Notes: generated by a model not told the origin, from the letters alone. Shown: positions 1 to 64,000, counted from the stretch's first letter. The stretch is DNA of 64,000 nt from Candidatus Methylomirabilis sp. (GCA_020722945.1 DYJV01000003.1:1-64000); one strand, 5' to 3'. A program made the numbers and translations.

Positions 1-8
1 TGTCCCAT
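1..8 (-). CDS. Possible 5' end of a divergent gene (partial)
   Basis: Only eight bases lie in the window. On the minus strand an ATG begins at position 8 and is preceded by a strong ribosome binding site, GGAGG (complement of 17-21), with eight bases between. This looks like the start of a gene running off the left edge, divergent from the glycosyltransferase at 222. The product cannot be told from two codons. Confidence 0.4.
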
Positions 9-221
9 AAATTAACCTCCATTAGGTGTTTATATATTATACCATAAGAATAAGGGACTAAACATTTAATAAAATCTGATATGAGTAATCCTCCTAATAT
101 TTTTTTAAGTTTTAACATTTTTCATATATAAAAACAATCATTTCATATGGCTCAATAATTGCTTTACTTAATCTTAATTTACTGTTAGGAAATTTAATCA
201 ATAGTTGATAAAGGGAGCTAA

Positions 222-2198
222 ATGTATAAAATATCTGTAATAATACCTACTTTTAACAGATTAGATATATTAAAACAAACCCTCCAATCTTATAACAATC
301 AATCTCTAAATAGTAGTTATTTTGAAATGATTATCATAAATGATGGGTCGTCTGACGGGACATATCAATTCCTTCAAAGCTGTAGCGATCTATTTAAATA
401 CAATATCACAACAATACATCAGGAGAATTCTGGTCCAAATGCAGCAAGAGAGAGGGGAGTCAAAATTGCAAAGGGGGATATTCTCCTCATAACGGGAGAC
501 GATATGGTCCCTTCAGCTAATTTTCTCCAAGAGCACCTCTTGTCCCATAGTAAATACCATTTAGACAACTATGCTGTTTTGGGATTTATAGATTGGCACA
601 AAGATATAAAAGTTGACAACTTTATGAGATATATTACCAAAGAGGGTGGAGAGCAGTTTGGATTTGATTTTATAAAAGATGGAGAATTTGTTAATTATCC
701 ACTGTTTTACACTTCCAACATATCTCTAAAGAGAAATTTTATAAAAGACCTTGATTATATCTTTGACAAAGATTTTACCTATCCAGCTTACGATGACATC
801 GAATTAGGCTTTCGGCTATCATTAAAAGGGATGAAGATATTTTATAATAAAAAAGCAGTAGTTTACCATCATCACTCTATAAATATTAAAAGTTTTTGTA
901 ATAGAGAGTATAACGCGGGAAAAATGGCATGGGTATTTATAAATAAACAACCAGCGGAGATATTGGGGAAGAAAACATTTCTAAAAACAGTAAACGAATA
1001 TGATAGCTATTCCAACAAAGATTTTCAGAACAGACTAACTTTAGCGGCAAAGGAGTTAAATAGAGTAGATTTTAATCTCTTTAAAGGTATTGTGAGCCAA
1101 GGAAAAGAGATAAGTAGTGAACTACAAAATATGGCAACTTCTGTTTTTCAAAATATGATTTTCACACATTTTGCACAAGGTATTTATGACGCTCTTGATA
1201 GTATTAACTGCTACAAAAAAAGATTAAAAATTGCAATTCTCCCTGAAAATTTTAAAGAAACTGCTTCATTCTGTATCAGACTGCTATATCCCTCTGCACT
1301 TTTGAAAATATTAAGCAATATAGGTGTGCTCTACTCCAATCAGATAAATAATTCCAATGTCAAAGATATCGATGTAGTTTTACTTCAAAGAAGTTCAATC
1401 TTTCATAAAAGCGTTCAGGAGCTTATAAAAATTGTTAAAGATAATGGCAAAAAAGTGTTTCTTGATATTGACGATATTTTATGGGAGAGCGATTCCGATG
1501 AATATTCCAATTTTAAACAATTAAATAATTTTACACATCTACTTGATGGTATAATTGTTCCTACTGATGAGCTAAAAAAAGAGACAGAGAAAACATTCGA
1601 CCTGCCAGTAAAAAAATTTGAAAACTATGTAGATATCTCATTTTTCTATCCAAATATAGTAAGAAGAAGTAAAAAATCTTTTAAGATATTGATTGGCGGC
1701 ACACATAGTCATATTGAAGATTTCAATTTTCTTATCCCTGTTATTAAAGAGATACAAAATAAATATCGAAAAGTTTACTTCTATTTCTGGGGATATCTCC
1801 CTGATGCACTTAAAGAGCACAGAGGTATATTCTCTATCCCTTTTGAAAATAAATATATCGATTACTCTATGAAACTTATAAAATCTGACTTTGATCTTGC
1901 CCTTGTTCCACTTATTGACAACAAATTTAATAGAGTAAAGAGTAGCATCAAATGGCTTGAATACTCTATGTGTAAGATACCCACTATATTTTCTGATACT
2001 ATACCTTATCAAAATATCGAAAATCTAAAAACTGGAATAAAAGTTGTAAATATTCAAAAGGATTGGGTGGATGCAATCTCTCTTCTTATAGAGGACGATC
2101 AGTTAAGAGATGAGATATCGGAGAACGCTTACAGAAATGTCTTATCAAATCACACTTTACAGAAGAATTTTTACAAAATTCTTGAGTTTTTCCAATAA
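222..2198 (+). CDS. Two-domain glycosyltransferase (GT2 + GT4-like)
   Basis: The protein has 658 residues. The N-terminal 240 are a GT-A family 2 glycosyltransferase: it opens with the VIIPTFNR strand, then the nucleotide-binding IINDGSSDG loop (Asp41) and a GDD motif near residues 92-94 in the DXD position. The C-terminal part, from about 330, resembles a GT-B family 4/group 1 transferase, with a short DIDD motif near 420 and a final Rossmann-like half. It probably adds two sugars to a surface glycan or a glycosylated protein; acceptor unknown. The ATG follows AAAGGGAG at a good distance. It is the first gene of a co-directional run reaching 11,219, and the next gene starts 22 bases downstream. 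Family assignment is firm, substrate is not. Confidence 0.85.
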   Translation: MYKISVIIPTFNRLDILKQTLQSYNNQSLNSSYFEMIIINDGSSDGTYQFLQSCSDLFKYNITTIHQENSGPNAARERGVKIAKGDILLITGDDMVPSANFLQEHLLSHSKYHLDNYAVLGFIDWHKDIKVDNFMRYITKEGGEQFGFDFIKDGEFVNYPLFYTSNISLKRNFIKDLDYIFDKDFTYPAYDDIELGFRLSLKGMKIFYNKKAVVYHHHSINIKSFCNREYNAGKMAWVFINKQPAEILGKKTFLKTVNEYDSYSNKDFQNRLTLAAKELNRVDFNLFKGIVSQGKEISSELQNMATSVFQNMIFTHFAQGIYDALDSINCYKKRLKIAILPENFKETASFCIRLLYPSALLKILSNIGVLYSNQINNSNVKDIDVVLLQRSSIFHKSVQELIKIVKDNGKKVFLDIDDILWESDSDEYSNFKQLNNFTHLLDGIIVPTDELKKETEKTFDLPVKKFENYVDISFFYPNIVRRSKKSFKILIGGTHSHIEDFNFLIPVIKEIQNKYRKVYFYFWGYLPDALKEHRGIFSIPFENKYIDYSMKLIKSDFDLALVPLIDNKFNRVKSSIKWLEYSMCKIPTIFSDTIPYQNIENLKTGIKVVNIQKDWVDAISLLIEDDQLRDEISENAYRNVLSNHTLQKNFYKILEFFQ

Positions 2199-2220
2199 TA
2201 TATAATATTAGGGGGATGTA

Positions 2221-5200
2221 ATGGATTACAACAAAGGGATAGTAGAGGATTATTACAAAAGTAGGAATTACCTTAAAGCACTTTCATACATCGAAAAATT
2301 TCTCCGTCAAAATCCTGACAATTTTGAACTAAATAATGACTATGGCCTTATATACACTCTTGTATACGGTTTTGAAGCAGGAGTTGGCTACCTAAAAAAA
2401 TCTATAGATTTAAAAAAAGATAATCTTGAAGCTATAACCAACATTGTTGAGATATATATTCAGAATAATCTTCCATTTTCTGCTATCAAAATACTCGAAA
2501 CAAGTGATATTTCTAATTATCCAAATCTTAAAGAGAAACTAAATTTTCTCAAGAAAAATTTTACTCCTGAAAAAGTTTCTTTCTATATACCTGTTTATAA
2601 TGTTGAAAAATATATAGTAAATTGTCTTAACGCTATATTTAATCAAAGTTATCCAATACATGAAGTCATTATAGTTGATGATTCCTCTCCAGATAATTCA
2701 ATTTCTAAAATCAAAGAGTTTATTGATAAATATGGTGACAAAATAAAGATACTTACTCATGATACCAATAGAGGACTTGCTGCTGCACGTAATAGTGCAC
2801 TCCAAAATGCAACAGGAGATTATCTCGCTACTGTTGATACTGATGCTCTCCCTGAAGAGACTTTCCTCGAGAGTATTATGATGGAGTTTTTTAAGAATAA
2901 ATATGATAAAAAATTAGCAGGGATAGGTGGTAAACTTTTAGAGGCAAACTCCTTATCTCTCACTGATAGATGGCGTGAAGTTCATATGAAGCAGCATTGG
3001 GGTGACAAAAATATAGATAACCCAGAATTTTTATTTGGTAGCACATCAGTTTATAAGATTTCTGCTTTAAAAGAGATTGGTGGTTTCAACGAATCATACA
3101 AGACAAATTATGAAGATTGCGATTTAGCTATCAGACTTAAAAAATCAGGATACAAAATCTCTTACATAGCAAATGCAAAAGCTGTTCATTTAAGGAGTGA
3201 CAATCTTTTATCTCTGATTACCACTTACTACAATTGGGTTGCTGCTCCATACAAAGGGAAATTAACATCTTTTGAATCTATAAAAGATAAACATGAATTT
3301 ACATTCAATATCTTATCCAAATTTACAACTCAAGATATTTCAAATAAAAGGTTTCATCTTCTTTATCCAGAATTTTTTTCAGCTCTTTTTTGGGTTATAA
3401 AAGATCTTGTCAACTCAGATATAGACTTTGAAGAGAAGATAGATACTGCTTACGCTTTATCTGGAGTTATATTTTACGGATTAAATCAAAACCTTAATAT
3501 CTCAGATAAACTAAAAGATTTTATATATCAAGATACTGAAAGATTCACAGATCTGCTCCAAATTAAGAAGAAAGTTTCAGAGATAGCATCTATCAAGTCA
3601 GACGATCCAAATTATATATCCTTAGCAATAGGAAGAAATTTTCCAAAAGCCAATATACAACTAATATCCTCTGTTGGTGCTACAATCTCAAAGTTTTTGG
3701 CATTTGAGCCTATGCTATACAAAATGATTGAGGTCTCAAGAGTCAGGATCGAGTATGAAGAGAATTTGGAAAATCAATCTCCAAATAAGCAAAGTAAAAT
3801 TTTACTCCTAAATCTCCCTTGGAGAGATGGAACAAGATATGGGATAAGGGCAGGTTCAAGATGGCCATTCACTAATGAAGTTCCTCAGGAAAATTGGCAA
3901 ATACCACCAAGTTATGTGCCATACCCTTTTTTCCTTGGCTATGCGACATCAATATTAAAAGAGGATGGATTTACGACTCATTTTATAGATGCTATTGCAG
4001 AAGGTGTTCTTGATGAGGAATTTTTTCAGAGGGTTAAAGGGGTCTCTCCAGATATTATATTTATAGAAACAGCTACAGCATCGATATACAACGACATAAA
4101 TTATGTCCGTAAGTTAAAAACTTTCTTACCAGACTCTAAAATTATTTTTTCAGGGACACACGTTTCATACTTTAAAGATAAATTTTTACAAGAGTATCCT
4201 TGTGTAGATGGGATAATAGTAGGAGAGATTGAACAAACTGCTCTTAAAATTGCACAATACTTTGAAAAACATCATAACTTTGAAGGATTTAATGAGAAAG
4301 GGTTTATGTTTTACGACAAAAATTCTTTAATATCGGGGAGTAGTGATAGAGGAGAATTGGTTGAAATTGACAAATTACCACTTCCAGAAAGATTGACTAC
4401 ACCTGTTTATAATTATGAAGATCTTTTTGCAGGGATGCTTTTCCCTTCACTACAAATTCATTCAACAAGGGGTTGTCCATTTGGATGTATATACTGTGTT
4501 TGGCCTCAAGTATTGTATCAAAGCAGAAGTTATAGGACAAGGGACCCAATCAAAGTTGTAGATGAGATAGAAGAGATGATAAAAATTTATGGATACAAAT
4601 CTTTCTATTTTGATGACGACACCTTCAATATAGGGAAAGAGAGAATTTTAAAAATATGTGAAGAGATAAAGAGAAGGGGTCTTGATAAAATACCTTGGAG
4701 TGCAATGTCAAGAGCTGACACATCAGATTTTGAAACATTAAAAGCAATGAAAGATGCTGGATTGGTATCGATAAAATTTGGAGTTGAATCTGCAACGCAA
4801 CAGCTTGTAGATGCTTGCGGGAAGGGACTTGACTTAAACAAAGTTGAAGAGTCTGTGAGATATTGTCAAGAGCTTGGTTTAAAATACCATCTCACATTTA
4901 CATTTGGACTACCTGGGGAAACAAAAGAGACAATCGAAAAATCCATTCAATACTCATTTGAGTTGAATCCTGATACATGTCAGTTTTCACTTACCACCCC
5001 ATTTCCAGGCACCAAACATTTTGATATGGCAAAAGAGAAAGGGCTGCTCCTTACAGAGGAGTGGGACAAATATGATGGGAATAGATACACTGTAATGAGA
5101 GGAGAGAATCTTACAAGAGAAGAGCTCGAGGGAGCAGTAAAAGATGCCTACCAAAGATGGGACGAATTTGACAGAAAGAGAAAAGGAGCTAAATCTAAAG

Positions 5201-6387
5201 ATCTAAGCAAATTCAAAAAACCATCTATATGTTACGACAAGAGAAATCTAAAAGTGATTTTTGTATGCCAAGATGGATATGATCTTGCTCCTGCAAGGGT
5301 CAGATGCTACAATTTTTCAAAAGAGCTCAATAAACTTGGTATCAAAAGTGAAGTTTTGTCATTTTATGATAATTTGAAAGCCTCTGACCAAGTGGGGCCA
5401 TGTGAAAATATGTCAGATTATGAGAAACTGAAATTAAATATTAAGGCCTACGAAAAACTTAAAGATGAGAAAAATGCAATTTTTTATGTTCAGAAATCTG
5501 GTTATCACTTTTTAGCTCCATATCTTGTAGCAGAAGAGAATGGGAATAAAATAATTTTCGATTACGATGATTTTGATCTCGGATGTTACCCTTTCCAGAA
5601 TTTACACAAATTTATACCATCCCTTTCTCCTGACAAATTATTTGAAGATTTGGTAAAAAAGAGTGAAATATGTATCGGCTCAAGTAAATTTCTTGTTGAT
5701 CTTATGGCAAAACATAATCATAATTCCCACTATATAGTCACAGGCGTTGATATGGATAAATTTAATTATGGCAATAACAATAAAGAGAGTAATGGAACTG
5801 TAGAGATAATATGGATGGGGCATGTATGGTCATCAGATATCTTTAAAAGTTTACTTTACTGTGTTACAAATTATTTATCTATTGATAAAGAAGCAATAGA
5901 TAAAAGCAGGCTCAACCTTATACTTTTCGGGACTTATAGTAAGGTTCTTGAAGAGAGTATTAAAAAATATACACCCAAATTATGCAACAGTAAGATAGTT
6001 TTTCATTCTAAAAAAGCACCTGACGAAATACCTAATATATTGAACAAAACAGATATAGGTCTTGCTCCACTTGATACATCAAACCCATTTACAACTATGT
6101 TTAATAAATCAAAGAGCCCTACTAAAGTTTTTGAATATATGGCTTGTAAGGTTGCAGTTATTGGGACAAAGATAGGTGAAATTGAAAATCTTATAACCGA
6201 TGGAAATAATGGCTATCTATTCAATAATCAAAACGAAGTTGAATTTAAGGAGAAATTAACCAAATTAATACTTGATGATAATATGAGGAGAGAGTTTCAG
6301 AACAGAGCTTACAAAAAAGTAAAAGAACATTTTTCACTTGAATCTATAGGTAAGAAATTGGCAAAAATAATTTATTCTAATGTATAA
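2221..6387 (+). CDS. TPR-GT2-B12-binding/radical SAM-GT4 fusion protein
   Basis: A 1388-residue multidomain protein with four visible modules. Residues 1-115 are TPR-like helices. Residues 118-345 are a GT2 glycosyltransferase (FYIPVYN strand, VDDSSPDNS loop, VDTDA in the DXD position at 205-209). Residues 345-520 are helical and unassigned. Residues 525-685 look like a cobalamin-binding domain of the B12-dependent radical SAM type, and 740-960 are a radical SAM core with Cys752, Cys756 and Cys759 (CPFGCIYC) and a GVES motif at 855-858. Residues 1010-1388 form a second glycosyltransferase of GT-B type. B12-radical SAM enzymes typically methylate or rearrange unactivated carbons, so this may transfer and modify a sugar or its carrier. 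The frame is open throughout with no sign of an assembly join. RBS GGGGG lies 6 bases before the ATG. Confidence 0.82.
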   Translation: MDYNKGIVEDYYKSRNYLKALSYIEKFLRQNPDNFELNNDYGLIYTLVYGFEAGVGYLKKSIDLKKDNLEAITNIVEIYIQNNLPFSAIKILETSDISNYPNLKEKLNFLKKNFTPEKVSFYIPVYNVEKYIVNCLNAIFNQSYPIHEVIIVDDSSPDNSISKIKEFIDKYGDKIKILTHDTNRGLAAARNSALQNATGDYLATVDTDALPEETFLESIMMEFFKNKYDKKLAGIGGKLLEANSLSLTDRWREVHMKQHWGDKNIDNPEFLFGSTSVYKISALKEIGGFNESYKTNYEDCDLAIRLKKSGYKISYIANAKAVHLRSDNLLSLITTYYNWVAAPYKGKLTSFESIKDKHEFTFNILSKFTTQDISNKRFHLLYPEFFSALFWVIKDLVNSDIDFEEKIDTAYALSGVIFYGLNQNLNISDKLKDFIYQDTERFTDLLQIKKKVSEIASIKSDDPNYISLAIGRNFPKANIQLISSVGATISKFLAFEPMLYKMIEVSRVRIEYEENLENQSPNKQSKILLLNLPWRDGTRYGIRAGSRWPFTNEVPQENWQIPPSYVPYPFFLGYATSILKEDGFTTHFIDAIAEGVLDEEFFQRVKGVSPDIIFIETATASIYNDINYVRKLKTFLPDSKIIFSGTHVSYFKDKFLQEYPCVDGIIVGEIEQTALKIAQYFEKHHNFEGFNEKGFMFYDKNSLISGSSDRGELVEIDKLPLPERLTTPVYNYEDLFAGMLFPSLQIHSTRGCPFGCIYCVWPQVLYQSRSYRTRDPIKVVDEIEEMIKIYGYKSFYFDDDTFNIGKERILKICEEIKRRGLDKIPWSAMSRADTSDFETLKAMKDAGLVSIKFGVESATQQLVDACGKGLDLNKVEESVRYCQELGLKYHLTFTFGLPGETKETIEKSIQYSFELNPDTCQFSLTTPFPGTKHFDMAKEKGLLLTEEWDKYDGNRYTVMRGENLTREELEGAVKDAYQRWDEFDRKRKGAKSKDLSKFKKPSICYDKRNLKVIFVCQDGYDLAPARVRCYNFSKELNKLGIKSEVLSFYDNLKASDQVGPCENMSDYEKLKLNIKAYEKLKDEKNAIFYVQKSGYHFLAPYLVAEENGNKIIFDYDDFDLGCYPFQNLHKFIPSLSPDKLFEDLVKKSEICIGSSKFLVDLMAKHNHNSHYIVTGVDMDKFNYGNNNKESNGTVEIIWMGHVWSSDIFKSLLYCVTNYLSIDKEAIDKSRLNLILFGTYSKVLEESIKKYTPKLCNSKIVFHSKKAPDEIPNILNKTDIGLAPLDTSNPFTTMFNKSKSPTKVFEYMACKVAVIGTKIGEIENLITDGNNGYLFNNQNEVEFKEKLTKLILDDNMRREFQNRAYKKVKEHFSLESIGKKLAKIIYSNV

Positions 6388-6413
6388 ATTTGATATTTGC
6401 TAAGGGGCATATT

Positions 6414-7244
6414 ATGAATGAATTTGAGGAGTATAGAAGAGAGAAGTGGAAACTGCTCGACTTTGAAGATAATGAACCACCCTATATCCCTATCAGAATT
6501 AGGGCAACAATAGAAGAGGTAGAAGATTGTTATCAGAAAAACACCCTTTACTTAATAAACAATTTTGAAGAATTAAAGAGAGAGAGAGTAATCCAAATTC
6601 CAGATAAAGGTTCATTTGGAGTTCACAAGTTACTTAATTTCCCTCTGACCAAAAAAGATATATCTACTCTTACACTCGAAGAGAAACTTGATACAATTTT
6701 TAATAGATGTTCAGGTTGGATTTATCCTGATGAGGATAAATTTCTTACAGATATAGCTATAAGTTACTCCAAAACAGCTTCTTGTATAGTTGAATTGGGT
6801 AGCTACTCTGGTAAATCTGCTAACTTATTTGCATTTATCCTCTCAGATGAAGAGATAACAATTAATTGCATTGATAAATTTGATTATCCTACACACGATA
6901 TTATTAAAGCACCTTTCAATACTCTTTCAGGTATTCATTTTGATCAATTTTTAAAATGGACATATTGGTTTAGAGATAAACTCAATATTATCAGATATAA
7001 TACTTGGAAAGCACCAAAATTTTTTGATGATAACTCTGTTGATATAATATTTATAGATGCTGGTCACGATTTTGACAACTGCACAAGAGATATCCTCTCT
7101 TGGATACCCAAATTAAAAAGAAATGGTCTCATGATTGGGCACGATTATTGTCCAGAGCATCAAGATGTTATACTTGCAGTTAATTCTATCTTTGGGAAAA
7201 ATTTCGACAGAGGACCAGGTCGTATCTGGTATAAAATTTTATAA
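6414..7244 (+). CDS. Class I SAM-dependent methyltransferase (Methyltransf_24 type)
   Basis: About 276 residues. The SAM-binding motif I ([11 protein letters not shown], near residues 126-136) and the acidic motif [10 protein letters not shown] (about 213-222), followed by GLMIGHDYC, are typical of Methyltransf_24 enzymes often found in glycan clusters. These methylate sugar hydroxyls or related groups; the substrate here is unknown. The frame is open from a TTG at 6390, but the ATG at 6414 is preferred because AAGGGG sits six bases upstream. It is followed after 13 bases by the first epimerase. Confidence 0.75.
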
Positions 7245-7257
7245 AAAGGGGGAACTT

Positions 7258-8331
7258 ATGTCAATTGCACTTATCACAGGTTCTGCAGGACTTATTGGTT
7301 CTGAAGCTGTAAAATTTCTAATAGAAAAGGGGTTTGATGTTGTAGGGATAGACAACAACCTTAGAGAATACTTTTTTGGTAAAGATGCCTCTACAAGGTG
7401 GAATAAAGAATTCCTGACTAAAAAATATAAAAATTACTACCATTTTGATATAGATATACGAAATGAAGAGGAGATAGCGAAAGTTTTCAAAAAGTTCAAA
7501 TTTAACCTTATTATCCACACTGCAGCCCAACCATCACACGACTGGGCGGCAAATGAGCCTTTTACAGATTTTACTGTAAATGCAAATGGGACTTTGACAT
7601 TGCTTGAAAATTTTAGAAAATACTCCTCTGATGCTGTTTTTATCTTTACATCTACTAATAAAGTTTACGGTGATACACCAAATAGATTACCACTTGTTGA
7701 GCTTGATAAAAGATTTGAAATTGCCGAGAATCATCCATTTTACAAAGGTATAGATGAAACTATGAGTATCGACCATACATTGCATTCACTCTTTGGGGCA
7801 AGCAAAGTAGCTGCCGATATTTTGGTCCAAGAGTATGGTAAATATTTTAATCTCAAAACAGCATGTTTCAGAGGTGGATGTCTTACTGGACCAGCACATT
7901 CAGGGACAAAACTCCATGGATTTTTATCTTACCTTATGAGATGTTGTATATGGCAAAACAAATACTTTATTTACGGTTACAAAGGTAAACAGGTCAGGGA
8001 TAACATTCACTCTTACGATTTAGTCAATATGTTCTGGAATTTTTATCAAGCTCCGAGAAAGGGTGAAGTTTACAATGCAGGTGGATCAAGACACTCTAAT
8101 TGCTCTATGCTTGAAGCTATAGAATTGTGTGAGGAGATATCTGGTGAGAAGCTCAACTACGAATATGTTGAACAAAATAGAATTGGGGATCATATATGGT
8201 ATATAAGTGATGTTTCAAAGTTCAAATCGCACTACCCTGAGTGGAATTTTAAATACAATTTAAGAGATATTTTAAATGAGATATACGATTATCAGAATTA
8301 TCTCTATAAAAATGGGATAGTCGAAAAATAA
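7258..8331 (+). CDS. NAD-dependent sugar-nucleotide epimerase/dehydratase
   Basis: 357 residues of the extended SDR family, nearest in style to CDP-paratose 2-epimerases. The N-terminal Rossmann motif [11 protein letters not shown] binds NAD, and [10 protein letters not shown] holds the catalytic Thr/Ser region near 131-140. The usual YxxxK motif reads FGASK, with Phe179 in the Tyr position and Lys183 kept. The frame is open further upstream into the methyltransferase, but the ATG at 7258 has AAAAGGGGG just ahead and begins exactly at the Rossmann fold. It probably supplies an activated sugar to the glycosyltransferases of this cluster. Confidence 0.8.
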
Positions 8332-8368
8332 CTATTTTTTAATTCCAAAACTGGCAAAGGTGAATAAA

Positions 8369-9436
8369 ATGAATATTTTAATAACAGGTGGTGCTGGATT
8401 TGTAGGGAGTAATTTGGCTATCTATCTAAAAGAAAGATACAGAGACTCCCAAATATATGTTCTTGACAACCTAAAGCGAAGAGGTAGTGAGTTTAATCTT
8501 GAAAGACTTAAAGAAAGTGGAATTATTTTTATCCATGGCGACATAAGGAGTATTGAAGATTTCTTTGAATTAAGGGATAAAGATATTAATTTACTAATAG
8601 AATGCTCTGCAGAACCCTCCGTTCTTGCTGGTTACAGCGGAAATCCTTACTATCTTGTAAATACCAACTTAAATGGACTTATCAACTGTCTTGAATTTTG
8701 CAAAGATGTAAAATCAGATATAATCTTTCTATCAACAAGCAGGGTTTACCCTTACGATACTATCAATAGCATACCGGTATCAGAAAATAGCACCAGATTT
8801 GTATGGGATAAATATGACCTTAATGGATTCTCTTCTGAATTTGGAATAAGTGAGGAGTTCCCTCTTAACTCTCCAAGGACTCTTTATGGAGCAACAAAGC
8901 TTGCAGGAGAGTTTTTTATTCAAGAGTATGCCCAAATTTCAGGATTCAGATATACTATAACAAGATTTGGTGTAATAGCAGGACCATGGCAGTTTGGTAA
9001 AGTTGACCAAGGTGTTTTTACTTTATGGATAATGCACCATTATTTCAAGAAAAATCTTAAATATATAGGATTTGGGGGTAACGGTAAACAGGTGAGAGAT
9101 CTTCTTCATATTGACGATCTATGCGGCCTGATTGATTTACAGATAAAAAACATTGATCAATTTAACGGAAAGATTTTTAATGCTGGAGGGGGATACAATG
9201 TCAGTTTATCTCTCCTTGAGACTACTCAAATCTGCGAAGAGATCACAGGCAACAGAATAGATATTCTCAAAGATAACAATGAGAGACCTGGTGATATTAT
9301 TATTTACATTACAGACAACAGAAATTTAACTAACAAATTCAAATGGTCTCCCAAAAGATCAGCAAGAGATATTATCCAAGATACATTTTATTGGATAAAG
9401 AGTAATGAACTTAAGATAAAGAAACTTCTAAATTAA
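8369..9436 (+). CDS. NAD-dependent epimerase/dehydratase (CDP-paratose epimerase-like)
   Basis: 355 residues, extended SDR. The N-terminal ILITGGAGFVGSN motif binds NAD; STSRVYPYD supplies the catalytic serine region and LYGATK the catalytic Tyr and Lys. It is a relative of the preceding gene with intact catalytic residues, so the two may act in sequence on one nucleotide sugar or form a pair. The ATG at 8369 is chosen over a GTG at 8360 because AAAGG ends eight bases before it and it starts the fold directly. Lies 29 bases before the next glycosyltransferase gene. Confidence 0.8.
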   Translation: MNILITGGAGFVGSNLAIYLKERYRDSQIYVLDNLKRRGSEFNLERLKESGIIFIHGDIRSIEDFFELRDKDINLLIECSAEPSVLAGYSGNPYYLVNTNLNGLINCLEFCKDVKSDIIFLSTSRVYPYDTINSIPVSENSTRFVWDKYDLNGFSSEFGISEEFPLNSPRTLYGATKLAGEFFIQEYAQISGFRYTITRFGVIAGPWQFGKVDQGVFTLWIMHHYFKKNLKYIGFGGNGKQVRDLLHIDDLCGLIDLQIKNIDQFNGKIFNAGGGYNVSLSLLETTQICEEITGNRIDILKDNNERPGDIIIYITDNRNLTNKFKWSPKRSARDIIQDTFYWIKSNELKIKKLLN

Positions 9437-9464
9437 AACTACTTATCAACAGAGGTTTACTCAA

Positions 9465-11219
9465 ATGAGCGATGAAAGATATGAATATTGGTTACTTATA
9501 AATGATACAATCTCAAACTTTGATTCTCTGCCTAATATTGAATTAAGAGCCAATAAGATAAAGAGTTACATCATTGACAATCTTAAAACAGGAAATATTT
9601 TTGGAAGAGAGTATCTTACGGTATATTTTATCTTTAAGAGGCTTATTCCCAAACACTCCCAACAAATAGACTCACTTATAAATTTATATATATTAGAGTA
9701 TTCTAAATATCCAAAAGACTCTATTGAAGCTTTTGCCATTAATGACAATATCTTTATACTTGAAATATTGAATGGTAATTTTAAATCTGGACTTGAAAAC
9801 TACATCAAAAGGCTCTTTCTTCTTGACTATAATTTTGCAAGAAAGAATCCTCCCCAATGTCCACATAATTTTATTGGAAGTTTTCTTGTTTCTGCTAATG
9901 TCAAACCCCTATTATTCAAAATAGTTAAAGATCTTTTCTCAATAGATTTTTACTTTTCTTTAAATAAGAGGGATAGAAGGAGTGTTGTAAACTGGGTTTG
10001 GAACACACTTTGGGGTTTTACTCCAAGAATTCTGCTAAATGAAAGAAAAGAGATAGAAGATATTTATGAGGATTTGAAAGACATTATATACAAATTAATT
10101 TCACTCGATTCAATAGATGAAGTTCTGCACTTTTCAATGTTCGTTTATAATATAGCTATCGAAGCTTTTATTCAGGGGCAAGATGAATACAAAAAATTAC
10201 AAGATGAAATAGTAGCCCCATGCTCTCAATATTACAAAAAATGGATAGAGAAAAATAAAAATGTTATTAAAGAACTCCCTTTTAAAAAGATAGAAAATGG
10301 AAAAAAGAAAAAAATAGCTCTTGTAAGACCTAATATTGGTTATTGGTCACCCTTTATAGCTGAATATTCAATTCTTAAAGGATTAAAAGAAGATAAAAAA
10401 TTTAACGATAATTATGAGATAATTGTATATTCAATGGATTACTTTGAACTATGGAACTCTATGAGAGATGATTGTAGGGCAGATTCAAGAAAATGCTCAG
10501 AAATGTTAATGGAGATAGGTTCAGATTACAGAGTTCCTCTTGATGAATTTCATAAAGATCTTTTTTATAACAATCACTTAAATAAAATCATCAAATTCAG
10601 AGAAAAAATCATAGAAGATCAGATTGATATCCTCATATATTCTGACCACCTATACTCTTGTGGAGAGTTTCTCTTTTTATCAAGAAGTGCACCAAAACAG
10701 ATATATTGGGCACACTCTAATTTATGGTATGATGTCGAGGGGATTGATAAAAGAATAATTCATTTTTCACCCTATGACAATAGATTCGAAGGTAATCCTT
10801 TCAAGTGGGAGTTTTTTACTGTCACAATAGATAAAAAATTTTTAAATCCAGAAGAGGAAACAAAAAAAAGAGAAGCTGAGAGAATAAAAAAGTATTTTCC
10901 AAAAGGGAGTATCTTTTTAGGAAGTATAGGGAGATTATCCAAAATTAATAATTGGGAATACCTTTCAACAGTAGCAGAGATTATGAAAAGTAATCCAGAA
11001 ACTGTCTATATTGCTTGCGGAACAGGGAATGAAAATGAAATAAAGGAGAAACTAAAAAAATTAGGGATATCTGATAGATTTTATATGGTTGGTTTTGTTG
11101 ACCCACATATATACGGCTATGTTATAGATATATACCTCAATACATTTCCAGAACCAAGTGGACAAAGTGTAGTAGAATTTTTGAATAAAGGTCTAAACAA
11201 ATTTTTAGTGAGCTTGTGA
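9465..11219 (+). CDS. Glycosyltransferase, C-terminally truncated
   Basis: 584 residues. The N-terminal ~270 are helical and of unknown role. From about 283 (KIALVRPNIGYW) it is a GT-B glycosyltransferase with resemblance to SPINDLY/OGT-like enzymes, including a GSIGRLSKINN loop and the donor-binding segment FPEPSGQSVVEFLNKG. That segment is normally followed by a further C-terminal stretch; here it stops after about ten more residues. The stop lies directly beside a decayed transposase fragment, so an insertion probably removed the 3' end. Loss of the last helices may inactivate the enzyme. The gene is last in the glycan cluster. Confidence 0.7.
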   Translation: MSDERYEYWLLINDTISNFDSLPNIELRANKIKSYIIDNLKTGNIFGREYLTVYFIFKRLIPKHSQQIDSLINLYILEYSKYPKDSIEAFAINDNIFILEILNGNFKSGLENYIKRLFLLDYNFARKNPPQCPHNFIGSFLVSANVKPLLFKIVKDLFSIDFYFSLNKRDRRSVVNWVWNTLWGFTPRILLNERKEIEDIYEDLKDIIYKLISLDSIDEVLHFSMFVYNIAIEAFIQGQDEYKKLQDEIVAPCSQYYKKWIEKNKNVIKELPFKKIENGKKKKIALVRPNIGYWSPFIAEYSILKGLKEDKKFNDNYEIIVYSMDYFELWNSMRDDCRADSRKCSEMLMEIGSDYRVPLDEFHKDLFYNNHLNKIIKFREKIIEDQIDILIYSDHLYSCGEFLFLSRSAPKQIYWAHSNLWYDVEGIDKRIIHFSPYDNRFEGNPFKWEFFTVTIDKKFLNPEEETKKREAERIKKYFPKGSIFLGSIGRLSKINNWEYLSTVAEIMKSNPETVYIACGTGNENEIKEKLKKLGISDRFYMVGFVDPHIYGYVIDIYLNTFPEPSGQSVVEFLNKGLNKFLVSL

Positions 11220-11222
11220 TAC

Positions 11223-11552
11223 ATTTCAAAAATAAAATGTGAATTACCACTTAGACCGATATACCACAGAAAAGAAAACAGGATAGAGGGACATATTTTT
11301 TCAACAGTGTTTGCCTATCATCTACTTTGTGTAATCTATAGGAAACTTAAAGAACGTGGAATAAAACACTCTTGGAATACAATCAGAACGCATATGAATA
11401 GGCATAATAGGTCAGTATTAACAATGATAAATGCTGAAGGTAAAACAATTTACATAAAAGACACATCAGAGCCAAGTGAATTTAATGTGGAGATATACCA
11501 TGCATTGGGATTGAGCGAAAAACCACTAAAACGAGTAAAAACAATAGTTTAA
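11223..11552 (+). pseudogene. IS transposase remnant (C-terminal part)
   Basis: In the same frame as the preceding gene but after its stop, about 110 codons encode the C-terminal end of a DDE transposase of the IS4/IS1634 type: the conserved RPIYHRKENRIEGHIF stretch, then the helix FAYHLLCVIYRKLKERGI and HSWNTIR. The catalytic D and D residues and the whole N-terminal two thirds are missing, so it is inactive. A GTG at 11307 could start an 81-residue protein, but this has no ribosome binding site that I see. The left edge, near 11,195-11,222, is the likely break with the truncated glycosyltransferase. Confidence 0.75.
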
Positions 11553-11751
11553 GAAAATTTGTAGTGTAGAATGATTTTAAGTATCTAATAATATCAATGC
11601 TTTATAAACACTTTTAACAAACTCGGGTTAAATATTATACCTCTCATAAATCTGTATCTAATAAACATTTTTTATATTGGATGAAAATAGAGTATAATTT
11701 CCACCAACTCAACTTTCGCAAAAAAATATTAAAAAAAATATAAAAAATAAG
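11553..11751. other. Non-coding stretch with probable IS end
   Basis: No convincing gene. The first ~80 bases after the transposase stop, up to about CTCGGGTTAA at 11622-11631, may be the right end of the old insertion element. The rest is AT-rich with one TATAAT at 11693-11698 that could be a distal promoter element for the cold-shock gene. Confidence 0.4.
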
Positions 11752-11780
11752 TTGACTTATCTTCTATATTAGATTATATG
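11752..11780 (+). promoter_or_regulatory. Candidate promoter of the cold-shock gene
   Basis: TTGACT at 11752-11757 followed 16-17 bases later by TTATAT/TATATG at 11774-11780. This would start the transcript about 50 bases before the ATG. Judged by eye only. Confidence 0.45.
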
Positions 11781-11793
11781 TTCATACAGTATT

Positions 11794-11814
11794 ATCAATG
11801 TATTTTACATTGAT
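11794..11814 (+). promoter_or_regulatory. Leader hairpin upstream of cold-shock gene
   Basis: A perfect 9-base inverted repeat, ATCAATGTA-TTT-TACATTGAT, ends 12 bases before the AGGAGG ribosome binding site of the cold-shock gene. In the mRNA it would form a stem near the translation start, a plausible temperature-responsive structure. No U-tract follows, so it is not a terminator. Confidence 0.45.
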
Positions 11815-11836
11815 GGAAATTAATCAGGAGGCAAAA

Positions 11837-12037
11837 ATGCAACAAGGTAAAGTAAAATGGTTTAATGAAAAGAAAGGTTATGGTTTTATCTCTATGGACA
11901 ATGGTAAAGATGTTTTTGTTCATTACTCAGCGATTCAAGGAGACGGTTTCAAAACTTTGAAAGAGGGAGATCAAGTTAGTTTTGAAATTGTAGATGGCTC
12001 AAAAGGACCTCAAGCAGATAAAGTATATAGAGCATAG
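11837..12037 (+). CDS. csp: Cold-shock protein (CspA family)
   Basis: 66 residues, a single cold-shock OB-fold that binds single-stranded RNA and DNA and acts as an RNA chaperone. RNP1 (KGYGFI) and RNP2 (VFVHYSA) are intact, and the length is normal for the family. The frame is open from 11798, but the ATG at 11837 matches the family start ([10 protein letters not shown]) and has AGGAGG six bases upstream. It is monocistronic: own promoter, structured leader and a GC-rich hairpin right after the stop. Confidence 0.95.
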
Positions 12038-12045
12038 CCCTAATT

Positions 12046-12064
12046 CCCCGGGTAATCCCCGGGG
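12046..12064 (+). terminator. Terminator after cold-shock gene
   Basis: CCCCGGG-TAATC-CCCGGGG, a 7-bp GC stem with a 5-base loop followed by TTT. It lies between two convergent genes and may serve both. Confidence 0.7.
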
Positions 12065-12065
12065 T

Positions 12066-12902
12066 TTAACATATAAACTTCAAAGCAACTATCATTAAAA
12101 ATCCTGCAAATATTTTTTTTAATATCTTCTGATTTAATCTTATAGCAGTATTTAATCCAAATTTACTCGTAAAAAATCCCATTGCTCCACATATCAAGAC
12201 AACTGATACATCTATAAATCCTACAAATGGTGGGTTAAACCCTACAAGCTTAAGTCCGCACATTCCATATCCTGTCATTCCACCAATTTGGTTAAACGGT
12301 ATCATAGATACAGAGAAACCTTGGGCAAACATCATTGGAAAATTAAAAAATGTTGTCAATAAAGGGATAGCAATAATTCCACCACCTATACCAAAAAATC
12401 CTGAGAAAAATCCTGTAAAGAGAGCTACAAAAACAAGGGATACAAATTTACTTTTCATATCTTCAAGTGAAAATGAATCGAGTGAACTTCTATTTTTACT
12501 TAATGGCATAAACATCTGTATACTTACAAATATAAGCAAAATTCCAAAATAGGTTTTTAGAGAGGCTGAATCAATTATAGAAGCAACTTTAGAACCACAA
12601 AAACCACCCAAAAATCCTATAAAAACAAATTTAAGAGTATTTTTAAATGAGAATAACCCTTTTTTGTAGTAGTCGTAAAAATTTTTTACAGATTGAATAA
12701 AGATAACACCATTTGTTGTCCCAAAAACAAACTGTGATAGGTATTCAGGGTGTTGAAAATTGGTAGTAGAGTATAGAAAAAAGAGGGCAGGAATTATTAT
12801 TGCCCCACCCCCTATACCAAGAAGACCTGCAATAAAACCACTTACAACCCCTATTAATATTATAAAAAGATAGAAAGTAAGAATATCTGATAGAAAAAAC
12901 AT
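12066..12902 (-). CDS. TSUP family permease (TauE/SafE)
   Basis: 278 residues, strongly hydrophobic with about eight membrane segments. Two internally repeated glycine motifs (GLLGIGGGAIIIP near the N-terminus and GFFGIGGGIIAIP in the second half) mark the TSUP/TauE-SafE family, which exports or imports small organic or sulfur anions such as sulfite, sulfoacetate or taurine. The substrate cannot be told here. The start codon lies two bases after the stop of the carboxyltransferase gene upstream, so the two are probably cotranscribed, which may hint at a carboxylate substrate. Confidence 0.85.
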   Translation of the reverse strand: MFFLSDILTFYLFIILIGVVSGFIAGLLGIGGGAIIIPALFFLYSTTNFQHPEYLSQFVFGTTNGVIFIQSVKNFYDYYKKGLFSFKNTLKFVFIGFLGGFCGSKVASIIDSASLKTYFGILLIFVSIQMFMPLSKNRSSLDSFSLEDMKSKFVSLVFVALFTGFFSGFFGIGGGIIAIPLLTTFFNFPMMFAQGFSVSMIPFNQIGGMTGYGMCGLKLVGFNPPFVGFIDVSVVLICGAMGFFTSKFGLNTAIRLNQKILKKIFAGFLMIVALKFIC

Positions 12903-12904
12903 AT

Positions 12905-14266
12905 CTATACTTCGATAATATTTATCTTTCCCTCGTTTCTCAACTGGAAGAATTCTGTGGCAACCTGAGGAAAAAGAGCATAAGACAATACATCTTCAAC
13001 AGATTTTGCTTTATCTCCAATCTCTTTAGTGAGCTTCTCCATTTCAGGCTCCAAAAGGTCAGCAGGTCTGACAACAATAGGAGTATCATTTTTGAGAGCC
13101 ATTTTCTGAACTTCAGGGTTAAAAGGAGCAATAGATTTACCATACATACCTTTTAATATATTGGTGGTTTCTTTTGTAAACATTGCATATCTTTTACCCA
13201 TTAGAACATTAATTGTGGCTTGTGTCCCAACTATCTGACTGGAAGGTGTCACAAGTGGAGGGTAGCCTAAATCTTCTCTTACCCTTGGAATCTCTTTTAG
13301 AACATCTTCGAGCTTATCCAATTTCCCTTGAGATTTGAGCTGGGTTTCAAGGTTTGACATCATACCACCCGGAACCTGATAGATAAGAACATTAGTATCA
13401 ACCCCAGTAAAAGCACTCTCGACATCTTTATAATTTTTTCTGACATTTTTAAAGTATTCAGCCATTTCACCAAGAGCCCCAATATCAAGCCCTGTATCGT
13501 ATGGTGTATTTTTGAGAGCAACTACAAGACTTTCAGTAGGTGGCTGAGATGTCCCAAGTGCAAGAGATGATATAGCTGTATCAATAATATCTGCACCTGC
13601 TTCAATCCCTTTGAGGTATGTCATACTCGCAAGTCCACTTGTGGAGTGGCAATGCATATGAACAGGCAATCCAACTTTCTCTTTCAACTTCTTCACTAAA
13701 TCGTAAGCATCAAATGGTGAAAGCAATCCTGCCATATCTTTTATACAGATGGTATCCACTCCAAGATTTGCAAGATCTTTAGCCATATTAACAAAATAAT
13801 CGTTATTATGAACAGGACTAATAGTATAACTTAAAGCTCCTTCAGCAATTTTACCATATTTTTTAACATATTCGATAGATTTCTGCATATTTCTGACATC
13901 ATTTAGAGCATCAAATATTCTGAATACATCTATACCATTTGAAGCAGAGCGTTCGATGAAAGATTGAAGGACATCATCAGCATAATGCCTATAACCAACT
14001 ATATTCTGCCCCCTAAGAAGCATCTGTAACTTTGTATTTGGAAGTTTTTTTCTTAATACTCTGAGCCTATCCCAAGGATCTTCTTTTAAGAATCTCAAGC
14101 ATGTATCAAAAGTTGCACCACCCCATACCTCTAATGACCAGTAACCCATTTTATCAAGTTTTTCACAAGCTCCAAGCATATCACTGGTTTTCATTCTGGT
14201 AGATAGAAGGGACTGATGAGCATCCCTTAGAATTGTATCAGTTATCATAACTTTTTTGTTGTTCAC
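12905..14266 (-). CDS. Carboxyltransferase subunit (oxaloacetate decarboxylase alpha/pyruvate carboxylase B type)
   Basis: 453 residues with the DRE-TIM-metallolyase fold of the biotin-dependent carboxyltransferase 5S family. ITDTILRDAHQSL near the N-terminus supplies a metal ligand, and the HMHCHSTSG stretch supplies the metal-binding histidines. It moves CO2 between carboxybiotin and pyruvate/oxaloacetate. Unlike classical OadA and many PycB proteins it ends without a biotin domain; that is encoded separately just upstream. No membrane beta subunit is present, so it is either pyruvate carboxylase subunit B with subunit A elsewhere, or part of a decarboxylase. The start is GTG at 14266, five bases after AGGAGG. 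Confidence 0.85.
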   Translation of the reverse strand: MNNKKVMITDTILRDAHQSLLSTRMKTSDMLGACEKLDKMGYWSLEVWGGATFDTCLRFLKEDPWDRLRVLRKKLPNTKLQMLLRGQNIVGYRHYADDVLQSFIERSASNGIDVFRIFDALNDVRNMQKSIEYVKKYGKIAEGALSYTISPVHNNDYFVNMAKDLANLGVDTICIKDMAGLLSPFDAYDLVKKLKEKVGLPVHMHCHSTSGLASMTYLKGIEAGADIIDTAISSLALGTSQPPTESLVVALKNTPYDTGLDIGALGEMAEYFKNVRKNYKDVESAFTGVDTNVLIYQVPGGMMSNLETQLKSQGKLDKLEDVLKEIPRVREDLGYPPLVTPSSQIVGTQATINVLMGKRYAMFTKETTNILKGMYGKSIAPFNPEVQKMALKNDTPIVVRPADLLEPEMEKLTKEIGDKAKSVEDVLSYALFPQVATEFFQLRNEGKINIIEV

Positions 14267-14347
14267 ATTATCCTCCTGTAATATATTTTAATTACTTGAT
14301 AATTCGATGATTGCATTTTGTATCCATAACAATAGAGAAAAAAATAA

Positions 14348-14369
14348 AGCGCTGCTAATACACAGCGCT
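14348..14369 (-). terminator. Terminator between biotin carrier and carboxyltransferase genes
   Basis: On the minus strand AGCGCTG-TGTATTAG-CAGCGCT is followed by TTTATTTTTTT (complement of 14337-14347). A 7-bp stem plus U-run is a classic intrinsic terminator. It lies after the biotin carrier gene and before the carboxyltransferase start, so the carrier could be made in excess or the two read from separate promoters. Confidence 0.75.
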
Positions 14370-14392
14370 AAATTTTCCATGATTTGATAAAA

Positions 14393-14602
14393 TTACTCTA
14401 TAACTGCTAAAACAGATTCTGTCTCAACAGTATCACCATCTTTTACCTTAACTTCTTTTACTTTACCACCAGCAGGTGCAACAACAGGCATCTCCATCTT
14501 CATAGCTTCAAGTATAACTATTTCATCGCCTTCATCAACTGAATCACCAGGCTTTACCTTAACTGATAAAATTTTCCCAACCATTGGAGCTAAAACATCC
14601 AT
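14393..14602 (-). CDS. Biotin carboxyl carrier protein (biotinyl domain)
   Basis: 69 residues, just one biotinyl/lipoyl-attachment domain. The biotinylation site EAMKMEM is intact, with the modified lysine between the two methionines, and flanking APMVGKI and GDTV strands are normal. It carries carboxybiotin between a biotin carboxylase and the carboxyltransferase encoded next to it. AGGAGG (complement of 14609-14614 region) precedes the ATG. Confidence 0.9.
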   Translation of the reverse strand: MDVLAPMVGKILSVKVKPGDSVDEGDEIVILEAMKMEMPVVAPAGGKVKEVKVKDGDTVETESVLAVIE

Positions 14603-14637
14603 AACACCCTCCTTAATAATTTAAATTTTTTGTTTCT

Positions 14638-14665
14638 ATCATAAAGTTGATTTATTTGCAAGCAA
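14638..14665 (-). promoter_or_regulatory. Candidate promoter of the biotin carrier gene
   Basis: On the minus strand TTGCTT, a 16-base spacer and TATGAT (14665 down to 14638). Assigned by eye. Confidence 0.35.
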
Positions 14666-14757
14666 ATAGAAAGATAAAAAGAGTAAGCTCTAAAAAAATA
14701 TTTCAAAAATGGAGAGAGTAAAATTAAAAAGAAAGTTTTAAAAATTAAAAGCTGAAA

Positions 14758-16836
14758 CTAATTTTTTGAATCAAGATACTTTTGAATATGCTTGAAACCT
14801 TCAACTTTTACTTTATCGTAATAGTATTTAAAATTATTCTCTTTGTATATTTTATCCTCATAACTATTGTGACAAAATATACACTTACCGACTCTTAATA
14901 TTTTGATAATATCCTCACTATTAAATACTTTGAAATTTTCATTCGAAAGACTCTGATACTGTATCTTACCATCATGGGACACAATGCTCTCAAACGGGAA
15001 ATCAACATTAACTCCAGAGCTTTTGATATCGTAGATAGGTTTGAAGATTATTGTATCATTGTCAGCAAGCTCAAGATACCCCTTCCCAAGACCAACTGCC
15101 ATAGGATTGTTGTGACAGTCATGACATCTTTTGCTCAATTTTGTTACAGTGTGAGGTTGGACCGGTGCAACCGCAAATGAAGTAGTATTGTCATCATGTA
15201 TAAAAACTTTATTATCAAAATTCTTATCTGGAAAAGTCAACTGGCTTTGGCAAAACTGCATTGGTGAAATTTTACCCTTTGAATTAATTCCCAGGACAGT
15301 ATCCTCAAACCTAGTATAACTCCTATATTCATACCACATACCCATACTTTTGAAACCTGTAAGGAAATCTCGCTGAGAAAAATTTGGATTGTAACCTATA
15401 TGGCAACCGTAACAGAGAGGTGTCCATTTGAAATGACATGTATAACACTCAAAATTTTTGTTACACTGATTGGTCTTGTGTTTTGGGTCATTGCTAATAG
15501 TTTTTATTTCAAGTTTCTTATCACTTATCTTTGTAAAGAGGTAAATTTTGTTACCTTCCCTCTTGATATGACTTAGAATACTACCTTTTTTATTTTTTAG
15601 AAGCTGATCATTTATATTTATATTATCAAAACTACTTATCAAATCATCTCTTAAACTTGATACATCATAAAATTCAGGTTTATTTTTGTAATCACCATGG
15701 CAATCTTCGCATCTAATCTCAACCACCTGCTCCATTTTGTCATAAATCAGACCATCACCCATAATATCATTGGATGTATGACAATCTATACACTCCATCC
15801 CTTTTTGAAAATGAACATCAGCTCCCATGTGAAAAAAATTTCTCCCACCCATCAGCTCATTTTCCGAAAGAGATCCTTGACTGTAGGGTGTCCCATAAAA
15901 ATCGTTTTCCATAATCCCTACGTATGATGTTCCATATCTATTGCTTCTGTTGTGACAGTGAAGACATTGGCTGGTAGGAATTTTTTTGGTCATTTTGTGA
16001 AAGGTTGGATGCCCCTCCTCGCCTCTATCAATTGTAGGATCATCACCCTTATATTTACTGCTGTTATCATATAGGACATGGCAAGCCGAACAACCAGATG
16101 AATGATTGCTCGTAGAGTTGGGATTATTAGCCCCTATATGACACATACTACAAAATTTTCTAAAATGACTATCTGCTATCTCCCCAGATACTTCATACTC
16201 GTCTTGGTAAGATGGTGGAATATCATCTTTGCTGTAAAAAGGGACTCGCTTCAGAACCCTACCCTTTTTATCCTCTATATTGTTTGTAGCATAAATAGCA
16301 GATTTACTCTTTTGAGAATTCCATTGATACCTAAGATCTGCAATTACACCACCCATAGAGAACATAAGGGAAGTCTCTACCCTCTTGATATCATTGTCGT
16401 GGCAATCCTTTGTCCCACAGGACTTATTAACAAATTTCATGTCAGAGGGATTCCTTTTGCCAATCAAACCTTTATGGGCATCATCTTTTTTTATAGAAAG
16501 AGGGTCTCCACCATGACATACTATACATCCAAAAACATTTATAGGATGGGATTCGCTAATCTCTTCTATTCCAATATGGCATGTTATACAATACTCCTCC
16601 CTCTTCCATTTGGATACATAGATACCCCTCTTTTCAATTTTGAAGTTTCTAAAATTTTCAATATCTTTTAGGATAGCTTCATCTTTACTCTTTTGATACT
16701 GAATTTGAAGTTTCTCTATTTTATCTCTCTTATAACGCTTCTGATACTTTTTCCAATCAGAGTAAGGGTCAAAATAGTAAACAGCAATAAGGGTCAAAGA
16801 TAGTAGAAATATAAGTATATGCAGCAGTCTATTCAT
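14758..16836 (-). CDS. Membrane-anchored 12-haem cytochrome c
   Basis: 692 residues. One N-terminal membrane segment (about 4-22, uncleaved anchor or signal) is followed by a charged, lysine-rich helical linker to about 75, then a large haem domain. I count eleven CxxCH sites (starting at Cys83, 104, 229, 249, 291, 349, 376, 464, 475, 571, 652) and one CX4CH site at Cys140-His146, giving up to twelve covalent haems. Such proteins carry electrons across the periplasm in metal-, nitrogen- or sulfur-respiring anaerobes. No catalytic signature of nitrite or hydroxylamine reductases is obvious, so the partner is unknown. No other redox gene adjoins it. Confidence 0.88.
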   Translation of the reverse strand: MNRLLHILIFLLSLTLIAVYYFDPYSDWKKYQKRYKRDKIEKLQIQYQKSKDEAILKDIENFRNFKIEKRGIYVSKWKREEYCITCHIGIEEISESHPINVFGCIVCHGGDPLSIKKDDAHKGLIGKRNPSDMKFVNKSCGTKDCHDNDIKRVETSLMFSMGGVIADLRYQWNSQKSKSAIYATNNIEDKKGRVLKRVPFYSKDDIPPSYQDEYEVSGEIADSHFRKFCSMCHIGANNPNSTSNHSSGCSACHVLYDNSSKYKGDDPTIDRGEEGHPTFHKMTKKIPTSQCLHCHNRSNRYGTSYVGIMENDFYGTPYSQGSLSENELMGGRNFFHMGADVHFQKGMECIDCHTSNDIMGDGLIYDKMEQVVEIRCEDCHGDYKNKPEFYDVSSLRDDLISSFDNININDQLLKNKKGSILSHIKREGNKIYLFTKISDKKLEIKTISNDPKHKTNQCNKNFECYTCHFKWTPLCYGCHIGYNPNFSQRDFLTGFKSMGMWYEYRSYTRFEDTVLGINSKGKISPMQFCQSQLTFPDKNFDNKVFIHDDNTTSFAVAPVQPHTVTKLSKRCHDCHNNPMAVGLGKGYLELADNDTIIFKPIYDIKSSGVNVDFPFESIVSHDGKIQYQSLSNENFKVFNSEDIIKILRVGKCIFCHNSYEDKIYKENNFKYYYDKVKVEGFKHIQKYLDSKN

Positions 16837-16898
16837 ATAAATAAAAATAACCTTTGTTGTAAAACTTGAATATAAAAAAATATACTCTATTAAGCCAG

Positions 16899-17636
16899 TT
16901 ACATATACAATCCACCATTAATATGGTAAACTTGCCCTGTAATATAATCTGAATTTTCATCAAGTAGAAAAGATACTACTCTTGCAACTTCCTCTGCTTT
17001 TCCTAATCTTTTCATAGGGATTTTACTCCTAACTTTATCAAGAGCCTCAGGTGGAACTTTGGCAACCATCTCTGTTTCGATAAAACCGGGTGCAACTGCA
17101 TTTACAGTGATATTTTTTTGAGCAAGCTCAAGTGCAAGAGATTTGGTCAAACCAATTACTCCGGCTTTTGAAGCAGCATAGTTACTTTGACCAATATTTC
17201 CTGAAGCAGCAATTATAGAACTTATGTTGATTATCCTACCCCATCCATTTGCCATCATATAATCAAGAGAAGCTTTTATGCAGTAAAAACTCCCAAAAAG
17301 ATTAACCTGAATAACCCTTATCCACTCTTCAAGGCTCATCTTTATAACAGTTTTGTCGTGGGTGATACCAGCATTATTAATCAGAATATCAATTTTACCA
17401 TACTTTTCAACAAGTGCTTCAACAACATGTTTTACATCGTAAAAATTTTCAACACTACCCTGAAATATTTCAGCTTCACCACCATTTCTTAATATCTCAT
17501 CTTTTACTTCAAGAGCTTTATTTGTATCTCTATTGTATCCAATACCAACAATTATACCCCTCTTTGCAATTTCAATAGATATAGCTTTACCAATACCTCT
17601 GGCAGCACCTGTAACTAAAGCAACATGTTTACCCAT
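16899..17636 (-). CDS. fabG: 3-oxoacyl-ACP / acetoacetyl-CoA reductase (FabG/PhaB type SDR)
   Basis: 245 residues, classical SDR. TGAARGIG (10-17) binds NADP(H), NNAG is at 87-90, and the catalytic Ser139/140, Tyr153 and Lys157 are present. It reduces 3-oxoacyl thioesters. The family does not separate cleanly between FabG (fatty acid synthesis on ACP) and PhaB (acetoacetyl-CoA to 3-hydroxybutyryl-CoA for PHA). The C-terminal GGLYM resembles PhaB more than FabG to my eye. It stands alone rather than in a fab cluster, and a PHA synthase locus lies 11 kb away. Confidence 0.85.
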   Translation of the reverse strand: MGKHVALVTGAARGIGKAISIEIAKRGIIVGIGYNRDTNKALEVKDEILRNGGEAEIFQGSVENFYDVKHVVEALVEKYGKIDILINNAGITHDKTVIKMSLEEWIRVIQVNLFGSFYCIKASLDYMMANGWGRIINISSIIAASGNIGQSNYAASKAGVIGLTKSLALELAQKNITVNAVAPGFIETEMVAKVPPEALDKVRSKIPMKRLGKAEEVARVVSFLLDENSDYITGQVYHINGGLYM

Positions 17637-17810
17637 CTGACCCTCCTAAATTTTTTGATATATTGGTTCTAACTAAAATCTTAAGAGAAAATATCTACAA
17701 CATTATTTATATATAATAATATTTCTGAAAAGGAAAATCAAATTTAAATAATTTTCTTGGAATATCCTCATTTTTATGTTAATTGGAAAGAAAAAATTTT
17801 GGGGATATTT

Positions 17811-18911
17811 ATGGGATTTAAATGTGGTATAGTAGGACTTCCCAATGTTGGTAAGTCCACTATCTTTTCAGCTTTGACAGCCAATCAGGTTGATGCTTCA
17901 AATTACCCTTTCTGCACAATAGAACCTAATATCGGGATTGTAAAAGTATTTGACGAGAGGTTACTCAATCTTGCAAAACTAATAAACCCCGAGAAAATCA
18001 TCTACACTACTATGGAATTTGTTGATATTGCAGGGCTTGTAAAGGGTGCAAGTAAAGGTGAGGGTTTGGGTAACCAATTTTTATCAAATATACGAAATGT
18101 CGATGCAATAGCTCATATCGTCAGATGTTTTGAAGATAGAGATATAGTCCATGTTGAAGGTGATGTTGATCCTGTAAGAGACATCAAGATAATAAATCTT
18201 GAGCTTATACTTGCAGATCTTGACACAGTCTCCAAGAAGCTTGATAGAACAGAGAGGCTTTTAAAAAAGGGAGAAAAGAGCATAAAACTTGAATATGAAA
18301 TTTTATCAAAATTAAAAGATTCCCTCGATAACGAAATTCCCGCCAGATACACCAAAATCAACTCTGATAGTGAAGAGGAGGTTGCGATATTTAAGTCTCT
18401 CAATCTTCTGACTGCCAAACCTATTTTATATGTTGCAAATGTTGATGAAAATTCCCTCTCTGGTAACCACTTTACAGAGCAGCTAATCAACTTCGTAAAA
18501 AATGAAGATTCCAAGATTATTCTGATCTCAGGTAAAATTGAAAATGAGTTATCTTCTCTCTCTGATGATGAGAGGAAAGCTTTTATGGATGACCTCAAAA
18601 TGGAGATATCAGGCTTGGATAGAATGATAAAAGAGGGTTATGATCTTCTCGGACTAATAACCTTTATCACAGCAGGCAAACCTGAAGTGAGGGGATGGAC
18701 CATTACCCAAAATACCAAAGCTCCACAAGCAGCAGGGAAAATCCATTCAGACTTTGAGAGAGGATTTATAAGAGCAGAAGTTATCTCATACGATGATTAC
18801 ATAAAAGCAAAAAGCGAGCATAAAGCAAAAGAGCTTGGGTATCTGAGACTTGAAGGTAAAGATTATATTATAAAAGATGGCGATATTGTCCATTTTAGAT
18901 TCAACGTATAA
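17811..18911 (+). CDS. ychF: Ribosome-binding ATPase YchF
   Basis: 366 residues, the universal Obg-related P-loop protein that hydrolyses ATP in preference to GTP and associates with ribosomes. Walker A is GLPNVGKST near the N-terminus; DIAGLVKGASKGEGLG is the G3 region; the C-terminal TGS domain ends in HFRFNV as usual. The ATG at 17811 is chosen over an upstream start at 17757 because it begins the conserved MGFKCGIVG and follows a GGGGA site. Confidence 0.95.
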   Translation: MGFKCGIVGLPNVGKSTIFSALTANQVDASNYPFCTIEPNIGIVKVFDERLLNLAKLINPEKIIYTTMEFVDIAGLVKGASKGEGLGNQFLSNIRNVDAIAHIVRCFEDRDIVHVEGDVDPVRDIKIINLELILADLDTVSKKLDRTERLLKKGEKSIKLEYEILSKLKDSLDNEIPARYTKINSDSEEEVAIFKSLNLLTAKPILYVANVDENSLSGNHFTEQLINFVKNEDSKIILISGKIENELSSLSDDERKAFMDDLKMEISGLDRMIKEGYDLLGLITFITAGKPEVRGWTITQNTKAPQAAGKIHSDFERGFIRAEVISYDDYIKAKSEHKAKELGYLRLEGKDYIIKDGDIVHFRFNV

Positions 18912-18922
18912 CAAAAAGTGAA

Positions 18923-19750
18923 ATGACCCGTATAACCTTATTTTTACTATTTATATTCACATTCAGTAGCTGTAGCAGCTCATTTTTGGATAGGATCAAT
19001 CCAAATATAGTTGCAAAAGTTGATAATGATCGCATTAAACTTAGCGAAATTAAAAAAAAGATAAATAAGGATAATGAGGGTTCAGACATCACCAAACCTC
19101 TAATTCTATTTTACATAAAGGAGAGAATTAACGAAATAATAATTGAAAATGAATTTAAGAAACTAAAATTTACAATTGAAGATTCTGACAGAGCTGATCT
19201 CGATATCTTCTCTAAACTGAATAAAGAGGAGCTTGAAAAGATCATAATCTTCAAAAAAGTCAAAAATTATATCGTTAGAAAGATAACACCACCTACCGAG
19301 AAAGAGTGTATGAAGTATTACAACGATCACATAAAAGATTACGAACAGGGTGAGCAGATAATTACAAAATATATAGTTACCAATGACGAAACCATCGCTA
19401 ACGAAGTTTATAAGGTGACCAAAACTTCAGGTTTAGACAAGGCTCTAAAAGATAAGAATCTCAATTATAGTTTTAAAGGTCTAATAAAAGTTGAAAATAT
19501 TCCTGATGAAATTAAAAAACAGATCAATTACCAAAAAGAGAATTCAACTTGGTTTCTAAAAACATCAGGAGATTATTTTTACATAATATATATAGAAAAA
19601 TATTACTCAAAAGTTATACCTTTCGAACAACTCAAAGAGAAAATCAACAGAACACTACTTGATGATAAGCAGAATAAATATTTTAAACTTTGGCTCAAAA
19701 ACCAAATTGATAATTCAAAAGTAATCATTTTTCACAACAAAATAGAGTAA
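18923..19750 (+). CDS. SurA-like peptidyl-prolyl isomerase lipoprotein
   Basis: 275 residues. A hydrophobic leader ends in a lipobox FSSC with Cys17 as the lipid-modified residue, so it is probably anchored to a membrane on the periplasmic side. Residues ~30-110 match the SurA/PrsA N-terminal helical chaperone type (VAKVDNDRIKLSEIKKKI), and 125-235 look like a degenerate parvulin domain. It probably helps fold outer-membrane or secreted proteins. Lies 11 bases after ychF and 9 before the dehydratase-like gene, so cotranscribed. Confidence 0.65.
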   Translation: MTRITLFLLFIFTFSSCSSSFLDRINPNIVAKVDNDRIKLSEIKKKINKDNEGSDITKPLILFYIKERINEIIIENEFKKLKFTIEDSDRADLDIFSKLNKEELEKIIIFKKVKNYIVRKITPPTEKECMKYYNDHIKDYEQGEQIITKYIVTNDETIANEVYKVTKTSGLDKALKDKNLNYSFKGLIKVENIPDEIKKQINYQKENSTWFLKTSGDYFYIIYIEKYYSKVIPFEQLKEKINRTLLDDKQNKYFKLWLKNQIDNSKVIIFHNKIE

Positions 19751-19759
19751 ATTTAATTT

Positions 19760-20752
19760 ATGAGACAAATTGGAATTACTACAACTGTTCCGATCGAAAT
19801 AATTTACGCATCAGGTGCAGTTCCGATAGATCTAAATAATCTTTTTATTACTTACAGTGACCCACAAACTCTTGTAAATATCGCCGAAAACAAAGGATTC
19901 CCAAGGACTACATGCACTTGGATAAAAGGGCTATACTCAATAGCAATGCTAAAAGGGATAAAAGAGATAATTACTGTTCTTGAAGGGGATTGCTCTAATA
20001 CTCATGCACTCTCTGAAATATGGCAGCAGGAAGGTATAACAACTATCCCATTCTCGTTCCCATACAATAAAGATTTAATTTTTTTTAAACACAACTTTAA
20101 TTTTTTACAAGATTACTTTAAAGTTACCACAAAAGATATCTACAATACAAAAGGTGAACTTGACAAGATAAGAGATAAATTGCAAATTATCGATACAATG
20201 ACATACAGAGAAAATATTGTATCAGGTTTTGAAAATCATCTATTTCTGGTCAGCAGTTCAGATTTTTTATCTGATCCTAATCTTTTTGAAGGTAAGATAG
20301 ATAATCTCCTTTACGATTTAAAACATAGGGAGCCTTTTCGGGAGAGAGTCCGTCTCGGGTTGATCGGGGTTCCACCCATAATATTAAACATTTACCAAGA
20401 GATAGAGAGACTTGGTGCAAGAGTTGTTTTCAACGAAATCCAACTCCAGTTTGCAATGCTGAATAATTGTCAAGACATATATGAGCAATACCTTCAATAC
20501 ACATACCCTTATTCAGTATTTGGCAGAATAGAGAACATAAAAAAAGAGATAGCAATAAGGAATTTAGATGGGATTATACACTATACTCAATCTTTCTGTT
20601 TCAGGAATATTCAGGATCAGATATTCAAAAAGATGATAAATATCCCAATACTTACACTTGAAGGGGATAAACCTGAACCTCTCGATCAGAGGAACAAAAT
20701 TAGGCTTGAAAGTTTTATAGATATGCTTATGATAAAAAAAGAGAGAAGATAA
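19760..20752 (+). CDS. 2-hydroxyacyl-CoA dehydratase-like protein (HgdB/BcrB family)
   Basis: 330 residues of the 2-hydroxyglutaryl-CoA dehydratase D-component family. It has the typical N-terminal [19 protein letters not shown] stretch, and Cys52 and Cys78 (EGDCSNTH) with a third Cys near residue 285 (SFCFRN) in the places that hold a [4Fe-4S] cluster in family members. Enzymes of this family work as two unlike subunits plus an ATP-driven activator; neither is encoded nearby. It may be a single-subunit relative of unknown substrate. Sits between a lipoprotein gene and serS. Confidence 0.7.
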
Positions 20753-20778
20753 AATATCAAATTTATAAGGAGTTAGGT

Positions 20779-22059
20779 ATGCTTGATGTCAAATTTATCA
20801 GACAAAATATCGAAAAAGTTGAAGAGATGCTACAAAATAGAAATACAAAAGTGAATCTAATCGAATTTAAGGATCTTGAAGAGAAGCGTAGAAAGCTTAT
20901 TACCGAAGGTGAAACCTTAAAAGCGGATAAAAACAGAAGAAGCAAAGAGATAGCAGAGTCTAAAAAACAGGGTTTAATAGATGACAATCTTATAAAAGAT
21001 CTGCAAATTATATCAGACAGAATTAAAATCGTTGACAATGAATTAAAAGATATAGAGGATAAATTTGAATTTATATCCCTCAACATCCCTAATATGCTGC
21101 ATAGCTCAGTCCCTATTGGTAAAGATGAAAGCAGCAATACTGTTTACAAAACTTTTGGGCAACCTCACAAATTCAATTTCACTGCAAAACCACACTGGGA
21201 TATTGCAGAGAAATTGGGTATTATTGATTTTGAAAGAGCAACCAAGATTACAGGTTCAAGATTTTCACTCTACTTTGGCAACGGAGCAAAACTTGAAAGA
21301 GCTATAATAAACTTTATGCTCGATCTCCATACCACAAAACATGGCTACAAAGAGGTTTTACCACCATTTATGGTAAATAGGCAAACTATGACAGGCACAG
21401 GACAGCTTCCAAAATTTGAAGATGATCTATTTAGAATTGACTCTGTTGATTACTTCCTTATCCCCACAGCAGAAGTCCCAGTTACAAATATCTACGCAGA
21501 TGAAATATTATCAGAAGATGAACTCCCTATATATTTTACAGCATACACACCATGCTTCAGAAAAGAAGCAGGCTCTTATGGTAAAGATACAAAAGGTTTA
21601 ATCAGACAACATCAATTTAATAAAGTAGAGTTAGTCAAATTTTCAAAACCGGAAGATTCATACGAAGAGCTTGAGAAACTTCTACTCAATGCAGAAGAGG
21701 TGTTGAAGTTGTTGAATATCCCTTACAGAGTTGTAACTCTTTGCAGCGGAGATACCGGGTTCTCCTCCGCCAAAACTTACGACATAGAGGTATGGTTACC
21801 GGGTCAAGATTGTTATAGGGAGATATCTTCATGTTCAAATTTTGAAGATTTTCAGGCAAGGAGAGCAAAAATAAGATTCAAAAAGAAAGGTCAAAAAGGA
21901 ACTGAGTTTGTCCATACTTTAAATGGGTCGGGACTTGCAGTAGGGAGAACTTTGGTTGCTATTCTTGAAAATTACCAACAAGAAGATGGCTCTGTTGTAA
22001 TACCTGAAGTTTTGAGAAAATATATGGACAACAAAGATATAATAAGAGGGGTTGTATGA
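20779..22059 (+). CDS. serS: Seryl-tRNA synthetase
   Basis: 426 residues, normal length. The N-terminal coiled-coil arm (about 25-110) binds the long variable arm of tRNA-Ser; the class II core follows with motif 2 ([28 protein letters not shown] region) and motif 3 ([18 protein letters not shown]). AAGGAG lies just before the ATG. Its stop overlaps the next gene's ATG as ATGA. Confidence 0.97.
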
Positions 22060-22685
22060 TCGCTCAATATCTCACAGAAATATCTTTACTCCTAATTCCT
22101 GTTCTTGTGGCAGTTACAATTCATGAAACCGCTCATGGATATGCGGCATATTTTAGTGGGGATATGACCCCTAAATATGCTGGACGCTTGTCACTCAATC
22201 CACTCAAACATCTTGATCCAGTAGGAAGCATTGTGTTTTTAATTACAAGAATGATAGGATGGGCCAAACCTGTCCCTATAAATCCCAATAACTTCAAAAA
22301 TCTAAAAAGAGATACAGTAATTGTATCACTTGCAGGTCCACTTTCAAATATGGCACTTGCAGTAATATTTGCTTTTTTACTTAAAGGATTGACTCTTTTT
22401 CCTATTGGTTCAACATTTATCTACTATAAGATAATGGTTCCAATTGCCATAATATGTAAGCTTGCAGTCCAGATAAATATAGCTTTTGCTCTGTTTAATC
22501 TGATACCAATACCACCACTTGATGGGAGTAAGGTTTTATACGAGATACTCCCTTATAATCTTGCTTTTCAATACCAGAAACTTGAACCTTATGGATTTAT
22601 TATAATATTGGTGCTACTGATTGCAAATGTTTTTGACTACACATTATGGCCGATTGTAAGATTTTTTACTGGAGTGTTACTGTGA
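22056..22685 (+). CDS. Site-2 protease family metalloprotease (M50)
   Basis: 209 residues with several membrane segments. The zinc motif is HETAH ([13 protein letters not shown]) and the third ligand lies in [13 protein letters not shown], both hallmarks of the short YdiL/Rip-like site-2 protease branch without PDZ domains. It cleaves membrane-embedded substrates; targets unknown. Starts in the ATGA overlap with serS and ends in a GTGA overlap with cobQ, so the three are translated in series. Confidence 0.88.
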
Positions 22686-24181
22686 AAACATTAATGATAC
22701 AGGGGACTGGCTCAAGTGTTGGCAAAAGCGTTATTGCAGCTGGGCTATGTAAAATATTTTCTGACCTTGGGTATAAGGTTACCCCTTTTAAATCTCAAAA
22801 CATGGCTCTTAACTCCTTTATAACAAAAGATGGTAAAGAGATGGGACGGGCACAGGTTGTTCAAGCAGAAGCAGCAGGTATAGAACCTCACTCTGACATG
22901 AATCCTATCCTGATCAAGCCAAATAGTGATACCGGTGCACAGATAATAATACATGGTAAAGTATATGGGAATATGAGTGCAAAGGATTATCATTCATTTA
23001 AAAAAGAGGCCAAAAATTTTGTAATTGAGAGTTTTAATAGGCTGAAAAAAAATTTTGATATAATGATTATAGAGGGTGCAGGTAGCCCTGCAGAGATCAA
23101 TCTTATGGATAATGATATTGTAAATATGGGAATGGCTGAAATTGCAGATGCACCTGTAATCCTTGCAGGTGATATTGACAAAGGGGGAGTTTTTGCATCT
23201 CTTGTAGGGACAATAGAGTTACTGCCAGATATCCACAAAAATAGAGTAAAAGCTTTTCTAATAAATAAATTCAGGGGTGATAAAACTCTTTTACAACCCG
23301 GTCTTGACTCAATAACATCAAGGACAAATATCCCTTTTATCGGAGTTATCCCATATATGAAGGATCTTTATATCCAAGAGGAGGATGGTGTTGTTGTTGA
23401 AAACTATCTAAAAAATGAGATAAATTTAAAAAGTATAAAGGTTGCAATTCTGAAACTCCCTCATATATCAAACTTTACAGATTTTGATGCTTTCAGCAAA
23501 GAACCTGATGTTTCAACAAAATATATTGAAATAGGTGACTCACTTGAACAATTTGACATACTTATAATTCCGGGGAGTAAAAATACAATAGAGGATCTCA
23601 GCCTGTTCAGGAGTAAAAATTTTATACCCGTGATAGAAGAGTTTGTTAGTCATGGGAAAACATTAATTGGAGTGTGTGGAGGCTTTCAAATGCTGGGTCT
23701 TAAAATATTTGATCCATATCATGTTGAAAGCAATTTAGATAATATTAATGGACTTGGATTCCTCAAATTCACTACAACTATGGAGAGAGAGAAAACTACA
23801 AAACAGGTCAAAGTTCGAACCAACAATCTAAATAATTACTTTGCTGTTGAAGATATTTTGGAAGGTTATGAGATACATATGGGTAAAAATGATTGTTTTG
23901 AAAAAAATTTTATTTTTAAAAATATTGATGATAATTCAGAAGATGGATTATTTAGTGAAAATGGAAATATCTGGGGGACATATATACATGGAATATTTGA
24001 TAATGACTCTTTCAGAAGGAAGATAATAAACTCTGTAAGGGTGAGAAAAGGTCTAAAAACTCTTCAGAAAGATGAAGCATTAAAGTATGCTTCTATGAAA
24101 AAAAGTGGGTTTGAAAAACTTGCATTATGTATAAAAGAGAATATTGATATTAAAATGCTTAACAATATCATATTTAAATAA
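22682..24181 (+). CDS. cobQ: Cobyric acid synthase
   Basis: 499 residues. It amidates four side chains of adenosyl-cobyrinic a,c-diamide using glutamine and ATP during cobalamin synthesis. The N-terminal P-loop-like GTGSSVGKS domain and the C-terminal glutamine amidotransferase domain with GVCGGFQMLG (nucleophilic Cys) and the distal GTYIHGIFDND (His) are intact. The start is set at the GTG overlapping the previous stop (GTGA). It is the only cobalamin synthesis gene in the window; a B12-dependent radical SAM protein is encoded at 2221. Confidence 0.95.
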   Translation: MKTLMIQGTGSSVGKSVIAAGLCKIFSDLGYKVTPFKSQNMALNSFITKDGKEMGRAQVVQAEAAGIEPHSDMNPILIKPNSDTGAQIIIHGKVYGNMSAKDYHSFKKEAKNFVIESFNRLKKNFDIMIIEGAGSPAEINLMDNDIVNMGMAEIADAPVILAGDIDKGGVFASLVGTIELLPDIHKNRVKAFLINKFRGDKTLLQPGLDSITSRTNIPFIGVIPYMKDLYIQEEDGVVVENYLKNEINLKSIKVAILKLPHISNFTDFDAFSKEPDVSTKYIEIGDSLEQFDILIIPGSKNTIEDLSLFRSKNFIPVIEEFVSHGKTLIGVCGGFQMLGLKIFDPYHVESNLDNINGLGFLKFTTTMEREKTTKQVKVRTNNLNNYFAVEDILEGYEIHMGKNDCFEKNFIFKNIDDNSEDGLFSENGNIWGTYIHGIFDNDSFRRKIINSVRVRKGLKTLQKDEALKYASMKKSGFEKLALCIKENIDIKMLNNIIFK

Positions 24182-24186
24182 AGTAA

Positions 24187-24201
24187 GGGGGGTTACCCCT
24201 C
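24187..24201 (+). terminator. Possible terminator after cobQ
   Basis: AGGGG-GGTTA-CCCCT just after the cobQ stop, then CACCTTTT. Short stem, but it sits between two convergent genes. Confidence 0.4.
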
Positions 24202-24206
24202 ACCTT

Positions 24207-24764
24207 TTAAAATTTTTTTACACCATAACTATCTTTATAGATGAATTCAGAGATATCTTTTCTTGGTGGACATTTTGAATCAGCCGCTGGATAACCAATA
24301 GGTGTCATCGCAACAACAGCAATATTTTCAGGAAGATTAAGTATTTTCCCAGCTTGTTCAGCATCAAACAGACCTAATATAACTGTCCCCAGCCCCATAC
24401 TATGTGCAGCAAGGCATAAAGTCTGCATAGCTATTCCAGCATCATACATATACCAATTGTCTCCCTTATTGGTCATAGGTTCACCCTTTTTAAAACCTGA
24501 TTTACCTTTAATCCCAAGCTCAACTATCATAATAGGTGCCTCAGAACATGCCTTTCTTGCAGGATTACCTTCAGGCATACTATTTATAAGCTTATCTTTT
24601 ATATGTTTGTCTGTAACAAGAACAAATTCCCATACTTGAGTATTTGCCCATGATGGAGACATTTTTACAAGGTTAAATAGCTCTTTAAGGGTCTGTTCGG
24701 AAACTAAATCACTTTTATAACTCCTTATACTTCTTCTTGATAAAATAGCTTCTTTCAAATCCAT
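24207..24764 (-). CDS. Nitroreductase family FMN protein
   Basis: 185 residues of the NfsA/NfsB-like fold. The N-terminal AILSRRSIRSYKSD and the later GLGTVILGLFD and PIGYP segments match FMN-binding nitroreductases, which use NAD(P)H to reduce nitro compounds, quinones or flavins. The physiological substrate is unknown. It is the last gene of the minus-strand run that contains the PHA locus, 28 bases after the DUF3141 gene. Confidence 0.88.
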   Translation of the reverse strand: MDLKEAILSRRSIRSYKSDLVSEQTLKELFNLVKMSPSWANTQVWEFVLVTDKHIKDKLINSMPEGNPARKACSEAPIMIVELGIKGKSGFKKGEPMTNKGDNWYMYDAGIAMQTLCLAAHSMGLGTVILGLFDAEQAGKILNLPENIAVVAMTPIGYPAADSKCPPRKDISEFIYKDSYGVKKF

Positions 24765-24792
24765 ACTTGATCCTCCTCAAAAATTATAAATA

Positions 24793-26694
24793 TTAATTTT
24801 TATTTGATTTTTTACTATCAACTTCTTTATCCATGTAGATAGATTTGAAAAGCCATTCGTAATAATTATCCCTAAACTCTCTATAAGAGTCAAGTATTGT
24901 AACTATGTTGTTGGAAATTTTATTTTCAGATATTTTGAAAAAGTTCTTTTGATCAACTTTTTGCCTATTAATCTTGATATATTCAGAGATATATTCTACT
25001 GTCTTCATAAAAGGATTTATAGAATCAGAGAAAATCAATCTTGAAAATCTTGCAGGGTGAGTCCATTTGAAAAATTCTGCAGTATATTCGTTGCAGAAAG
25101 GTTTTATGAATGGTCTCATATAGTTTTCATAAAAATATTTATTTGCTTTGGATATAAAATTAACATACTCAAAATCCTCTTTATCGTAATCTAACTTTAT
25201 ATCTTCAAGATTTTTCTCTATAAATTCAACTTCAAATTGAGCTTCTGAAATGTTTTTATTGAATGTTTCACTCTTTATCTTCATTTCATACAAGCCAGGG
25301 GCAAGGTTTCTTATATTTTCGATATTTTCAATTATAGCTCTATGCTCTCTATTTGCCACCTTACCTGAAACAAAGATTCCGAGATGTCCTATATCAGGAT
25401 GTATAAGATAAATTATTCTCTGCCCATTATTTTTAAGGTCTTCAGTAGTCTTATAAACTTCACTTATCCACTGTAAACCCTGCTCTGGAGGCGATATATT
25501 GTCACCCTCTGATGCAAATATCACAAAAGGTTCTTTTATTTTTCTCAAATCTATCTTTTCACCAAGTGGTGAAAGCATCTCACCCTTTTCAAGCTTGTTG
25601 CCAATAAAGAGATTATTTACGATAGCAACAATTTCACTCTCAGTAAAGAAATAGAATCCTGTCCACCATTTTTCAAATTCGAGGTAACGAGAATCCTCTT
25701 TATCAACATTATGAAAAACATTAAACTCTTTCTTCCAAAATGTATTTGCAGGATTTAACATTTCAAAATTATAAACAAGCCATGCTCCATCAAATATGCC
25801 ATTACTTAAATCTGAAATAAGCATTGAGAGCCATACTCCACCTGTCAATCCACCTGTAACTCTCATCGGATTGATTTTATCCCTACCAGCCCAGTAAGAT
25901 AAAGGAGTCCCATTGATAACAAGAGGACCCGTAAGATCAGGTCTCGTTGCAGCAATCATTGAAACGATCCAGCCTGCCTGACAATTTGCATAAATAACTG
26001 GTGGATTATCAGGGTGTAAATCGTGCATTATATCAATGAATGTAAGGAGAGCCAATCCAACATCATCAAGAGTCTGACCGGGACAAGGCTCTGGAAAGAA
26101 ACCTACTAAATAACATTGATGCCCCTCTTGCATTGCTATACCAGCTTCTGAATCTTTCTTAAAAGCACCAATCCCAGGTCCATGCCCTGCTCTTGGATCA
26201 AATATCATAATAGGTCTTTTATTAGGGTCTATTTCAACACCCTTGTCAGGAAGAATTTTGTAGAGGATAAAATTTGCTGGTCTTTCAAATCCTCTTGCAT
26301 CCATAATCTCTTCATATTTGAAGTTAACAAGTGGTGGCATACCTTTTTGGTAATGATCAAGCATTATATTACCACGCTTTCTTAGAACATCAATAAAGAG
26401 AATGTATCTCTGACAATAATCAACAAAATAGTTAATAAACTCAATATAGTTATCAAAAATATCTTTAAATGAATCTGTAGAAATTTTGACATAATAATCT
26501 CTTAAAATTTTATCATTAAGAGGATTTTTGTCAATCTTATCAAGTAATAGTGCAACATCAGAAGGATTTTTGTAATCAATCTTTAGTTGTTTAAAAAGAT
26601 CCTCAAAAAAATTGAGAAATTTCTTGTTGTTCGGTGAAAATAACTTATCTCCTATCTGAAACGGATTTAACTTGATAATTTCATTATTCAGCAT
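24793..26694 (-). CDS. DUF3141 alpha/beta hydrolase related to PHA synthase
   Basis: 633 residues. An N-terminal helical ~130 residues is followed by an alpha/beta-hydrolase core with FDPRAGHGPGIG near 165-176 and a lipase-like box ANCQAG, placing Cys238 as nucleophile. EGD (Asp398) and GH (His437) complete a Cys-Asp-His triad in the order used by PHA synthases. This matches the DUF3141 family, usually annotated as PHA synthase-like and often near PHA genes. Whether it polymerises, cleaves or transfers acyl groups is unknown. A separate, normal class III synthase is encoded 1.3 kb upstream. Confidence 0.75.
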   Translation of the reverse strand: MLNNEIIKLNPFQIGDKLFSPNNKKFLNFFEDLFKQLKIDYKNPSDVALLLDKIDKNPLNDKILRDYYVKISTDSFKDIFDNYIEFINYFVDYCQRYILFIDVLRKRGNIMLDHYQKGMPPLVNFKYEEIMDARGFERPANFILYKILPDKGVEIDPNKRPIMIFDPRAGHGPGIGAFKKDSEAGIAMQEGHQCYLVGFFPEPCPGQTLDDVGLALLTFIDIMHDLHPDNPPVIYANCQAGWIVSMIAATRPDLTGPLVINGTPLSYWAGRDKINPMRVTGGLTGGVWLSMLISDLSNGIFDGAWLVYNFEMLNPANTFWKKEFNVFHNVDKEDSRYLEFEKWWTGFYFFTESEIVAIVNNLFIGNKLEKGEMLSPLGEKIDLRKIKEPFVIFASEGDNISPPEQGLQWISEVYKTTEDLKNNGQRIIYLIHPDIGHLGIFVSGKVANREHRAIIENIENIRNLAPGLYEMKIKSETFNKNISEAQFEVEFIEKNLEDIKLDYDKEDFEYVNFISKANKYFYENYMRPFIKPFCNEYTAEFFKWTHPARFSRLIFSDSINPFMKTVEYISEYIKINRQKVDQKNFFKISENKISNNIVTILDSYREFRDNYYEWLFKSIYMDKEVDSKKSNKN

Positions 26695-26703
26695 GTAACC
26701 CTC

Positions 26704-26994
26704 TTATTTTTTATTTGTTGTTTTGTCATCTAAAGAAACACTCTTCTGATATACAGAATCAATATACTCCAAACCTTTTAATACCATATTTTTGTAATCA
26801 CTCAGAGCCATTTCAGAATTTTTTATCCACTCTTTGTAAACCTTTAATAAATTTTCTCTATATACTTCAGGCTGTTTCTGAATAAATATCTCTACAAATT
26901 TTAACTGCTGTTTGTTTATTAGGTTGAAGTTGTCCATGGATAAAGAGTAGAATAGTTTTATATTTTTAAAAAAGTTTTCATCATAGTTCATCAT
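26704..26994 (-). CDS. Small phasin-like protein, paralogue 4
   Basis: 96 residues, predicted all-helical and charged, without a signal peptide. Strongly similar to the two next genes upstream: shared pattern FFxNxKxFYxLSMDNFNLINxQ, then QPExxRExLLKxYKEW and a DYxNMVxKGLxYIDxxYQK end. Its size, amphipathic helices and position beside phaE-phaC suggest a protein that coats PHA granules, but no family is recognised with certainty. AGGAGG stands before the ATG. Lies 9 bases before the DUF3141 gene. Confidence 0.65.
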   Translation of the reverse strand: MMNYDENFFKNIKLFYSLSMDNFNLINKQQLKFVEIFIQKQPEVYRENLLKVYKEWIKNSEMALSDYKNMVLKGLEYIDSVYQKSVSLDDKTTNKK

Positions 26995-27077
26995 AAACCT
27001 CCTAATATCTTAATAAAGGATATAAAGTAGAAATTTTATACCCACATATTCAATTAAAAATATCTGTTAGTCGTTCA

Positions 27078-27350
27078 CTACCTGTTAACATCAGAAATTG
27101 CTTTCTGGTATACAAAATCAATATACTCCAAACCTTTTATTACCATATTTTCATAATCTGTGAGTGCTAACTCAGAATTTTCTATCCACTCTTTGTATAT
27201 TTTGAGTAATCTCTCCCTATCCTTTTCAGGCTGCTCTTGAATAAATAGCTCTACAAATTTTAGCTCTTGTCTATTTATGAGATTGAAGTTATCCATAGAA
27301 AGAGCATAAAATGACTTTCTGTTCATAAAGAAGTTTTTGTCATTGTTCAT
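27078..27350 (-). CDS. Small phasin-like protein, paralogue 3
   Basis: 90 residues and the closest relative of the gene at 26704; most differences are conservative. Same helical pattern: YALSMDNFNLINRQ, then VELFIQEQPEKDRERLLK, then the EWIENSELALTDYENMV segment. It has its own GGAGG site and is separated by 83 bases from the next copy. Tandem duplication is the simplest origin. Function inferred from location only. Confidence 0.65.
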   Translation of the reverse strand: MNNDKNFFMNRKSFYALSMDNFNLINRQELKFVELFIQEQPEKDRERLLKIYKEWIENSELALTDYENMVIKGLEYIDFVYQKAISDVNR

Positions 27351-27434
27351 ATTTAACCTCCTTAAATTAGAGTTAATATGATATTCAATAAACTTCTTAT
27401 AAATAAAAAATTGTCAAATATCAGGTAAAATAGA

Positions 27435-27704
27435 CTATTTTTGTTTATCTACTGCTTTTTTATAAGAAGTCTCTATGTAGTCCAAACCTTTTAGAACCAT
27501 ATTTTTGTAATCATTAAGTGCTATTTCAGAATTTTTTGTCCACTCCTGATAAATTTTTAATAAGTTGTCTTTGTAAGCATCAGGCTGAGTCTTTATAAAA
27601 AATTCGACCATCTGCTCCTGCTGCTTATTTATAAGATTAAAATTGTCGAGTGTAAGGTTGTAGTAATTCTTGATATTGTTAAAAAAATTGTCGTTGATCT
27701 CCAT
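27435..27704 (-). CDS. Small phasin-like protein, paralogue 2
   Basis: 89 residues, same three-part pattern as the two copies downstream (NLTLDNFNLINKQQ, FFIKTQPDAYKDNLL, EWTKNSEIALNDYKNMVLKGLDYIE), ending in a lysine-rich tail. Slightly more diverged than those two are from each other. GGAGAC precedes the ATG. Confidence 0.65.
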   Translation of the reverse strand: MEINDNFFNNIKNYYNLTLDNFNLINKQQEQMVEFFIKTQPDAYKDNLLKIYQEWTKNSEIALNDYKNMVLKGLDYIETSYKKAVDKQK

Positions 27705-27721
27705 ACTCGTCTCCTTATTTA

Positions 27722-27982
27722 TTAAACTTTCATGTTTTTTGTAAATACTTCATTAAGATTGTCTAAACCTTTTAGAACAACATCTTTAAACATATCCAAA
27801 CCCTTTTCAGTAGAAGTTACCCATTCGTTGTAAACTGACATCATATAATCTGAATTTGGGACTTTACTGTTCTTAAGCATCATTTCAAAAATATTTTTCT
27901 GCTGCTCTGTAAGCATTTTAAAATTTTCAAAAGCCAACTCATAAACATTTTTTAAATTAACAAACATATTCTCTGTTCCCAT
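27722..27982 (-). CDS. Small phasin-like protein, paralogue 1
   Basis: 86 residues, the most diverged of the four. It keeps the plan (ELAFENFKMLTEQQ; SVYNEWVTSTEKGLDMFKDVVLKGLDNLNEVF) but lacks the QPE motif. It lies 18 bases after phaC and 17 before the next copy, so it is the copy most tightly tied to the synthase. AGGAGG lies before the ATG. Confidence 0.6.
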   Translation of the reverse strand: MGTENMFVNLKNVYELAFENFKMLTEQQKNIFEMMLKNSKVPNSDYMMSVYNEWVTSTEKGLDMFKDVVLKGLDNLNEVFTKNMKV

Positions 27983-28000
27983 GTTAAAACCTCCTATTTT

Positions 28001-29053
28001 TTATTTTAAAGAATGCTCAAATATCCATTTCCCCACAGATGGTGCTAACTCTTTCTGAGATTTTGAACTTACATATAATCCTATATGCCCACCCTTAAAC
28101 GATAACATAGTCTTATCTTTTGAAGATACTAAATCGTTTAAAGGTTTTGTAGATGCAGGTGGGACAAGATGATCTTGCTCTGCATATATTGTAAGTAGTG
28201 GCATTGAAATATTTTTTAAATTCACTTTCCTTCCATTTAGAGTAAATTCACCCTTTACAAGCTTATTACCCTGATAAAGATCTTTTAAGAACTTTCTATA
28301 TGCTTCACCTGCTTGTGCAGGACTATCAAATATCCACTTCTCCATTCTTAAAAAATTTTTTATATCTTCAACTGAAGTGGTATCCTTGACAAAATTGTAA
28401 TATTTTTCAAAATTAAGCTGAAAAGGTTTAAGCATCAGATAACCAATATTCATAAAATCACCAGAAACATTACCAGAAGAATCAACTAAGGCATCAATAT
28501 CTATATATTTTGACCATACATTTAGAAGACCATCCTCAACATCAAAATCAACAGGAGTAACCATAGTAACAAGATTTTTTATCTTTTCAGGATATAAAGC
28601 TGAATAGATAACAGAGAACGTCCCACCTTGACAAACACCAAGAAGGTTGATCGCATCAAGTTTATGCTTATCTCTTAGGTAATCAACGCAATTGTTAATA
28701 AACCCATCTATATAGTCTTCCATAGTGAGGTATCTGTCAGCTCTTTCTGGGTATCCCCAATCTATTATATAGATATCTAATCCTTGGTCAAGAAGTCTCT
28801 TTATGAAACTTTTATCAGCTTGAAGATCCATCATATAATATTTGTTGACAAGGGCATATACAATAAGAAGCGGAGGGTGTGGCTTTTGGGAATCTTTGTT
28901 CTGGTCGTAATGATAAAGTTTGACATTACCAAATTCAAGTTCTGTGCTTTTTGGAGTAGGCTGAACATCTATTGTATCAATATTTTTCATATCATTCATA
29001 AGATTAAATAATTTATAGTTGATATCAAGAATATCATTAGTAAAATTAATCAC
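28001..29053 (-). CDS. phaC: Class III PHA synthase subunit PhaC
   Basis: 350 residues. It polymerises (R)-3-hydroxyacyl-CoA into polyester with release of CoA, working as a complex with PhaE. The alpha/beta-hydrolase lipase box reads GVCQGG with Cys141 as nucleophile; AEQDHLVPP gives Asp294 and GGHIG gives His323. This spacing matches class III synthases such as that of Allochromatium (Cys149, Asp302, His331). The gene starts three bases after phaE ends. Confidence 0.95.
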   Translation of the reverse strand: MINFTNDILDINYKLFNLMNDMKNIDTIDVQPTPKSTELEFGNVKLYHYDQNKDSQKPHPPLLIVYALVNKYYMMDLQADKSFIKRLLDQGLDIYIIDWGYPERADRYLTMEDYIDGFINNCVDYLRDKHKLDAINLLGVCQGGTFSVIYSALYPEKIKNLVTMVTPVDFDVEDGLLNVWSKYIDIDALVDSSGNVSGDFMNIGYLMLKPFQLNFEKYYNFVKDTTSVEDIKNFLRMEKWIFDSPAQAGEAYRKFLKDLYQGNKLVKGEFTLNGRKVNLKNISMPLLTIYAEQDHLVPPASTKPLNDLVSSKDKTMLSFKGGHIGLYVSSKSQKELAPSVGKWIFEHSLK

Positions 29054-29056
29054 TGA

Positions 29057-30028
29057 TTACTCCTCCATTTTTGTTTTCTTTACAGATTTTGCTTTTGCAT
29101 CTGTAGGGACTTCACCTTTTAAAGTTTTTATAATATCTTTTAGTTCTTTAATCTCTTTTCTTATCTCCTGATTATCTTGTTTAACAATGTAAAGCTCTTT
29201 GTAAGCTCTGTCAAGTTCTGTTTTGGTAGCAATATTGGAATCCTTTAGGACTTCGTAGGTGTATCTATCAAGGGATAATTTTAGTTTGGAGCCTGCTTTT
29301 ACAAGCTCTCCAAGTGTAGAGCCAAAATCTTTACTTTTAAAAAAACTATGAAAAACAGATTCATTTTTGTTTACCCATTTTTTAAAAAATTCATCAAAAT
29401 TTTCTATATTAGGATGTTTGATAATTTCATTAATAAAATCTTGGAACCCTTTTTCAGATTCTTTGTTTATGATTGCTTTAAACTTCTCAACATTCCCCAT
29501 ATAAGCTTTAAAATCTTCAACAATATTTTTTATCATATCATTATACTCCCTCGTCAAACCTATTGAAGGGAGCTTCAACATATCATCAAAAAATTCAAAA
29601 TTAACTTTTGAGAAATTATTGAGAACACCAAGATTACTTTCACTATTCTCAATAAAAAACTTTAAATTATTATAGATATTCATATCTGAAAAAGGTTTTG
29701 TAAAATCATTAAATACTTTTTCAGGAGTCAAATCAGAGAGGTTGAATATCTTAAGAACTATATCATTATAATTTTTCTGAAAATTTTTGAATAAATTCTG
29801 ATAATCAAAAACATCAAGTTTATTTTCTCTTTTAAAAAAAGCATCATTGAAGTTTTTATAGAAACTAAATAGGTCTGTGTATACTTGTGTCCCTTTATCT
29901 ATCTGAAAATAAGGGGTAAACATATCTCTCTGTATTGACGAAAGATCAAAGTATTTATAGTTGTTTGGTTTAAAAGAATTTTGCCACATTTCAAAAAACT
30001 TTTTCTGCATTTCCGTAAAATTGTCCAT
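29057..30028 (-). CDS. phaE: PHA synthase subunit PhaE
   Basis: 323 residues, within the size range of PhaE. Mostly helical, with repeated FxKNFxK-type segments and no catalytic motif; the middle shows the KLPSIGLTREYND stretch typical of PhaE, and the last 50 residues form a coiled coil (KQDNQEIRKEIKELKD) with a Lys-rich tail. It binds and activates PhaC. AGGGAGG precedes the ATG. The upstream SDR gene ends 114 bases before it. Confidence 0.88.
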   Translation of the reverse strand: MDNFTEMQKKFFEMWQNSFKPNNYKYFDLSSIQRDMFTPYFQIDKGTQVYTDLFSFYKNFNDAFFKRENKLDVFDYQNLFKNFQKNYNDIVLKIFNLSDLTPEKVFNDFTKPFSDMNIYNNLKFFIENSESNLGVLNNFSKVNFEFFDDMLKLPSIGLTREYNDMIKNIVEDFKAYMGNVEKFKAIINKESEKGFQDFINEIIKHPNIENFDEFFKKWVNKNESVFHSFFKSKDFGSTLGELVKAGSKLKLSLDRYTYEVLKDSNIATKTELDRAYKELYIVKQDNQEIRKEIKELKDIIKTLKGEVPTDAKAKSVKKTKMEE

Positions 30029-30142
30029 TGTGAAACCTCCCTTGTTGTAAAAGAAATTTTAATGAGTAAAATAAAGTATTTGAAAAAGGTATAGAATATA
30101 AGAATTAATAATTTATAAAGAAATTGTAAATATTTTGCAAAA

Positions 30143-30904
30143 TCATAATCTCAAACCACCATCTACTTCTATAGTTCTGCCATTAACATAGTCATTTTTA
30201 ATAATAAAAAATAAAGTATCTGATATCTCTTTTTTATCTGCAAACCTATCAGCAGGTATTGTCTTTTTGATTTTTAGTTTTATAGTTTCTGGGATAAACT
30301 CTGTCATCTCTGTATCAACATACCCTGGAGCAATAGCAACTGACCGTATCTTGTATGGTGCAAGTTCCTTTGCCCATACAACAGTCATTGCAGCTACACC
30401 TGCTTTTGAAGCAGTATAATTACTCTGTCCAAGATTTCCAACTCTCGATATAGAAGATATTGATACAATTACCCCATGTTTATTGAATTTAACCATTTGA
30501 AAAGCAGCTTCTCTCGCACATAAAAATACACCTGTAAGATTGACATCTATAACCTTCTTCCACTTCTCAAAAGGCATTCTTACAATATTGCCGTTTTTAT
30601 CGGTTTTCACCATAAAAGAATCAGCAGTAACCCCACTATTGTTTACAGATATATCTACCCCAGAATACTTTTCAGCAACAGACTCATAAAAGTTTATTAC
30701 ATCATATTCAAGGCTTACATCAGCAACATAAGAGTCTACACTTACACCCTCTTTTTCAAAAAAAATTTCAGCATCGTGAAGATTTTTCTTACTTATGTCA
30801 CATATAGATACTTTTGCACCTGCTTTGGCAAGATCTAATGCAAATTGTCGTCCAAGTCCCCTTGCACCCCCTGTAACAATAGCTATTTTATTATTAATAT
30901 TCAT
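30143..30904 (-). CDS. SDR reductase, probably acetoacetyl-CoA reductase (PhaB-like)
   Basis: 253 residues, classical SDR with NAD(P)-binding TGGARGLG (11-18), NNSG in place of the usual NNAG (88-91), Ser150/151, Tyr163 and Lys167. Its place immediately upstream of phaE and phaC suggests it makes (R)-3-hydroxybutyryl-CoA for the synthase; FabG-like roles cannot be excluded. The insert FMVKTDKNGNIVRM near 97-110 is like that in several PhaB-type proteins. Of the clustered ATGs (30928, 30910, 30904) the last has the best spacing, nine bases after GGAG. Confidence 0.75.
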   Translation of the reverse strand: MNINNKIAIVTGGARGLGRQFALDLAKAGAKVSICDISKKNLHDAEIFFEKEGVSVDSYVADVSLEYDVINFYESVAEKYSGVDISVNNSGVTADSFMVKTDKNGNIVRMPFEKWKKVIDVNLTGVFLCAREAAFQMVKFNKHGVIVSISSISRVGNLGQSNYTASKAGVAAMTVVWAKELAPYKIRSVAIAPGYVDTEMTEFIPETIKLKIKKTIPADRFADKKEISDTLFFIIKNDYVNGRTIEVDGGLRL

Positions 30905-31080
30905 TACCATTATCTCCAAAAAAAACATCCATTACTATTCTATAAGTAATAATAACAAGAATAGAAGTCAAGAGATATTTAATAAATTAATTAAAATTAA
31001 TCACTAATTTTAGAGATAATCAAGTAATTACAAGAAAATATAAAGAAAAAAATCAGATGATAATTTAGATTGAAATAAAA

Positions 31081-31103
31081 AAGCGGAGCAAAATGCTCCG
31101 CTT
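31081..31103 (-). terminator. Terminator after porin gene
   Basis: A perfect 10-base inverted repeat AAGCGGAGCA / TGCTCCGCTT with a 3-base loop. Read on the minus strand it is followed by TTTTTTA, so it ends the porin transcript. Confidence 0.85.
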
Positions 31104-31126
31104 AAATAAATCATAATGAGTTGGTA

Positions 31127-32539
31127 TTAGAAATTGTATCTTACCCTTGCAGTTGATACAAATATATCCTCATCTGCATTGCCATCTTTGTCAGATTCCC
31201 AATAATCCATAGCATCTCCTGCGAATAAATAACCTGCATTTATTGCAAATTCAAGATTATCGTATAGTTTGTATTTTACATAAGCATTGACTTCAAGACC
31301 AAGTGCATCATCACTCTGAGACTTGCCATTGTTGTCTTTATACTCAAGGTCTTCAGCAAGCATCATATATAAAAGACCACCACCAATTGTAGTCTTTTTA
31401 GAAGTTTTCCATGCAAATAAAAGTTCATTCATTATGAAACCTTTGTCTCCAATGTATGGGGTCTCTACAAAATAATCATCATCTGTATAAGGTCCCTCCA
31501 TCAAGACAACACTATCAAATGTATCAACATCAACTGCCATATATCCATTGAAATCTGAATCATCAGAATCATCATCACCAGATGCATACCAGAATCTGTA
31601 AGTTAATTTCATATCACAGCAGAAATTATAACCTAAATCTAAACGAGCAAACCATGCATTTAGGTCATAGTTATCATCTGGAGCTGTATTACCAAGGTAA
31701 TCTTTGTATGAAACTTTATCTACACTTCCACCCTGATAAATAAAATCAAATCCTCCAAAAAAATTACCAGATTTGAAATCTCCACCAAGACCTATTGTGA
31801 ATATGTCAAGCTCTGCAGCTTTCATTAGTTTAGCTTCATACCATTCACCCTGTTTTGCACTAACTCCAACAAGCTCAGAGCCACCATCGAGGTTTTTAAA
31901 TAGATAATCAGCCCAAATATTCATTTTGAAATTGTCAGCAGGTTTGAAATCTACCTTAGCATAGATAGAATCAAGACTTGTAGTATCATCATTCTTTTTC
32001 ACTGATCTGTATTCATCCCCTCTTGTCCATCCAAAAATAAAATTTGAACCACTAAGACCACCATAAAGTTGAACACCCATTTGAGTTTCTTCCCAGAAAT
32101 ATTTGTTTAGTTTGAGAGGGAAAAGACCCATTTTAACACCAAGTTTATCATTCCATGGAAGTTTGAAATCAGTATACAACCATCTTGTTTCGATGTTTAC
32201 AGCATCACCAGAGAAACCACCACCTGCACTTTTACCAACGCTTCCACCTGCACCATACTCAAGAGCTCCCCACTCTGCTGCATATACACCTTTTACTTTG
32301 CCATTGTTAGTAGAGAAATCTGCCCAAAGTCTATACTTTGCCTCACCCCATAAATTGGTAACACTACCATCTTCAAGAGGTCCACCACCAGAACCATTAA
32401 ACCACTCATCATGATTGCTGCCCAGCATAAATCTGTTGTTAAAATCGCCATGCACTTGCATGTCAGCAGCAGAAACAAGAAGTGGAGTAACAGCCAAAGA
32501 AACAACTGCTAATAGAAAAAACAATACTCTTTTCATCAC
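31127..32539 (-). CDS. Outer-membrane porin-like beta-barrel protein
   Basis: 470 residues. A clear signal peptide (KR, then a hydrophobic run, cleavage after about Ala24/25) and a C-terminal phenylalanine preceded by alternating strands (VRYNF) mark an outer-membrane beta barrel. Amphipathic strands rich in Gly, Tyr, Trp and Asp run throughout; the pattern resembles DcaP/porin-type channels in anaerobes. Substrate unknown. It has a strong GGAGG site and its own terminator, consistent with an abundant protein. AT-rich leader of about 200 bases to the trpS promoter region on the other side. Confidence 0.8.
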   Translation of the reverse strand: MMKRVLFFLLAVVSLAVTPLLVSAADMQVHGDFNNRFMLGSNHDEWFNGSGGGPLEDGSVTNLWGEAKYRLWADFSTNNGKVKGVYAAEWGALEYGAGGSVGKSAGGGFSGDAVNIETRWLYTDFKLPWNDKLGVKMGLFPLKLNKYFWEETQMGVQLYGGLSGSNFIFGWTRGDEYRSVKKNDDTTSLDSIYAKVDFKPADNFKMNIWADYLFKNLDGGSELVGVSAKQGEWYEAKLMKAAELDIFTIGLGGDFKSGNFFGGFDFIYQGGSVDKVSYKDYLGNTAPDDNYDLNAWFARLDLGYNFCCDMKLTYRFWYASGDDDSDDSDFNGYMAVDVDTFDSVVLMEGPYTDDDYFVETPYIGDKGFIMNELLFAWKTSKKTTIGGGLLYMMLAEDLEYKDNNGKSQSDDALGLEVNAYVKYKLYDNLEFAINAGYLFAGDAMDYWESDKDGNADEDIFVSTARVRYNF

Positions 32540-32758
32540 TTTCCTCCTTTTTTAATTTAAATTAATATTACAAAAAAATAAAACACTCTCTTAAATTAAA
32601 GAAATTTAACTTCTATTAAAGAAAATGGCTCACTTTGTCAATAAGTTTTTGTTTTAACTATATACTTTTTACATTTATTTTACAAAAAAAATATTTAACA
32701 AAAAGTGGTTAACTTATAAATTCAGAGCTGTAAATAGTAGTTATTGAAGTAAAGTTTA

Positions 32759-32787
32759 TTGCTTTTATATTTTTTCTGATGTATAAT
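32759..32787 (+). promoter_or_regulatory. Candidate promoter for trpS
   Basis: TTGCTT at 32759-32764, a 17-base spacer and a perfect TATAAT at 32782-32787, 46 bases before the trpS start. Confidence 0.6.
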
Positions 32788-32833
32788 CAAAACTCATTAT
32801 TATAATAATTAATAGCCAATATTGGAGGGATTA

Positions 32834-33820
32834 ATGAACAATGTTTTAAGTGGAATGAGACCTACCGGGAAACTTCATTTAGGTCACCTGCACGGAGTTC
32901 TCGAAAATTGGATAGAGCTACAACACAAATACAACTGTTACTATTTTGCAGCAGATTGGCACGCTCTTACAAGTGATTACAAAGATACCTCAAACATAAA
33001 AAATAATATTTATGATATGATAGCAGACTGGATAAGTGTAGGTATCGACCCAGAAAAAGTAGCTATATTCATACAGTCTCACATAAAAGAGCATGCTGAG
33101 CTTCACCTTCTCATCTCAATGATAACACCTTTAGGCTGGCTTGAACGAAATCCTACATACAAAGAAGTGAAAGAAGAGCTTAGTGAAAAAGATATAAACA
33201 GCTACGGTTTTTTAGGCTACCCTGTTCTTCAGACTGTTGATATAATTTTATACAAAGCAAAATATGTCCCTATCGGAATAGACCAACTTCCACACCTTGA
33301 ATTATCAAGAGAGATAGCAAGAAGATTCAATTTTTTATACAACAGGGAAGTATTTATAGAACCACAGCCACTTTTTACAAAAGTTACAAAATTATCAGGG
33401 ATAGACGGAAGAAAAATGAGTAAAAGTTACGGTAACTCAATATATATCTCAGATTACGGGAAAACTTTATCTGACAAAGTTCTTAATCTTATTACAGATA
33501 CAAATAGAGTTAGAAGAAAAGATCCTGGTGACCCAGACAAATGTATGGCATTTGAATTCCATAAGCTATACCTATCAGAAGAAGAGATTTTAATGATAAA
33601 AAGAGAGTGTCCAACTGCTGGGATAGGTTGTTTTGACTGTAAGAAGATTCTTCTTAACAGAATTGTTGAGAAATTATCTCCTATTCACCATAAACGTGAG
33701 GAGCTTCTCTCAAAAAAAGACTACCTCAATGATATTATAGCAGATGGGGATAAAAGAGCCAAAGCTAAAGCAAGTGAAACTCTCAAAGAGTGTCTCGAAG
33801 TTATGAATCTCAATTACTAA
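32834..33820 (+). CDS. trpS: Tryptophanyl-tRNA synthetase
   Basis: 328 residues, class I synthetase. The HIGH motif appears as HLGH (GKLHLGHLHG) and KMSKS as RKMSKSYGNS. Contains GIDQLPHLELSREIARRFN, a family signature. The C-terminal part carries four cysteines (CPTAGIGCFDCKK), as in TrpRS forms that bind a metal or Fe-S cluster, most often reported in thermophiles. GGAGGG precedes the ATG at 32834. Confidence 0.95.
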   Translation: MNNVLSGMRPTGKLHLGHLHGVLENWIELQHKYNCYYFAADWHALTSDYKDTSNIKNNIYDMIADWISVGIDPEKVAIFIQSHIKEHAELHLLISMITPLGWLERNPTYKEVKEELSEKDINSYGFLGYPVLQTVDIILYKAKYVPIGIDQLPHLELSREIARRFNFLYNREVFIEPQPLFTKVTKLSGIDGRKMSKSYGNSIYISDYGKTLSDKVLNLITDTNRVRRKDPGDPDKCMAFEFHKLYLSEEEILMIKRECPTAGIGCFDCKKILLNRIVEKLSPIHHKREELLSKKDYLNDIIADGDKRAKAKASETLKECLEVMNLNY

Positions 33821-34936
<1,116 letters not shown>

Positions 34937-35070
34937 AAAGATATTAAAAAGCATATCTTATATTTATACAGCCAAAATCTAAAGCCACACAGCACTGCTC
35001 ACTTTATACTTTTTGTTGTCATATAAAATTTTATATGTTAAGGTTGAAAAATTTTAACATAGGAGGATTT

Positions 35071-35448
35071 ATGTATTACCTAAAAATCACTTCCTCTTTT
35101 GCTGCTGCTCATAATCTTCTCAATTACAATGGGAAGTGTGAGGCTCTTCATGGTCATAATTGGAAAATAGAAGTAGTGGTAAGGGGGAACGACCTTGACA
35201 AATCAGGTATGGTGGTTGATTTTAAAATTTTAAAGAATATCCTTAATGAAATAGAGGATACTCTTGACCACAAATATCTCAACGAACTTGACTGCTTTAT
35301 AGGAGTTAGTCCATCTTCAGAAAATATCTCTAAATTCATCTTTGAAGAGTTTGAAAAGAGATTGAGTAAATTTAGTAAAGATGTTGAAGTTTTTGAGGTC
35401 TCAGCTTGGGAATCAGACAACGCTGTTGCTTCTTTCAGGAGGTCATAA
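35071..35448 (+). CDS. queD: 6-carboxytetrahydropterin synthase
   Basis: 125 residues. It converts 7,8-dihydroneopterin triphosphate to 6-carboxytetrahydropterin. Zinc-binding histidines are in SFAAAH and LHGHNW, with the catalytic Cys in KCEALHGH. A frame upstream is open from 35035 but the ATG at 35071 follows AGGAGG and matches the family start. AGGAGG of folE2 lies inside its last codons. Confidence 0.93.
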   Translation: MYYLKITSSFAAAHNLLNYNGKCEALHGHNWKIEVVVRGNDLDKSGMVVDFKILKNILNEIEDTLDHKYLNELDCFIGVSPSSENISKFIFEEFEKRLSKFSKDVEVFEVSAWESDNAVASFRRS

Positions 35449-36231
35449 TTGTTACTAAAAGATATTCATAGTCAGGGAGAACATATAAAAATACCAATAG
35501 ATAAAGTAGGGGTAAAAAACATCAATTACCCTATAATAGTTCTCGACAAAACCAAAAAATACCAGCACACAATTGCTTCTATAAATATGTATGTAAACCT
35601 TCCTCACCATTTTAAAGGGACACATATGAGTAGATTTATCGAAATACTTAACAAATATAGAGACGAAATAAGTATAAACAACTTTCATCAAATACTTGAC
35701 GATATGTTAGACAAACTTCAGTCTGAATCAGCTCACCTTGAAGTATCCTTTCCATACTTTATAGAGAAGAAAGCACCTGTTACAGGAGCTGAAGGAGTAA
35801 TGGATTATTTATGCACTTTCCTTGGAAGCAAAAATAAAAATGAAGATATAGACTTTATGATTACAGTCAAAGCACCCGTTACATCATTATGTCCATGTTC
35901 AAAAGAGATAAGTGATTTTGGTGCCCACAATCAGAGAAGTATTGTGACTGTTTCATTTAGATTCAGAAAACTTATATGGATAGAGGATATTATCCAAATT
36001 ATAGAATCTTGCTGTAGTTCCCCTGTTTACTCAATACTAAAAAGACCAGATGAAAAATATGTCACAGAAAAAGCCTACAATACCCCAATGTTTGTTGAAG
36101 ATATAGTCCGTGAGCTTGCAGAAAAGTTAAGAAATCATACTAACATCAAATGGTTTATAGTAGAATCAGAAAATTTTGAAAGTATACACAATCATAGTGC
36201 TTACGCATCTATAGAGAGTTCTAATATATAG
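35449..36231 (+). CDS. folE2: GTP cyclohydrolase FolE2 (type IB)
   Basis: 260 residues. It turns GTP into 7,8-dihydroneopterin triphosphate, the entry step for both folate and queuosine. The FolE2 signature CPCSKEISDFGAHNQRS with the catalytic Cys is intact. FolE2 is the metal-flexible, zinc-independent alternative to FolE. The start is TTG at 35449, directly after the queD stop and six bases after AGGAGG. Its position right behind queD suggests it feeds queuosine; folate would also draw on it if no folE exists elsewhere. Confidence 0.93.
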   Translation: MLLKDIHSQGEHIKIPIDKVGVKNINYPIIVLDKTKKYQHTIASINMYVNLPHHFKGTHMSRFIEILNKYRDEISINNFHQILDDMLDKLQSESAHLEVSFPYFIEKKAPVTGAEGVMDYLCTFLGSKNKNEDIDFMITVKAPVTSLCPCSKEISDFGAHNQRSIVTVSFRFRKLIWIEDIIQIIESCCSSPVYSILKRPDEKYVTEKAYNTPMFVEDIVRELAEKLRNHTNIKWFIVESENFESIHNHSAYASIESSNI

Positions 36232-36238
36232 GGACAAA

Positions 36239-37777
36239 ATGATTGATACAAAAATCTTAATCAACCACGATAAGCTTGAAACACGAATAGCTGTCCTCGA
36301 AAATAATACTCTTGTAGAGATCTATGTCGAAAGGAGGAAGGAGCTTAATCTTCTTGGAAATATATACAAGGGTAAAGTAGTAAAGATACTCCCCGGAATG
36401 CAGTCTGCTTTTGTTGACATAGGTCTTGAGAAAGCTGGTTTTTTATATGTATCTGATGTATTTAACTATCTCAATCTGGATAATCTCTTCCTTTCAAATG
36501 AATGTATAGATGATCTTGATAATTTTGAAGAACCTCATTTAGAGAGAAATTACCATATTGAAGATCTCCTTAAAGAGGGTCAGGAGATATTAGTTCAGAT
36601 AGCCAAAGAACCATTGGGAAGTAAAGGAGCAAGGCTCACATCTCATATTACAATTCCCGGTAAACATTTAGTATTACTACCTACTCTGACTCATATAGGC
36701 ATTTCAAAAAAAATATATGATGAAAAAGAGCGTGACCGCCTCAAAATAATTCTTGAGAGTAACCGTGGCAATGACAAGTATGGTGTAATAGCAAGAACTG
36801 CAAGCGAAGGAGTTTCTCCTGAAGAGTTGAGAAATGACAAAGACTTTCTTGTAAAAATATGGGATGAAATCAAAAAAAAATATGAGCAGACTACAGGCAT
36901 CTCACTACTTCATAGGGATCTTAACTTACCTTCAAGAGTAATTAGAGATTTTTACTCCGCAAATATTTCTGAGATAATAGTTGACAATAGTGAGCATTAC
37001 GATACTCTCAAAAATTTTATAGATATTTATCTCCCCAAATTCAAAAATAGGATCTCTTTTTACAACGAAAAAGAGATGTTGTTTGAAAAATTTAACATAG
37101 AAATCGACTACAAAAAATTACTCAATCGAAGAATATGGCTTAAATCAGGTGGTTATATAGTTATAGATAAGACTGAAGCTCTCACTGCAATAGATGTCAA
37201 TACAGGTAAGTTTGTTGGGAAAGTAGAGCTTGAGGAGACTGTTTTCCAGACTAATATAGAAGCTGCAAAAGAGATAGCTTACCAGCTACGGCTCAGGAAT
37301 ATAGGTGGAATAATCGTAATAGATTTTATTGATATGCACAAGAAGGAGTATAAAGAGAAAGTTTCTAAAATATTTGAAGATGAGTTAAAAAATGATAGGA
37401 ACAGAGTCAATATTCTGAAAATATCAGAACTTGGTCTTATAGAGATGACAAGAAAGAGGACCCAAGATGACATTATAAGCAATCTTACAACCACATGCCC
37501 TATATGTGAAGGGAAGGGGCTCATCAAATCAGCAACATATATTTTATGTTCAATCTACCGAAACATAATCAAAAATCAGTCACTATACAGAAACAGAAAA
37601 CTTATACTAACTGTCCATCCATACATTGGTGAAATAATAATGGAGGATGAGAGAGATACATTAGAGTGGATTGAGAGAGAGCTTGAGATACAACTTGAAA
37701 TAAAATTTTTTAAGAAAACCTTTTCAAACAATATAGAGACTTACGAAATAGAAACTGAAGAGAAAACAATCTTATAA
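36239..37777 (+). CDS. rng: Ribonuclease G/E
   Basis: 512 residues. An S1 domain lies at about 35-125 (GNIYKGKVVKILPGMQSAFVDIG), followed by the RNase H-like and DNase I-like core with AIDVNTGKFVG and GGIIVIDFIDM (catalytic Asp residues) and the zinc-link CPICEGKG. The short C-terminus without the RNase E scaffold indicates the RNase G type. It processes rRNA and decays mRNA. Confidence 0.95.
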   Translation: MIDTKILINHDKLETRIAVLENNTLVEIYVERRKELNLLGNIYKGKVVKILPGMQSAFVDIGLEKAGFLYVSDVFNYLNLDNLFLSNECIDDLDNFEEPHLERNYHIEDLLKEGQEILVQIAKEPLGSKGARLTSHITIPGKHLVLLPTLTHIGISKKIYDEKERDRLKIILESNRGNDKYGVIARTASEGVSPEELRNDKDFLVKIWDEIKKKYEQTTGISLLHRDLNLPSRVIRDFYSANISEIIVDNSEHYDTLKNFIDIYLPKFKNRISFYNEKEMLFEKFNIEIDYKKLLNRRIWLKSGGYIVIDKTEALTAIDVNTGKFVGKVELEETVFQTNIEAAKEIAYQLRLRNIGGIIVIDFIDMHKKEYKEKVSKIFEDELKNDRNRVNILKISELGLIEMTRKRTQDDIISNLTTTCPICEGKGLIKSATYILCSIYRNIIKNQSLYRNRKLILTVHPYIGEIIMEDERDTLEWIERELEIQLEIKFFKKTFSNNIETYEIETEEKTIL

Positions 37778-37895
37778 ACCTTTAATCTGCAACATAGAAT
37801 TATTTCTCACATTTTTATTTTCTATCCCCATTTGACTTTTATAAATAAATTTTGTACCTTATAAGTATAAAAATTTTATAATGTAGGTGTTTATA

Positions 37896-38585
37896 ATGCT
37901 TTACCAAACCACCTTTAAACTGACAGATGCTTCCATATTCTACCTTGAGAAAAATAATATTACCAAAAAAGATATTAATGAAATAATATCAAAATTCAAA
38001 ATACCTCCACTATATAGTGATAAAGCTATTTTTATAGCTAAACTTTTTACTAATTACGAAACAAAAATCCTTATAGATTTTGCAAATGAAAATAGCTATA
38101 TCAAGGAATTAACCTATACCAAAATAGACCCTTCAACACTTGATGATCATATTATCCCCTACTCAAAAATAGCAAAGAAATCTGATGAGCATGGCTCAAA
38201 TTGGGAGATAATATCTTTCGGTCAGATAAACAATATGTTTGTATCAGGATATGGAAAGGTAAAGGAGAACAACAACCTTAGAAAAAAAGAGCGGAATTAT
38301 AAAGCATCTATATTGCTACTCAAGCTTATAAACATCCCCACAACATCAAAAAATATAAATACTCTACAAGATTACCTGATAAATATCAAAAAGCTTGATG
38401 ATGTATCTATCTTCCTAAATGACTTATTGGAGTGTAAAGAAAACAATACTGAAAAGTTTTATAATGAAATTAGTAAAATATTATCCATTAGTAACTTTGA
38501 ATATTCTGAAAACTTCAAAAATATAGAGGGGTGTATATCAGATAAAAAAATTATCAAAATACCAACAGGGAACTGGCAATACTAA
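37896..38585 (+). CDS. Hypothetical protein, 229 residues
   Basis: I do not recognise this protein. No signal peptide or membrane segment; Lys/Asn/Ile-rich, probably alpha/beta in the first 130 residues and helical afterwards. An ISFGQINNMFVSGYGK stretch is the most distinctive segment. It has AGGTG before an ATG at 37896 (a GTG nine bases earlier is less likely). It is convergent with rplI and the two stop codons overlap. Codon use is like its neighbours, so it is likely a real gene. Confidence 0.7.
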   Translation: MLYQTTFKLTDASIFYLEKNNITKKDINEIISKFKIPPLYSDKAIFIAKLFTNYETKILIDFANENSYIKELTYTKIDPSTLDDHIIPYSKIAKKSDEHGSNWEIISFGQINNMFVSGYGKVKENNNLRKKERNYKASILLLKLINIPTTSKNINTLQDYLINIKKLDDVSIFLNDLLECKENNTEKFYNEISKILSISNFEYSENFKNIEGCISDKKIIKIPTGNWQY

Positions 38586-38592
38586 TTGCCAG
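38573..38592. other. Perfect hairpin spanning two overlapping stop codons
   Basis: CTGGCAAT-ACTA-ATTGCCAG covers the last codons of both the hypothetical gene (+) and rplI (-), whose stops overlap in the loop. No T-run follows on either side, so it is not a standard terminator but may help end or protect both transcripts. Confidence 0.55.
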
Positions 38593-39043
38593 CTACCTGT
38601 TCCTCTTCTACTACATTAATTTTAAGATTAGCATGAACTTCAGGGTGTAATTTGATTTCTAAATTAAAATTACCAAGTGTCTTTATAGGTTCTTTAAGTA
38701 ATATTTTCTTTCTGTCGATGTTAAGATCGTAATTTTGAAGTTCTTTCTCTATCATAATAGCAGTAACTGCTCCAAAAAGTTTTCCACTTTTACCTAACTT
38801 CTGTTTAATGTTAATCTCTATTGACTCTAATTTATTTTTAAGTTCTTCAGCTTGTATCTTTATTTTGTTAAGTTTTAAAGATATCATCCTTTTGTGGTGT
38901 TCAAATTCCCTTATATTTTTAGGGTCTGCTTTAACAGCAAATCCCTTAGGGATAAGGTAATTTCTTGCATAACCATCCTTTACTTTTACAGTTTCTCCGA
39001 TATTACCAAGAGCTTTTACATCCTCTTTAAGTATTATTTTCAT
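38582..39043 (-). CDS. rplI: 50S ribosomal protein L9
   Basis: 153 residues. N-terminal domain [30 protein letters not shown], a long connecting helix and a C-terminal domain, all normal. GGGAGG precedes the ATG. It overlaps the end of the DUF2232 gene by 17 bases in the rpsF operon. Confidence 0.97.
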   Translation of the reverse strand: MKIILKEDVKALGNIGETVKVKDGYARNYLIPKGFAVKADPKNIREFEHHKRMISLKLNKIKIQAEELKNKLESIEINIKQKLGKSGKLFGAVTAIMIEKELQNYDLNIDRKKILLKEPIKTLGNFNLEIKLHPEVHANLKINVVEEEQVAGN

Positions 39044-39992
39044 CTCTGCCTCCCAAATTATTATTGTTAATTATTTTTCTAAAATTAAACCAATTGTCAA
39101 ATAAACCTGCTAATGCTACTAAAATAAGTAGAAACTGTGAAAAAAATATAAAAATATAAAAGATATTCTTCATAATCTTTGAGTAATTAAGCTTTTCAAA
39201 GCAAAACTCAATAACCGAAAATCCTTGTATCAGAAATAGATAACAACAGAGAATCAAAATATTAAAGGTTATCCATTTGATAGGAGGATATTTTATAAGA
39301 AAAATCTCAAAACCTGCTAATATAAACACCCAGACAACCCAAAATGGTAAGCTCCAGTTTGATATATCAACTATACCTATATCACTTTTTACTGCTCTTC
39401 TGACAATAGAGAGGTTAAGAAAAAATAAGCTACTATAAAAAATTATCATTAGTGAAGGTAGTATCCTCACTATAAGATAACTTATCTTGCTCAGATTATT
39501 TTTGATAGTGGCAATATCTGACTCACTTACCCCTATCTCCTTGTAACTTTGAAGAACAGCTTGAAAATTACTGTTAATGAATGAGGTGAAATCATTAGTT
39601 AGAGAGTATATATCCCATCCACTAAAAAGTAATATAAGGAGAATCGAGAGGAAAGTAGTCAATACCGATACTATAAAAATTGTATTAACACCTTTAAACC
39701 CTCTATTAAAAAATTCAAAGAGCAGAAAAAATGGCATTATATATTGTATAAGGTAAAGAGCCAAACTAAATTTTCCTGAAACAACAAACACCAAAATTGA
39801 AGATAGAGCTATACATATATATAACAAATAATTTTTGTTAGTTACTCCAATGTAAACAAGCGGCAATGGAGCAAAAAAGTTCAAAATACCACCAACCAAA
39901 GGTGAAATCAATGCTGACAAATATAGAGATGACGACAGCAGTGAAGCAAGAAGAACATTTCTTATATCAATATCATTTCCTCTTATAATCAT
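39027..39992 (-). CDS. DUF2232 membrane protein
   Basis: 321 residues with about eight membrane segments. It fits DUF2232 (YybS-like) proteins, which are commonly found between rpsR and rplI in several phyla. Function unknown. The ATG overlaps the end of rpsR by 20 bases, so it is translationally coupled. Confidence 0.8.
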
Positions 39993-40230
39993 TAGCAGTT
40001 GTATATGGAAGTAAAGCCATATTTCTTGCTCTCTTAATTTCTTTTGCTAATTTTCTTTGATGAGCTGCACATGTTCCTGTAATTCTACTTGGGAGAATTT
40101 TACCTCTATCAGTAATAAATCTTTTGAGTAACTCATACTTTTTGTAATCAAGTTCAGATTCTTTGTTCCCACAGAAGTAACATATCTTCTTTTTAGGAAA
40201 TTTTCTTATAGCAGATGTTCTATTTAACAT
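39973..40230 (-). CDS. rpsR: 30S ribosomal protein S18
   Basis: 85 residues. Contains a CYFC pair near residue 17-20 and the conserved [27 protein letters not shown] block. Normal length; overlaps ssb by 11 bases. Confidence 0.97.
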
Positions 40231-40540
40231 TTAGTTTTCCTCCTCTTTCAATAAAATTAATAGTTTCACCAATTATCTCTATTTTGGTTCTATGTTCACC
40301 ACTTTTTAAAAAGAAATTTGAAAATTTAAGTTTACCTTCAACAATTATCTTTGAATCTTTTGTAAGTTTCTCTTTACACACTTCTGCAAGTTTTGAATAC
40401 ACAACAACATCAAAAAAGTTAACTCTATTCTGGTTGACAACCATAATATTCATTCTGGTCAAGGGATTATTTGATGAGTTGTAGAATATTTCAGGGTCCC
40501 TGGTAAGCATTCCTGAAATAAAAACCCTGTTTATATCCAT
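40220..40540 (-). CDS. ssb: Single-stranded DNA-binding protein, short
   Basis: 106 residues, a single OB-fold ([46 protein letters not shown]). It stops right after the fold and lacks the flexible linker and the acidic C-terminal tip (usually ending DDDIPF) that recruits repair proteins. In the rpsF-rpsR gap an ssb or priB gene is usual; this one resembles a tail-less Ssb or PriB-like protein. Starts in a TAATG overlap with rpsF. Confidence 0.85.
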
Positions 40541-40872
40541 TAACTTTCAGTTGATTCAACAGGCTCTTTACTCTCTTTAGGCTGCTCGTCACCTAAAACA
40601 ACAAAGAGATATCTAAAAATATTTTCATTGATCTTAAACTTTCTCTCTATCTCTTTGACAAGCTGGTAATCAGCATTGAGGTATGCAATAAAATAGTATC
40701 CGGTATTTTTTTTGTTTATCGGATAAGCAAATCTTTTGAGACCCCATTCATCAACTTTTACAATAGAACCTTTCATCTCTTCAACAAGAGACTTAAACTT
40801 TTCAAGCTCCTCTGTGGCAAGCTCTTTACTTAGCTCCCCATTAACAATAAACATTAACTCATAATACTTCAT
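40540..40872 (-). CDS. rpsF: 30S ribosomal protein S6
   Basis: 110 residues; MKYYELMFIVNGELSKE start, KxxxxGYYFIAYLNAD centre and an acidic/Ser-rich tail (KESKEPVESTES) as in many S6 proteins. First gene of the minus-strand ribosomal operon, with GGAG before the ATG. Confidence 0.96.
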   Translation of the reverse strand: MKYYELMFIVNGELSKELATEELEKFKSLVEEMKGSIVKVDEWGLKRFAYPINKKNTGYYFIAYLNADYQLVKEIERKFKINENIFRYLFVVLGDEQPKESKEPVESTES

Positions 40873-41091
40873 ATCAACTCCTTATGGTTTTTTAGCCCTT
40901 TTTTAAAGAGCAAGGATAAATAGTTGGTGTCAATATAACAATAAATAAAAAAAATCAAGTTTTTTTAGAAAATATTTTAAATAACTATCTCTTTTTTAAT
41001 ATTGATATTGATAACTCTATTTTATCAAAAATCTTGTAATTTTAATATTATTGTGGCAGAAAAGATTAAAATAATTATACAAGAGGTAAAA

Positions 41092-42189
41092 ATGGATAAA
41101 ATAATAACTTCAATGCTAAAGGACCTTCAACAGTTAGCAGAACCTTCATTAAAGGAGTTTAAAACAACAGAATATATAGTGAACTTTCTAAACAAACATA
41201 ATATCCCTATCGATAAAAATTTAAAAACAGGTTGTTTTGGAACAATCAATGCAGATTCTAATAGAACTATTGCTTTTAGAGCAGATATAGATGCACTCCC
41301 TTTAGACAGAGAAAAAACAACCTACAAACATCTTTGCGGACACCATTCTCATACCGTAGGATTACTCCTTGCCCTCAAAAATATTATCAACAGAAAAGAT
41401 AGATTGAAATCCAATATACGATATATTTTCCAGCCAGCAGAGGAGACAGGTGGAGGTGCAAAATTTATGATAGAAAATAACGCTCTAACAGATGTAGATG
41501 AGATATATGGCCTTCACGGTTATCCAAAAATGAAGTTAGGTGAGATAGGGGTGAAAAAAGGGGAAGTCATGGCTGGCTCATGTATCTTCAAACTTGAAAT
41601 ATCAGGTAAAAGCACCCACGCAGCATACCCAAATCAAGGTAACGATGTTGTTGTAGCATTGAGCGACTATATAAATCTTTGTCAAAAAATAATATCAAGG
41701 ATTAAAAATCCTGTAAAAAGTGGGGTAATCTCTTTCTGCATAATAAATTGCGGTTCAGCTCCTAATATACTTCCTGAAAATATAGAAACAGAAGGAACAT
41801 TCAGATACTTTGCTAAAGAGGAGAAAGAACTTATCAAAAACAGTATGGAAAAATTCCTTCAAGCAGTAGAGATTGGTTACAATGTTAAAGGAAACCTTAT
41901 CACAAGCTGCAACAATGAGCCTGTTGTCAACAACGATATTCTATCTGACAAATTAGTAAATATATTAAAAGGTAATACTGATTTTAGGATCATTGATAAT
42001 TTTACCCCAGAGATGGGTGCAGAAGATTTTTCAGCTTATCTTCAAATGGTCAATGGTGTTTATATAAAAGTAGGGATAGCTGAGAATGAGAATCATCCAC
42101 CACTTCACAACAAAAATTTTTATGTTACTCAAGAGGGTGTAAAAAATTACATTAAACTCTGGGAGGCACTATCTTTTGTTGACTTATAG
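41092..42189 (+). CDS. M20 family amidohydrolase/peptidase
   Basis: 365 residues, M20D-like (hippurate hydrolase/IAA-amino acid hydrolase type). Metal ligands lie in GHHSH (His residues in the usual CGHDxH place), EETGGGA and near the C-terminus in NEN HPPLHN. It releases an acyl group from N-acyl amino acids or removes a diaminopimelate acetyl group; the substrate is unclear. The ATG at 41092 is preferred over upstream start 41002 because AGAGG is close and conserved sequence begins there. Confidence 0.82.
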   Translation: MDKIITSMLKDLQQLAEPSLKEFKTTEYIVNFLNKHNIPIDKNLKTGCFGTINADSNRTIAFRADIDALPLDREKTTYKHLCGHHSHTVGLLLALKNIINRKDRLKSNIRYIFQPAEETGGGAKFMIENNALTDVDEIYGLHGYPKMKLGEIGVKKGEVMAGSCIFKLEISGKSTHAAYPNQGNDVVVALSDYINLCQKIISRIKNPVKSGVISFCIINCGSAPNILPENIETEGTFRYFAKEEKELIKNSMEKFLQAVEIGYNVKGNLITSCNNEPVVNNDILSDKLVNILKGNTDFRIIDNFTPEMGAEDFSAYLQMVNGVYIKVGIAENENHPPLHNKNFYVTQEGVKNYIKLWEALSFVDL

Positions 42190-42209
42190 GCATCACTCTT
42201 AATTTTTTT

Positions 42210-43481
42210 ATGGGAAGAAAAATTACTAAAAAAGAGCCTCTAAAAGTTTTATACATACTGTCCCAAAAACCGGGTAACACAGGGAGTGGAATTTATTTAA
42301 AATATATTACAAAGGAAGCCCTCAGATACAATATAGATATGAGGGTAATCATCGGTATTTCAGAGATAAATGAGATTTCAGAGCTTTACCATATCCCTCA
42401 AACCCAAATTTTCCCTCTAATATTTACCAAAGATATCCCTTTTATAATCACAGGTATGAGCGATGTTATGCCTTATCCAAGCACAAAATTCTCCGATTTT
42501 ACTGATGAGATGTTTTATAGCTACTGCAAAGGTTTTAAGGCTACTCTTAAATATGCAACAGAGAATTGGACTCCAGATATACTTCACTCAAATCATCTAT
42601 GGGTTGTATCAGCATTAGCAAGATCTACATTTAAAGATATCCCTCTTGTTGTATCTTGCCACGGCACAGAGTTAAGACAGAGAATTACTGCAGCTAAGAT
42701 AGAAAAAAAGATAGTTAAAGATTTAAAAAAAGTCGATATAATCTTGGCACTTACTGAAGAGCAGAAGAGCACTATACTCAAATGGCTCAAAATTCCTGAA
42801 CAAAAAGTAGTTGTTACAGGGAGTGGGTATGCAAACGATATCTTTTACTGCAATCAAAATATTAATTTACAAAATAAAGATTTTTTCACAGTTATCTATG
42901 CAGGAAAGATAAGCTCTGCAAAAGGCGTTCCTTACCTAATTGATGCTTTTAAAGGGCTTAATGAGAAAGTGAGAAATAAAATAAAACTCTACATAGTTGG
43001 TGATTACAGCTCAGCAGAGGGTGAGAGGATAAGAAATAGTATCGTATCAGAACATTTCCCAAATATATATTTTTTTGGAAAACTGTCTCAACAAGAGCTT
43101 GCAGATAAATTAAGAGAATCCCAGCTTTTTATTCTACCATCATTTTTTGAGGGGCTGCCACTTGTTGTAATGGAATCTATTGCCTGTGGTTGTGCTGTGG
43201 TAGTAAGTGAACTACCTGATATTTCACTATGGATAAACAGAGAGCTTGTTGACAACGAGGTTGTAAAATTTATTCAGCTACCAGAGATGGAATCAATTGA
43301 CACACCTATAGATTCACAGATAGATTATTTTACAAATAATATAAAAGAAGCAATCCTTTGCTATGCAAATAAATTCTTTAATAAAGAGTATCCCGATGTA
43401 AAAAGATTTAGAAGTTTTATAACTCAACACTCTTTTGAGAATCTGTTTAAAAAAATTGTTGGGATATACAGCAGAATATAA
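42210..43481 (+). CDS. Glycosyltransferase family 4
   Basis: 423 residues, GT-B fold. N-terminal acceptor half begins with VLYILSQKPGNTGSG; the C-terminal donor half carries IYAGKISSAKGVPYLIDAF and the E-x7-E motif FFEGLPLVVMESIACG. Retaining transferase; acceptor unknown. It lies 20 bases after the amidohydrolase and is far from the glycan cluster at the left end. Confidence 0.85.
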   Translation: MGRKITKKEPLKVLYILSQKPGNTGSGIYLKYITKEALRYNIDMRVIIGISEINEISELYHIPQTQIFPLIFTKDIPFIITGMSDVMPYPSTKFSDFTDEMFYSYCKGFKATLKYATENWTPDILHSNHLWVVSALARSTFKDIPLVVSCHGTELRQRITAAKIEKKIVKDLKKVDIILALTEEQKSTILKWLKIPEQKVVVTGSGYANDIFYCNQNINLQNKDFFTVIYAGKISSAKGVPYLIDAFKGLNEKVRNKIKLYIVGDYSSAEGERIRNSIVSEHFPNIYFFGKLSQQELADKLRESQLFILPSFFEGLPLVVMESIACGCAVVVSELPDISLWINRELVDNEVVKFIQLPEMESIDTPIDSQIDYFTNNIKEAILCYANKFFNKEYPDVKRFRSFITQHSFENLFKKIVGIYSRI

Positions 43482-43484
43482 GGG

Positions 43485-43820
43485 TTACAATGAGGTAATT
43501 TTTTTTATAAAAGTATCAAAAGTCGTAACCTGAAATAAAGACTCAACCCTCTCATTAGCACCGTAATAATACATCTGACCATTTTTCTCTTTTATATTAT
43601 CATATATCTTTATGATAACACCCAAACCTGTAGAATCAAGCTCAACCAACTCATTAAAAATAAATACTACTTTTACATCGTGCCTGCTATCCAACCATAG
43701 AGATATATCTTTTTTCATTTTATCAAGAGTTTCAATAGTATCTACTGTCATAGATGATGCAACTGTAACATTAAGGGTATTATAATCTTTCTCTTTTAAT
43801 GAATACAAATGATTAACCAT
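43485..43820 (-). CDS. STAS domain protein (anti-anti-sigma type)
   Basis: 111 residues, a single STAS domain. The phosphorylatable serine lies in ELDSTGLGVIIKIYD. Such proteins bind and release anti-sigma kinases according to their phosphorylation state. Ser is present, so it could be switched. A similar gene lies 37 bases upstream. Confidence 0.85.
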   Translation of the reverse strand: MVNHLYSLKEKDYNTLNVTVASSMTVDTIETLDKMKKDISLWLDSRHDVKVVFIFNELVELDSTGLGVIIKIYDNIKEKNGQMYYYGANERVESLFQVTTFDTFIKKITSL

Positions 43821-43857
43821 TTCTAACTTATATTAGTTAAGATACAAACTATAAGCC

Positions 43858-44202
43858 TTATAAACTTTTTAATGCATCATCAAGAGAATCATAACATTTT
43901 ATGAGATTATCCATTGTGGTCATCTCTAATAAAACTTTGATCTTTTCATTAATGTTGCACATCTTAAAAACTCCATTTTTTCTTCTTAGCTGCTCATATA
44001 TCCTTATAAGATTTCCAAGACCTGTAGAATCAATAAAATCACACTCTTCAAGATTCATAATAACATTAGGATTTTCCTTTTTACTCAGCCATGAAAGGAT
44101 TTCATTCTTCATCTCCTGAACAAGCTCAAGATTTTGAATCTCAATGTTAAATTTAGGAGTTATTATAATCGAATTTTGGTCATGCTCTTTCTTTGTGAAC
44201 AT
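43858..44202 (-). CDS. STAS domain protein (anti-anti-sigma type), second copy
   Basis: 114 residues; STAS domain with CDFIDSTGLGNLIRIYE and the conserved Ser. About one third identical by eye to its downstream neighbour, so an old duplication. No anti-sigma kinase or SpoIIE-like phosphatase is encoded within the window. AGGGGG precedes the ATG. Confidence 0.85.
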   Translation of the reverse strand: MFTKKEHDQNSIIITPKFNIEIQNLELVQEMKNEILSWLSKKENPNVIMNLEECDFIDSTGLGNLIRIYEQLRRKNGVFKMCNINEKIKVLLEMTTMDNLIKCYDSLDDALKSL

Positions 44203-44272
44203 AAAAATCCCCCTTGTTTATTATATTTTTTGGTATATATAAAAAATTTTACAAATTTCAACAAAAAATGTT

Positions 44273-44959
44273 TCATTTGAGTCTGTTTATTTTATAAATA
44301 AGTGGATCTTCAAACCCTGCATCTTTAAAGCCTTTAAGTCTGATAAGACAGCTATCACATACTCCGCAAGGTCGCCCTATATTATCAGGATTGTAGCAGC
44401 TTGTCGTTATCCCAAAATCTACACCAAGCTCCAAACCTCTCTTTATAATCTGACTTTTCCCAAGTTTTATCAAAGGCGTGTGTATAACCACCCCTTTATC
44501 TTCAACTCCTATCTTAGTTCCGAGATTGACACTCTTTTGAAAAGATTCTATAAACATAGGTGTGCAGTCAGGATAATTTGAGAAATCAATAGCATTAACA
44601 CCTATAAATATATCTGAAATATTGTTGGCTTCAGCAATACTTACAGCATAAGATAAAAAAATAATATTCCTTGCAGGGACATATGTAGCTGGTATCCCCT
44701 CCCTATTTAACTTCCCAGCAGGGACATCAATACTTCTATCTGTAAGAGCAGAACCACCAATATCTTCAAGAGGGACCTTTAAGATAATATGCTTCTTTAC
44801 ACCAAAAAATTTTGCAACTTCTGAAGCTCTGGTAAGCTCAAACTTATGTCTCTGATTGTAATCAAAAGATAGTGAAATTATATCAAATCCCAAATCTTTG
44901 GCAATCGCGATTACGACTGTTGAATCCAAACCTCCACTTGATAAAACAATAGAGTCCAT
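44273..44959 (-). CDS. queC: 7-cyano-7-deazaguanine synthase
   Basis: 228 residues. It makes preQ0 from 7-carboxy-7-deazaguanine, ammonia and ATP. N-terminal PP-loop LSSGGLDST and C-terminal zinc-binding cysteines (CYNPDNIGRPCGVCDSC) are intact. Its partners queD and tgt are 9 kb away on the other strand; queE, queF and queA are not in the window. Lies four bases after aspS. Confidence 0.95.
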   Translation of the reverse strand: MDSIVLSSGGLDSTVVIAIAKDLGFDIISLSFDYNQRHKFELTRASEVAKFFGVKKHIILKVPLEDIGGSALTDRSIDVPAGKLNREGIPATYVPARNIIFLSYAVSIAEANNISDIFIGVNAIDFSNYPDCTPMFIESFQKSVNLGTKIGVEDKGVVIHTPLIKLGKSQIIKRGLELGVDFGITTSCYNPDNIGRPCGVCDSCLIRLKGFKDAGFEDPLIYKINRLK

Positions 44960-44963
44960 TGTG

Positions 44964-46721
44964 CTAAATAGTGAGCTTGATAGATAGCTCTTTTAGTTGC
45001 TTTGAATCAACATCAGAAGGTGCATCAGTCATCATACAAGTAGCTTTTTGGGTTTTCGGAAAAGCAATAATATCTCTTATAGAATCAGCTCCTACAAGAA
45101 ACATCATCAATCTATCAAAACCCAAAGCTATACCGCCATGAGGTGGAGCTCCAAACTGAAGAGCTTCAAGTAGGAAACCAAATTTTAAATTTGCCTCCTC
45201 CTCATTTATCTTAAGCAGATTAAATATCTTCTCCTGAATATCTCTTCTATGTATTCTTATACTACCACCTCCGATTTCTATCCCATTAAGGACAAGATCG
45301 TAAGCTTTCGCCCTTACTTTTAGTGGGTCTGATGATAACATATCGATATCTTCATCAAAAGGCATTGTAAATGGATGGTGCTTAGAAGCATAGCGTTTCT
45401 CATCTTCGTCCCATTCAAATAGAGGAAATTCTGTAACCCATGCAAAACAAAATTCATCATCATTTATCAAATTAATCCTCTTTGCTATCTCTTTTCTCAA
45501 ACGTCCTAACGACTCATTTACAACATTATAAGAATCTGAACCAAAAATAACCAAATCGTTAACTTTGAGCTCAAGTCTCTCTTTAAGAGTATCTTTTTCG
45601 TAATCAGTAAAAAACTTAACAATCGGCGATTGCCATTCACTCTCTTGGATTTTGATCCACGCCATCCCTTTTGCACCGTAAACTTTTACAAACTCTGTAA
45701 GTTCGTCAAGGTCTTTCCTTGTAAAACTTGCACCATTTGAGATTTTGAGTGCTTTGATTACTCCACCATTTTTGACTGTGGTTTCAAAAACTTTAAAAGT
45801 AGTAGCTTTAAAAATATCTGTAACTTCAACAAGTGGAAGCTCAAATCTAAGATCGGGAGCATCCAGACCATATTTGTCCATAGCTTCATTGTAAGGTATT
45901 CTTGGGAAAGGTTTGTCAAATTTGATACCTCTAATATCTGAAAATAGTTTCTTTATCATCTGCTCCATAATGTTCATAATATCTTCAGTATCAACAAATG
46001 AAAGCTCCATATCGACCTGAGTAAATTCAGGTTGCCTATCAGCTCTCAGATCCTCATCCCTAAAACATTTTACAATCTGATAATATCTATCAAAACCAGA
46101 CACCATAAGAAGTTGTTTAAAGAGCTGAGGAGATTGTGGAAGTGCATAAAATTTACCAGGGTTGACCCTGCTTGGAACAAGATAATCTCTCGCACCTTCA
46201 GGTGTGCTTTTGGTAAGGAAAGGGGTCTCTATCTCAAGAAAATCGTTTTCATTAAGGAAATTCCTCATTATTTGAGCACTTTTGTGTCTTGTGATTAAAT
46301 TTTTCTGCATAGATGGTCTTCGTAGGTCAAGATATCTGTATTTTAGTCTAAGGTTTTCTGTAGTATACATATTGTCATCAGTAGAAATAGGCGGAGTTTT
46401 AGAAGTATTTAGTAGTTCAACTTTATTCACAATAACTTCAATTTCACCTGTAGATAGTTTGGGGTTGGTGGTGCCATCAGGACGCTTCTCAACTACCCCT
46501 TCAACCTCAATAACATATTCACTTCTGAAATCTTTAGCCTTTTCAAAAACATTGTTTTTGGCATCAGGATTAAAAAGTATCTGGGTAACTCCGTAACGGT
46601 CCCTCAGATCTATAAATATTATTCCGCCATGATCACGCCAATTTTCAACCCAGCCACATAAAGTGACCTGCTCCCCTCTATTTGATAACTTAAGAGCTCC
46701 GCAAGTATGGGATCTTTTCAT
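44964..46721 (-). CDS. aspS: Aspartyl-tRNA synthetase
   Basis: 585 residues, bacterial type with a GAD insertion domain. N-terminal OB fold for the anticodon, class II motif 2 (FRDEDLRADRQPEFTQVD) and motif 3 (GIALGFDRLMM). QPEFTQVDMELSF is the usual signature. In bacteria lacking asparagine tRNA synthetase such enzymes may also charge tRNA-Asn; not decidable here. Confidence 0.96.
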   Translation of the reverse strand: MKRSHTCGALKLSNRGEQVTLCGWVENWRDHGGIIFIDLRDRYGVTQILFNPDAKNNVFEKAKDFRSEYVIEVEGVVEKRPDGTTNPKLSTGEIEVIVNKVELLNTSKTPPISTDDNMYTTENLRLKYRYLDLRRPSMQKNLITRHKSAQIMRNFLNENDFLEIETPFLTKSTPEGARDYLVPSRVNPGKFYALPQSPQLFKQLLMVSGFDRYYQIVKCFRDEDLRADRQPEFTQVDMELSFVDTEDIMNIMEQMIKKLFSDIRGIKFDKPFPRIPYNEAMDKYGLDAPDLRFELPLVEVTDIFKATTFKVFETTVKNGGVIKALKISNGASFTRKDLDELTEFVKVYGAKGMAWIKIQESEWQSPIVKFFTDYEKDTLKERLELKVNDLVIFGSDSYNVVNESLGRLRKEIAKRINLINDDEFCFAWVTEFPLFEWDEDEKRYASKHHPFTMPFDEDIDMLSSDPLKVRAKAYDLVLNGIEIGGGSIRIHRRDIQEKIFNLLKINEEEANLKFGFLLEALQFGAPPHGGIALGFDRLMMFLVGADSIRDIIAFPKTQKATCMMTDAPSDVDSKQLKELSIKLTI

Positions 46722-46823
46722 ATTTTTCCTCTCTTTTATAAAAATCTGTTTTTACTAAAATTTTTTGTTATCTCTGTCAAGAAGAAAAGAGATAAATCTT
46801 TTAAATATAATACTTTTAGCAGA

Positions 46824-47258
46824 TTATTTTTCTCGTCTCTGTTCCCTTTCGATATCCCTCTTCTTTATATCTTCACGCTTATCCCGGACATTTTTACCTT
46901 TACACAAACCAAGCTCAATTTTTATAAGCCCTTTATTAACATAGACTTTAATAGGTATTAATGTGAGTCCCTTCTCCTTTATCTTGCCTGTAATTTTGTC
47001 AATCTCTGAACGATGTAGGAGTAATTTTCTTGTTCTTGTAGGTTCATGATTATAAATATTCCCATGATTGTAAGGACTTATGTGGGCATTAAATAATAAT
47101 ATCTCCCCATCCTTTATATTAGCATAGCTATCTTTAAGATTTATCTTACCTTGCTTAGCAGCTTTAACCTCTGTCCCCTGCAAAACCACTCCAGCCTCAA
47201 ATTTATCAAGAATAAAATACTCAAAATAAGCTTTCCTATTATCAGTTAATACTTTCAC
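46824..47258 (-). CDS. smpB: SsrA-binding protein SmpB
   Basis: 144 residues. It binds tmRNA and brings it to stalled ribosomes. Core motifs YFEYFILDKFEAGVVLQGTEVK and NIYNHEPTRTRKLLLH are conserved, and the C-terminal basic tail (KKRDIEREQRR) is present. Starts at GTG 47258. No tmRNA gene was seen nearby. Confidence 0.96.
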   Translation of the reverse strand: MKVLTDNRKAYFEYFILDKFEAGVVLQGTEVKAAKQGKINLKDSYANIKDGEILLFNAHISPYNHGNIYNHEPTRTRKLLLHRSEIDKITGKIKEKGLTLIPIKVYVNKGLIKIELGLCKGKNVRDKREDIKKRDIEREQRREK

Positions 47259-47381
47259 AGATTCTGCTTATAACATTAATGAAAATTTTTCAAGATTGAT
47301 TTAATAAAAAATTAGTTGAATAATGTTTACTAATTTGTTAGTTTAGATACTCTTATTAAAAAATAGGGAGTTTAGTAAAAA

Positions 47382-50000
47382 ATGGAACATTACGATTTTA
47401 ACAAAATTGAGAGTAAGTGGTACAAATTTTGGGAAGATAACGGTTTTTTCAAAGGAGATGAGAACTCTCCAAAACCACCCTACTCTATTGTGATACCTCC
47501 ACCTAATGTTACAGGTTCACTACATATGGGGCATGCACTCAACAATACACTTCAAGATGCTCTCTGTCGCTACAAAAGATTAAAAGGCTTCAATGTTCTC
47601 TGGGTCCCCGGGACAGACCATGCTGGCATTGCAACTCAAAATGTTGTTGAGAGAAATCTTGCAAACGACAAAATATCAAGACACGACCTTGGAAGAGATA
47701 AATTTATAGACAAAATCTGGGAGTGGCGGGAAAAGTATGGACACACTATCATAAACCAGCTCAAAAGACTTGGAGCATCGTGCGACTGGGAAAGAGAAAG
47801 ATTTACAATGGATGAAGGCTTATCAAAAGCAGTAAGGGAAGTCTTTGTCAATCTTTATGAACAAGGATTAATCTACAAAGGTGATTACATAATAAATTGG
47901 TGTCCAAGATGTCACACCGCACTCTCTGACCTCGAAGTTGAGATGGATGAAGGGAGCAATGGCTATTTATGGTATATAAAATATCCAATCAAAGATCAAA
48001 CTTCCTCTCTTGTTGTTGCAACTACACGACCAGAGACAATCCTTGGAGATACAGCAGTAGCAGTCAATCCATCTGATGAAAGATACAAAGATCTTGTGGG
48101 TAAAAGCGTTATTTTACCAATAATCAACAGAGAAATTCCAATAATAGCAGACGACTATGTGGAGAAAGATTTTGGAACAGGTGTTGTCAAAATAACTCCA
48201 GCACACGATTTTAACGATTTTATGGTTGCACAGAGGCACAATCTCCCTTCAATCAATGTTATGACAAACGATGCAGTTATGAATGAGAATGCAGATAAGT
48301 TTGAAGGTCTTGATAGATTTGAATGCAGAAAAAAGATTATTGAAGATTTGAAGCATCTTGGAATGATTGATAAAATAGAAGATTACAAACTTGTAGTCGG
48401 ACACTGTTACAGGTGTAAGAGTATTGTTGAACCAAGATTATCAAAACAGTGGTTTGTCAAAATCAAACCACTTGCAGAAAAAGCTATAGATGCAGTAAAA
48501 AAAGGTGAAACAAGAATCATCCCTGAACAGTGGGAGAACAACTATTTTGGCTGGATGGAAAATATCAGGGATTGGTGTATCTCAAGACAGATATGGTGGG
48601 GGCATAGGATACCTGCATGGCTCTGTTCCGATTGTGGGAAATACTCTGTTTCAAAATCAGATATAAAAAAATGTTTACATTGCAATAGCAGTAATATTTC
48701 TCAAGAGGATGATGTCCTCGATACTTGGTTTAGTTCTGCTCTTTGGCCATTTTCCACAATGGGCTGGCCAAACAGAACAAAAGAGCTTGAAGTTTACTAC
48801 CCTACATCAGTTTTGGTGACAGGTTTTGACATACTTTTTTTCTGGGTTGCAAGAATGATGATGATGGGATTATGTTTTATGAAAGATGTCCCTTTTCGCC
48901 ATGTTTATATCCATGCATTAGTTAGGGACGAGAATGGTGAGAAGATGTCTAAATCAAAAGGGAATGTTATCGATCCACTTGTTGTCATAGATAAGTTTGG
49001 GGCTGACTCACTAAGGCTTACGTTATCTGCATTTGCTGCACAAGGTAGGGATATTAAGCTATCAGAGAGTAGAGTAGCTGGTTACAAAAATTTTATAAAC
49101 AAAATATGGAATGCTACAAAGTTTATCCTGATAAATACTCAAGATTACAAAGATACTGAAGTAGCCACCGATAATCTTTCAATTATTGACAAATGGATAC
49201 TCCATTCATTAAAGGAGACTATTACAAATTACGAAGCCTCATTAGAAGAGTATAGATTTAATGATGCTGTTTCAACAATTTATCAATTCGCATGGTATGA
49301 ATTTTGTGATTGGTTTATTGAAGCATCCAAAATAAATTTAAGTAATGATAACTCAAAGTATCCAACACAAAAGACACTGATAAATGTTTTTAAACAAATT
49401 TTACAGATGCTCCACCCATTCACCCCTTTTGTAACAGAAGAGCTATGGCAGAATTTTGATAAATCTTCAATAATGCTCTCAACCTTGCCATCAGCTTCAG
49501 ATCTTGACGATTATCCTGAAGAGTTCAAAAAGATGGAGAAGATAAAACATCTAATCAGCGGCATTAGGAATATCAGGGGGGAGTTGAATATATCTCCATC
49601 CCGTTTCTTAAATTTATACTTCTACTGTGAGGATCAAGAAACAAATAGTTTAATACAGGAGAACAGCAGTTATATCAACAAACTTGCAAATCTCAAATTT
49701 ATAAAGTTTAAAGATGGTGAGCTAACCATCAAAACAATTAAAGATATTGTTGATAAAATTGAAGTTTTTATAGATATCGAAGGTGCAATTGATATAAGTG
49801 AAGAGACCAAAAGATTATCAAAAGAGATTGACAAAACAAGGGATGAGCTTGCAAAACTCGAAAATAAATTAAGAAATGACGATTTTATAGCAAAGGCAAA
49901 ACCTGATATTGTAGAGAAGAGCAAAGAGAAATATAATGAGCTCTCTTTAAAATTAGAGAAAGCCGAACAGAGCCTTTCAAGAATTAAAAATTTAAATTAA
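47382..50000 (+). CDS. valS: Valyl-tRNA synthetase
   Basis: 872 residues. Class I synthetase: HIGH as HMGH (GSLHMGHALNN), KMSKS as EKMSKSKGNV, the CP1 editing domain between them (TRPETILGDTAVAV), and a C-terminal coiled-coil arm from ~800. GGGAG precedes the ATG. Confidence 0.97.
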   Translation: MEHYDFNKIESKWYKFWEDNGFFKGDENSPKPPYSIVIPPPNVTGSLHMGHALNNTLQDALCRYKRLKGFNVLWVPGTDHAGIATQNVVERNLANDKISRHDLGRDKFIDKIWEWREKYGHTIINQLKRLGASCDWERERFTMDEGLSKAVREVFVNLYEQGLIYKGDYIINWCPRCHTALSDLEVEMDEGSNGYLWYIKYPIKDQTSSLVVATTRPETILGDTAVAVNPSDERYKDLVGKSVILPIINREIPIIADDYVEKDFGTGVVKITPAHDFNDFMVAQRHNLPSINVMTNDAVMNENADKFEGLDRFECRKKIIEDLKHLGMIDKIEDYKLVVGHCYRCKSIVEPRLSKQWFVKIKPLAEKAIDAVKKGETRIIPEQWENNYFGWMENIRDWCISRQIWWGHRIPAWLCSDCGKYSVSKSDIKKCLHCNSSNISQEDDVLDTWFSSALWPFSTMGWPNRTKELEVYYPTSVLVTGFDILFFWVARMMMMGLCFMKDVPFRHVYIHALVRDENGEKMSKSKGNVIDPLVVIDKFGADSLRLTLSAFAAQGRDIKLSESRVAGYKNFINKIWNATKFILINTQDYKDTEVATDNLSIIDKWILHSLKETITNYEASLEEYRFNDAVSTIYQFAWYEFCDWFIEASKINLSNDNSKYPTQKTLINVFKQILQMLHPFTPFVTEELWQNFDKSSIMLSTLPSASDLDDYPEEFKKMEKIKHLISGIRNIRGELNISPSRFLNLYFYCEDQETNSLIQENSSYINKLANLKFIKFKDGELTIKTIKDIVDKIEVFIDIEGAIDISEETKRLSKEIDKTRDELAKLENKLRNDDFIAKAKPDIVEKSKEKYNELSLKLEKAEQSLSRIKNLN

Positions 50001-50016
50001 GAGAAAAATTTCAAAG

Positions 50017-50745
50017 ATGTTAAAAATCAAAATTTTTTTTATTATCACTCTTGCTATATTTATATCCTCTTGTATTGGAGTAAAAGAAGTTATCAAATAC
50101 AAAACTTACACCTTCAACGAGTATATCCAGCTCCAATCACTCAAATTCAAACCATTTATAAGTGATGATTCATTTAAAGCCAAAATCAAGCTAACTCTTG
50201 CAAGCGGGAAAAGTTACTCCTTTTACGGAATGATCTACCTTGACAGGAGTGGCAATATCTACAGAATATTTACATATTCACTATTTGGTAAAAATATAAT
50301 CGACATATTTTTTGACAAAGATAAAAACTATGTTACCCTTGAAAAAGAGGAGATACTCTATGTAGTCGAAACAGACAACAAGGTTGATTCTGAAAAAAGT
50401 TTATTTTACTTCCTCAAAAATATCCTTGCAGGGATAAAAGTAGAAAATGCAATTATAGAAAACTCTTGTGTATCTGGATATTTTCAAGATTTTTATGTAA
50501 AGAGCTGTGAAATAGACAACTATAAAAAGATATTTTTCTACAAAAACTCCCAACTTGAAAAATATTTTGAATTTCCAGATGATAAAGAGATGATTTTTGA
50601 GATAGGGAGTGAAAAATTAGAGATAGAGCTAAAAGATAAGATAGAAAATAAAGATTTTGTGAGCAATTTTCTTAATTATACAAAAAATTTTAAGATTGTT
50701 AAGCAGGAGAGCCTAAAAGAACTTGAAGATAGAATATTGAAGTAA
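50017..50745 (+). CDS. Lipoprotein of unknown function (LolB/DUF4292-like)
   Basis: 242 residues. Hydrophobic leader and lipobox ISSC with Cys19. The remainder is rich in beta strands and looks like the lipid-carrier-like fold of LolB or DUF4292 proteins, but the resemblance is weak and rests on strand pattern (FKAKIKLTLASGKSYSFYGMIYLD). Possibly involved in outer-membrane lipoprotein handling. Lies 16 bases after valS and one base before kdsD. Confidence 0.6.
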   Translation: MLKIKIFFIITLAIFISSCIGVKEVIKYKTYTFNEYIQLQSLKFKPFISDDSFKAKIKLTLASGKSYSFYGMIYLDRSGNIYRIFTYSLFGKNIIDIFFDKDKNYVTLEKEEILYVVETDNKVDSEKSLFYFLKNILAGIKVENAIIENSCVSGYFQDFYVKSCEIDNYKKIFFYKNSQLEKYFEFPDDKEMIFEIGSEKLEIELKDKIENKDFVSNFLNYTKNFKIVKQESLKELEDRILK

Positions 50746-50746
50746 A

Positions 50747-51721
50747 ATGGAAAAATCAGACATCATAAATTATGCAAAAAATATCATAAAAACAGAGATA
50801 GAGGCATTATCACCACTTATCGAATCTATCGATGACAATTTTTGCAACATATTGGAAACAATACTTAATTGCAAAGGGAAGATAATACTCACAGGCATTG
50901 GGAAATCTGGATTAGTCTGTCAGAAAATATCTGCCACTTTATCAAGCACAGGGACACCCTCATTCTTCCTTCACCCAGCAGAAGCAATACATGGAGATAT
51001 TGGTGCAGTTGATAAAAAAGATATAGTAATAGCTGTATCATCAAGTGGAGAGACAGAGGAGCTTCTTATAATAATTCCTATTCTAAAAATCTTATCAGAT
51101 AAAGTTATAGCAATTACTTCAAAGAGTGATTCAAGGCTTGCAAAAACTGCTGATTACCTCTTTGTCATACCAGCCTCAAAAGAGGCGTGCCATCTCAATC
51201 TCGCCCCTTCAAGCTCAAGCACAGCCACACTTGTTTTTGGAGATACACTTGCTTTATCTCTATCTTGGTTAAAGGGTTTTAGCTACGAAGATTTTGCACT
51301 TCGACATACAGGTGGGTTGATCGGGAAGAAACTAATCCTCAAAATAGAGGATATTATGCATTCAGGCTCAGATATTCCAAAAGTGAAAGAAGCAACATTG
51401 ATAAAAGATGTTATTATTGAAATGAGCAGCAAACGACTTGGATGTGTGGGAGTATTTGACGATCAAGGTTCTTTTAAGGGTATCATAACAGATGGAGATT
51501 TGAGAAGAGCAATGGAGAAGCATAAAAATATTATCGAGTTAAAAGCAGCAGATATTATGACCATAAATCCAAAAACAATATTTGAAGATGAACGTGCACT
51601 CAACGGTCTAATTTTAATGGAGAAATACTCTATAACCACCCTATTTGTAAAAAATAAAGATGGTGCGATAAATGGTGTGGTTCATCTACACGATCTTCTA
51701 AAATCAGGATTGAAACTTTAA
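50747..51721 (+). CDS. kdsD: Arabinose-5-phosphate isomerase (KdsD/KpsF)
   Basis: 324 residues. N-terminal SIS domain with GIGKSGLVCQKISATLSSTG and SSSGETEE binds the sugar phosphate; two CBS domains follow from about 205. It makes D-arabinose 5-phosphate for Kdo, so the organism probably builds lipopolysaccharide. It is followed directly by tsaD. Confidence 0.92.
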   Translation: MEKSDIINYAKNIIKTEIEALSPLIESIDDNFCNILETILNCKGKIILTGIGKSGLVCQKISATLSSTGTPSFFLHPAEAIHGDIGAVDKKDIVIAVSSSGETEELLIIIPILKILSDKVIAITSKSDSRLAKTADYLFVIPASKEACHLNLAPSSSSTATLVFGDTLALSLSWLKGFSYEDFALRHTGGLIGKKLILKIEDIMHSGSDIPKVKEATLIKDVIIEMSSKRLGCVGVFDDQGSFKGIITDGDLRRAMEKHKNIIELKAADIMTINPKTIFEDERALNGLILMEKYSITTLFVKNKDGAINGVVHLHDLLKSGLKL

Positions 51722-51722
51722 T

Positions 51723-52712
51723 ATGCTTTCACTCGGCATCGAAACATCTTGCGATGAAACCGCTGTTGCAGTTGTTGATAACAACTTTAACATCTTAAGC
51801 AATGAGCTCTACTCTCAAATAAAGGAACATTCAGCATTTGGAGGAGTTGTCCCTGAAATTGCATCAAGGAAACATATAGAGAAAATAGATATCATCGCCA
51901 ATCTATCATTAGAAAAAGCAGGGATCAAAGTAAAAGATATCGATATAATAGCAGTAACAGTCGGTCCAGGTCTGATAGGTTCAATACTTGTAGGGCTCAA
52001 TTTTGCAAAAGGTCTTGCATATGCAACTAAAAAACCTCTATACCCTATTCACCATATAGAGGGACATATATTATCACTTCTTTTCGATAATAATTTAGAT
52101 TTTCCATTTATATCACTTGTTGCTTCAGGGGGACACACTAACCTTTTCTTAGTAAATAGTATAGGGAATTACACACTACTTGGGAAAACTCTCGATGATG
52201 CAGCCGGTGAAGCCTTTGATAAAGTTGCAAAGATGCTTAACCTTGGGTATCCTGGTGGACCTATCATCGAAAAACTCGCATTAAAAGGGAAAAACTGTAT
52301 AAAATTGCCCCAATCATTCATCGTAAAGGAGAACTTAAATTTTAGTTTTAGCGGAATAAAAACCTCTGTTCTTAACTTCATAAAAAACAACAGTTTCAAA
52401 ATTGAAGACCTATGTGCATCATTCCAAAATAGCATTGCAGAAACTTTTATCTTCAAACTTCAGGAAGCATCAAGAATTTTTGGAGTTAAAAACATTGCAT
52501 TAGCAGGCGGGGTTTCCTGTAACTCTTTTATCCGGAATAAAATATCAGAATTTGCAAAGAATACAGGGAAGAAATTATACCTTCCCTCAAAATCCCTCTC
52601 CACAGACAATGCTGCAATGATAGCAGCTGCTGGAATATCAAAGCATTCAAGAGATAGTATCAACTTTCCATTTGACTTTACACTCAATGCAAAATCAAGA
52701 TTAAATATTTGA
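51723..52712 (+). CDS. tsaD: tRNA threonylcarbamoyladenosine synthase subunit TsaD
   Basis: 329 residues. It transfers the threonylcarbamoyl group to A37 of ANN-decoding tRNAs. ASKA-like ATPase fold; metal-binding His111 and His115 in HIEGH; SGGHTNLF and GEAFDKVAKMLNLGYPGG are conserved. ATG right after the kdsD stop. Confidence 0.96.
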   Translation: MLSLGIETSCDETAVAVVDNNFNILSNELYSQIKEHSAFGGVVPEIASRKHIEKIDIIANLSLEKAGIKVKDIDIIAVTVGPGLIGSILVGLNFAKGLAYATKKPLYPIHHIEGHILSLLFDNNLDFPFISLVASGGHTNLFLVNSIGNYTLLGKTLDDAAGEAFDKVAKMLNLGYPGGPIIEKLALKGKNCIKLPQSFIVKENLNFSFSGIKTSVLNFIKNNSFKIEDLCASFQNSIAETFIFKLQEASRIFGVKNIALAGGVSCNSFIRNKISEFAKNTGKKLYLPSKSLSTDNAAMIAAAGISKHSRDSINFPFDFTLNAKSRLNI

Positions 52713-52729
52713 ATATAGAGTAACTTCAA

Positions 52730-53536
52730 ATGGACAAAACAAGATATTTTAAAAGAAGTCTTGGTCAAAACTTTCTTATTGATAACAATATCAAATCTAA
52801 GATAGTTCAAGCTCTTGAAATAAAGAGTGGCAATGAAAATGTAATAGAGGTAGGTCCTGGAAATGGAGCTCTTACAGAAAAGATAGTTTTACTTACAAAT
52901 TCAGTTATACTTGTTGAAAAAGATGACTCACTTATTGATGAGCTTAAAAGTAAATTTCCAAATTTACAAATTATCAATCAAGATTTTCTTGATTGGGAAT
53001 TTCCAAAAGACCTTAAAAATATTAATATCATAGGAAATCTACCTTACAATATTGCCTCTCAGATTATATTTAAAGTATTAAGGAATAGTCAAATATTCAC
53101 TAAAGCTATCTTCATGGTTCAGAAAGAGGTTGCAGAGAGAATTACATCTAAAAATACAAATAAAGATTACTCTCTTCTTTCAGTTATATGCCAAACATTT
53201 TCCAATCCAATAAAATTGTTTAATGTTTCCCCAAACTGTTTCTTCCCCAAACCTAAAGTAACTTCAACAGTTTTAAAGTTTGAGATAAAAAAAGAGGATA
53301 TCCCAGATAACTTTGATCTATTTCTCATCTTTTGTAAATCACTATTTTATACAAAGAGAAAAAAATTACTTAACACATTGAAACAAAATCCATTTTTAAC
53401 TTACAACAGCAAGTTTTTTGAATATTTAGAAGAGAATTTTGATAAAAATATCCGTATTTCAGATATACCAAAAGATGATATTTTAAAAGCTTACAACTAC
53501 TATACAAAAATTATTGATAACCCTATCTCAAAATAA
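52730..53536 (+). CDS. rsmA: 16S rRNA dimethyladenosine transferase
   Basis: 268 residues. Dimethylates A1518 and A1519 of 16S rRNA. SAM motif I EVGPGNGALTEKI and catalytic NLPY (GNLPYNIASQI) are intact, and the N-terminal SLGQNFL matches family starts. Follows tsaD after 17 bases. Confidence 0.95.
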   Translation: MDKTRYFKRSLGQNFLIDNNIKSKIVQALEIKSGNENVIEVGPGNGALTEKIVLLTNSVILVEKDDSLIDELKSKFPNLQIINQDFLDWEFPKDLKNINIIGNLPYNIASQIIFKVLRNSQIFTKAIFMVQKEVAERITSKNTNKDYSLLSVICQTFSNPIKLFNVSPNCFFPKPKVTSTVLKFEIKKEDIPDNFDLFLIFCKSLFYTKRKKLLNTLKQNPFLTYNSKFFEYLEENFDKNIRISDIPKDDILKAYNYYTKIIDNPISK

Positions 53537-53708
53537 TCAAAAAAATATAGTTAAAAAATATCTTTATATAGCTATACCAAAAAGAGTGAATATTAAAATA
53601 ACAAATTAATTACATATAGTTACAAAAATAACAGATATTATACAATTTTAAGTTTTAAAATTTAAATTATAAAGCAAATCTTTTATGTTGAATTTTTGTT
53701 CAAAATTT

Positions 53709-53714
53709 TATAAT
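53709..53714 (+). promoter_or_regulatory. Candidate -10 element immediately before murA
   Basis: TATAAT at 53709-53714 with TTGAAT at 53688-53693, a short 15-base spacer. Transcription would begin about at 53721, two bases before the murA ATG. Confidence 0.35.
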
Positions 53715-53722
53715 GCTTGACT

Positions 53723-54979
53723 ATGGATAAAATAATTATTGAAGGGTGCAGCAGGCTTTTTGGTGAAGTTGAGATAAGTGGCTCCAAAAATGCCGTTCTA
53801 CCTATAATATCAGCATCAATTCTCCTCGATTCACCTATAGTTATAAAGAATGTCCCTTATCTTAGAGATGTAGTTACATTTATGAAGCTTCTTGAAATAC
53901 TTGGTGCTAAAATCAATTACGACAAAAAATCTTTATTCATAGACCCAACTACGATAAACAACTTTGAAGCCCCATACGATCTGGTCAAAACAATGAGGGC
54001 ATCAATTTTAGTTTTAGGACCACTTGCTGCCAAATTTGGCAAAGCCAAAGTCTCTCTTCCCGGAGGTTGTGCTATTGGTGCAAGACCTGTAAATTTTCAC
54101 GTTTCAGCAATGAAGAAGTTTGGTGCTAATGTTGAAATTGAAGATGGCTACATAAATTTAAATTCAAAGAAACTTAATGGCTGTTTCTACTGCTTTGATA
54201 TCCCTTCTGTTACAGGCACCGAAAATGTAATGATGGCTGGAACACTCGCTGACGGGGATACAATCATAGAAAATGCAGCTACAGAACCAGAAGTTACAGA
54301 TCTTGCCAATTTTCTTGTTGCCTCTGGAGCAAAAATTGACGGGATAGGGACAAACAAATTAACTATCAAAGGTGTTACAAAGCTCAAGCCTAAAAAAGAT
54401 TACTCCGTAATAGCTGACAGGATAGAAACTGCTACATTTATGATTGCTTCAGCTATTACAGAAGGGAACATCTTAATTAAAAACTCAAATATAAACCACC
54501 TCGATGCTGTAGTCAACAAACTTAGAGATGTTGGTGTAAAAATAACCAAAGAATCTGATGGCATAAGGGTAGTTGGTCCAGGAGTTATAAAATCTGTCGA
54601 TATTCAAACATCCCCTTACCCCGGTTTCCCAACAGATGTTCAAGCTCAACTTATGGCTCTAATGTGTTTCTCAAAAGGTTTATCAGTAATAAAAGAGACT
54701 ATCTTTGAAAATAGATTTATGCACTCCAACGAATTAATGAGGATGGATGCAGATATACAAATTCAGGGCAATACAGCAATTGTCCGTGGCAAAGAATCAC
54801 TCACCGGAGCCAAAGTGATGGCTTCAGATCTAAGGGCAAGTGCCTCACTTATCCTTGCAGGATTAAGAGCTAAGGGGAAAACTGAAGTTTCGAGGATATA
54901 CCATCTTGATAGGGGGTATGAAAGATTCGATCTCAAATTAGAGAAGCTAAATGCAAAGATAGAGCGTTCAAAAGAGTAA
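53723..54979 (+). CDS. murA: UDP-N-acetylglucosamine 1-carboxyvinyltransferase
   Basis: 418 residues. First committed step of peptidoglycan synthesis. The family start DKIIIEG and the catalytic Cys in GGCAIGARPVNFH are present; a Cys here means normal fosfomycin sensitivity is expected. The ATG at 53723 fits the family N-terminus; no Shine-Dalgarno sequence is seen upstream. The 186 bases before it hold no gene. Confidence 0.95.
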   Translation: MDKIIIEGCSRLFGEVEISGSKNAVLPIISASILLDSPIVIKNVPYLRDVVTFMKLLEILGAKINYDKKSLFIDPTTINNFEAPYDLVKTMRASILVLGPLAAKFGKAKVSLPGGCAIGARPVNFHVSAMKKFGANVEIEDGYINLNSKKLNGCFYCFDIPSVTGTENVMMAGTLADGDTIIENAATEPEVTDLANFLVASGAKIDGIGTNKLTIKGVTKLKPKKDYSVIADRIETATFMIASAITEGNILIKNSNINHLDAVVNKLRDVGVKITKESDGIRVVGPGVIKSVDIQTSPYPGFPTDVQAQLMALMCFSKGLSVIKETIFENRFMHSNELMRMDADIQIQGNTAIVRGKESLTGAKVMASDLRASASLILAGLRAKGKTEVSRIYHLDRGYERFDLKLEKLNAKIERSKE

Positions 54980-55012
54980 CATCTATATACTTTATAACCC
55001 CAGAGGCTTTAA

Positions 55013-56209
55013 ATGCCATACAAAAAGATTGTTGAAAATTCTATCTCATTTCTCCAGCTCAACGATTATGACACTGTATTAGAAACCATCCTTACAGAAA
55101 CCAAGCAATTCCTTAACGCAGATGCAGGGACAATATACATAGCTGAAGATGGTAATTTAATTTTTCAATACACACAAAATGATACATTACAGTTCAAAAG
55201 ATCAGAAGTAAGTGCACTAAAATACTCCAACAAAAAGATCAAGATAGATGATTCATCTATTGCAGGTTATTCCGCTCACTACTTACAAACATTGAATATC
55301 CCTGATGCTTACAACTTAAACCCTGCTCTACCCTTCAAATTTAACAAAAATTTTGATAAAACATCAGGATACAAAACAATTTCTATTCTAACATCCCCAA
55401 TTACAAATTCTGCCAATAAACTTTTAGGTGTTATACAAGTAATAAATAAAAAGGATACTTATGGCAAGATTATCCCATTTTCAGAAGATGATGAGAAGAT
55501 CATAATAAAATATTTTGGAATTCAATCAGGTATTGCTATTCAAAGAGCCAAACTCACATCAGAGATAATATACAGAATGGTAAGAATGGCAGAGCTGCGA
55601 GACCCAAAAGAGACAGGCAGCCATGTCAAAAGAGTAAGTAACTACTCTGCTGTTATTTATAGAAACTTATCAGAACAAATGGGACTTAATCAAAAGGAGA
55701 TTACAAAAAACATAGACATTATAAAATCTGCCTCCCTCCTTCACGATGTAGGTAAAGTAGGTATCCCTGATGCCATTCTAAAAAAGAGTGGGAAACTATC
55801 TGAAGATGAGTATAAATATATGAAAATGCATACTGTTTTTGGAGCTAAATTGTTTGACAATACATCTGAACCATTGGATATTGCTTCTAAAGATATTGCT
55901 CTTAACCATCACGAACGATGGGATGGGAAAGGTTATCCCGGTGATATTGATATAACAAATGCTCAGATCAACGATATCTCCGCTAAACCCAAAAAAGGGG
56001 AGGAAATCCCTTTATTTGCAAGGATAGTAGCAGTTGCTGATGTATTTGATGCACTCACTTCAAATAGATCATATAAAAATTCTTGGACATTTGAAGATTC
56101 TGTAAATGAAATAAATAGAAATTCAGGGACCCAATTTGATCCGCTAATTGTTAGAATTTTTAACGATTCGCTAAGTGAGATAAAAAATATTTTAGAGTAT
56201 TATTTATAA
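55013..56209 (+). CDS. GAF-HD-GYP domain protein (probable c-di-GMP phosphodiesterase)
   Basis: 398 residues, cytoplasmic. Residues 15-180 are a GAF sensor; 185-398 an HD-GYP hydrolase with HD at 244-245, a downstream NHHERWDGKGYPG stretch (HH 299-300, GYP 307-309) and the later VADVFDALTSNR block. All metal-binding and GYP residues are present, so it should split cyclic di-GMP in response to a ligand of the GAF domain. Its last base overlaps the start of the CRP/FNR regulator (TAATG). Confidence 0.88.
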   Translation: MPYKKIVENSISFLQLNDYDTVLETILTETKQFLNADAGTIYIAEDGNLIFQYTQNDTLQFKRSEVSALKYSNKKIKIDDSSIAGYSAHYLQTLNIPDAYNLNPALPFKFNKNFDKTSGYKTISILTSPITNSANKLLGVIQVINKKDTYGKIIPFSEDDEKIIIKYFGIQSGIAIQRAKLTSEIIYRMVRMAELRDPKETGSHVKRVSNYSAVIYRNLSEQMGLNQKEITKNIDIIKSASLLHDVGKVGIPDAILKKSGKLSEDEYKYMKMHTVFGAKLFDNTSEPLDIASKDIALNHHERWDGKGYPGDIDITNAQINDISAKPKKGEEIPLFARIVAVADVFDALTSNRSYKNSWTFEDSVNEINRNSGTQFDPLIVRIFNDSLSEIKNILEYYL

Positions 56210-56901
56210 TGAAAAGTAGTCTAAATATATTAAATTTTTTAAAAAAAGTAATCTTATTCTCAAACTTTTCAGATGATGAGGCACTTCTTATATCAAATAT
56301 CCTAAAAATTATAAAGGTATCAAAAAAAGAGATAATTTTTGAAGATGGTGGAGAAGCATCTGGTTTCTATATTGTTTATAATGGGAAAATCAAAATATTC
56401 AAAACATCTTACGAAGGAAAGGAGCATATTTTACATATTTTTGGTCCTTCCCAGATATTTGGAGAGGTTCCTGTATTTTCAAACAAAAATTTTCCCGCAT
56501 CTGCACTTGCTATTGAAGATTCAGAGCTTTTATTTATACCAAAAGATGATTTTATAAATCTGATTAACAAATATCCAAAGTTAGCATTAAATATGTTGTC
56601 AGTCTTATCTCTAAGGTTACACACTTTTACTAATGTAATTGAAGAGCTTTCATTAAAGGATGTCCCTGCAAGGCTCGCCTCTTACCTCTTACTCGTAAAA
56701 GATAGCAGTAAATCTCAAACTTTCGAGCTTGACATCACCAAAAATCAACTTGCATCTTTACTTGGGACTATTCCTGAAACATTATCAAGAGTATTAAACA
56801 AATTTCTGCAAAGTGGCATTATTGAATATAATGGAAAGAGTATAATTCTAAAAGATATTGAAACAATTGATAATATATCAAAAGGTTTTGAAAAGATATG
56901 A
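56209..56901 (+). CDS. CRP/FNR family transcription regulator
   Basis: 230 residues. N-terminal cyclic-nucleotide-binding-type beta roll (about 20-130), dimer helix, and a winged HTH with ITKNQLASLLGTIPETLSRVLNKF. No N-terminal cysteine cluster as in FNR, so it is not an Fe-S oxygen sensor. The PETLSR recognition helix resembles oxygen- or NO-related regulators of the Dnr/CRP type. Coupled to the HD-GYP gene. Confidence 0.88.
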   Translation: MKSSLNILNFLKKVILFSNFSDDEALLISNILKIIKVSKKEIIFEDGGEASGFYIVYNGKIKIFKTSYEGKEHILHIFGPSQIFGEVPVFSNKNFPASALAIEDSELLFIPKDDFINLINKYPKLALNMLSVLSLRLHTFTNVIEELSLKDVPARLASYLLLVKDSSKSQTFELDITKNQLASLLGTIPETLSRVLNKFLQSGIIEYNGKSIILKDIETIDNISKGFEKI

Positions 56902-56953
56902 TGAAAGGTAATTAACAACAATATTTTTTTCAATACAAGGAGAATTATAATTT

Positions 56954-57940
56954 ATGAGTAATATATTAGTTGAGGTTACAAGAGGTGAATTTCCTGAAAA
57001 TATTCACAGAGGGCATATATGTGTAGTCAACCATGACAATTATGTAACAAAATCTATAGGAGATATCAATTTTCTTACATTTTTACGCTCGTGTGCCAAA
57101 CCTATCCAAGCAATCCCTGTAATTACTTCTGGAGCTATGGAAAAGTTCAGAATAACTGAAAAGGAGATTACTATATTTTCAGGGTCTCTAAATGGTCAAT
57201 GTTTCCAAATTGAGATTCTAAAAGCAATACTGAATAAACTCGGATTAGATGAAAATGCACTCCAATGTGGAATTCATCCACCTTCACATATCGAAACAAG
57301 GAAAAATACACCTAAATTTTCAGTTTTACACAACAACTGTGCAGGCAAACATATTGCTATGCTGACATTGTGCCAATTTTACAATTTTCCTATAGAAAAT
57401 TACTACAAAATTGAACATCCTGTTCAACAGATAATACTTGATGAAATTTCATATTTTACAGAAGTTCCAAAAAATGAGATTAAAATTGGGATTGATGGAT
57501 GCGGAGTCCCAGTCTTTGCAGTTCCTATCTTTAATTTTGCTTCTGCTTACCAAAAATTATCTGATCCAGAAAAGATATCTGACACAAAAAAGTCATCTGC
57601 AGTGAAACTTTTAATAAAAAATAGTATCAAATACCCTGAATTAATTGCTGGTGATGAGCGAATATGCACTGAACTTATGAGAGTTAAAAGCAACCTTTTC
57701 GCTAAAGTTGGAGCAGATGGGAGTTATGGTATTGCAATCCCAAAGGAGAAAATTGGGATTGCAATAAAAATAGAAAGTGGTAATATGACTGTTCTTCATT
57801 TAGTAGTCTTGGAAACCTTAAAACAACTTAAAATTCTTAACGATAATGACATCGACAAATTAAAAATTTTCTACGACATAAAAGTAACAAACCACAGAAA
57901 AGAGATAGTTGGGATGTTTAAACCTATATTCAAACTTTAA
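56954..57940 (+). CDS. Asparaginase (type II bacterial/Asparaginase_II family)
   Basis: 328 residues. Matches the Asparaginase_II family (thermolabile Rhizobium-type): FLRSCAKPIQAIPVITSGAMEKF start region, SGSLNGQCFQIE, NNCAGKHIAM with conserved Cys and Lys, and GIDGCGVPVF. It hydrolyses L-asparagine to aspartate and ammonia. AAGGAG lies before the ATG. Convergent with the malic enzyme. Confidence 0.88.
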   Translation: MSNILVEVTRGEFPENIHRGHICVVNHDNYVTKSIGDINFLTFLRSCAKPIQAIPVITSGAMEKFRITEKEITIFSGSLNGQCFQIEILKAILNKLGLDENALQCGIHPPSHIETRKNTPKFSVLHNNCAGKHIAMLTLCQFYNFPIENYYKIEHPVQQIILDEISYFTEVPKNEIKIGIDGCGVPVFAVPIFNFASAYQKLSDPEKISDTKKSSAVKLLIKNSIKYPELIAGDERICTELMRVKSNLFAKVGADGSYGIAIPKEKIGIAIKIESGNMTVLHLVVLETLKQLKILNDNDIDKLKIFYDIKVTNHRKEIVGMFKPIFKL

Positions 57941-57960
57941 AAAGGATTAAATATTTTTGT

Positions 57961-60477
57961 TTATGTATGGAGAAGATCTGTCTCATACAAAAACTCTTGA
58001 AGTCTCATCTCAATATCATCAGGATTGGCATTTATTCTTGCAACACCCATCTCTATAGCTTTTTTGGCAACTGCTGAGGCAACTTTTATAGGAACTTTAA
58101 GGTCTAAACCATTTGGGATAATGTGATTCGGAGATAATCTACAAAGTGCAAGTTTTGAAATTGCCTCTGCAGCCTCTATTTTCATCTCATCATTAATCTC
58201 CTTTGCTCTTACATCAAGAGCACCTCTGAATATTCCTGGAAAAGCAAGACAGTTGTTTACCTGATTCGGAAAATCTGAACGACCAGTAGCTATAATCTTC
58301 GCACCACCAGCTTTTGCTTCCTCTGGCATTATCTCAGGGGCAGGATTGGCAAGAGCAAAAACAATAGCATCCTTATTCATACTCTTAACATGATCTTTTG
58401 TAAGAAGATTTGCTTTTGAAAGACCTATAAAAACATCAGCACCCTTAATAACATCATAGATAGTGCCCTTCTCCTTATTAAGATTTGTCACTTTAGCCAT
58501 TTCATCTTTATAAGGATTCATACCTTCAGCCCTACCTTCATAGATAGCTCCATTTGTGTCACACATAATAAGATTCTTGCACCCTGCTTTAAGTATTAAT
58601 TTTGAGACAGCAGTTGCCCCAGCTCCTGCTCCATTTACAACCACTCTAACAGCATCAATTTGCTTATTTACTATTTTAAGAGCATTTTTAAGACCAGCCA
58701 AAACTACAATAGCTGTCCCATGCTGATCATCATGAAAAACAGGGATATCAAGTAGTTTTTTTAGCTCTGATTCAACATGAAAACATCTCGGAGCAGATAT
58801 ATCTTCAAGGTTAATACCACCAAAATTAACAGATATAGCTTCAACTGTCTGAATTATCTCTCTTGGATTTTGAGTTTTTATACATATAGGAAAAGCTTCA
58901 ACTCCACCAAAGGTTTTAAATAGGAGTGCTTTACCCTCCATAACCGGCATACCTGCCTCAGCTCCTATATTTCCAAGTCCAAGAACTGCAGAACCATCTG
59001 AAATAACAGCAACAAGATTACTCTTACAAGTATATTCATAAACTTTTTCAATATCTTTTGATATTAGTTTGCATGTTTCTGAAGCAGTTTTAGAGGAGTA
59101 GAGAAGATTAAATATATATTTATCTCTTATTGGAAGTTTATTTTTTATCTCTATAACACCAGTATGTCTTCTGTGCAAAATAACTGATTCTCTATTTACA
59201 TCAACTTTTTCATCAAATCTAAATCTTAGCTTCTCTTTACTCTCAAAGTTCTCTCCCTCATATAAAAGATTAAACAATCTTTTGGTAACAAGCTCAGGGT
59301 CTATATCTATCCTATTGATTTTACACTCTATGGCTTTCTTTGCTACAACACCTGCAATAACAGGTGAAACACGAAAATCAAAAAGATCAGGAAGGATATT
59401 GATGTCATTTAGGTTGTCACCTACAAGAGCTGCCAAAGCCTCTGCTGCTGCAATTTTTATATCATAATTAATCTCAATTGCTCCAACATCAAGGATACCT
59501 CTCATAAAACCAGGTATTATAAGGGCTGATGTAAAGTGATTGGGGTAATCAACCCTACTTGTAGCAACTATCTTAGCACCTGCATCCTTTGCATCACGAT
59601 AATTTATTTCAGGCTCAGGACTTGAAAGAGCAAATACAATAGGATCTTTTTTCATCAATTTAATCATATCGTATTGGACAACTTTACCAATAGAAACACC
59701 TATAAAAACATCAGCATTCTTAAGAGCATCTTTTAACTCACCCTTTTCTTGAGAAATATTTATACTTTTTGATATTTCACTTTTAACCCAGTTCATATTG
59801 TAAGGTCTATCTCTGTAAATTATACCCTTATTATCACATAGAAGAATATTTTTTATTCCGTAGTATAGAAGCAACTTTGTGATACCTATCCCAGCAGCAC
59901 CTGCTCCATTTATTACAACTTTTATTTTATCTTTCTTTTTACCTATTATTTTTAGAGCGTTGATTAAGGCAGCAAGAACAACCATAGCATTAGCATCTTG
60001 GTCTCCATGAATAACAGGGACAGATAGACATTTTCTCAACATATCTTCAATTACAAAACAGTTAGGCGATCTTATATCTTCAAGGTAAAACCCTCCAAAT
60101 GTAGGCTCAAGGTTCCTTATGCTGTCAATAATACTATTTTCATCTTTACCTTTAATAGCAAGGGGTAGTGCATCGATATTTGCAAATGTCTTAAAAAAAA
60201 CAGAGTAACCCTCAAGCATAGGTATAGCACCGGATGGAGTAACATTACCTATCCCAAACACAGATGTCCCATCTGAAATTATTCCGATAGTATTGCCCCT
60301 GCATGTAAGTTTGAATGACTCAACACTATTTTTTTCAATCTCTCTACAGCACTCAGCAACTCCTGGTGTATATACCAAACTCAAAATAGAGCTATCTCTC
60401 AATTCTACTTTACTATTTATACCTATAAGACCTCTAAATTTTTTTCTCAATTCAAGAGATGTTTTTTCCATTTTCAT
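57961..60477 (-). CDS. Malic enzyme with two tandem domains, N-terminal copy degenerate
   Basis: 838 residues made of two complete malic enzyme units, about 1-425 and 430-838. Each has the substrate domain and a Rossmann NAD(P) domain (GAGAAG at 191-196; GAGAGA at 616-621). The C-terminal unit keeps the active-site set: Tyr460, Lys516 in MEGKALLFK, Glu558-Asp559, Asp583-Asp584 in HDDQHGT, and ANPAPE. The N-terminal unit keeps Tyr36 and Glu133-Asp134 but has Tyr91 for the catalytic Lys (LEGYSVFFK), GDQDA for DDQHG and SSPEPE for ANPAPE. It probably converts malate to pyruvate and CO2 through the C-terminal half, the other being structural or regulatory. Typical MaeB proteins instead carry a phosphotransacetylase-like tail. 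Confidence 0.88.
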   Translation of the reverse strand: MKMEKTSLELRKKFRGLIGINSKVELRDSSILSLVYTPGVAECCREIEKNSVESFKLTCRGNTIGIISDGTSVFGIGNVTPSGAIPMLEGYSVFFKTFANIDALPLAIKGKDENSIIDSIRNLEPTFGGFYLEDIRSPNCFVIEDMLRKCLSVPVIHGDQDANAMVVLAALINALKIIGKKKDKIKVVINGAGAAGIGITKLLLYYGIKNILLCDNKGIIYRDRPYNMNWVKSEISKSINISQEKGELKDALKNADVFIGVSIGKVVQYDMIKLMKKDPIVFALSSPEPEINYRDAKDAGAKIVATSRVDYPNHFTSALIIPGFMRGILDVGAIEINYDIKIAAAEALAALVGDNLNDINILPDLFDFRVSPVIAGVVAKKAIECKINRIDIDPELVTKRLFNLLYEGENFESKEKLRFRFDEKVDVNRESVILHRRHTGVIEIKNKLPIRDKYIFNLLYSSKTASETCKLISKDIEKVYEYTCKSNLVAVISDGSAVLGLGNIGAEAGMPVMEGKALLFKTFGGVEAFPICIKTQNPREIIQTVEAISVNFGGINLEDISAPRCFHVESELKKLLDIPVFHDDQHGTAIVVLAGLKNALKIVNKQIDAVRVVVNGAGAGATAVSKLILKAGCKNLIMCDTNGAIYEGRAEGMNPYKDEMAKVTNLNKEKGTIYDVIKGADVFIGLSKANLLTKDHVKSMNKDAIVFALANPAPEIMPEEAKAGGAKIIATGRSDFPNQVNNCLAFPGIFRGALDVRAKEINDEMKIEAAEAISKLALCRLSPNHIIPNGLDLKVPIKVASAVAKKAIEMGVARINANPDDIEMRLQEFLYETDLLHT

Positions 60478-61117
60478 TGTTTATCATCCTTTTAATGCGT
60501 TTTTAAAAAATCAAGTGAGAAAATTACATTTTATCAATTAACTAAAGCAAATTAAATATTTGAAAGATTATTCATATTAAAACCATAAACATTCATAAAA
60601 AATATGAAAGCAACAAGCATACCACAACAACAAGAAGAGAATAAATTTAAAACTACCTGTAATTATTAAAAACATTAACTAAATGCAAAAAATATAAAAT
60701 CTTTTATAGTGAGAGATTACAACAGTAGTATAATTTTTTCATCAAAAGATATTTTTGAATTAACTGTTTCAAGTATTGAAACAAAATAGAAATACCAAAT
60801 TATAATTCTCAACCAGATCAAAATATCATTTTATAAAAAATTTTTTATTACTCTACATTAAGAGCAGGTGGATTAAACATCGATTAAATTATTAAGAATA
60901 AGGGAAATAGAGTTAAATTATTTAAAATTTTAAAAATATTGGGAAATTTTGCTATAATAATAGCCAAACACATCTTGACATTCAAAAATTTTTAATATAT
61001 CTATTTCTCTCTTTTATTTTATTAATGAGCAGTTTATTATCTATCTGCTTAAACAAACTACTCCAAACATAAAAATTATATTACTTTTTTTCTTTATATA
61101 AATATATAGGAGGTTCT
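60478..61117. other. 640-base gap between malic enzyme and yebC
   Basis: Very AT-rich, no gene on either strand that I can support. A TATAAT at 60953-60958 may be the -10 of the yebC promoter, giving a leader of about 150 bases. That leader contains an imperfect hairpin (61027-61035 with 61055-61063, one mismatch) and a long pyrimidine-rich stretch. Confidence 0.5.
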
Positions 61118-61873
61118 ATGTCAGGTCACAGTAAATGGAGCACAATAAAGCGTAAAAAAGCAGATATTGACTCTAAACGAGGTAAGCTATTCACCAAAAT
61201 AATCAAAGAGATTACAGTTGCAGCAAAAACAGGTGGAGGCGTTCCAGAGTCAAATCCCCAGTTAAGAACAGCTATTTTGGCAGCAAAAGAGGTAAATATG
61301 CCAAAAGACAATATAGAAAAAGCAATTAAAAGAGGGACAGGCGAGCTTGAGGGTGTTTCTTATGAGGAGATTATCTATGAGGGTTACGGACCGGGCGGAG
61401 CTGCTGTTCTTGTTCATTCACTTACAGACAATAGAAATAGAGCAGCATCAGATATAAGAAATATCTTTACGAAATGCAATGGAGCATTGGGTGAAGCAGG
61501 CTGCGTAGGTTGGCTCTTCCAGCGTAAAGGGTTTATCACTGTTCCTGCAAACGGGGTAGAGGAGAGTAAACTTTTTGATTTAGTTATAGAAGCAGGGGCT
61601 GAAGATATGAAACTTGATGATGATTCTGCTTATTTTGAGATTTTATCTTCACCATCTGACTTTGAAAATGTAAAGCAAATACTTTCAGAGAACAAAATCA
61701 CATTTGATAGTGCAGAAGTTACAATGCTTCCACAAAACACAATAAAACTTACAGGGAAAGATGCTGAAAATATGCTCAAACTAATGGATACTCTTGAAGA
61801 TTGCGATGATGTCCAGAAAGTTTACTCTAATTTTGATATTGATGACACTTTTTTAGAGCAGTTTTCAAAATAG
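61118..61873 (+). CDS. yebC: YebC/PmpR family protein
   Basis: 251 residues. Starts [25 protein letters not shown], the family hallmark; YebC-type proteins act as transcription regulators or help translation of proline-rich stretches. Strong AGGAGG before the ATG. Usually found ahead of ruvC as here, with a one-base overlap. Confidence 0.95.
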
Positions 61874-62364
61874 TGGTTGTAATAGGGATCGACCCCGGCT
61901 CAAAGATAACAGGCTTTGGAATAATAAGAAAATCGGGGCAAGATATTGACTATCTTTCAAGCGGCACTATTAATTTAGAAAATATCAGCGATACACAACT
62001 GAAACTAAAAAAAATTTATAATGAATTCTCATCTCTGATAAAGATACATCATCCAGAATCAGTGGCTGTTGAGGATATTTTTTATGCCACCAATGTTAAA
62101 TCAACCATCAAGCTTGGGTATGTAAAAGGGGTCATACTTCTTGCTGCAATAGACAACAATCTACAAACTTTTGAATACTCCCCCACAAATATCAAGTCTG
62201 CTGTTACTGGTAATGGAAGAGCAGACAAAGAATCTGTTAAAAATATGCTCAGATATCTCGTAAAAGGATTGCCTGATACATTTCATTATACTGATGAAAG
62301 TGATGCAATAGCAATAGCATACTGTCATATTAATACTATATCTTTTAATAGAAGAGTCCAATGA
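61873..62364 (+). CDS. ruvC: Holliday junction resolvase RuvC
   Basis: 163 residues. Acidic catalytic residues are in IGIDPGSKITGFG (Asp7), AVEDIF, and DESDAIAIAYCH near the end. GTG start overlapping the yebC stop. Overlaps ruvA by four bases. Confidence 0.94.
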   Translation: MVVIGIDPGSKITGFGIIRKSGQDIDYLSSGTINLENISDTQLKLKKIYNEFSSLIKIHHPESVAVEDIFYATNVKSTIKLGYVKGVILLAAIDNNLQTFEYSPTNIKSAVTGNGRADKESVKNMLRYLVKGLPDTFHYTDESDAIAIAYCHINTISFNRRVQ

Positions 62365-62960
62365 TTGCTTTTTTAAAAGGTGAGATCTTACAAAAAAATC
62401 TCGATTCTCTTATTCTCAATGTCAATAATGTCGGTTACGAACTATTTTCTCCCCTCTCTACCCTCTCAGTGCTCGAAAATAGCAGTAAAAGTGAAGTCCA
62501 ACTTTATGTAAAAACAGTTGTTCGTGAAGATTCAATTACTTTATACGGTTTCCTTACAGAGGAGGAGAAAAATCTTTTCAATATGCTGCTCTCTGTCTCC
62601 AAAGTAGGACCCAAACTTGCACTCTCAATCTTGTCAGGATTGGCACCCAAAAAAATAATTAGAGCAATAAAAGAGAGAGATATCAAATTATTATCATCTA
62701 TTCCGGGTCTTGGAAGTAAAATAGCCGAGAGAGTATGTTTTGATCTAAAAGACAAACTTCAAGGTGTCGATATATCACCTGATGACCGTCAACCATCTTC
62801 CACGGAGGGTAAAGAGCAGGATCTGATCTCTGCACTTCTGAATCTTGGCTACAAACTATCAGAGATAAAACTTTTAGTCTCAAAAATAGTGAAAAGTCAT
62901 CCTGAAAAGAGCATTGAAAATTTACTTAAAGAGATCCTCAACGAGCTTTACAATGTATAA
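62361..62960 (+). CDS. ruvA: Holliday junction helicase subunit RuvA
   Basis: 199 residues. OB fold at the N-terminus (MIAFLKGEI...), helix-hairpin-helix repeats ([28 protein letters not shown]) and a C-terminal domain that contacts RuvB ([15 protein letters not shown]). Starts in an ATGA overlap with ruvC. Confidence 0.95.
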
Positions 62961-63948
62961 AAAAGATTTAGTCCTCAAAGATGAATTTGACGACAAATTA
63001 AGACCTCAAAAGATAGACAATTTTATTGGACAGGAGAAACTGAAAAAAAATCTGAAAACTTTTATACAAGCAGCAATAAAAAGAAATGAAGCTCTTGACC
63101 ATCTTTTATTCTATGGTCCTCCAGGTCTTGGGAAAACTACACTTGCAAATATAATCGCATCAGAGCTTAATGTAAATATCCATACAACATCAGGTCCCAT
63201 ATTGGAACGTGGTGGAGATTTGGCGGCAATACTTACAAATCTTGGAAATCATGATGTTCTATTTATTGACGAGATACATAGAATGAATAGAGTAGTAGAG
63301 GAGATACTCTACCCTGCTATGGAAGATTTTAAAATAGATCTGATAATAGGTAGCGGACCAAGTGCAAAAAGTGTCAAACTTAATTTAAACAGCTTTACTC
63401 TCATAGGGGCAACTACACGGGCAGGGCTTCTTACATCACCTCTTAGAGATAGATTTGGATATATAGGTAGACTCGAATATTACGATCTTGAAGACCTTGA
63501 AGGGATAATAAAAAGATCAGCCAAAATTCTGAAAATAGAGATTAAAACTGACGGTGCAGTTGAAATAGCAAGAAGATCAAGGGGCACTCCAAGAATAGCC
63601 AACAAACTATTACGAAGAGTTAGAGATTTTGCAGAGATACATGGCGAGGGGATCATTGACCAAAAAATAGCTGATTTTGCTCTCAAACATCTCGATATTG
63701 ACCAAAAAGGTCTCGACTCTATGGATAGAAAATTTATCCTATCAATAATCGAGAAATTCAATAATGGTCCAGTAGGTATCGATACCATCTCTACTTACCT
63801 TGATGAGGAGAAAGACACAATAGAGGATGTTTATGAGCCTTACCTCATTCAGATAGGATTTTTAAAAAGAACATCGAGAGGCAGGGTAGTCACAAATCAT
63901 GCTCTTGAATATTTCGGCAAAAATGTAAAACAGGGGATATTTGAGTAA
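62953..63948 (+). CDS. ruvB: Holliday junction helicase subunit RuvB
   Basis: 331 residues. AAA+ motor: Walker [10 protein letters not shown], Walker B LFIDEIHR, sensor 1 IGATTRAG, arginine finger region LRDRFG, and winged-helix C-terminus. The ATG at 62953 overlaps the last codons of ruvA by eight bases and fits the family start ([18 protein letters not shown]). An upstream start at 62914 is unlikely. Confidence 0.95.
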
Positions 63949-63953
63949 TAGTT

Positions 63954-64000
63954 ATGAAATACTTTATTACAGGCACAGATACAGGTGTTGGAAAAACTTT
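63954..64000 (+). CDS. bioD: Dethiobiotin synthetase, 5' fragment
   Basis: The last 47 bases open a frame reading MKYFITGTDTGVGKT, the ATP-binding start typical of BioD. The gene runs off the right end. GAGTAATAGTT before the ATG offers a weak ribosome binding site. It would supply biotin for the carrier protein at 14393. Confidence 0.75.
   Translation, partial: MKYFITGTDTGVGKT

Follow-up and report, generated by a model that had tools for sequence, protein, structure and literature searches.

A predicted cobalamin radical SAM module between two glycosyltransferases in Candidatus Methylomirabilis sp., and its family of recurrent fusions to glycan-assembly enzymes

An open reading frame of Candidatus Methylomirabilis sp. 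that places a cobalamin/radical SAM (rSAM) core between two glycosyltransferase (GT) modules raises the questions of whether such a polypeptide is real and what radical chemistry would do during glycan assembly. The frame (P0001, positions 2221 to 6387 on the plus strand of the 64,000-nucleotide stretch analysed here, the window) starts with ATG, contains no internal stop and encodes 1388 amino acids in the order (TPR-like)-GT2-helical extension-B12-binding-radical SAM-GT4. Codon-usage log-odds, trained on the other genes of the window, favoured the annotated frame in 27 of 27 consecutive 150-nt segments, and the signal was unbroken at the GT2/linker/rSAM/GT4 junctions, including residues 950-1050; there is therefore no sign of a frameshift, and the frame is intact between the modules as originally predicted. 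A chance or assembly artefact as explanation for the whole frame was rejected on the frame and codon evidence together with a Nitrospirota homologue (L038), although a little doubt stays with the GT4 join. The fusion is confirmed as a single open frame. Some doubt persists because it comes from a single genome, a 2.5-Mb draft in 184 contigs (98% complete, 5.8% contamination). The start of the window is the end of a 69-kb contig, and the source genome encodes CobS.

Profile searches of the individual segments matched Glycos_transf_2, B12-binding, Radical_SAM and Glyco_trans_1_4, so that of the fusion originally proposed the GT2, B12-binding, radical SAM and GT4 modules stand above their Pfam cutoffs, but the TPR module does not. 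The N-terminus (2221-2565, plus strand as for all modules; residues 1-115) is helical and weakly TPR-like: TPR_19 reached 17.6 bits against a cutoff of 25 (E 0.0049), designed TPR proteins matched residues 10-80 (phmmer, 1.4e-10) and residues 1-65 had low pLDDT in the AlphaFold model, which covers residues 1-1005 (mean pLDDT 78). Because the Pfam score is below cutoff and the phmmer matches are designed proteins, the TPR label is tentative. The GT2 module of GT-A fold (2566-3240, residues 116-340) matched Glycos_transf_2 over residues 120-285 (1.4e-30, 106.9 bits against a cutoff of 23.3), carries a DxD-type D206-T-D208 and E298-D299, both kept in homologues, and gave Foldseek matches to other GT2 enzymes, e.g., 6p61, RmlT and TarP. 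It is followed by an all-helical C-terminal extension (3241-3792, residues 341-524) of low to medium pLDDT, and structure prediction of the 345-525 region, as the original prediction had proposed, accordingly returned a poorly modelled helical segment. No clear structural match to the extension alone was found by Foldseek, and residues 101-525 as a whole matched GT2 enzymes; the extension is included in the full-length alignment to the Nitrospirota homologue, and stand-alone GT2s (441/442 aa) encoded one gene upstream of the rSAM gene in two Omnitrophota loci (L064, L050) carry a C-terminal extension that aligns weakly to it. From these Foldseek matches, the coverage by the homologue and the stand-alone enzymes, we interpret it as belonging to the GT2 module rather than as a new domain.

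The B12-binding Rossmann domain (3793-4290, residues 525-690) is supported by Pfam at residues 574-674 (2.9e-10) and by a model with pLDDT mostly above 90 at 570-690, bearing out the fold expected at 525-685. The radical SAM core (4438-5190, residues 740-990) matched Pfam Radical_SAM at residues 748-910 (5.2e-22), again with pLDDT mostly above 90, and its CxxxCxxC cluster motif is formed by C752, C756 and C759, the very cysteines that had been named, which are 100% conserved in 69 of 69 rows of the core family group described below. The B12-binding domain precedes the radical SAM core as in class B-type cobalamin radical SAM architecture, and cobalamin use is predicted from this domain order and the Rossmann fold. 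Cobalamin binding has no universal residue signature. The C-terminal GT4-type module of GT-B fold (5236-6384, residues 1006-1388) matched Glycos_transf_1 at residues 1227-1365 (7.7e-15, 55.3 bits against a cutoff of 26.4) and Glyco_trans_1_4 at residues 1209-1351 (2.2e-13) and contains the motif SKSPTKVFEYM at 1297-1307; the second Glu of the E-x7-E motif is kept, and the first position is Ser, likewise in homologues from G043. The two GT modules said to flank the core are both complete, and they lie in a glycan operon.

Among NCBIfam profiles the best match of the fusion was HpnJ (TIGR03471; 4e-74), at 250.1 bits against a cutoff of 577.6, compared with 791 and 739 bits for genuine HpnJ proteins (L107 and L088). 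BchE (TIGR02026) followed with 189 bits against a cutoff of 481, the AprD4 profile gave 102.7 bits against 500, the C-methylase HpnR only 79 bits, and TIGR04295 (B12_rSAM_oligo) 63 bits against 400, which marks a different family. The nearest solved fold was AprD4 with its sugar substrate paromamine (PDB 6fd2; Foldseek E 5e-23, TM 0.76-0.78 by target), a match that does not prove B12 use by the fusion, and the next folds were TsrM, CysS, MgmA, OxsB and TokK. The radical module is not HpnJ and belongs to an unnamed clade next to it, across which C752-xxx-C756-xx-C759-x-W761, D798-D799-D800 and H890 are conserved.

The family comprises at least 557 relatives, of which the best 80 were kept for alignment. 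In the resulting tree the fusion sits in a group of 69 rows apart from HpnJ; the branch holding it has a support of 86, exactly these 69 rows were recovered with a support of 65 after long-branch removal, and support for the core clade as a whole is regarded as moderate. The HpnJ clade (14 rows, support 100) does not include the fusion. Core members derive from Omnitrophota, Nitrospirota, Nitrospinota, Cloacimonadota, Desulfobacterota, Pseudomonadota, DPANN archaea and others. A scan of the genome contigs with the whole protein yielded no relative, and the second of the two genomes available for the fusion's phylum contained no strong rSAM match. In sampled surveys, strong matches to the rSAM family were present in 4 of 246 genomes of the phylum of L038, 7 of 395 of that of L081 and 63 of 384 of that of L047; in these three surveys an N-terminal GT2 fusion was found in L038 only, no other match extending into GT2.

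Open frames around the 80 family loci (the best 80 of at least 557), subjected to Pfam, revealed a range of fusions. The closest, in Nitrospirota (L038, MYbin3), is a GT2-extension-rSAM protein of 988 aa with 40% identity to the fusion over about 1000 residues, and the two pair in the tree (support 99). A Nitrospinota protein of 1840 aa (L074) reads Glyphos_transf-GT2-GT2-rSAM-GT1; its C-terminal GT1_2 had no BLAST match to the GT4 of the fusion, and it pairs (support 96) with the rSAM-GT1 protein L081. Six rSAM-GT2 proteins (L059, L063, L065, L068, L070 and L075) were observed, and the C-terminal GT2 fusions form a single nine-row group that includes one unfused member (support 81). The rSAM is joined to a SPASM-type rSAM in L044, L045, L048, L049, L056, L057 and L069, and a protein of 1902 aa from a genome of the Omnitrophota phylum (L160) combines an O-antigen-type ABC ATPase with rSAM-rSAM/SPASM. 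GT fusion arose several times; the GT-fusion state requires at least six changes on the family tree. The exact order GT2-rSAM-GT4 was found in one draft genome only among the loci and surveys examined, with no homologue carrying the same GT4 join; homologues of the GT4 are separate genes near rSAM in G043, L047, L057, L069, L079, L096, L098 and L105. The proposed survey of architectures has therefore recovered partial orders in Nitrospirota and Nitrospinota, but not the full one. The genomes of L038 and L074 are unannotated, with no description of their fusions found in open-access papers, and neither such fusions nor the rSAM family in glycan loci turned up as a described system in the open-access literature searched, an absence that is not proof. 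Hence the claim that no system of this order had been described stands as far as characterised systems in that literature go, although the order is not isolated (L038, L074). What appears to be new here is a radical SAM family without a name, adjacent to HpnJ, whose members have repeatedly fused to enzymes of glycan assembly.

The fusion is embedded in an operon on the plus strand. Upstream lies a 658-aa ORF with GT2 and a GT1-like C-terminus (222-2198); downstream follow a class I SAM methyltransferase (Methyltransf_24 by Pfam; 6414-7244), a nucleotide-sugar epimerase/dehydratase, SDR1 (7255-8331), a second of the same type, SDR2 (8360-9436), and a GT1-like ORF (9465-11219) whose GT-B domain ends early and gives way to an apparent transposase remnant. 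Among solved structures, CDP-tyvelose 2-epimerase is nearest to SDR1 and SDR2. The L038 fusion has an SDR1 homologue directly downstream (70% identical), then an SDR2 homologue (53%), and homologues of SDR1 and/or SDR2 also occur near the family rSAMs of L081, L092, L097, L106 and L114. No other evidence places the rSAM in a sugar pathway as strongly as this conservation of the SDR set in different phyla. None of HpnI, HpnK and HpnH was present among the scanned operon ORFs (NCBIfam profiles). In Omnitrophota L045, L047 and L057, genes of Wzm/Wzt-like ABC exporters stand directly upstream of the family rSAM, and a Wzt_C-type ABC ATPase is encoded elsewhere in the source genome, on a separate contig. 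A GT neighbour was counted at 39 of 58 core loci versus 3 of 14 HpnJ loci, a comparison that is biased and suggestive only, as the profiles were partly built from the same loci.

The intact modules and motifs, the B12 fold, the family, its repeated GT fusion and the conserved operon, all directly observed, form the basis for a mechanism. The family probably remodels sugars during surface-glycan building, and we consider it somewhat better than an even chance that the fusion is a multifunctional assembly-line enzyme: it would lengthen a surface glycan carried on a lipid and remodel one of its sugars through radical chemistry. We infer the lipid-carried substrate, the order of steps and the chemistry. 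The unusual activated sugar would be made in the same operon by SDR1/SDR2 and may be methylated by Methyltransf_24. GT2 would add a sugar to the lipid-linked glycan; the B12/radical SAM module would then form a 5'-deoxyadenosyl radical, cobalamin serving as the radical partner, and remodel the added (or acceptor) sugar in its glycosidic linkage; GT4 would add the next sugar, the product being handed on inside one polypeptide. This scheme of placing, remodelling and extending is suggested by the two nearest sugar-acting relatives, which both act after sugar attachment: HpnJ forms a cyclitol ether from glucosamine already on bacteriohopanetetrol (PMC12583986) and AprD4 deoxygenates paromamine, a pseudodisaccharide (PMC5461906).

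The reaction would resemble those of HpnJ and AprD4 (ring or C-C remodelling, or deoxygenation) more than a C-methylation. By analogy, non-methyl chemistry is favoured, because HpnJ and BchE do not methylate and AprD4 deoxygenates a sugar; BchE, OxsB and HpnJ form the known non-methylating group of cobalamin radical SAM enzymes, engaged in ring formation or rearrangement (PMC13142503). Of the original proposal that the enzyme methylates or rearranges a sugar during chain building, sugar modification is likely and rearrangement preferred, with methylation a serious rival. As a class B methylase the module would transfer a methyl onto an unactivated sugar carbon and leave the glycan with a sugar that is branched or C-methylated, which we regard as unlikely, if the weightiest of the alternatives. 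Methylases make up the majority of known cobalamin radical SAM enzymes (PMC13142503), aminoglycoside sugars are C-methylated by the cobalamin radical SAM enzymes GenD1 and GenK (PMC5461906), and the folds ranked after AprD4 include the methylases TsrM, CysS, MgmA and TokK. However, the top two profiles (HpnJ, BchE) and the top fold are non-methylases, HpnR scores poorly, and the active-site-type residues W761, D798-800, H890 and K868 are common to the fusion and HpnJ. The case against methylation is weakened because the third-ranked profile, ApyD, is a C-methylase; an assignment of ApyD as a C-C crosslink former proved wrong.

That the rSAM acts instead on a protein or peptide such as flagellin or pilin, or on the lipid carrier, with the GTs glycosylating the same target, is improbable. 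Flagellin genes adjoin two family loci (L054, L074), and the Omnitrophota SPASM-type rSAM fusions look like peptide-modifying enzymes; yet flagellin, precursor-peptide and pilin genes are absent from the operon of the fusion, and the genes next to family members encode sugar epimerases, GTs and O-antigen-type ABC exporters. A setting in flagellin glycosylation was dropped, as the two Flagellin_N matches of the source genome are FlgL-like and lie on other contigs. It is also very improbable that a stop between the rSAM and GT4 genes of a normal operon was lost through faulty sequencing or assembly. The contaminated single draft would allow for it, and in other genomes L038 stops right after the rSAM and rSAM and GT4 are separate neighbours, but frame and codon signal run continuously through residues 950-1050 and rSAM-GT1 joins occur independently in L074 and L081.

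That members of one B12/radical SAM family have been fused repeatedly to GTs, and also to an O-antigen-type ABC ATPase, suggests that radical chemistry acts on surface glycans; to our knowledge, no characterised example of radical chemistry on bacterial surface polysaccharides exists. The idea predicts sugars that composition analysis in its current form would miss, and it is directly testable, since the family, its partner genes (SDR1, SDR2, GT4) and cultured carriers are named; Geomonas propionica (L101), Azospirillum isscasi (L098) and Skermanella stibiiresistens (L105) are cultured organisms with a stand-alone rSAM of the family. In its boldest form, which we offer tentatively and think rather doubtful, the idea would make the family a new class of radical enzymes for glycan tailoring: in surface polysaccharides of bacteria (and DPANN archaea), its members would turn a sugar in glycosidic linkage into a unit that is carbocyclic or otherwise C-C-remodelled, while physically tied to the GTs or exporter of the chain.

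Compared with known systems, the fusion most resembles HpnJ, its best profile over residues 526-980, with which it has in common CxxxCxxCxW (including W761), DDDTF (D798-D799-D800), AGSR, H890 and K868, and which likewise works on an already glycosylated substrate (BHT-glucosamine). It differs in the distinct fixed positions of its family, e.g., R543 and W534, whereas HpnJ is a stand-alone enzyme of hopanoid synthesis without GT fusion. With AprD4, the nearest solved fold and nearest PDB sequence, it would have action on sugars in common, but identity is only about 21% and AprD4 is a stand-alone enzyme of a small-molecule antibiotic pathway working with the reductase AprD3. BchE has the same B12-then-radical SAM order and is a non-methylase, while its substrate is a porphyrin. 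TIGR04295 has a name but is uncharacterised; the short name of this B12-radical SAM family suggests oligosaccharide loci. Among the relatives, L074 has two GT2s preceded by an additional module at its N-terminus, whereas L038 retains the order of the fusion through the radical module, with SDR1 and SDR2 adjoining, and ends right after the rSAM, without GT4.

The GT1-like ORF of the operon (window 9465-11219, + strand) carries a truncated GT-B domain at its end and is followed, at about 11256-11552, by a putative C-terminal remnant of a DDE transposase, assigned as IS1634/IS4-like by eye and not by search. The end of this gene was probably lost through an IS-related event (window 9465-11552). 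Elsewhere in the same draft genome, a gene cluster close to a contig end (locus L167:9163-14001, G000 contig C164) encodes a Wzt-like ATPase, proteins resembling methyltransferases and a radical SAM protein; this is possibly the exporter locus for the glycan of the fusion operon.

The survey of the phylum Omnitrophota revealed giant proteins of 1680-1917 aa, in which the B12-radical SAM unit is chained to additional SPASM radical SAM modules (loci L160:2067-7772, L161:4419-10169 and L163:157-5196); an O-antigen-type ABC ATPase forms the N-terminal module of the L160 protein. At two Omnitrophota loci (L064:8213-11359 and L050:1461-4920), an uncharacterised 157/259-aa protein separates a stand-alone extended GT2 from the radical SAM protein. 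Family members from loci L051, L073, L054, L072, L076, L047 and L067 are extended by about 150-340 aa at the N- or C-terminus, and these added segments match no Pfam model. Members from DPANN archaea (Nanoarchaeota, Woesearchaeota and Diapherotrites; loci L044, L058, L041 and L082) occur amid bacterial ones, which suggests gene transfer across domains within this radical SAM family.
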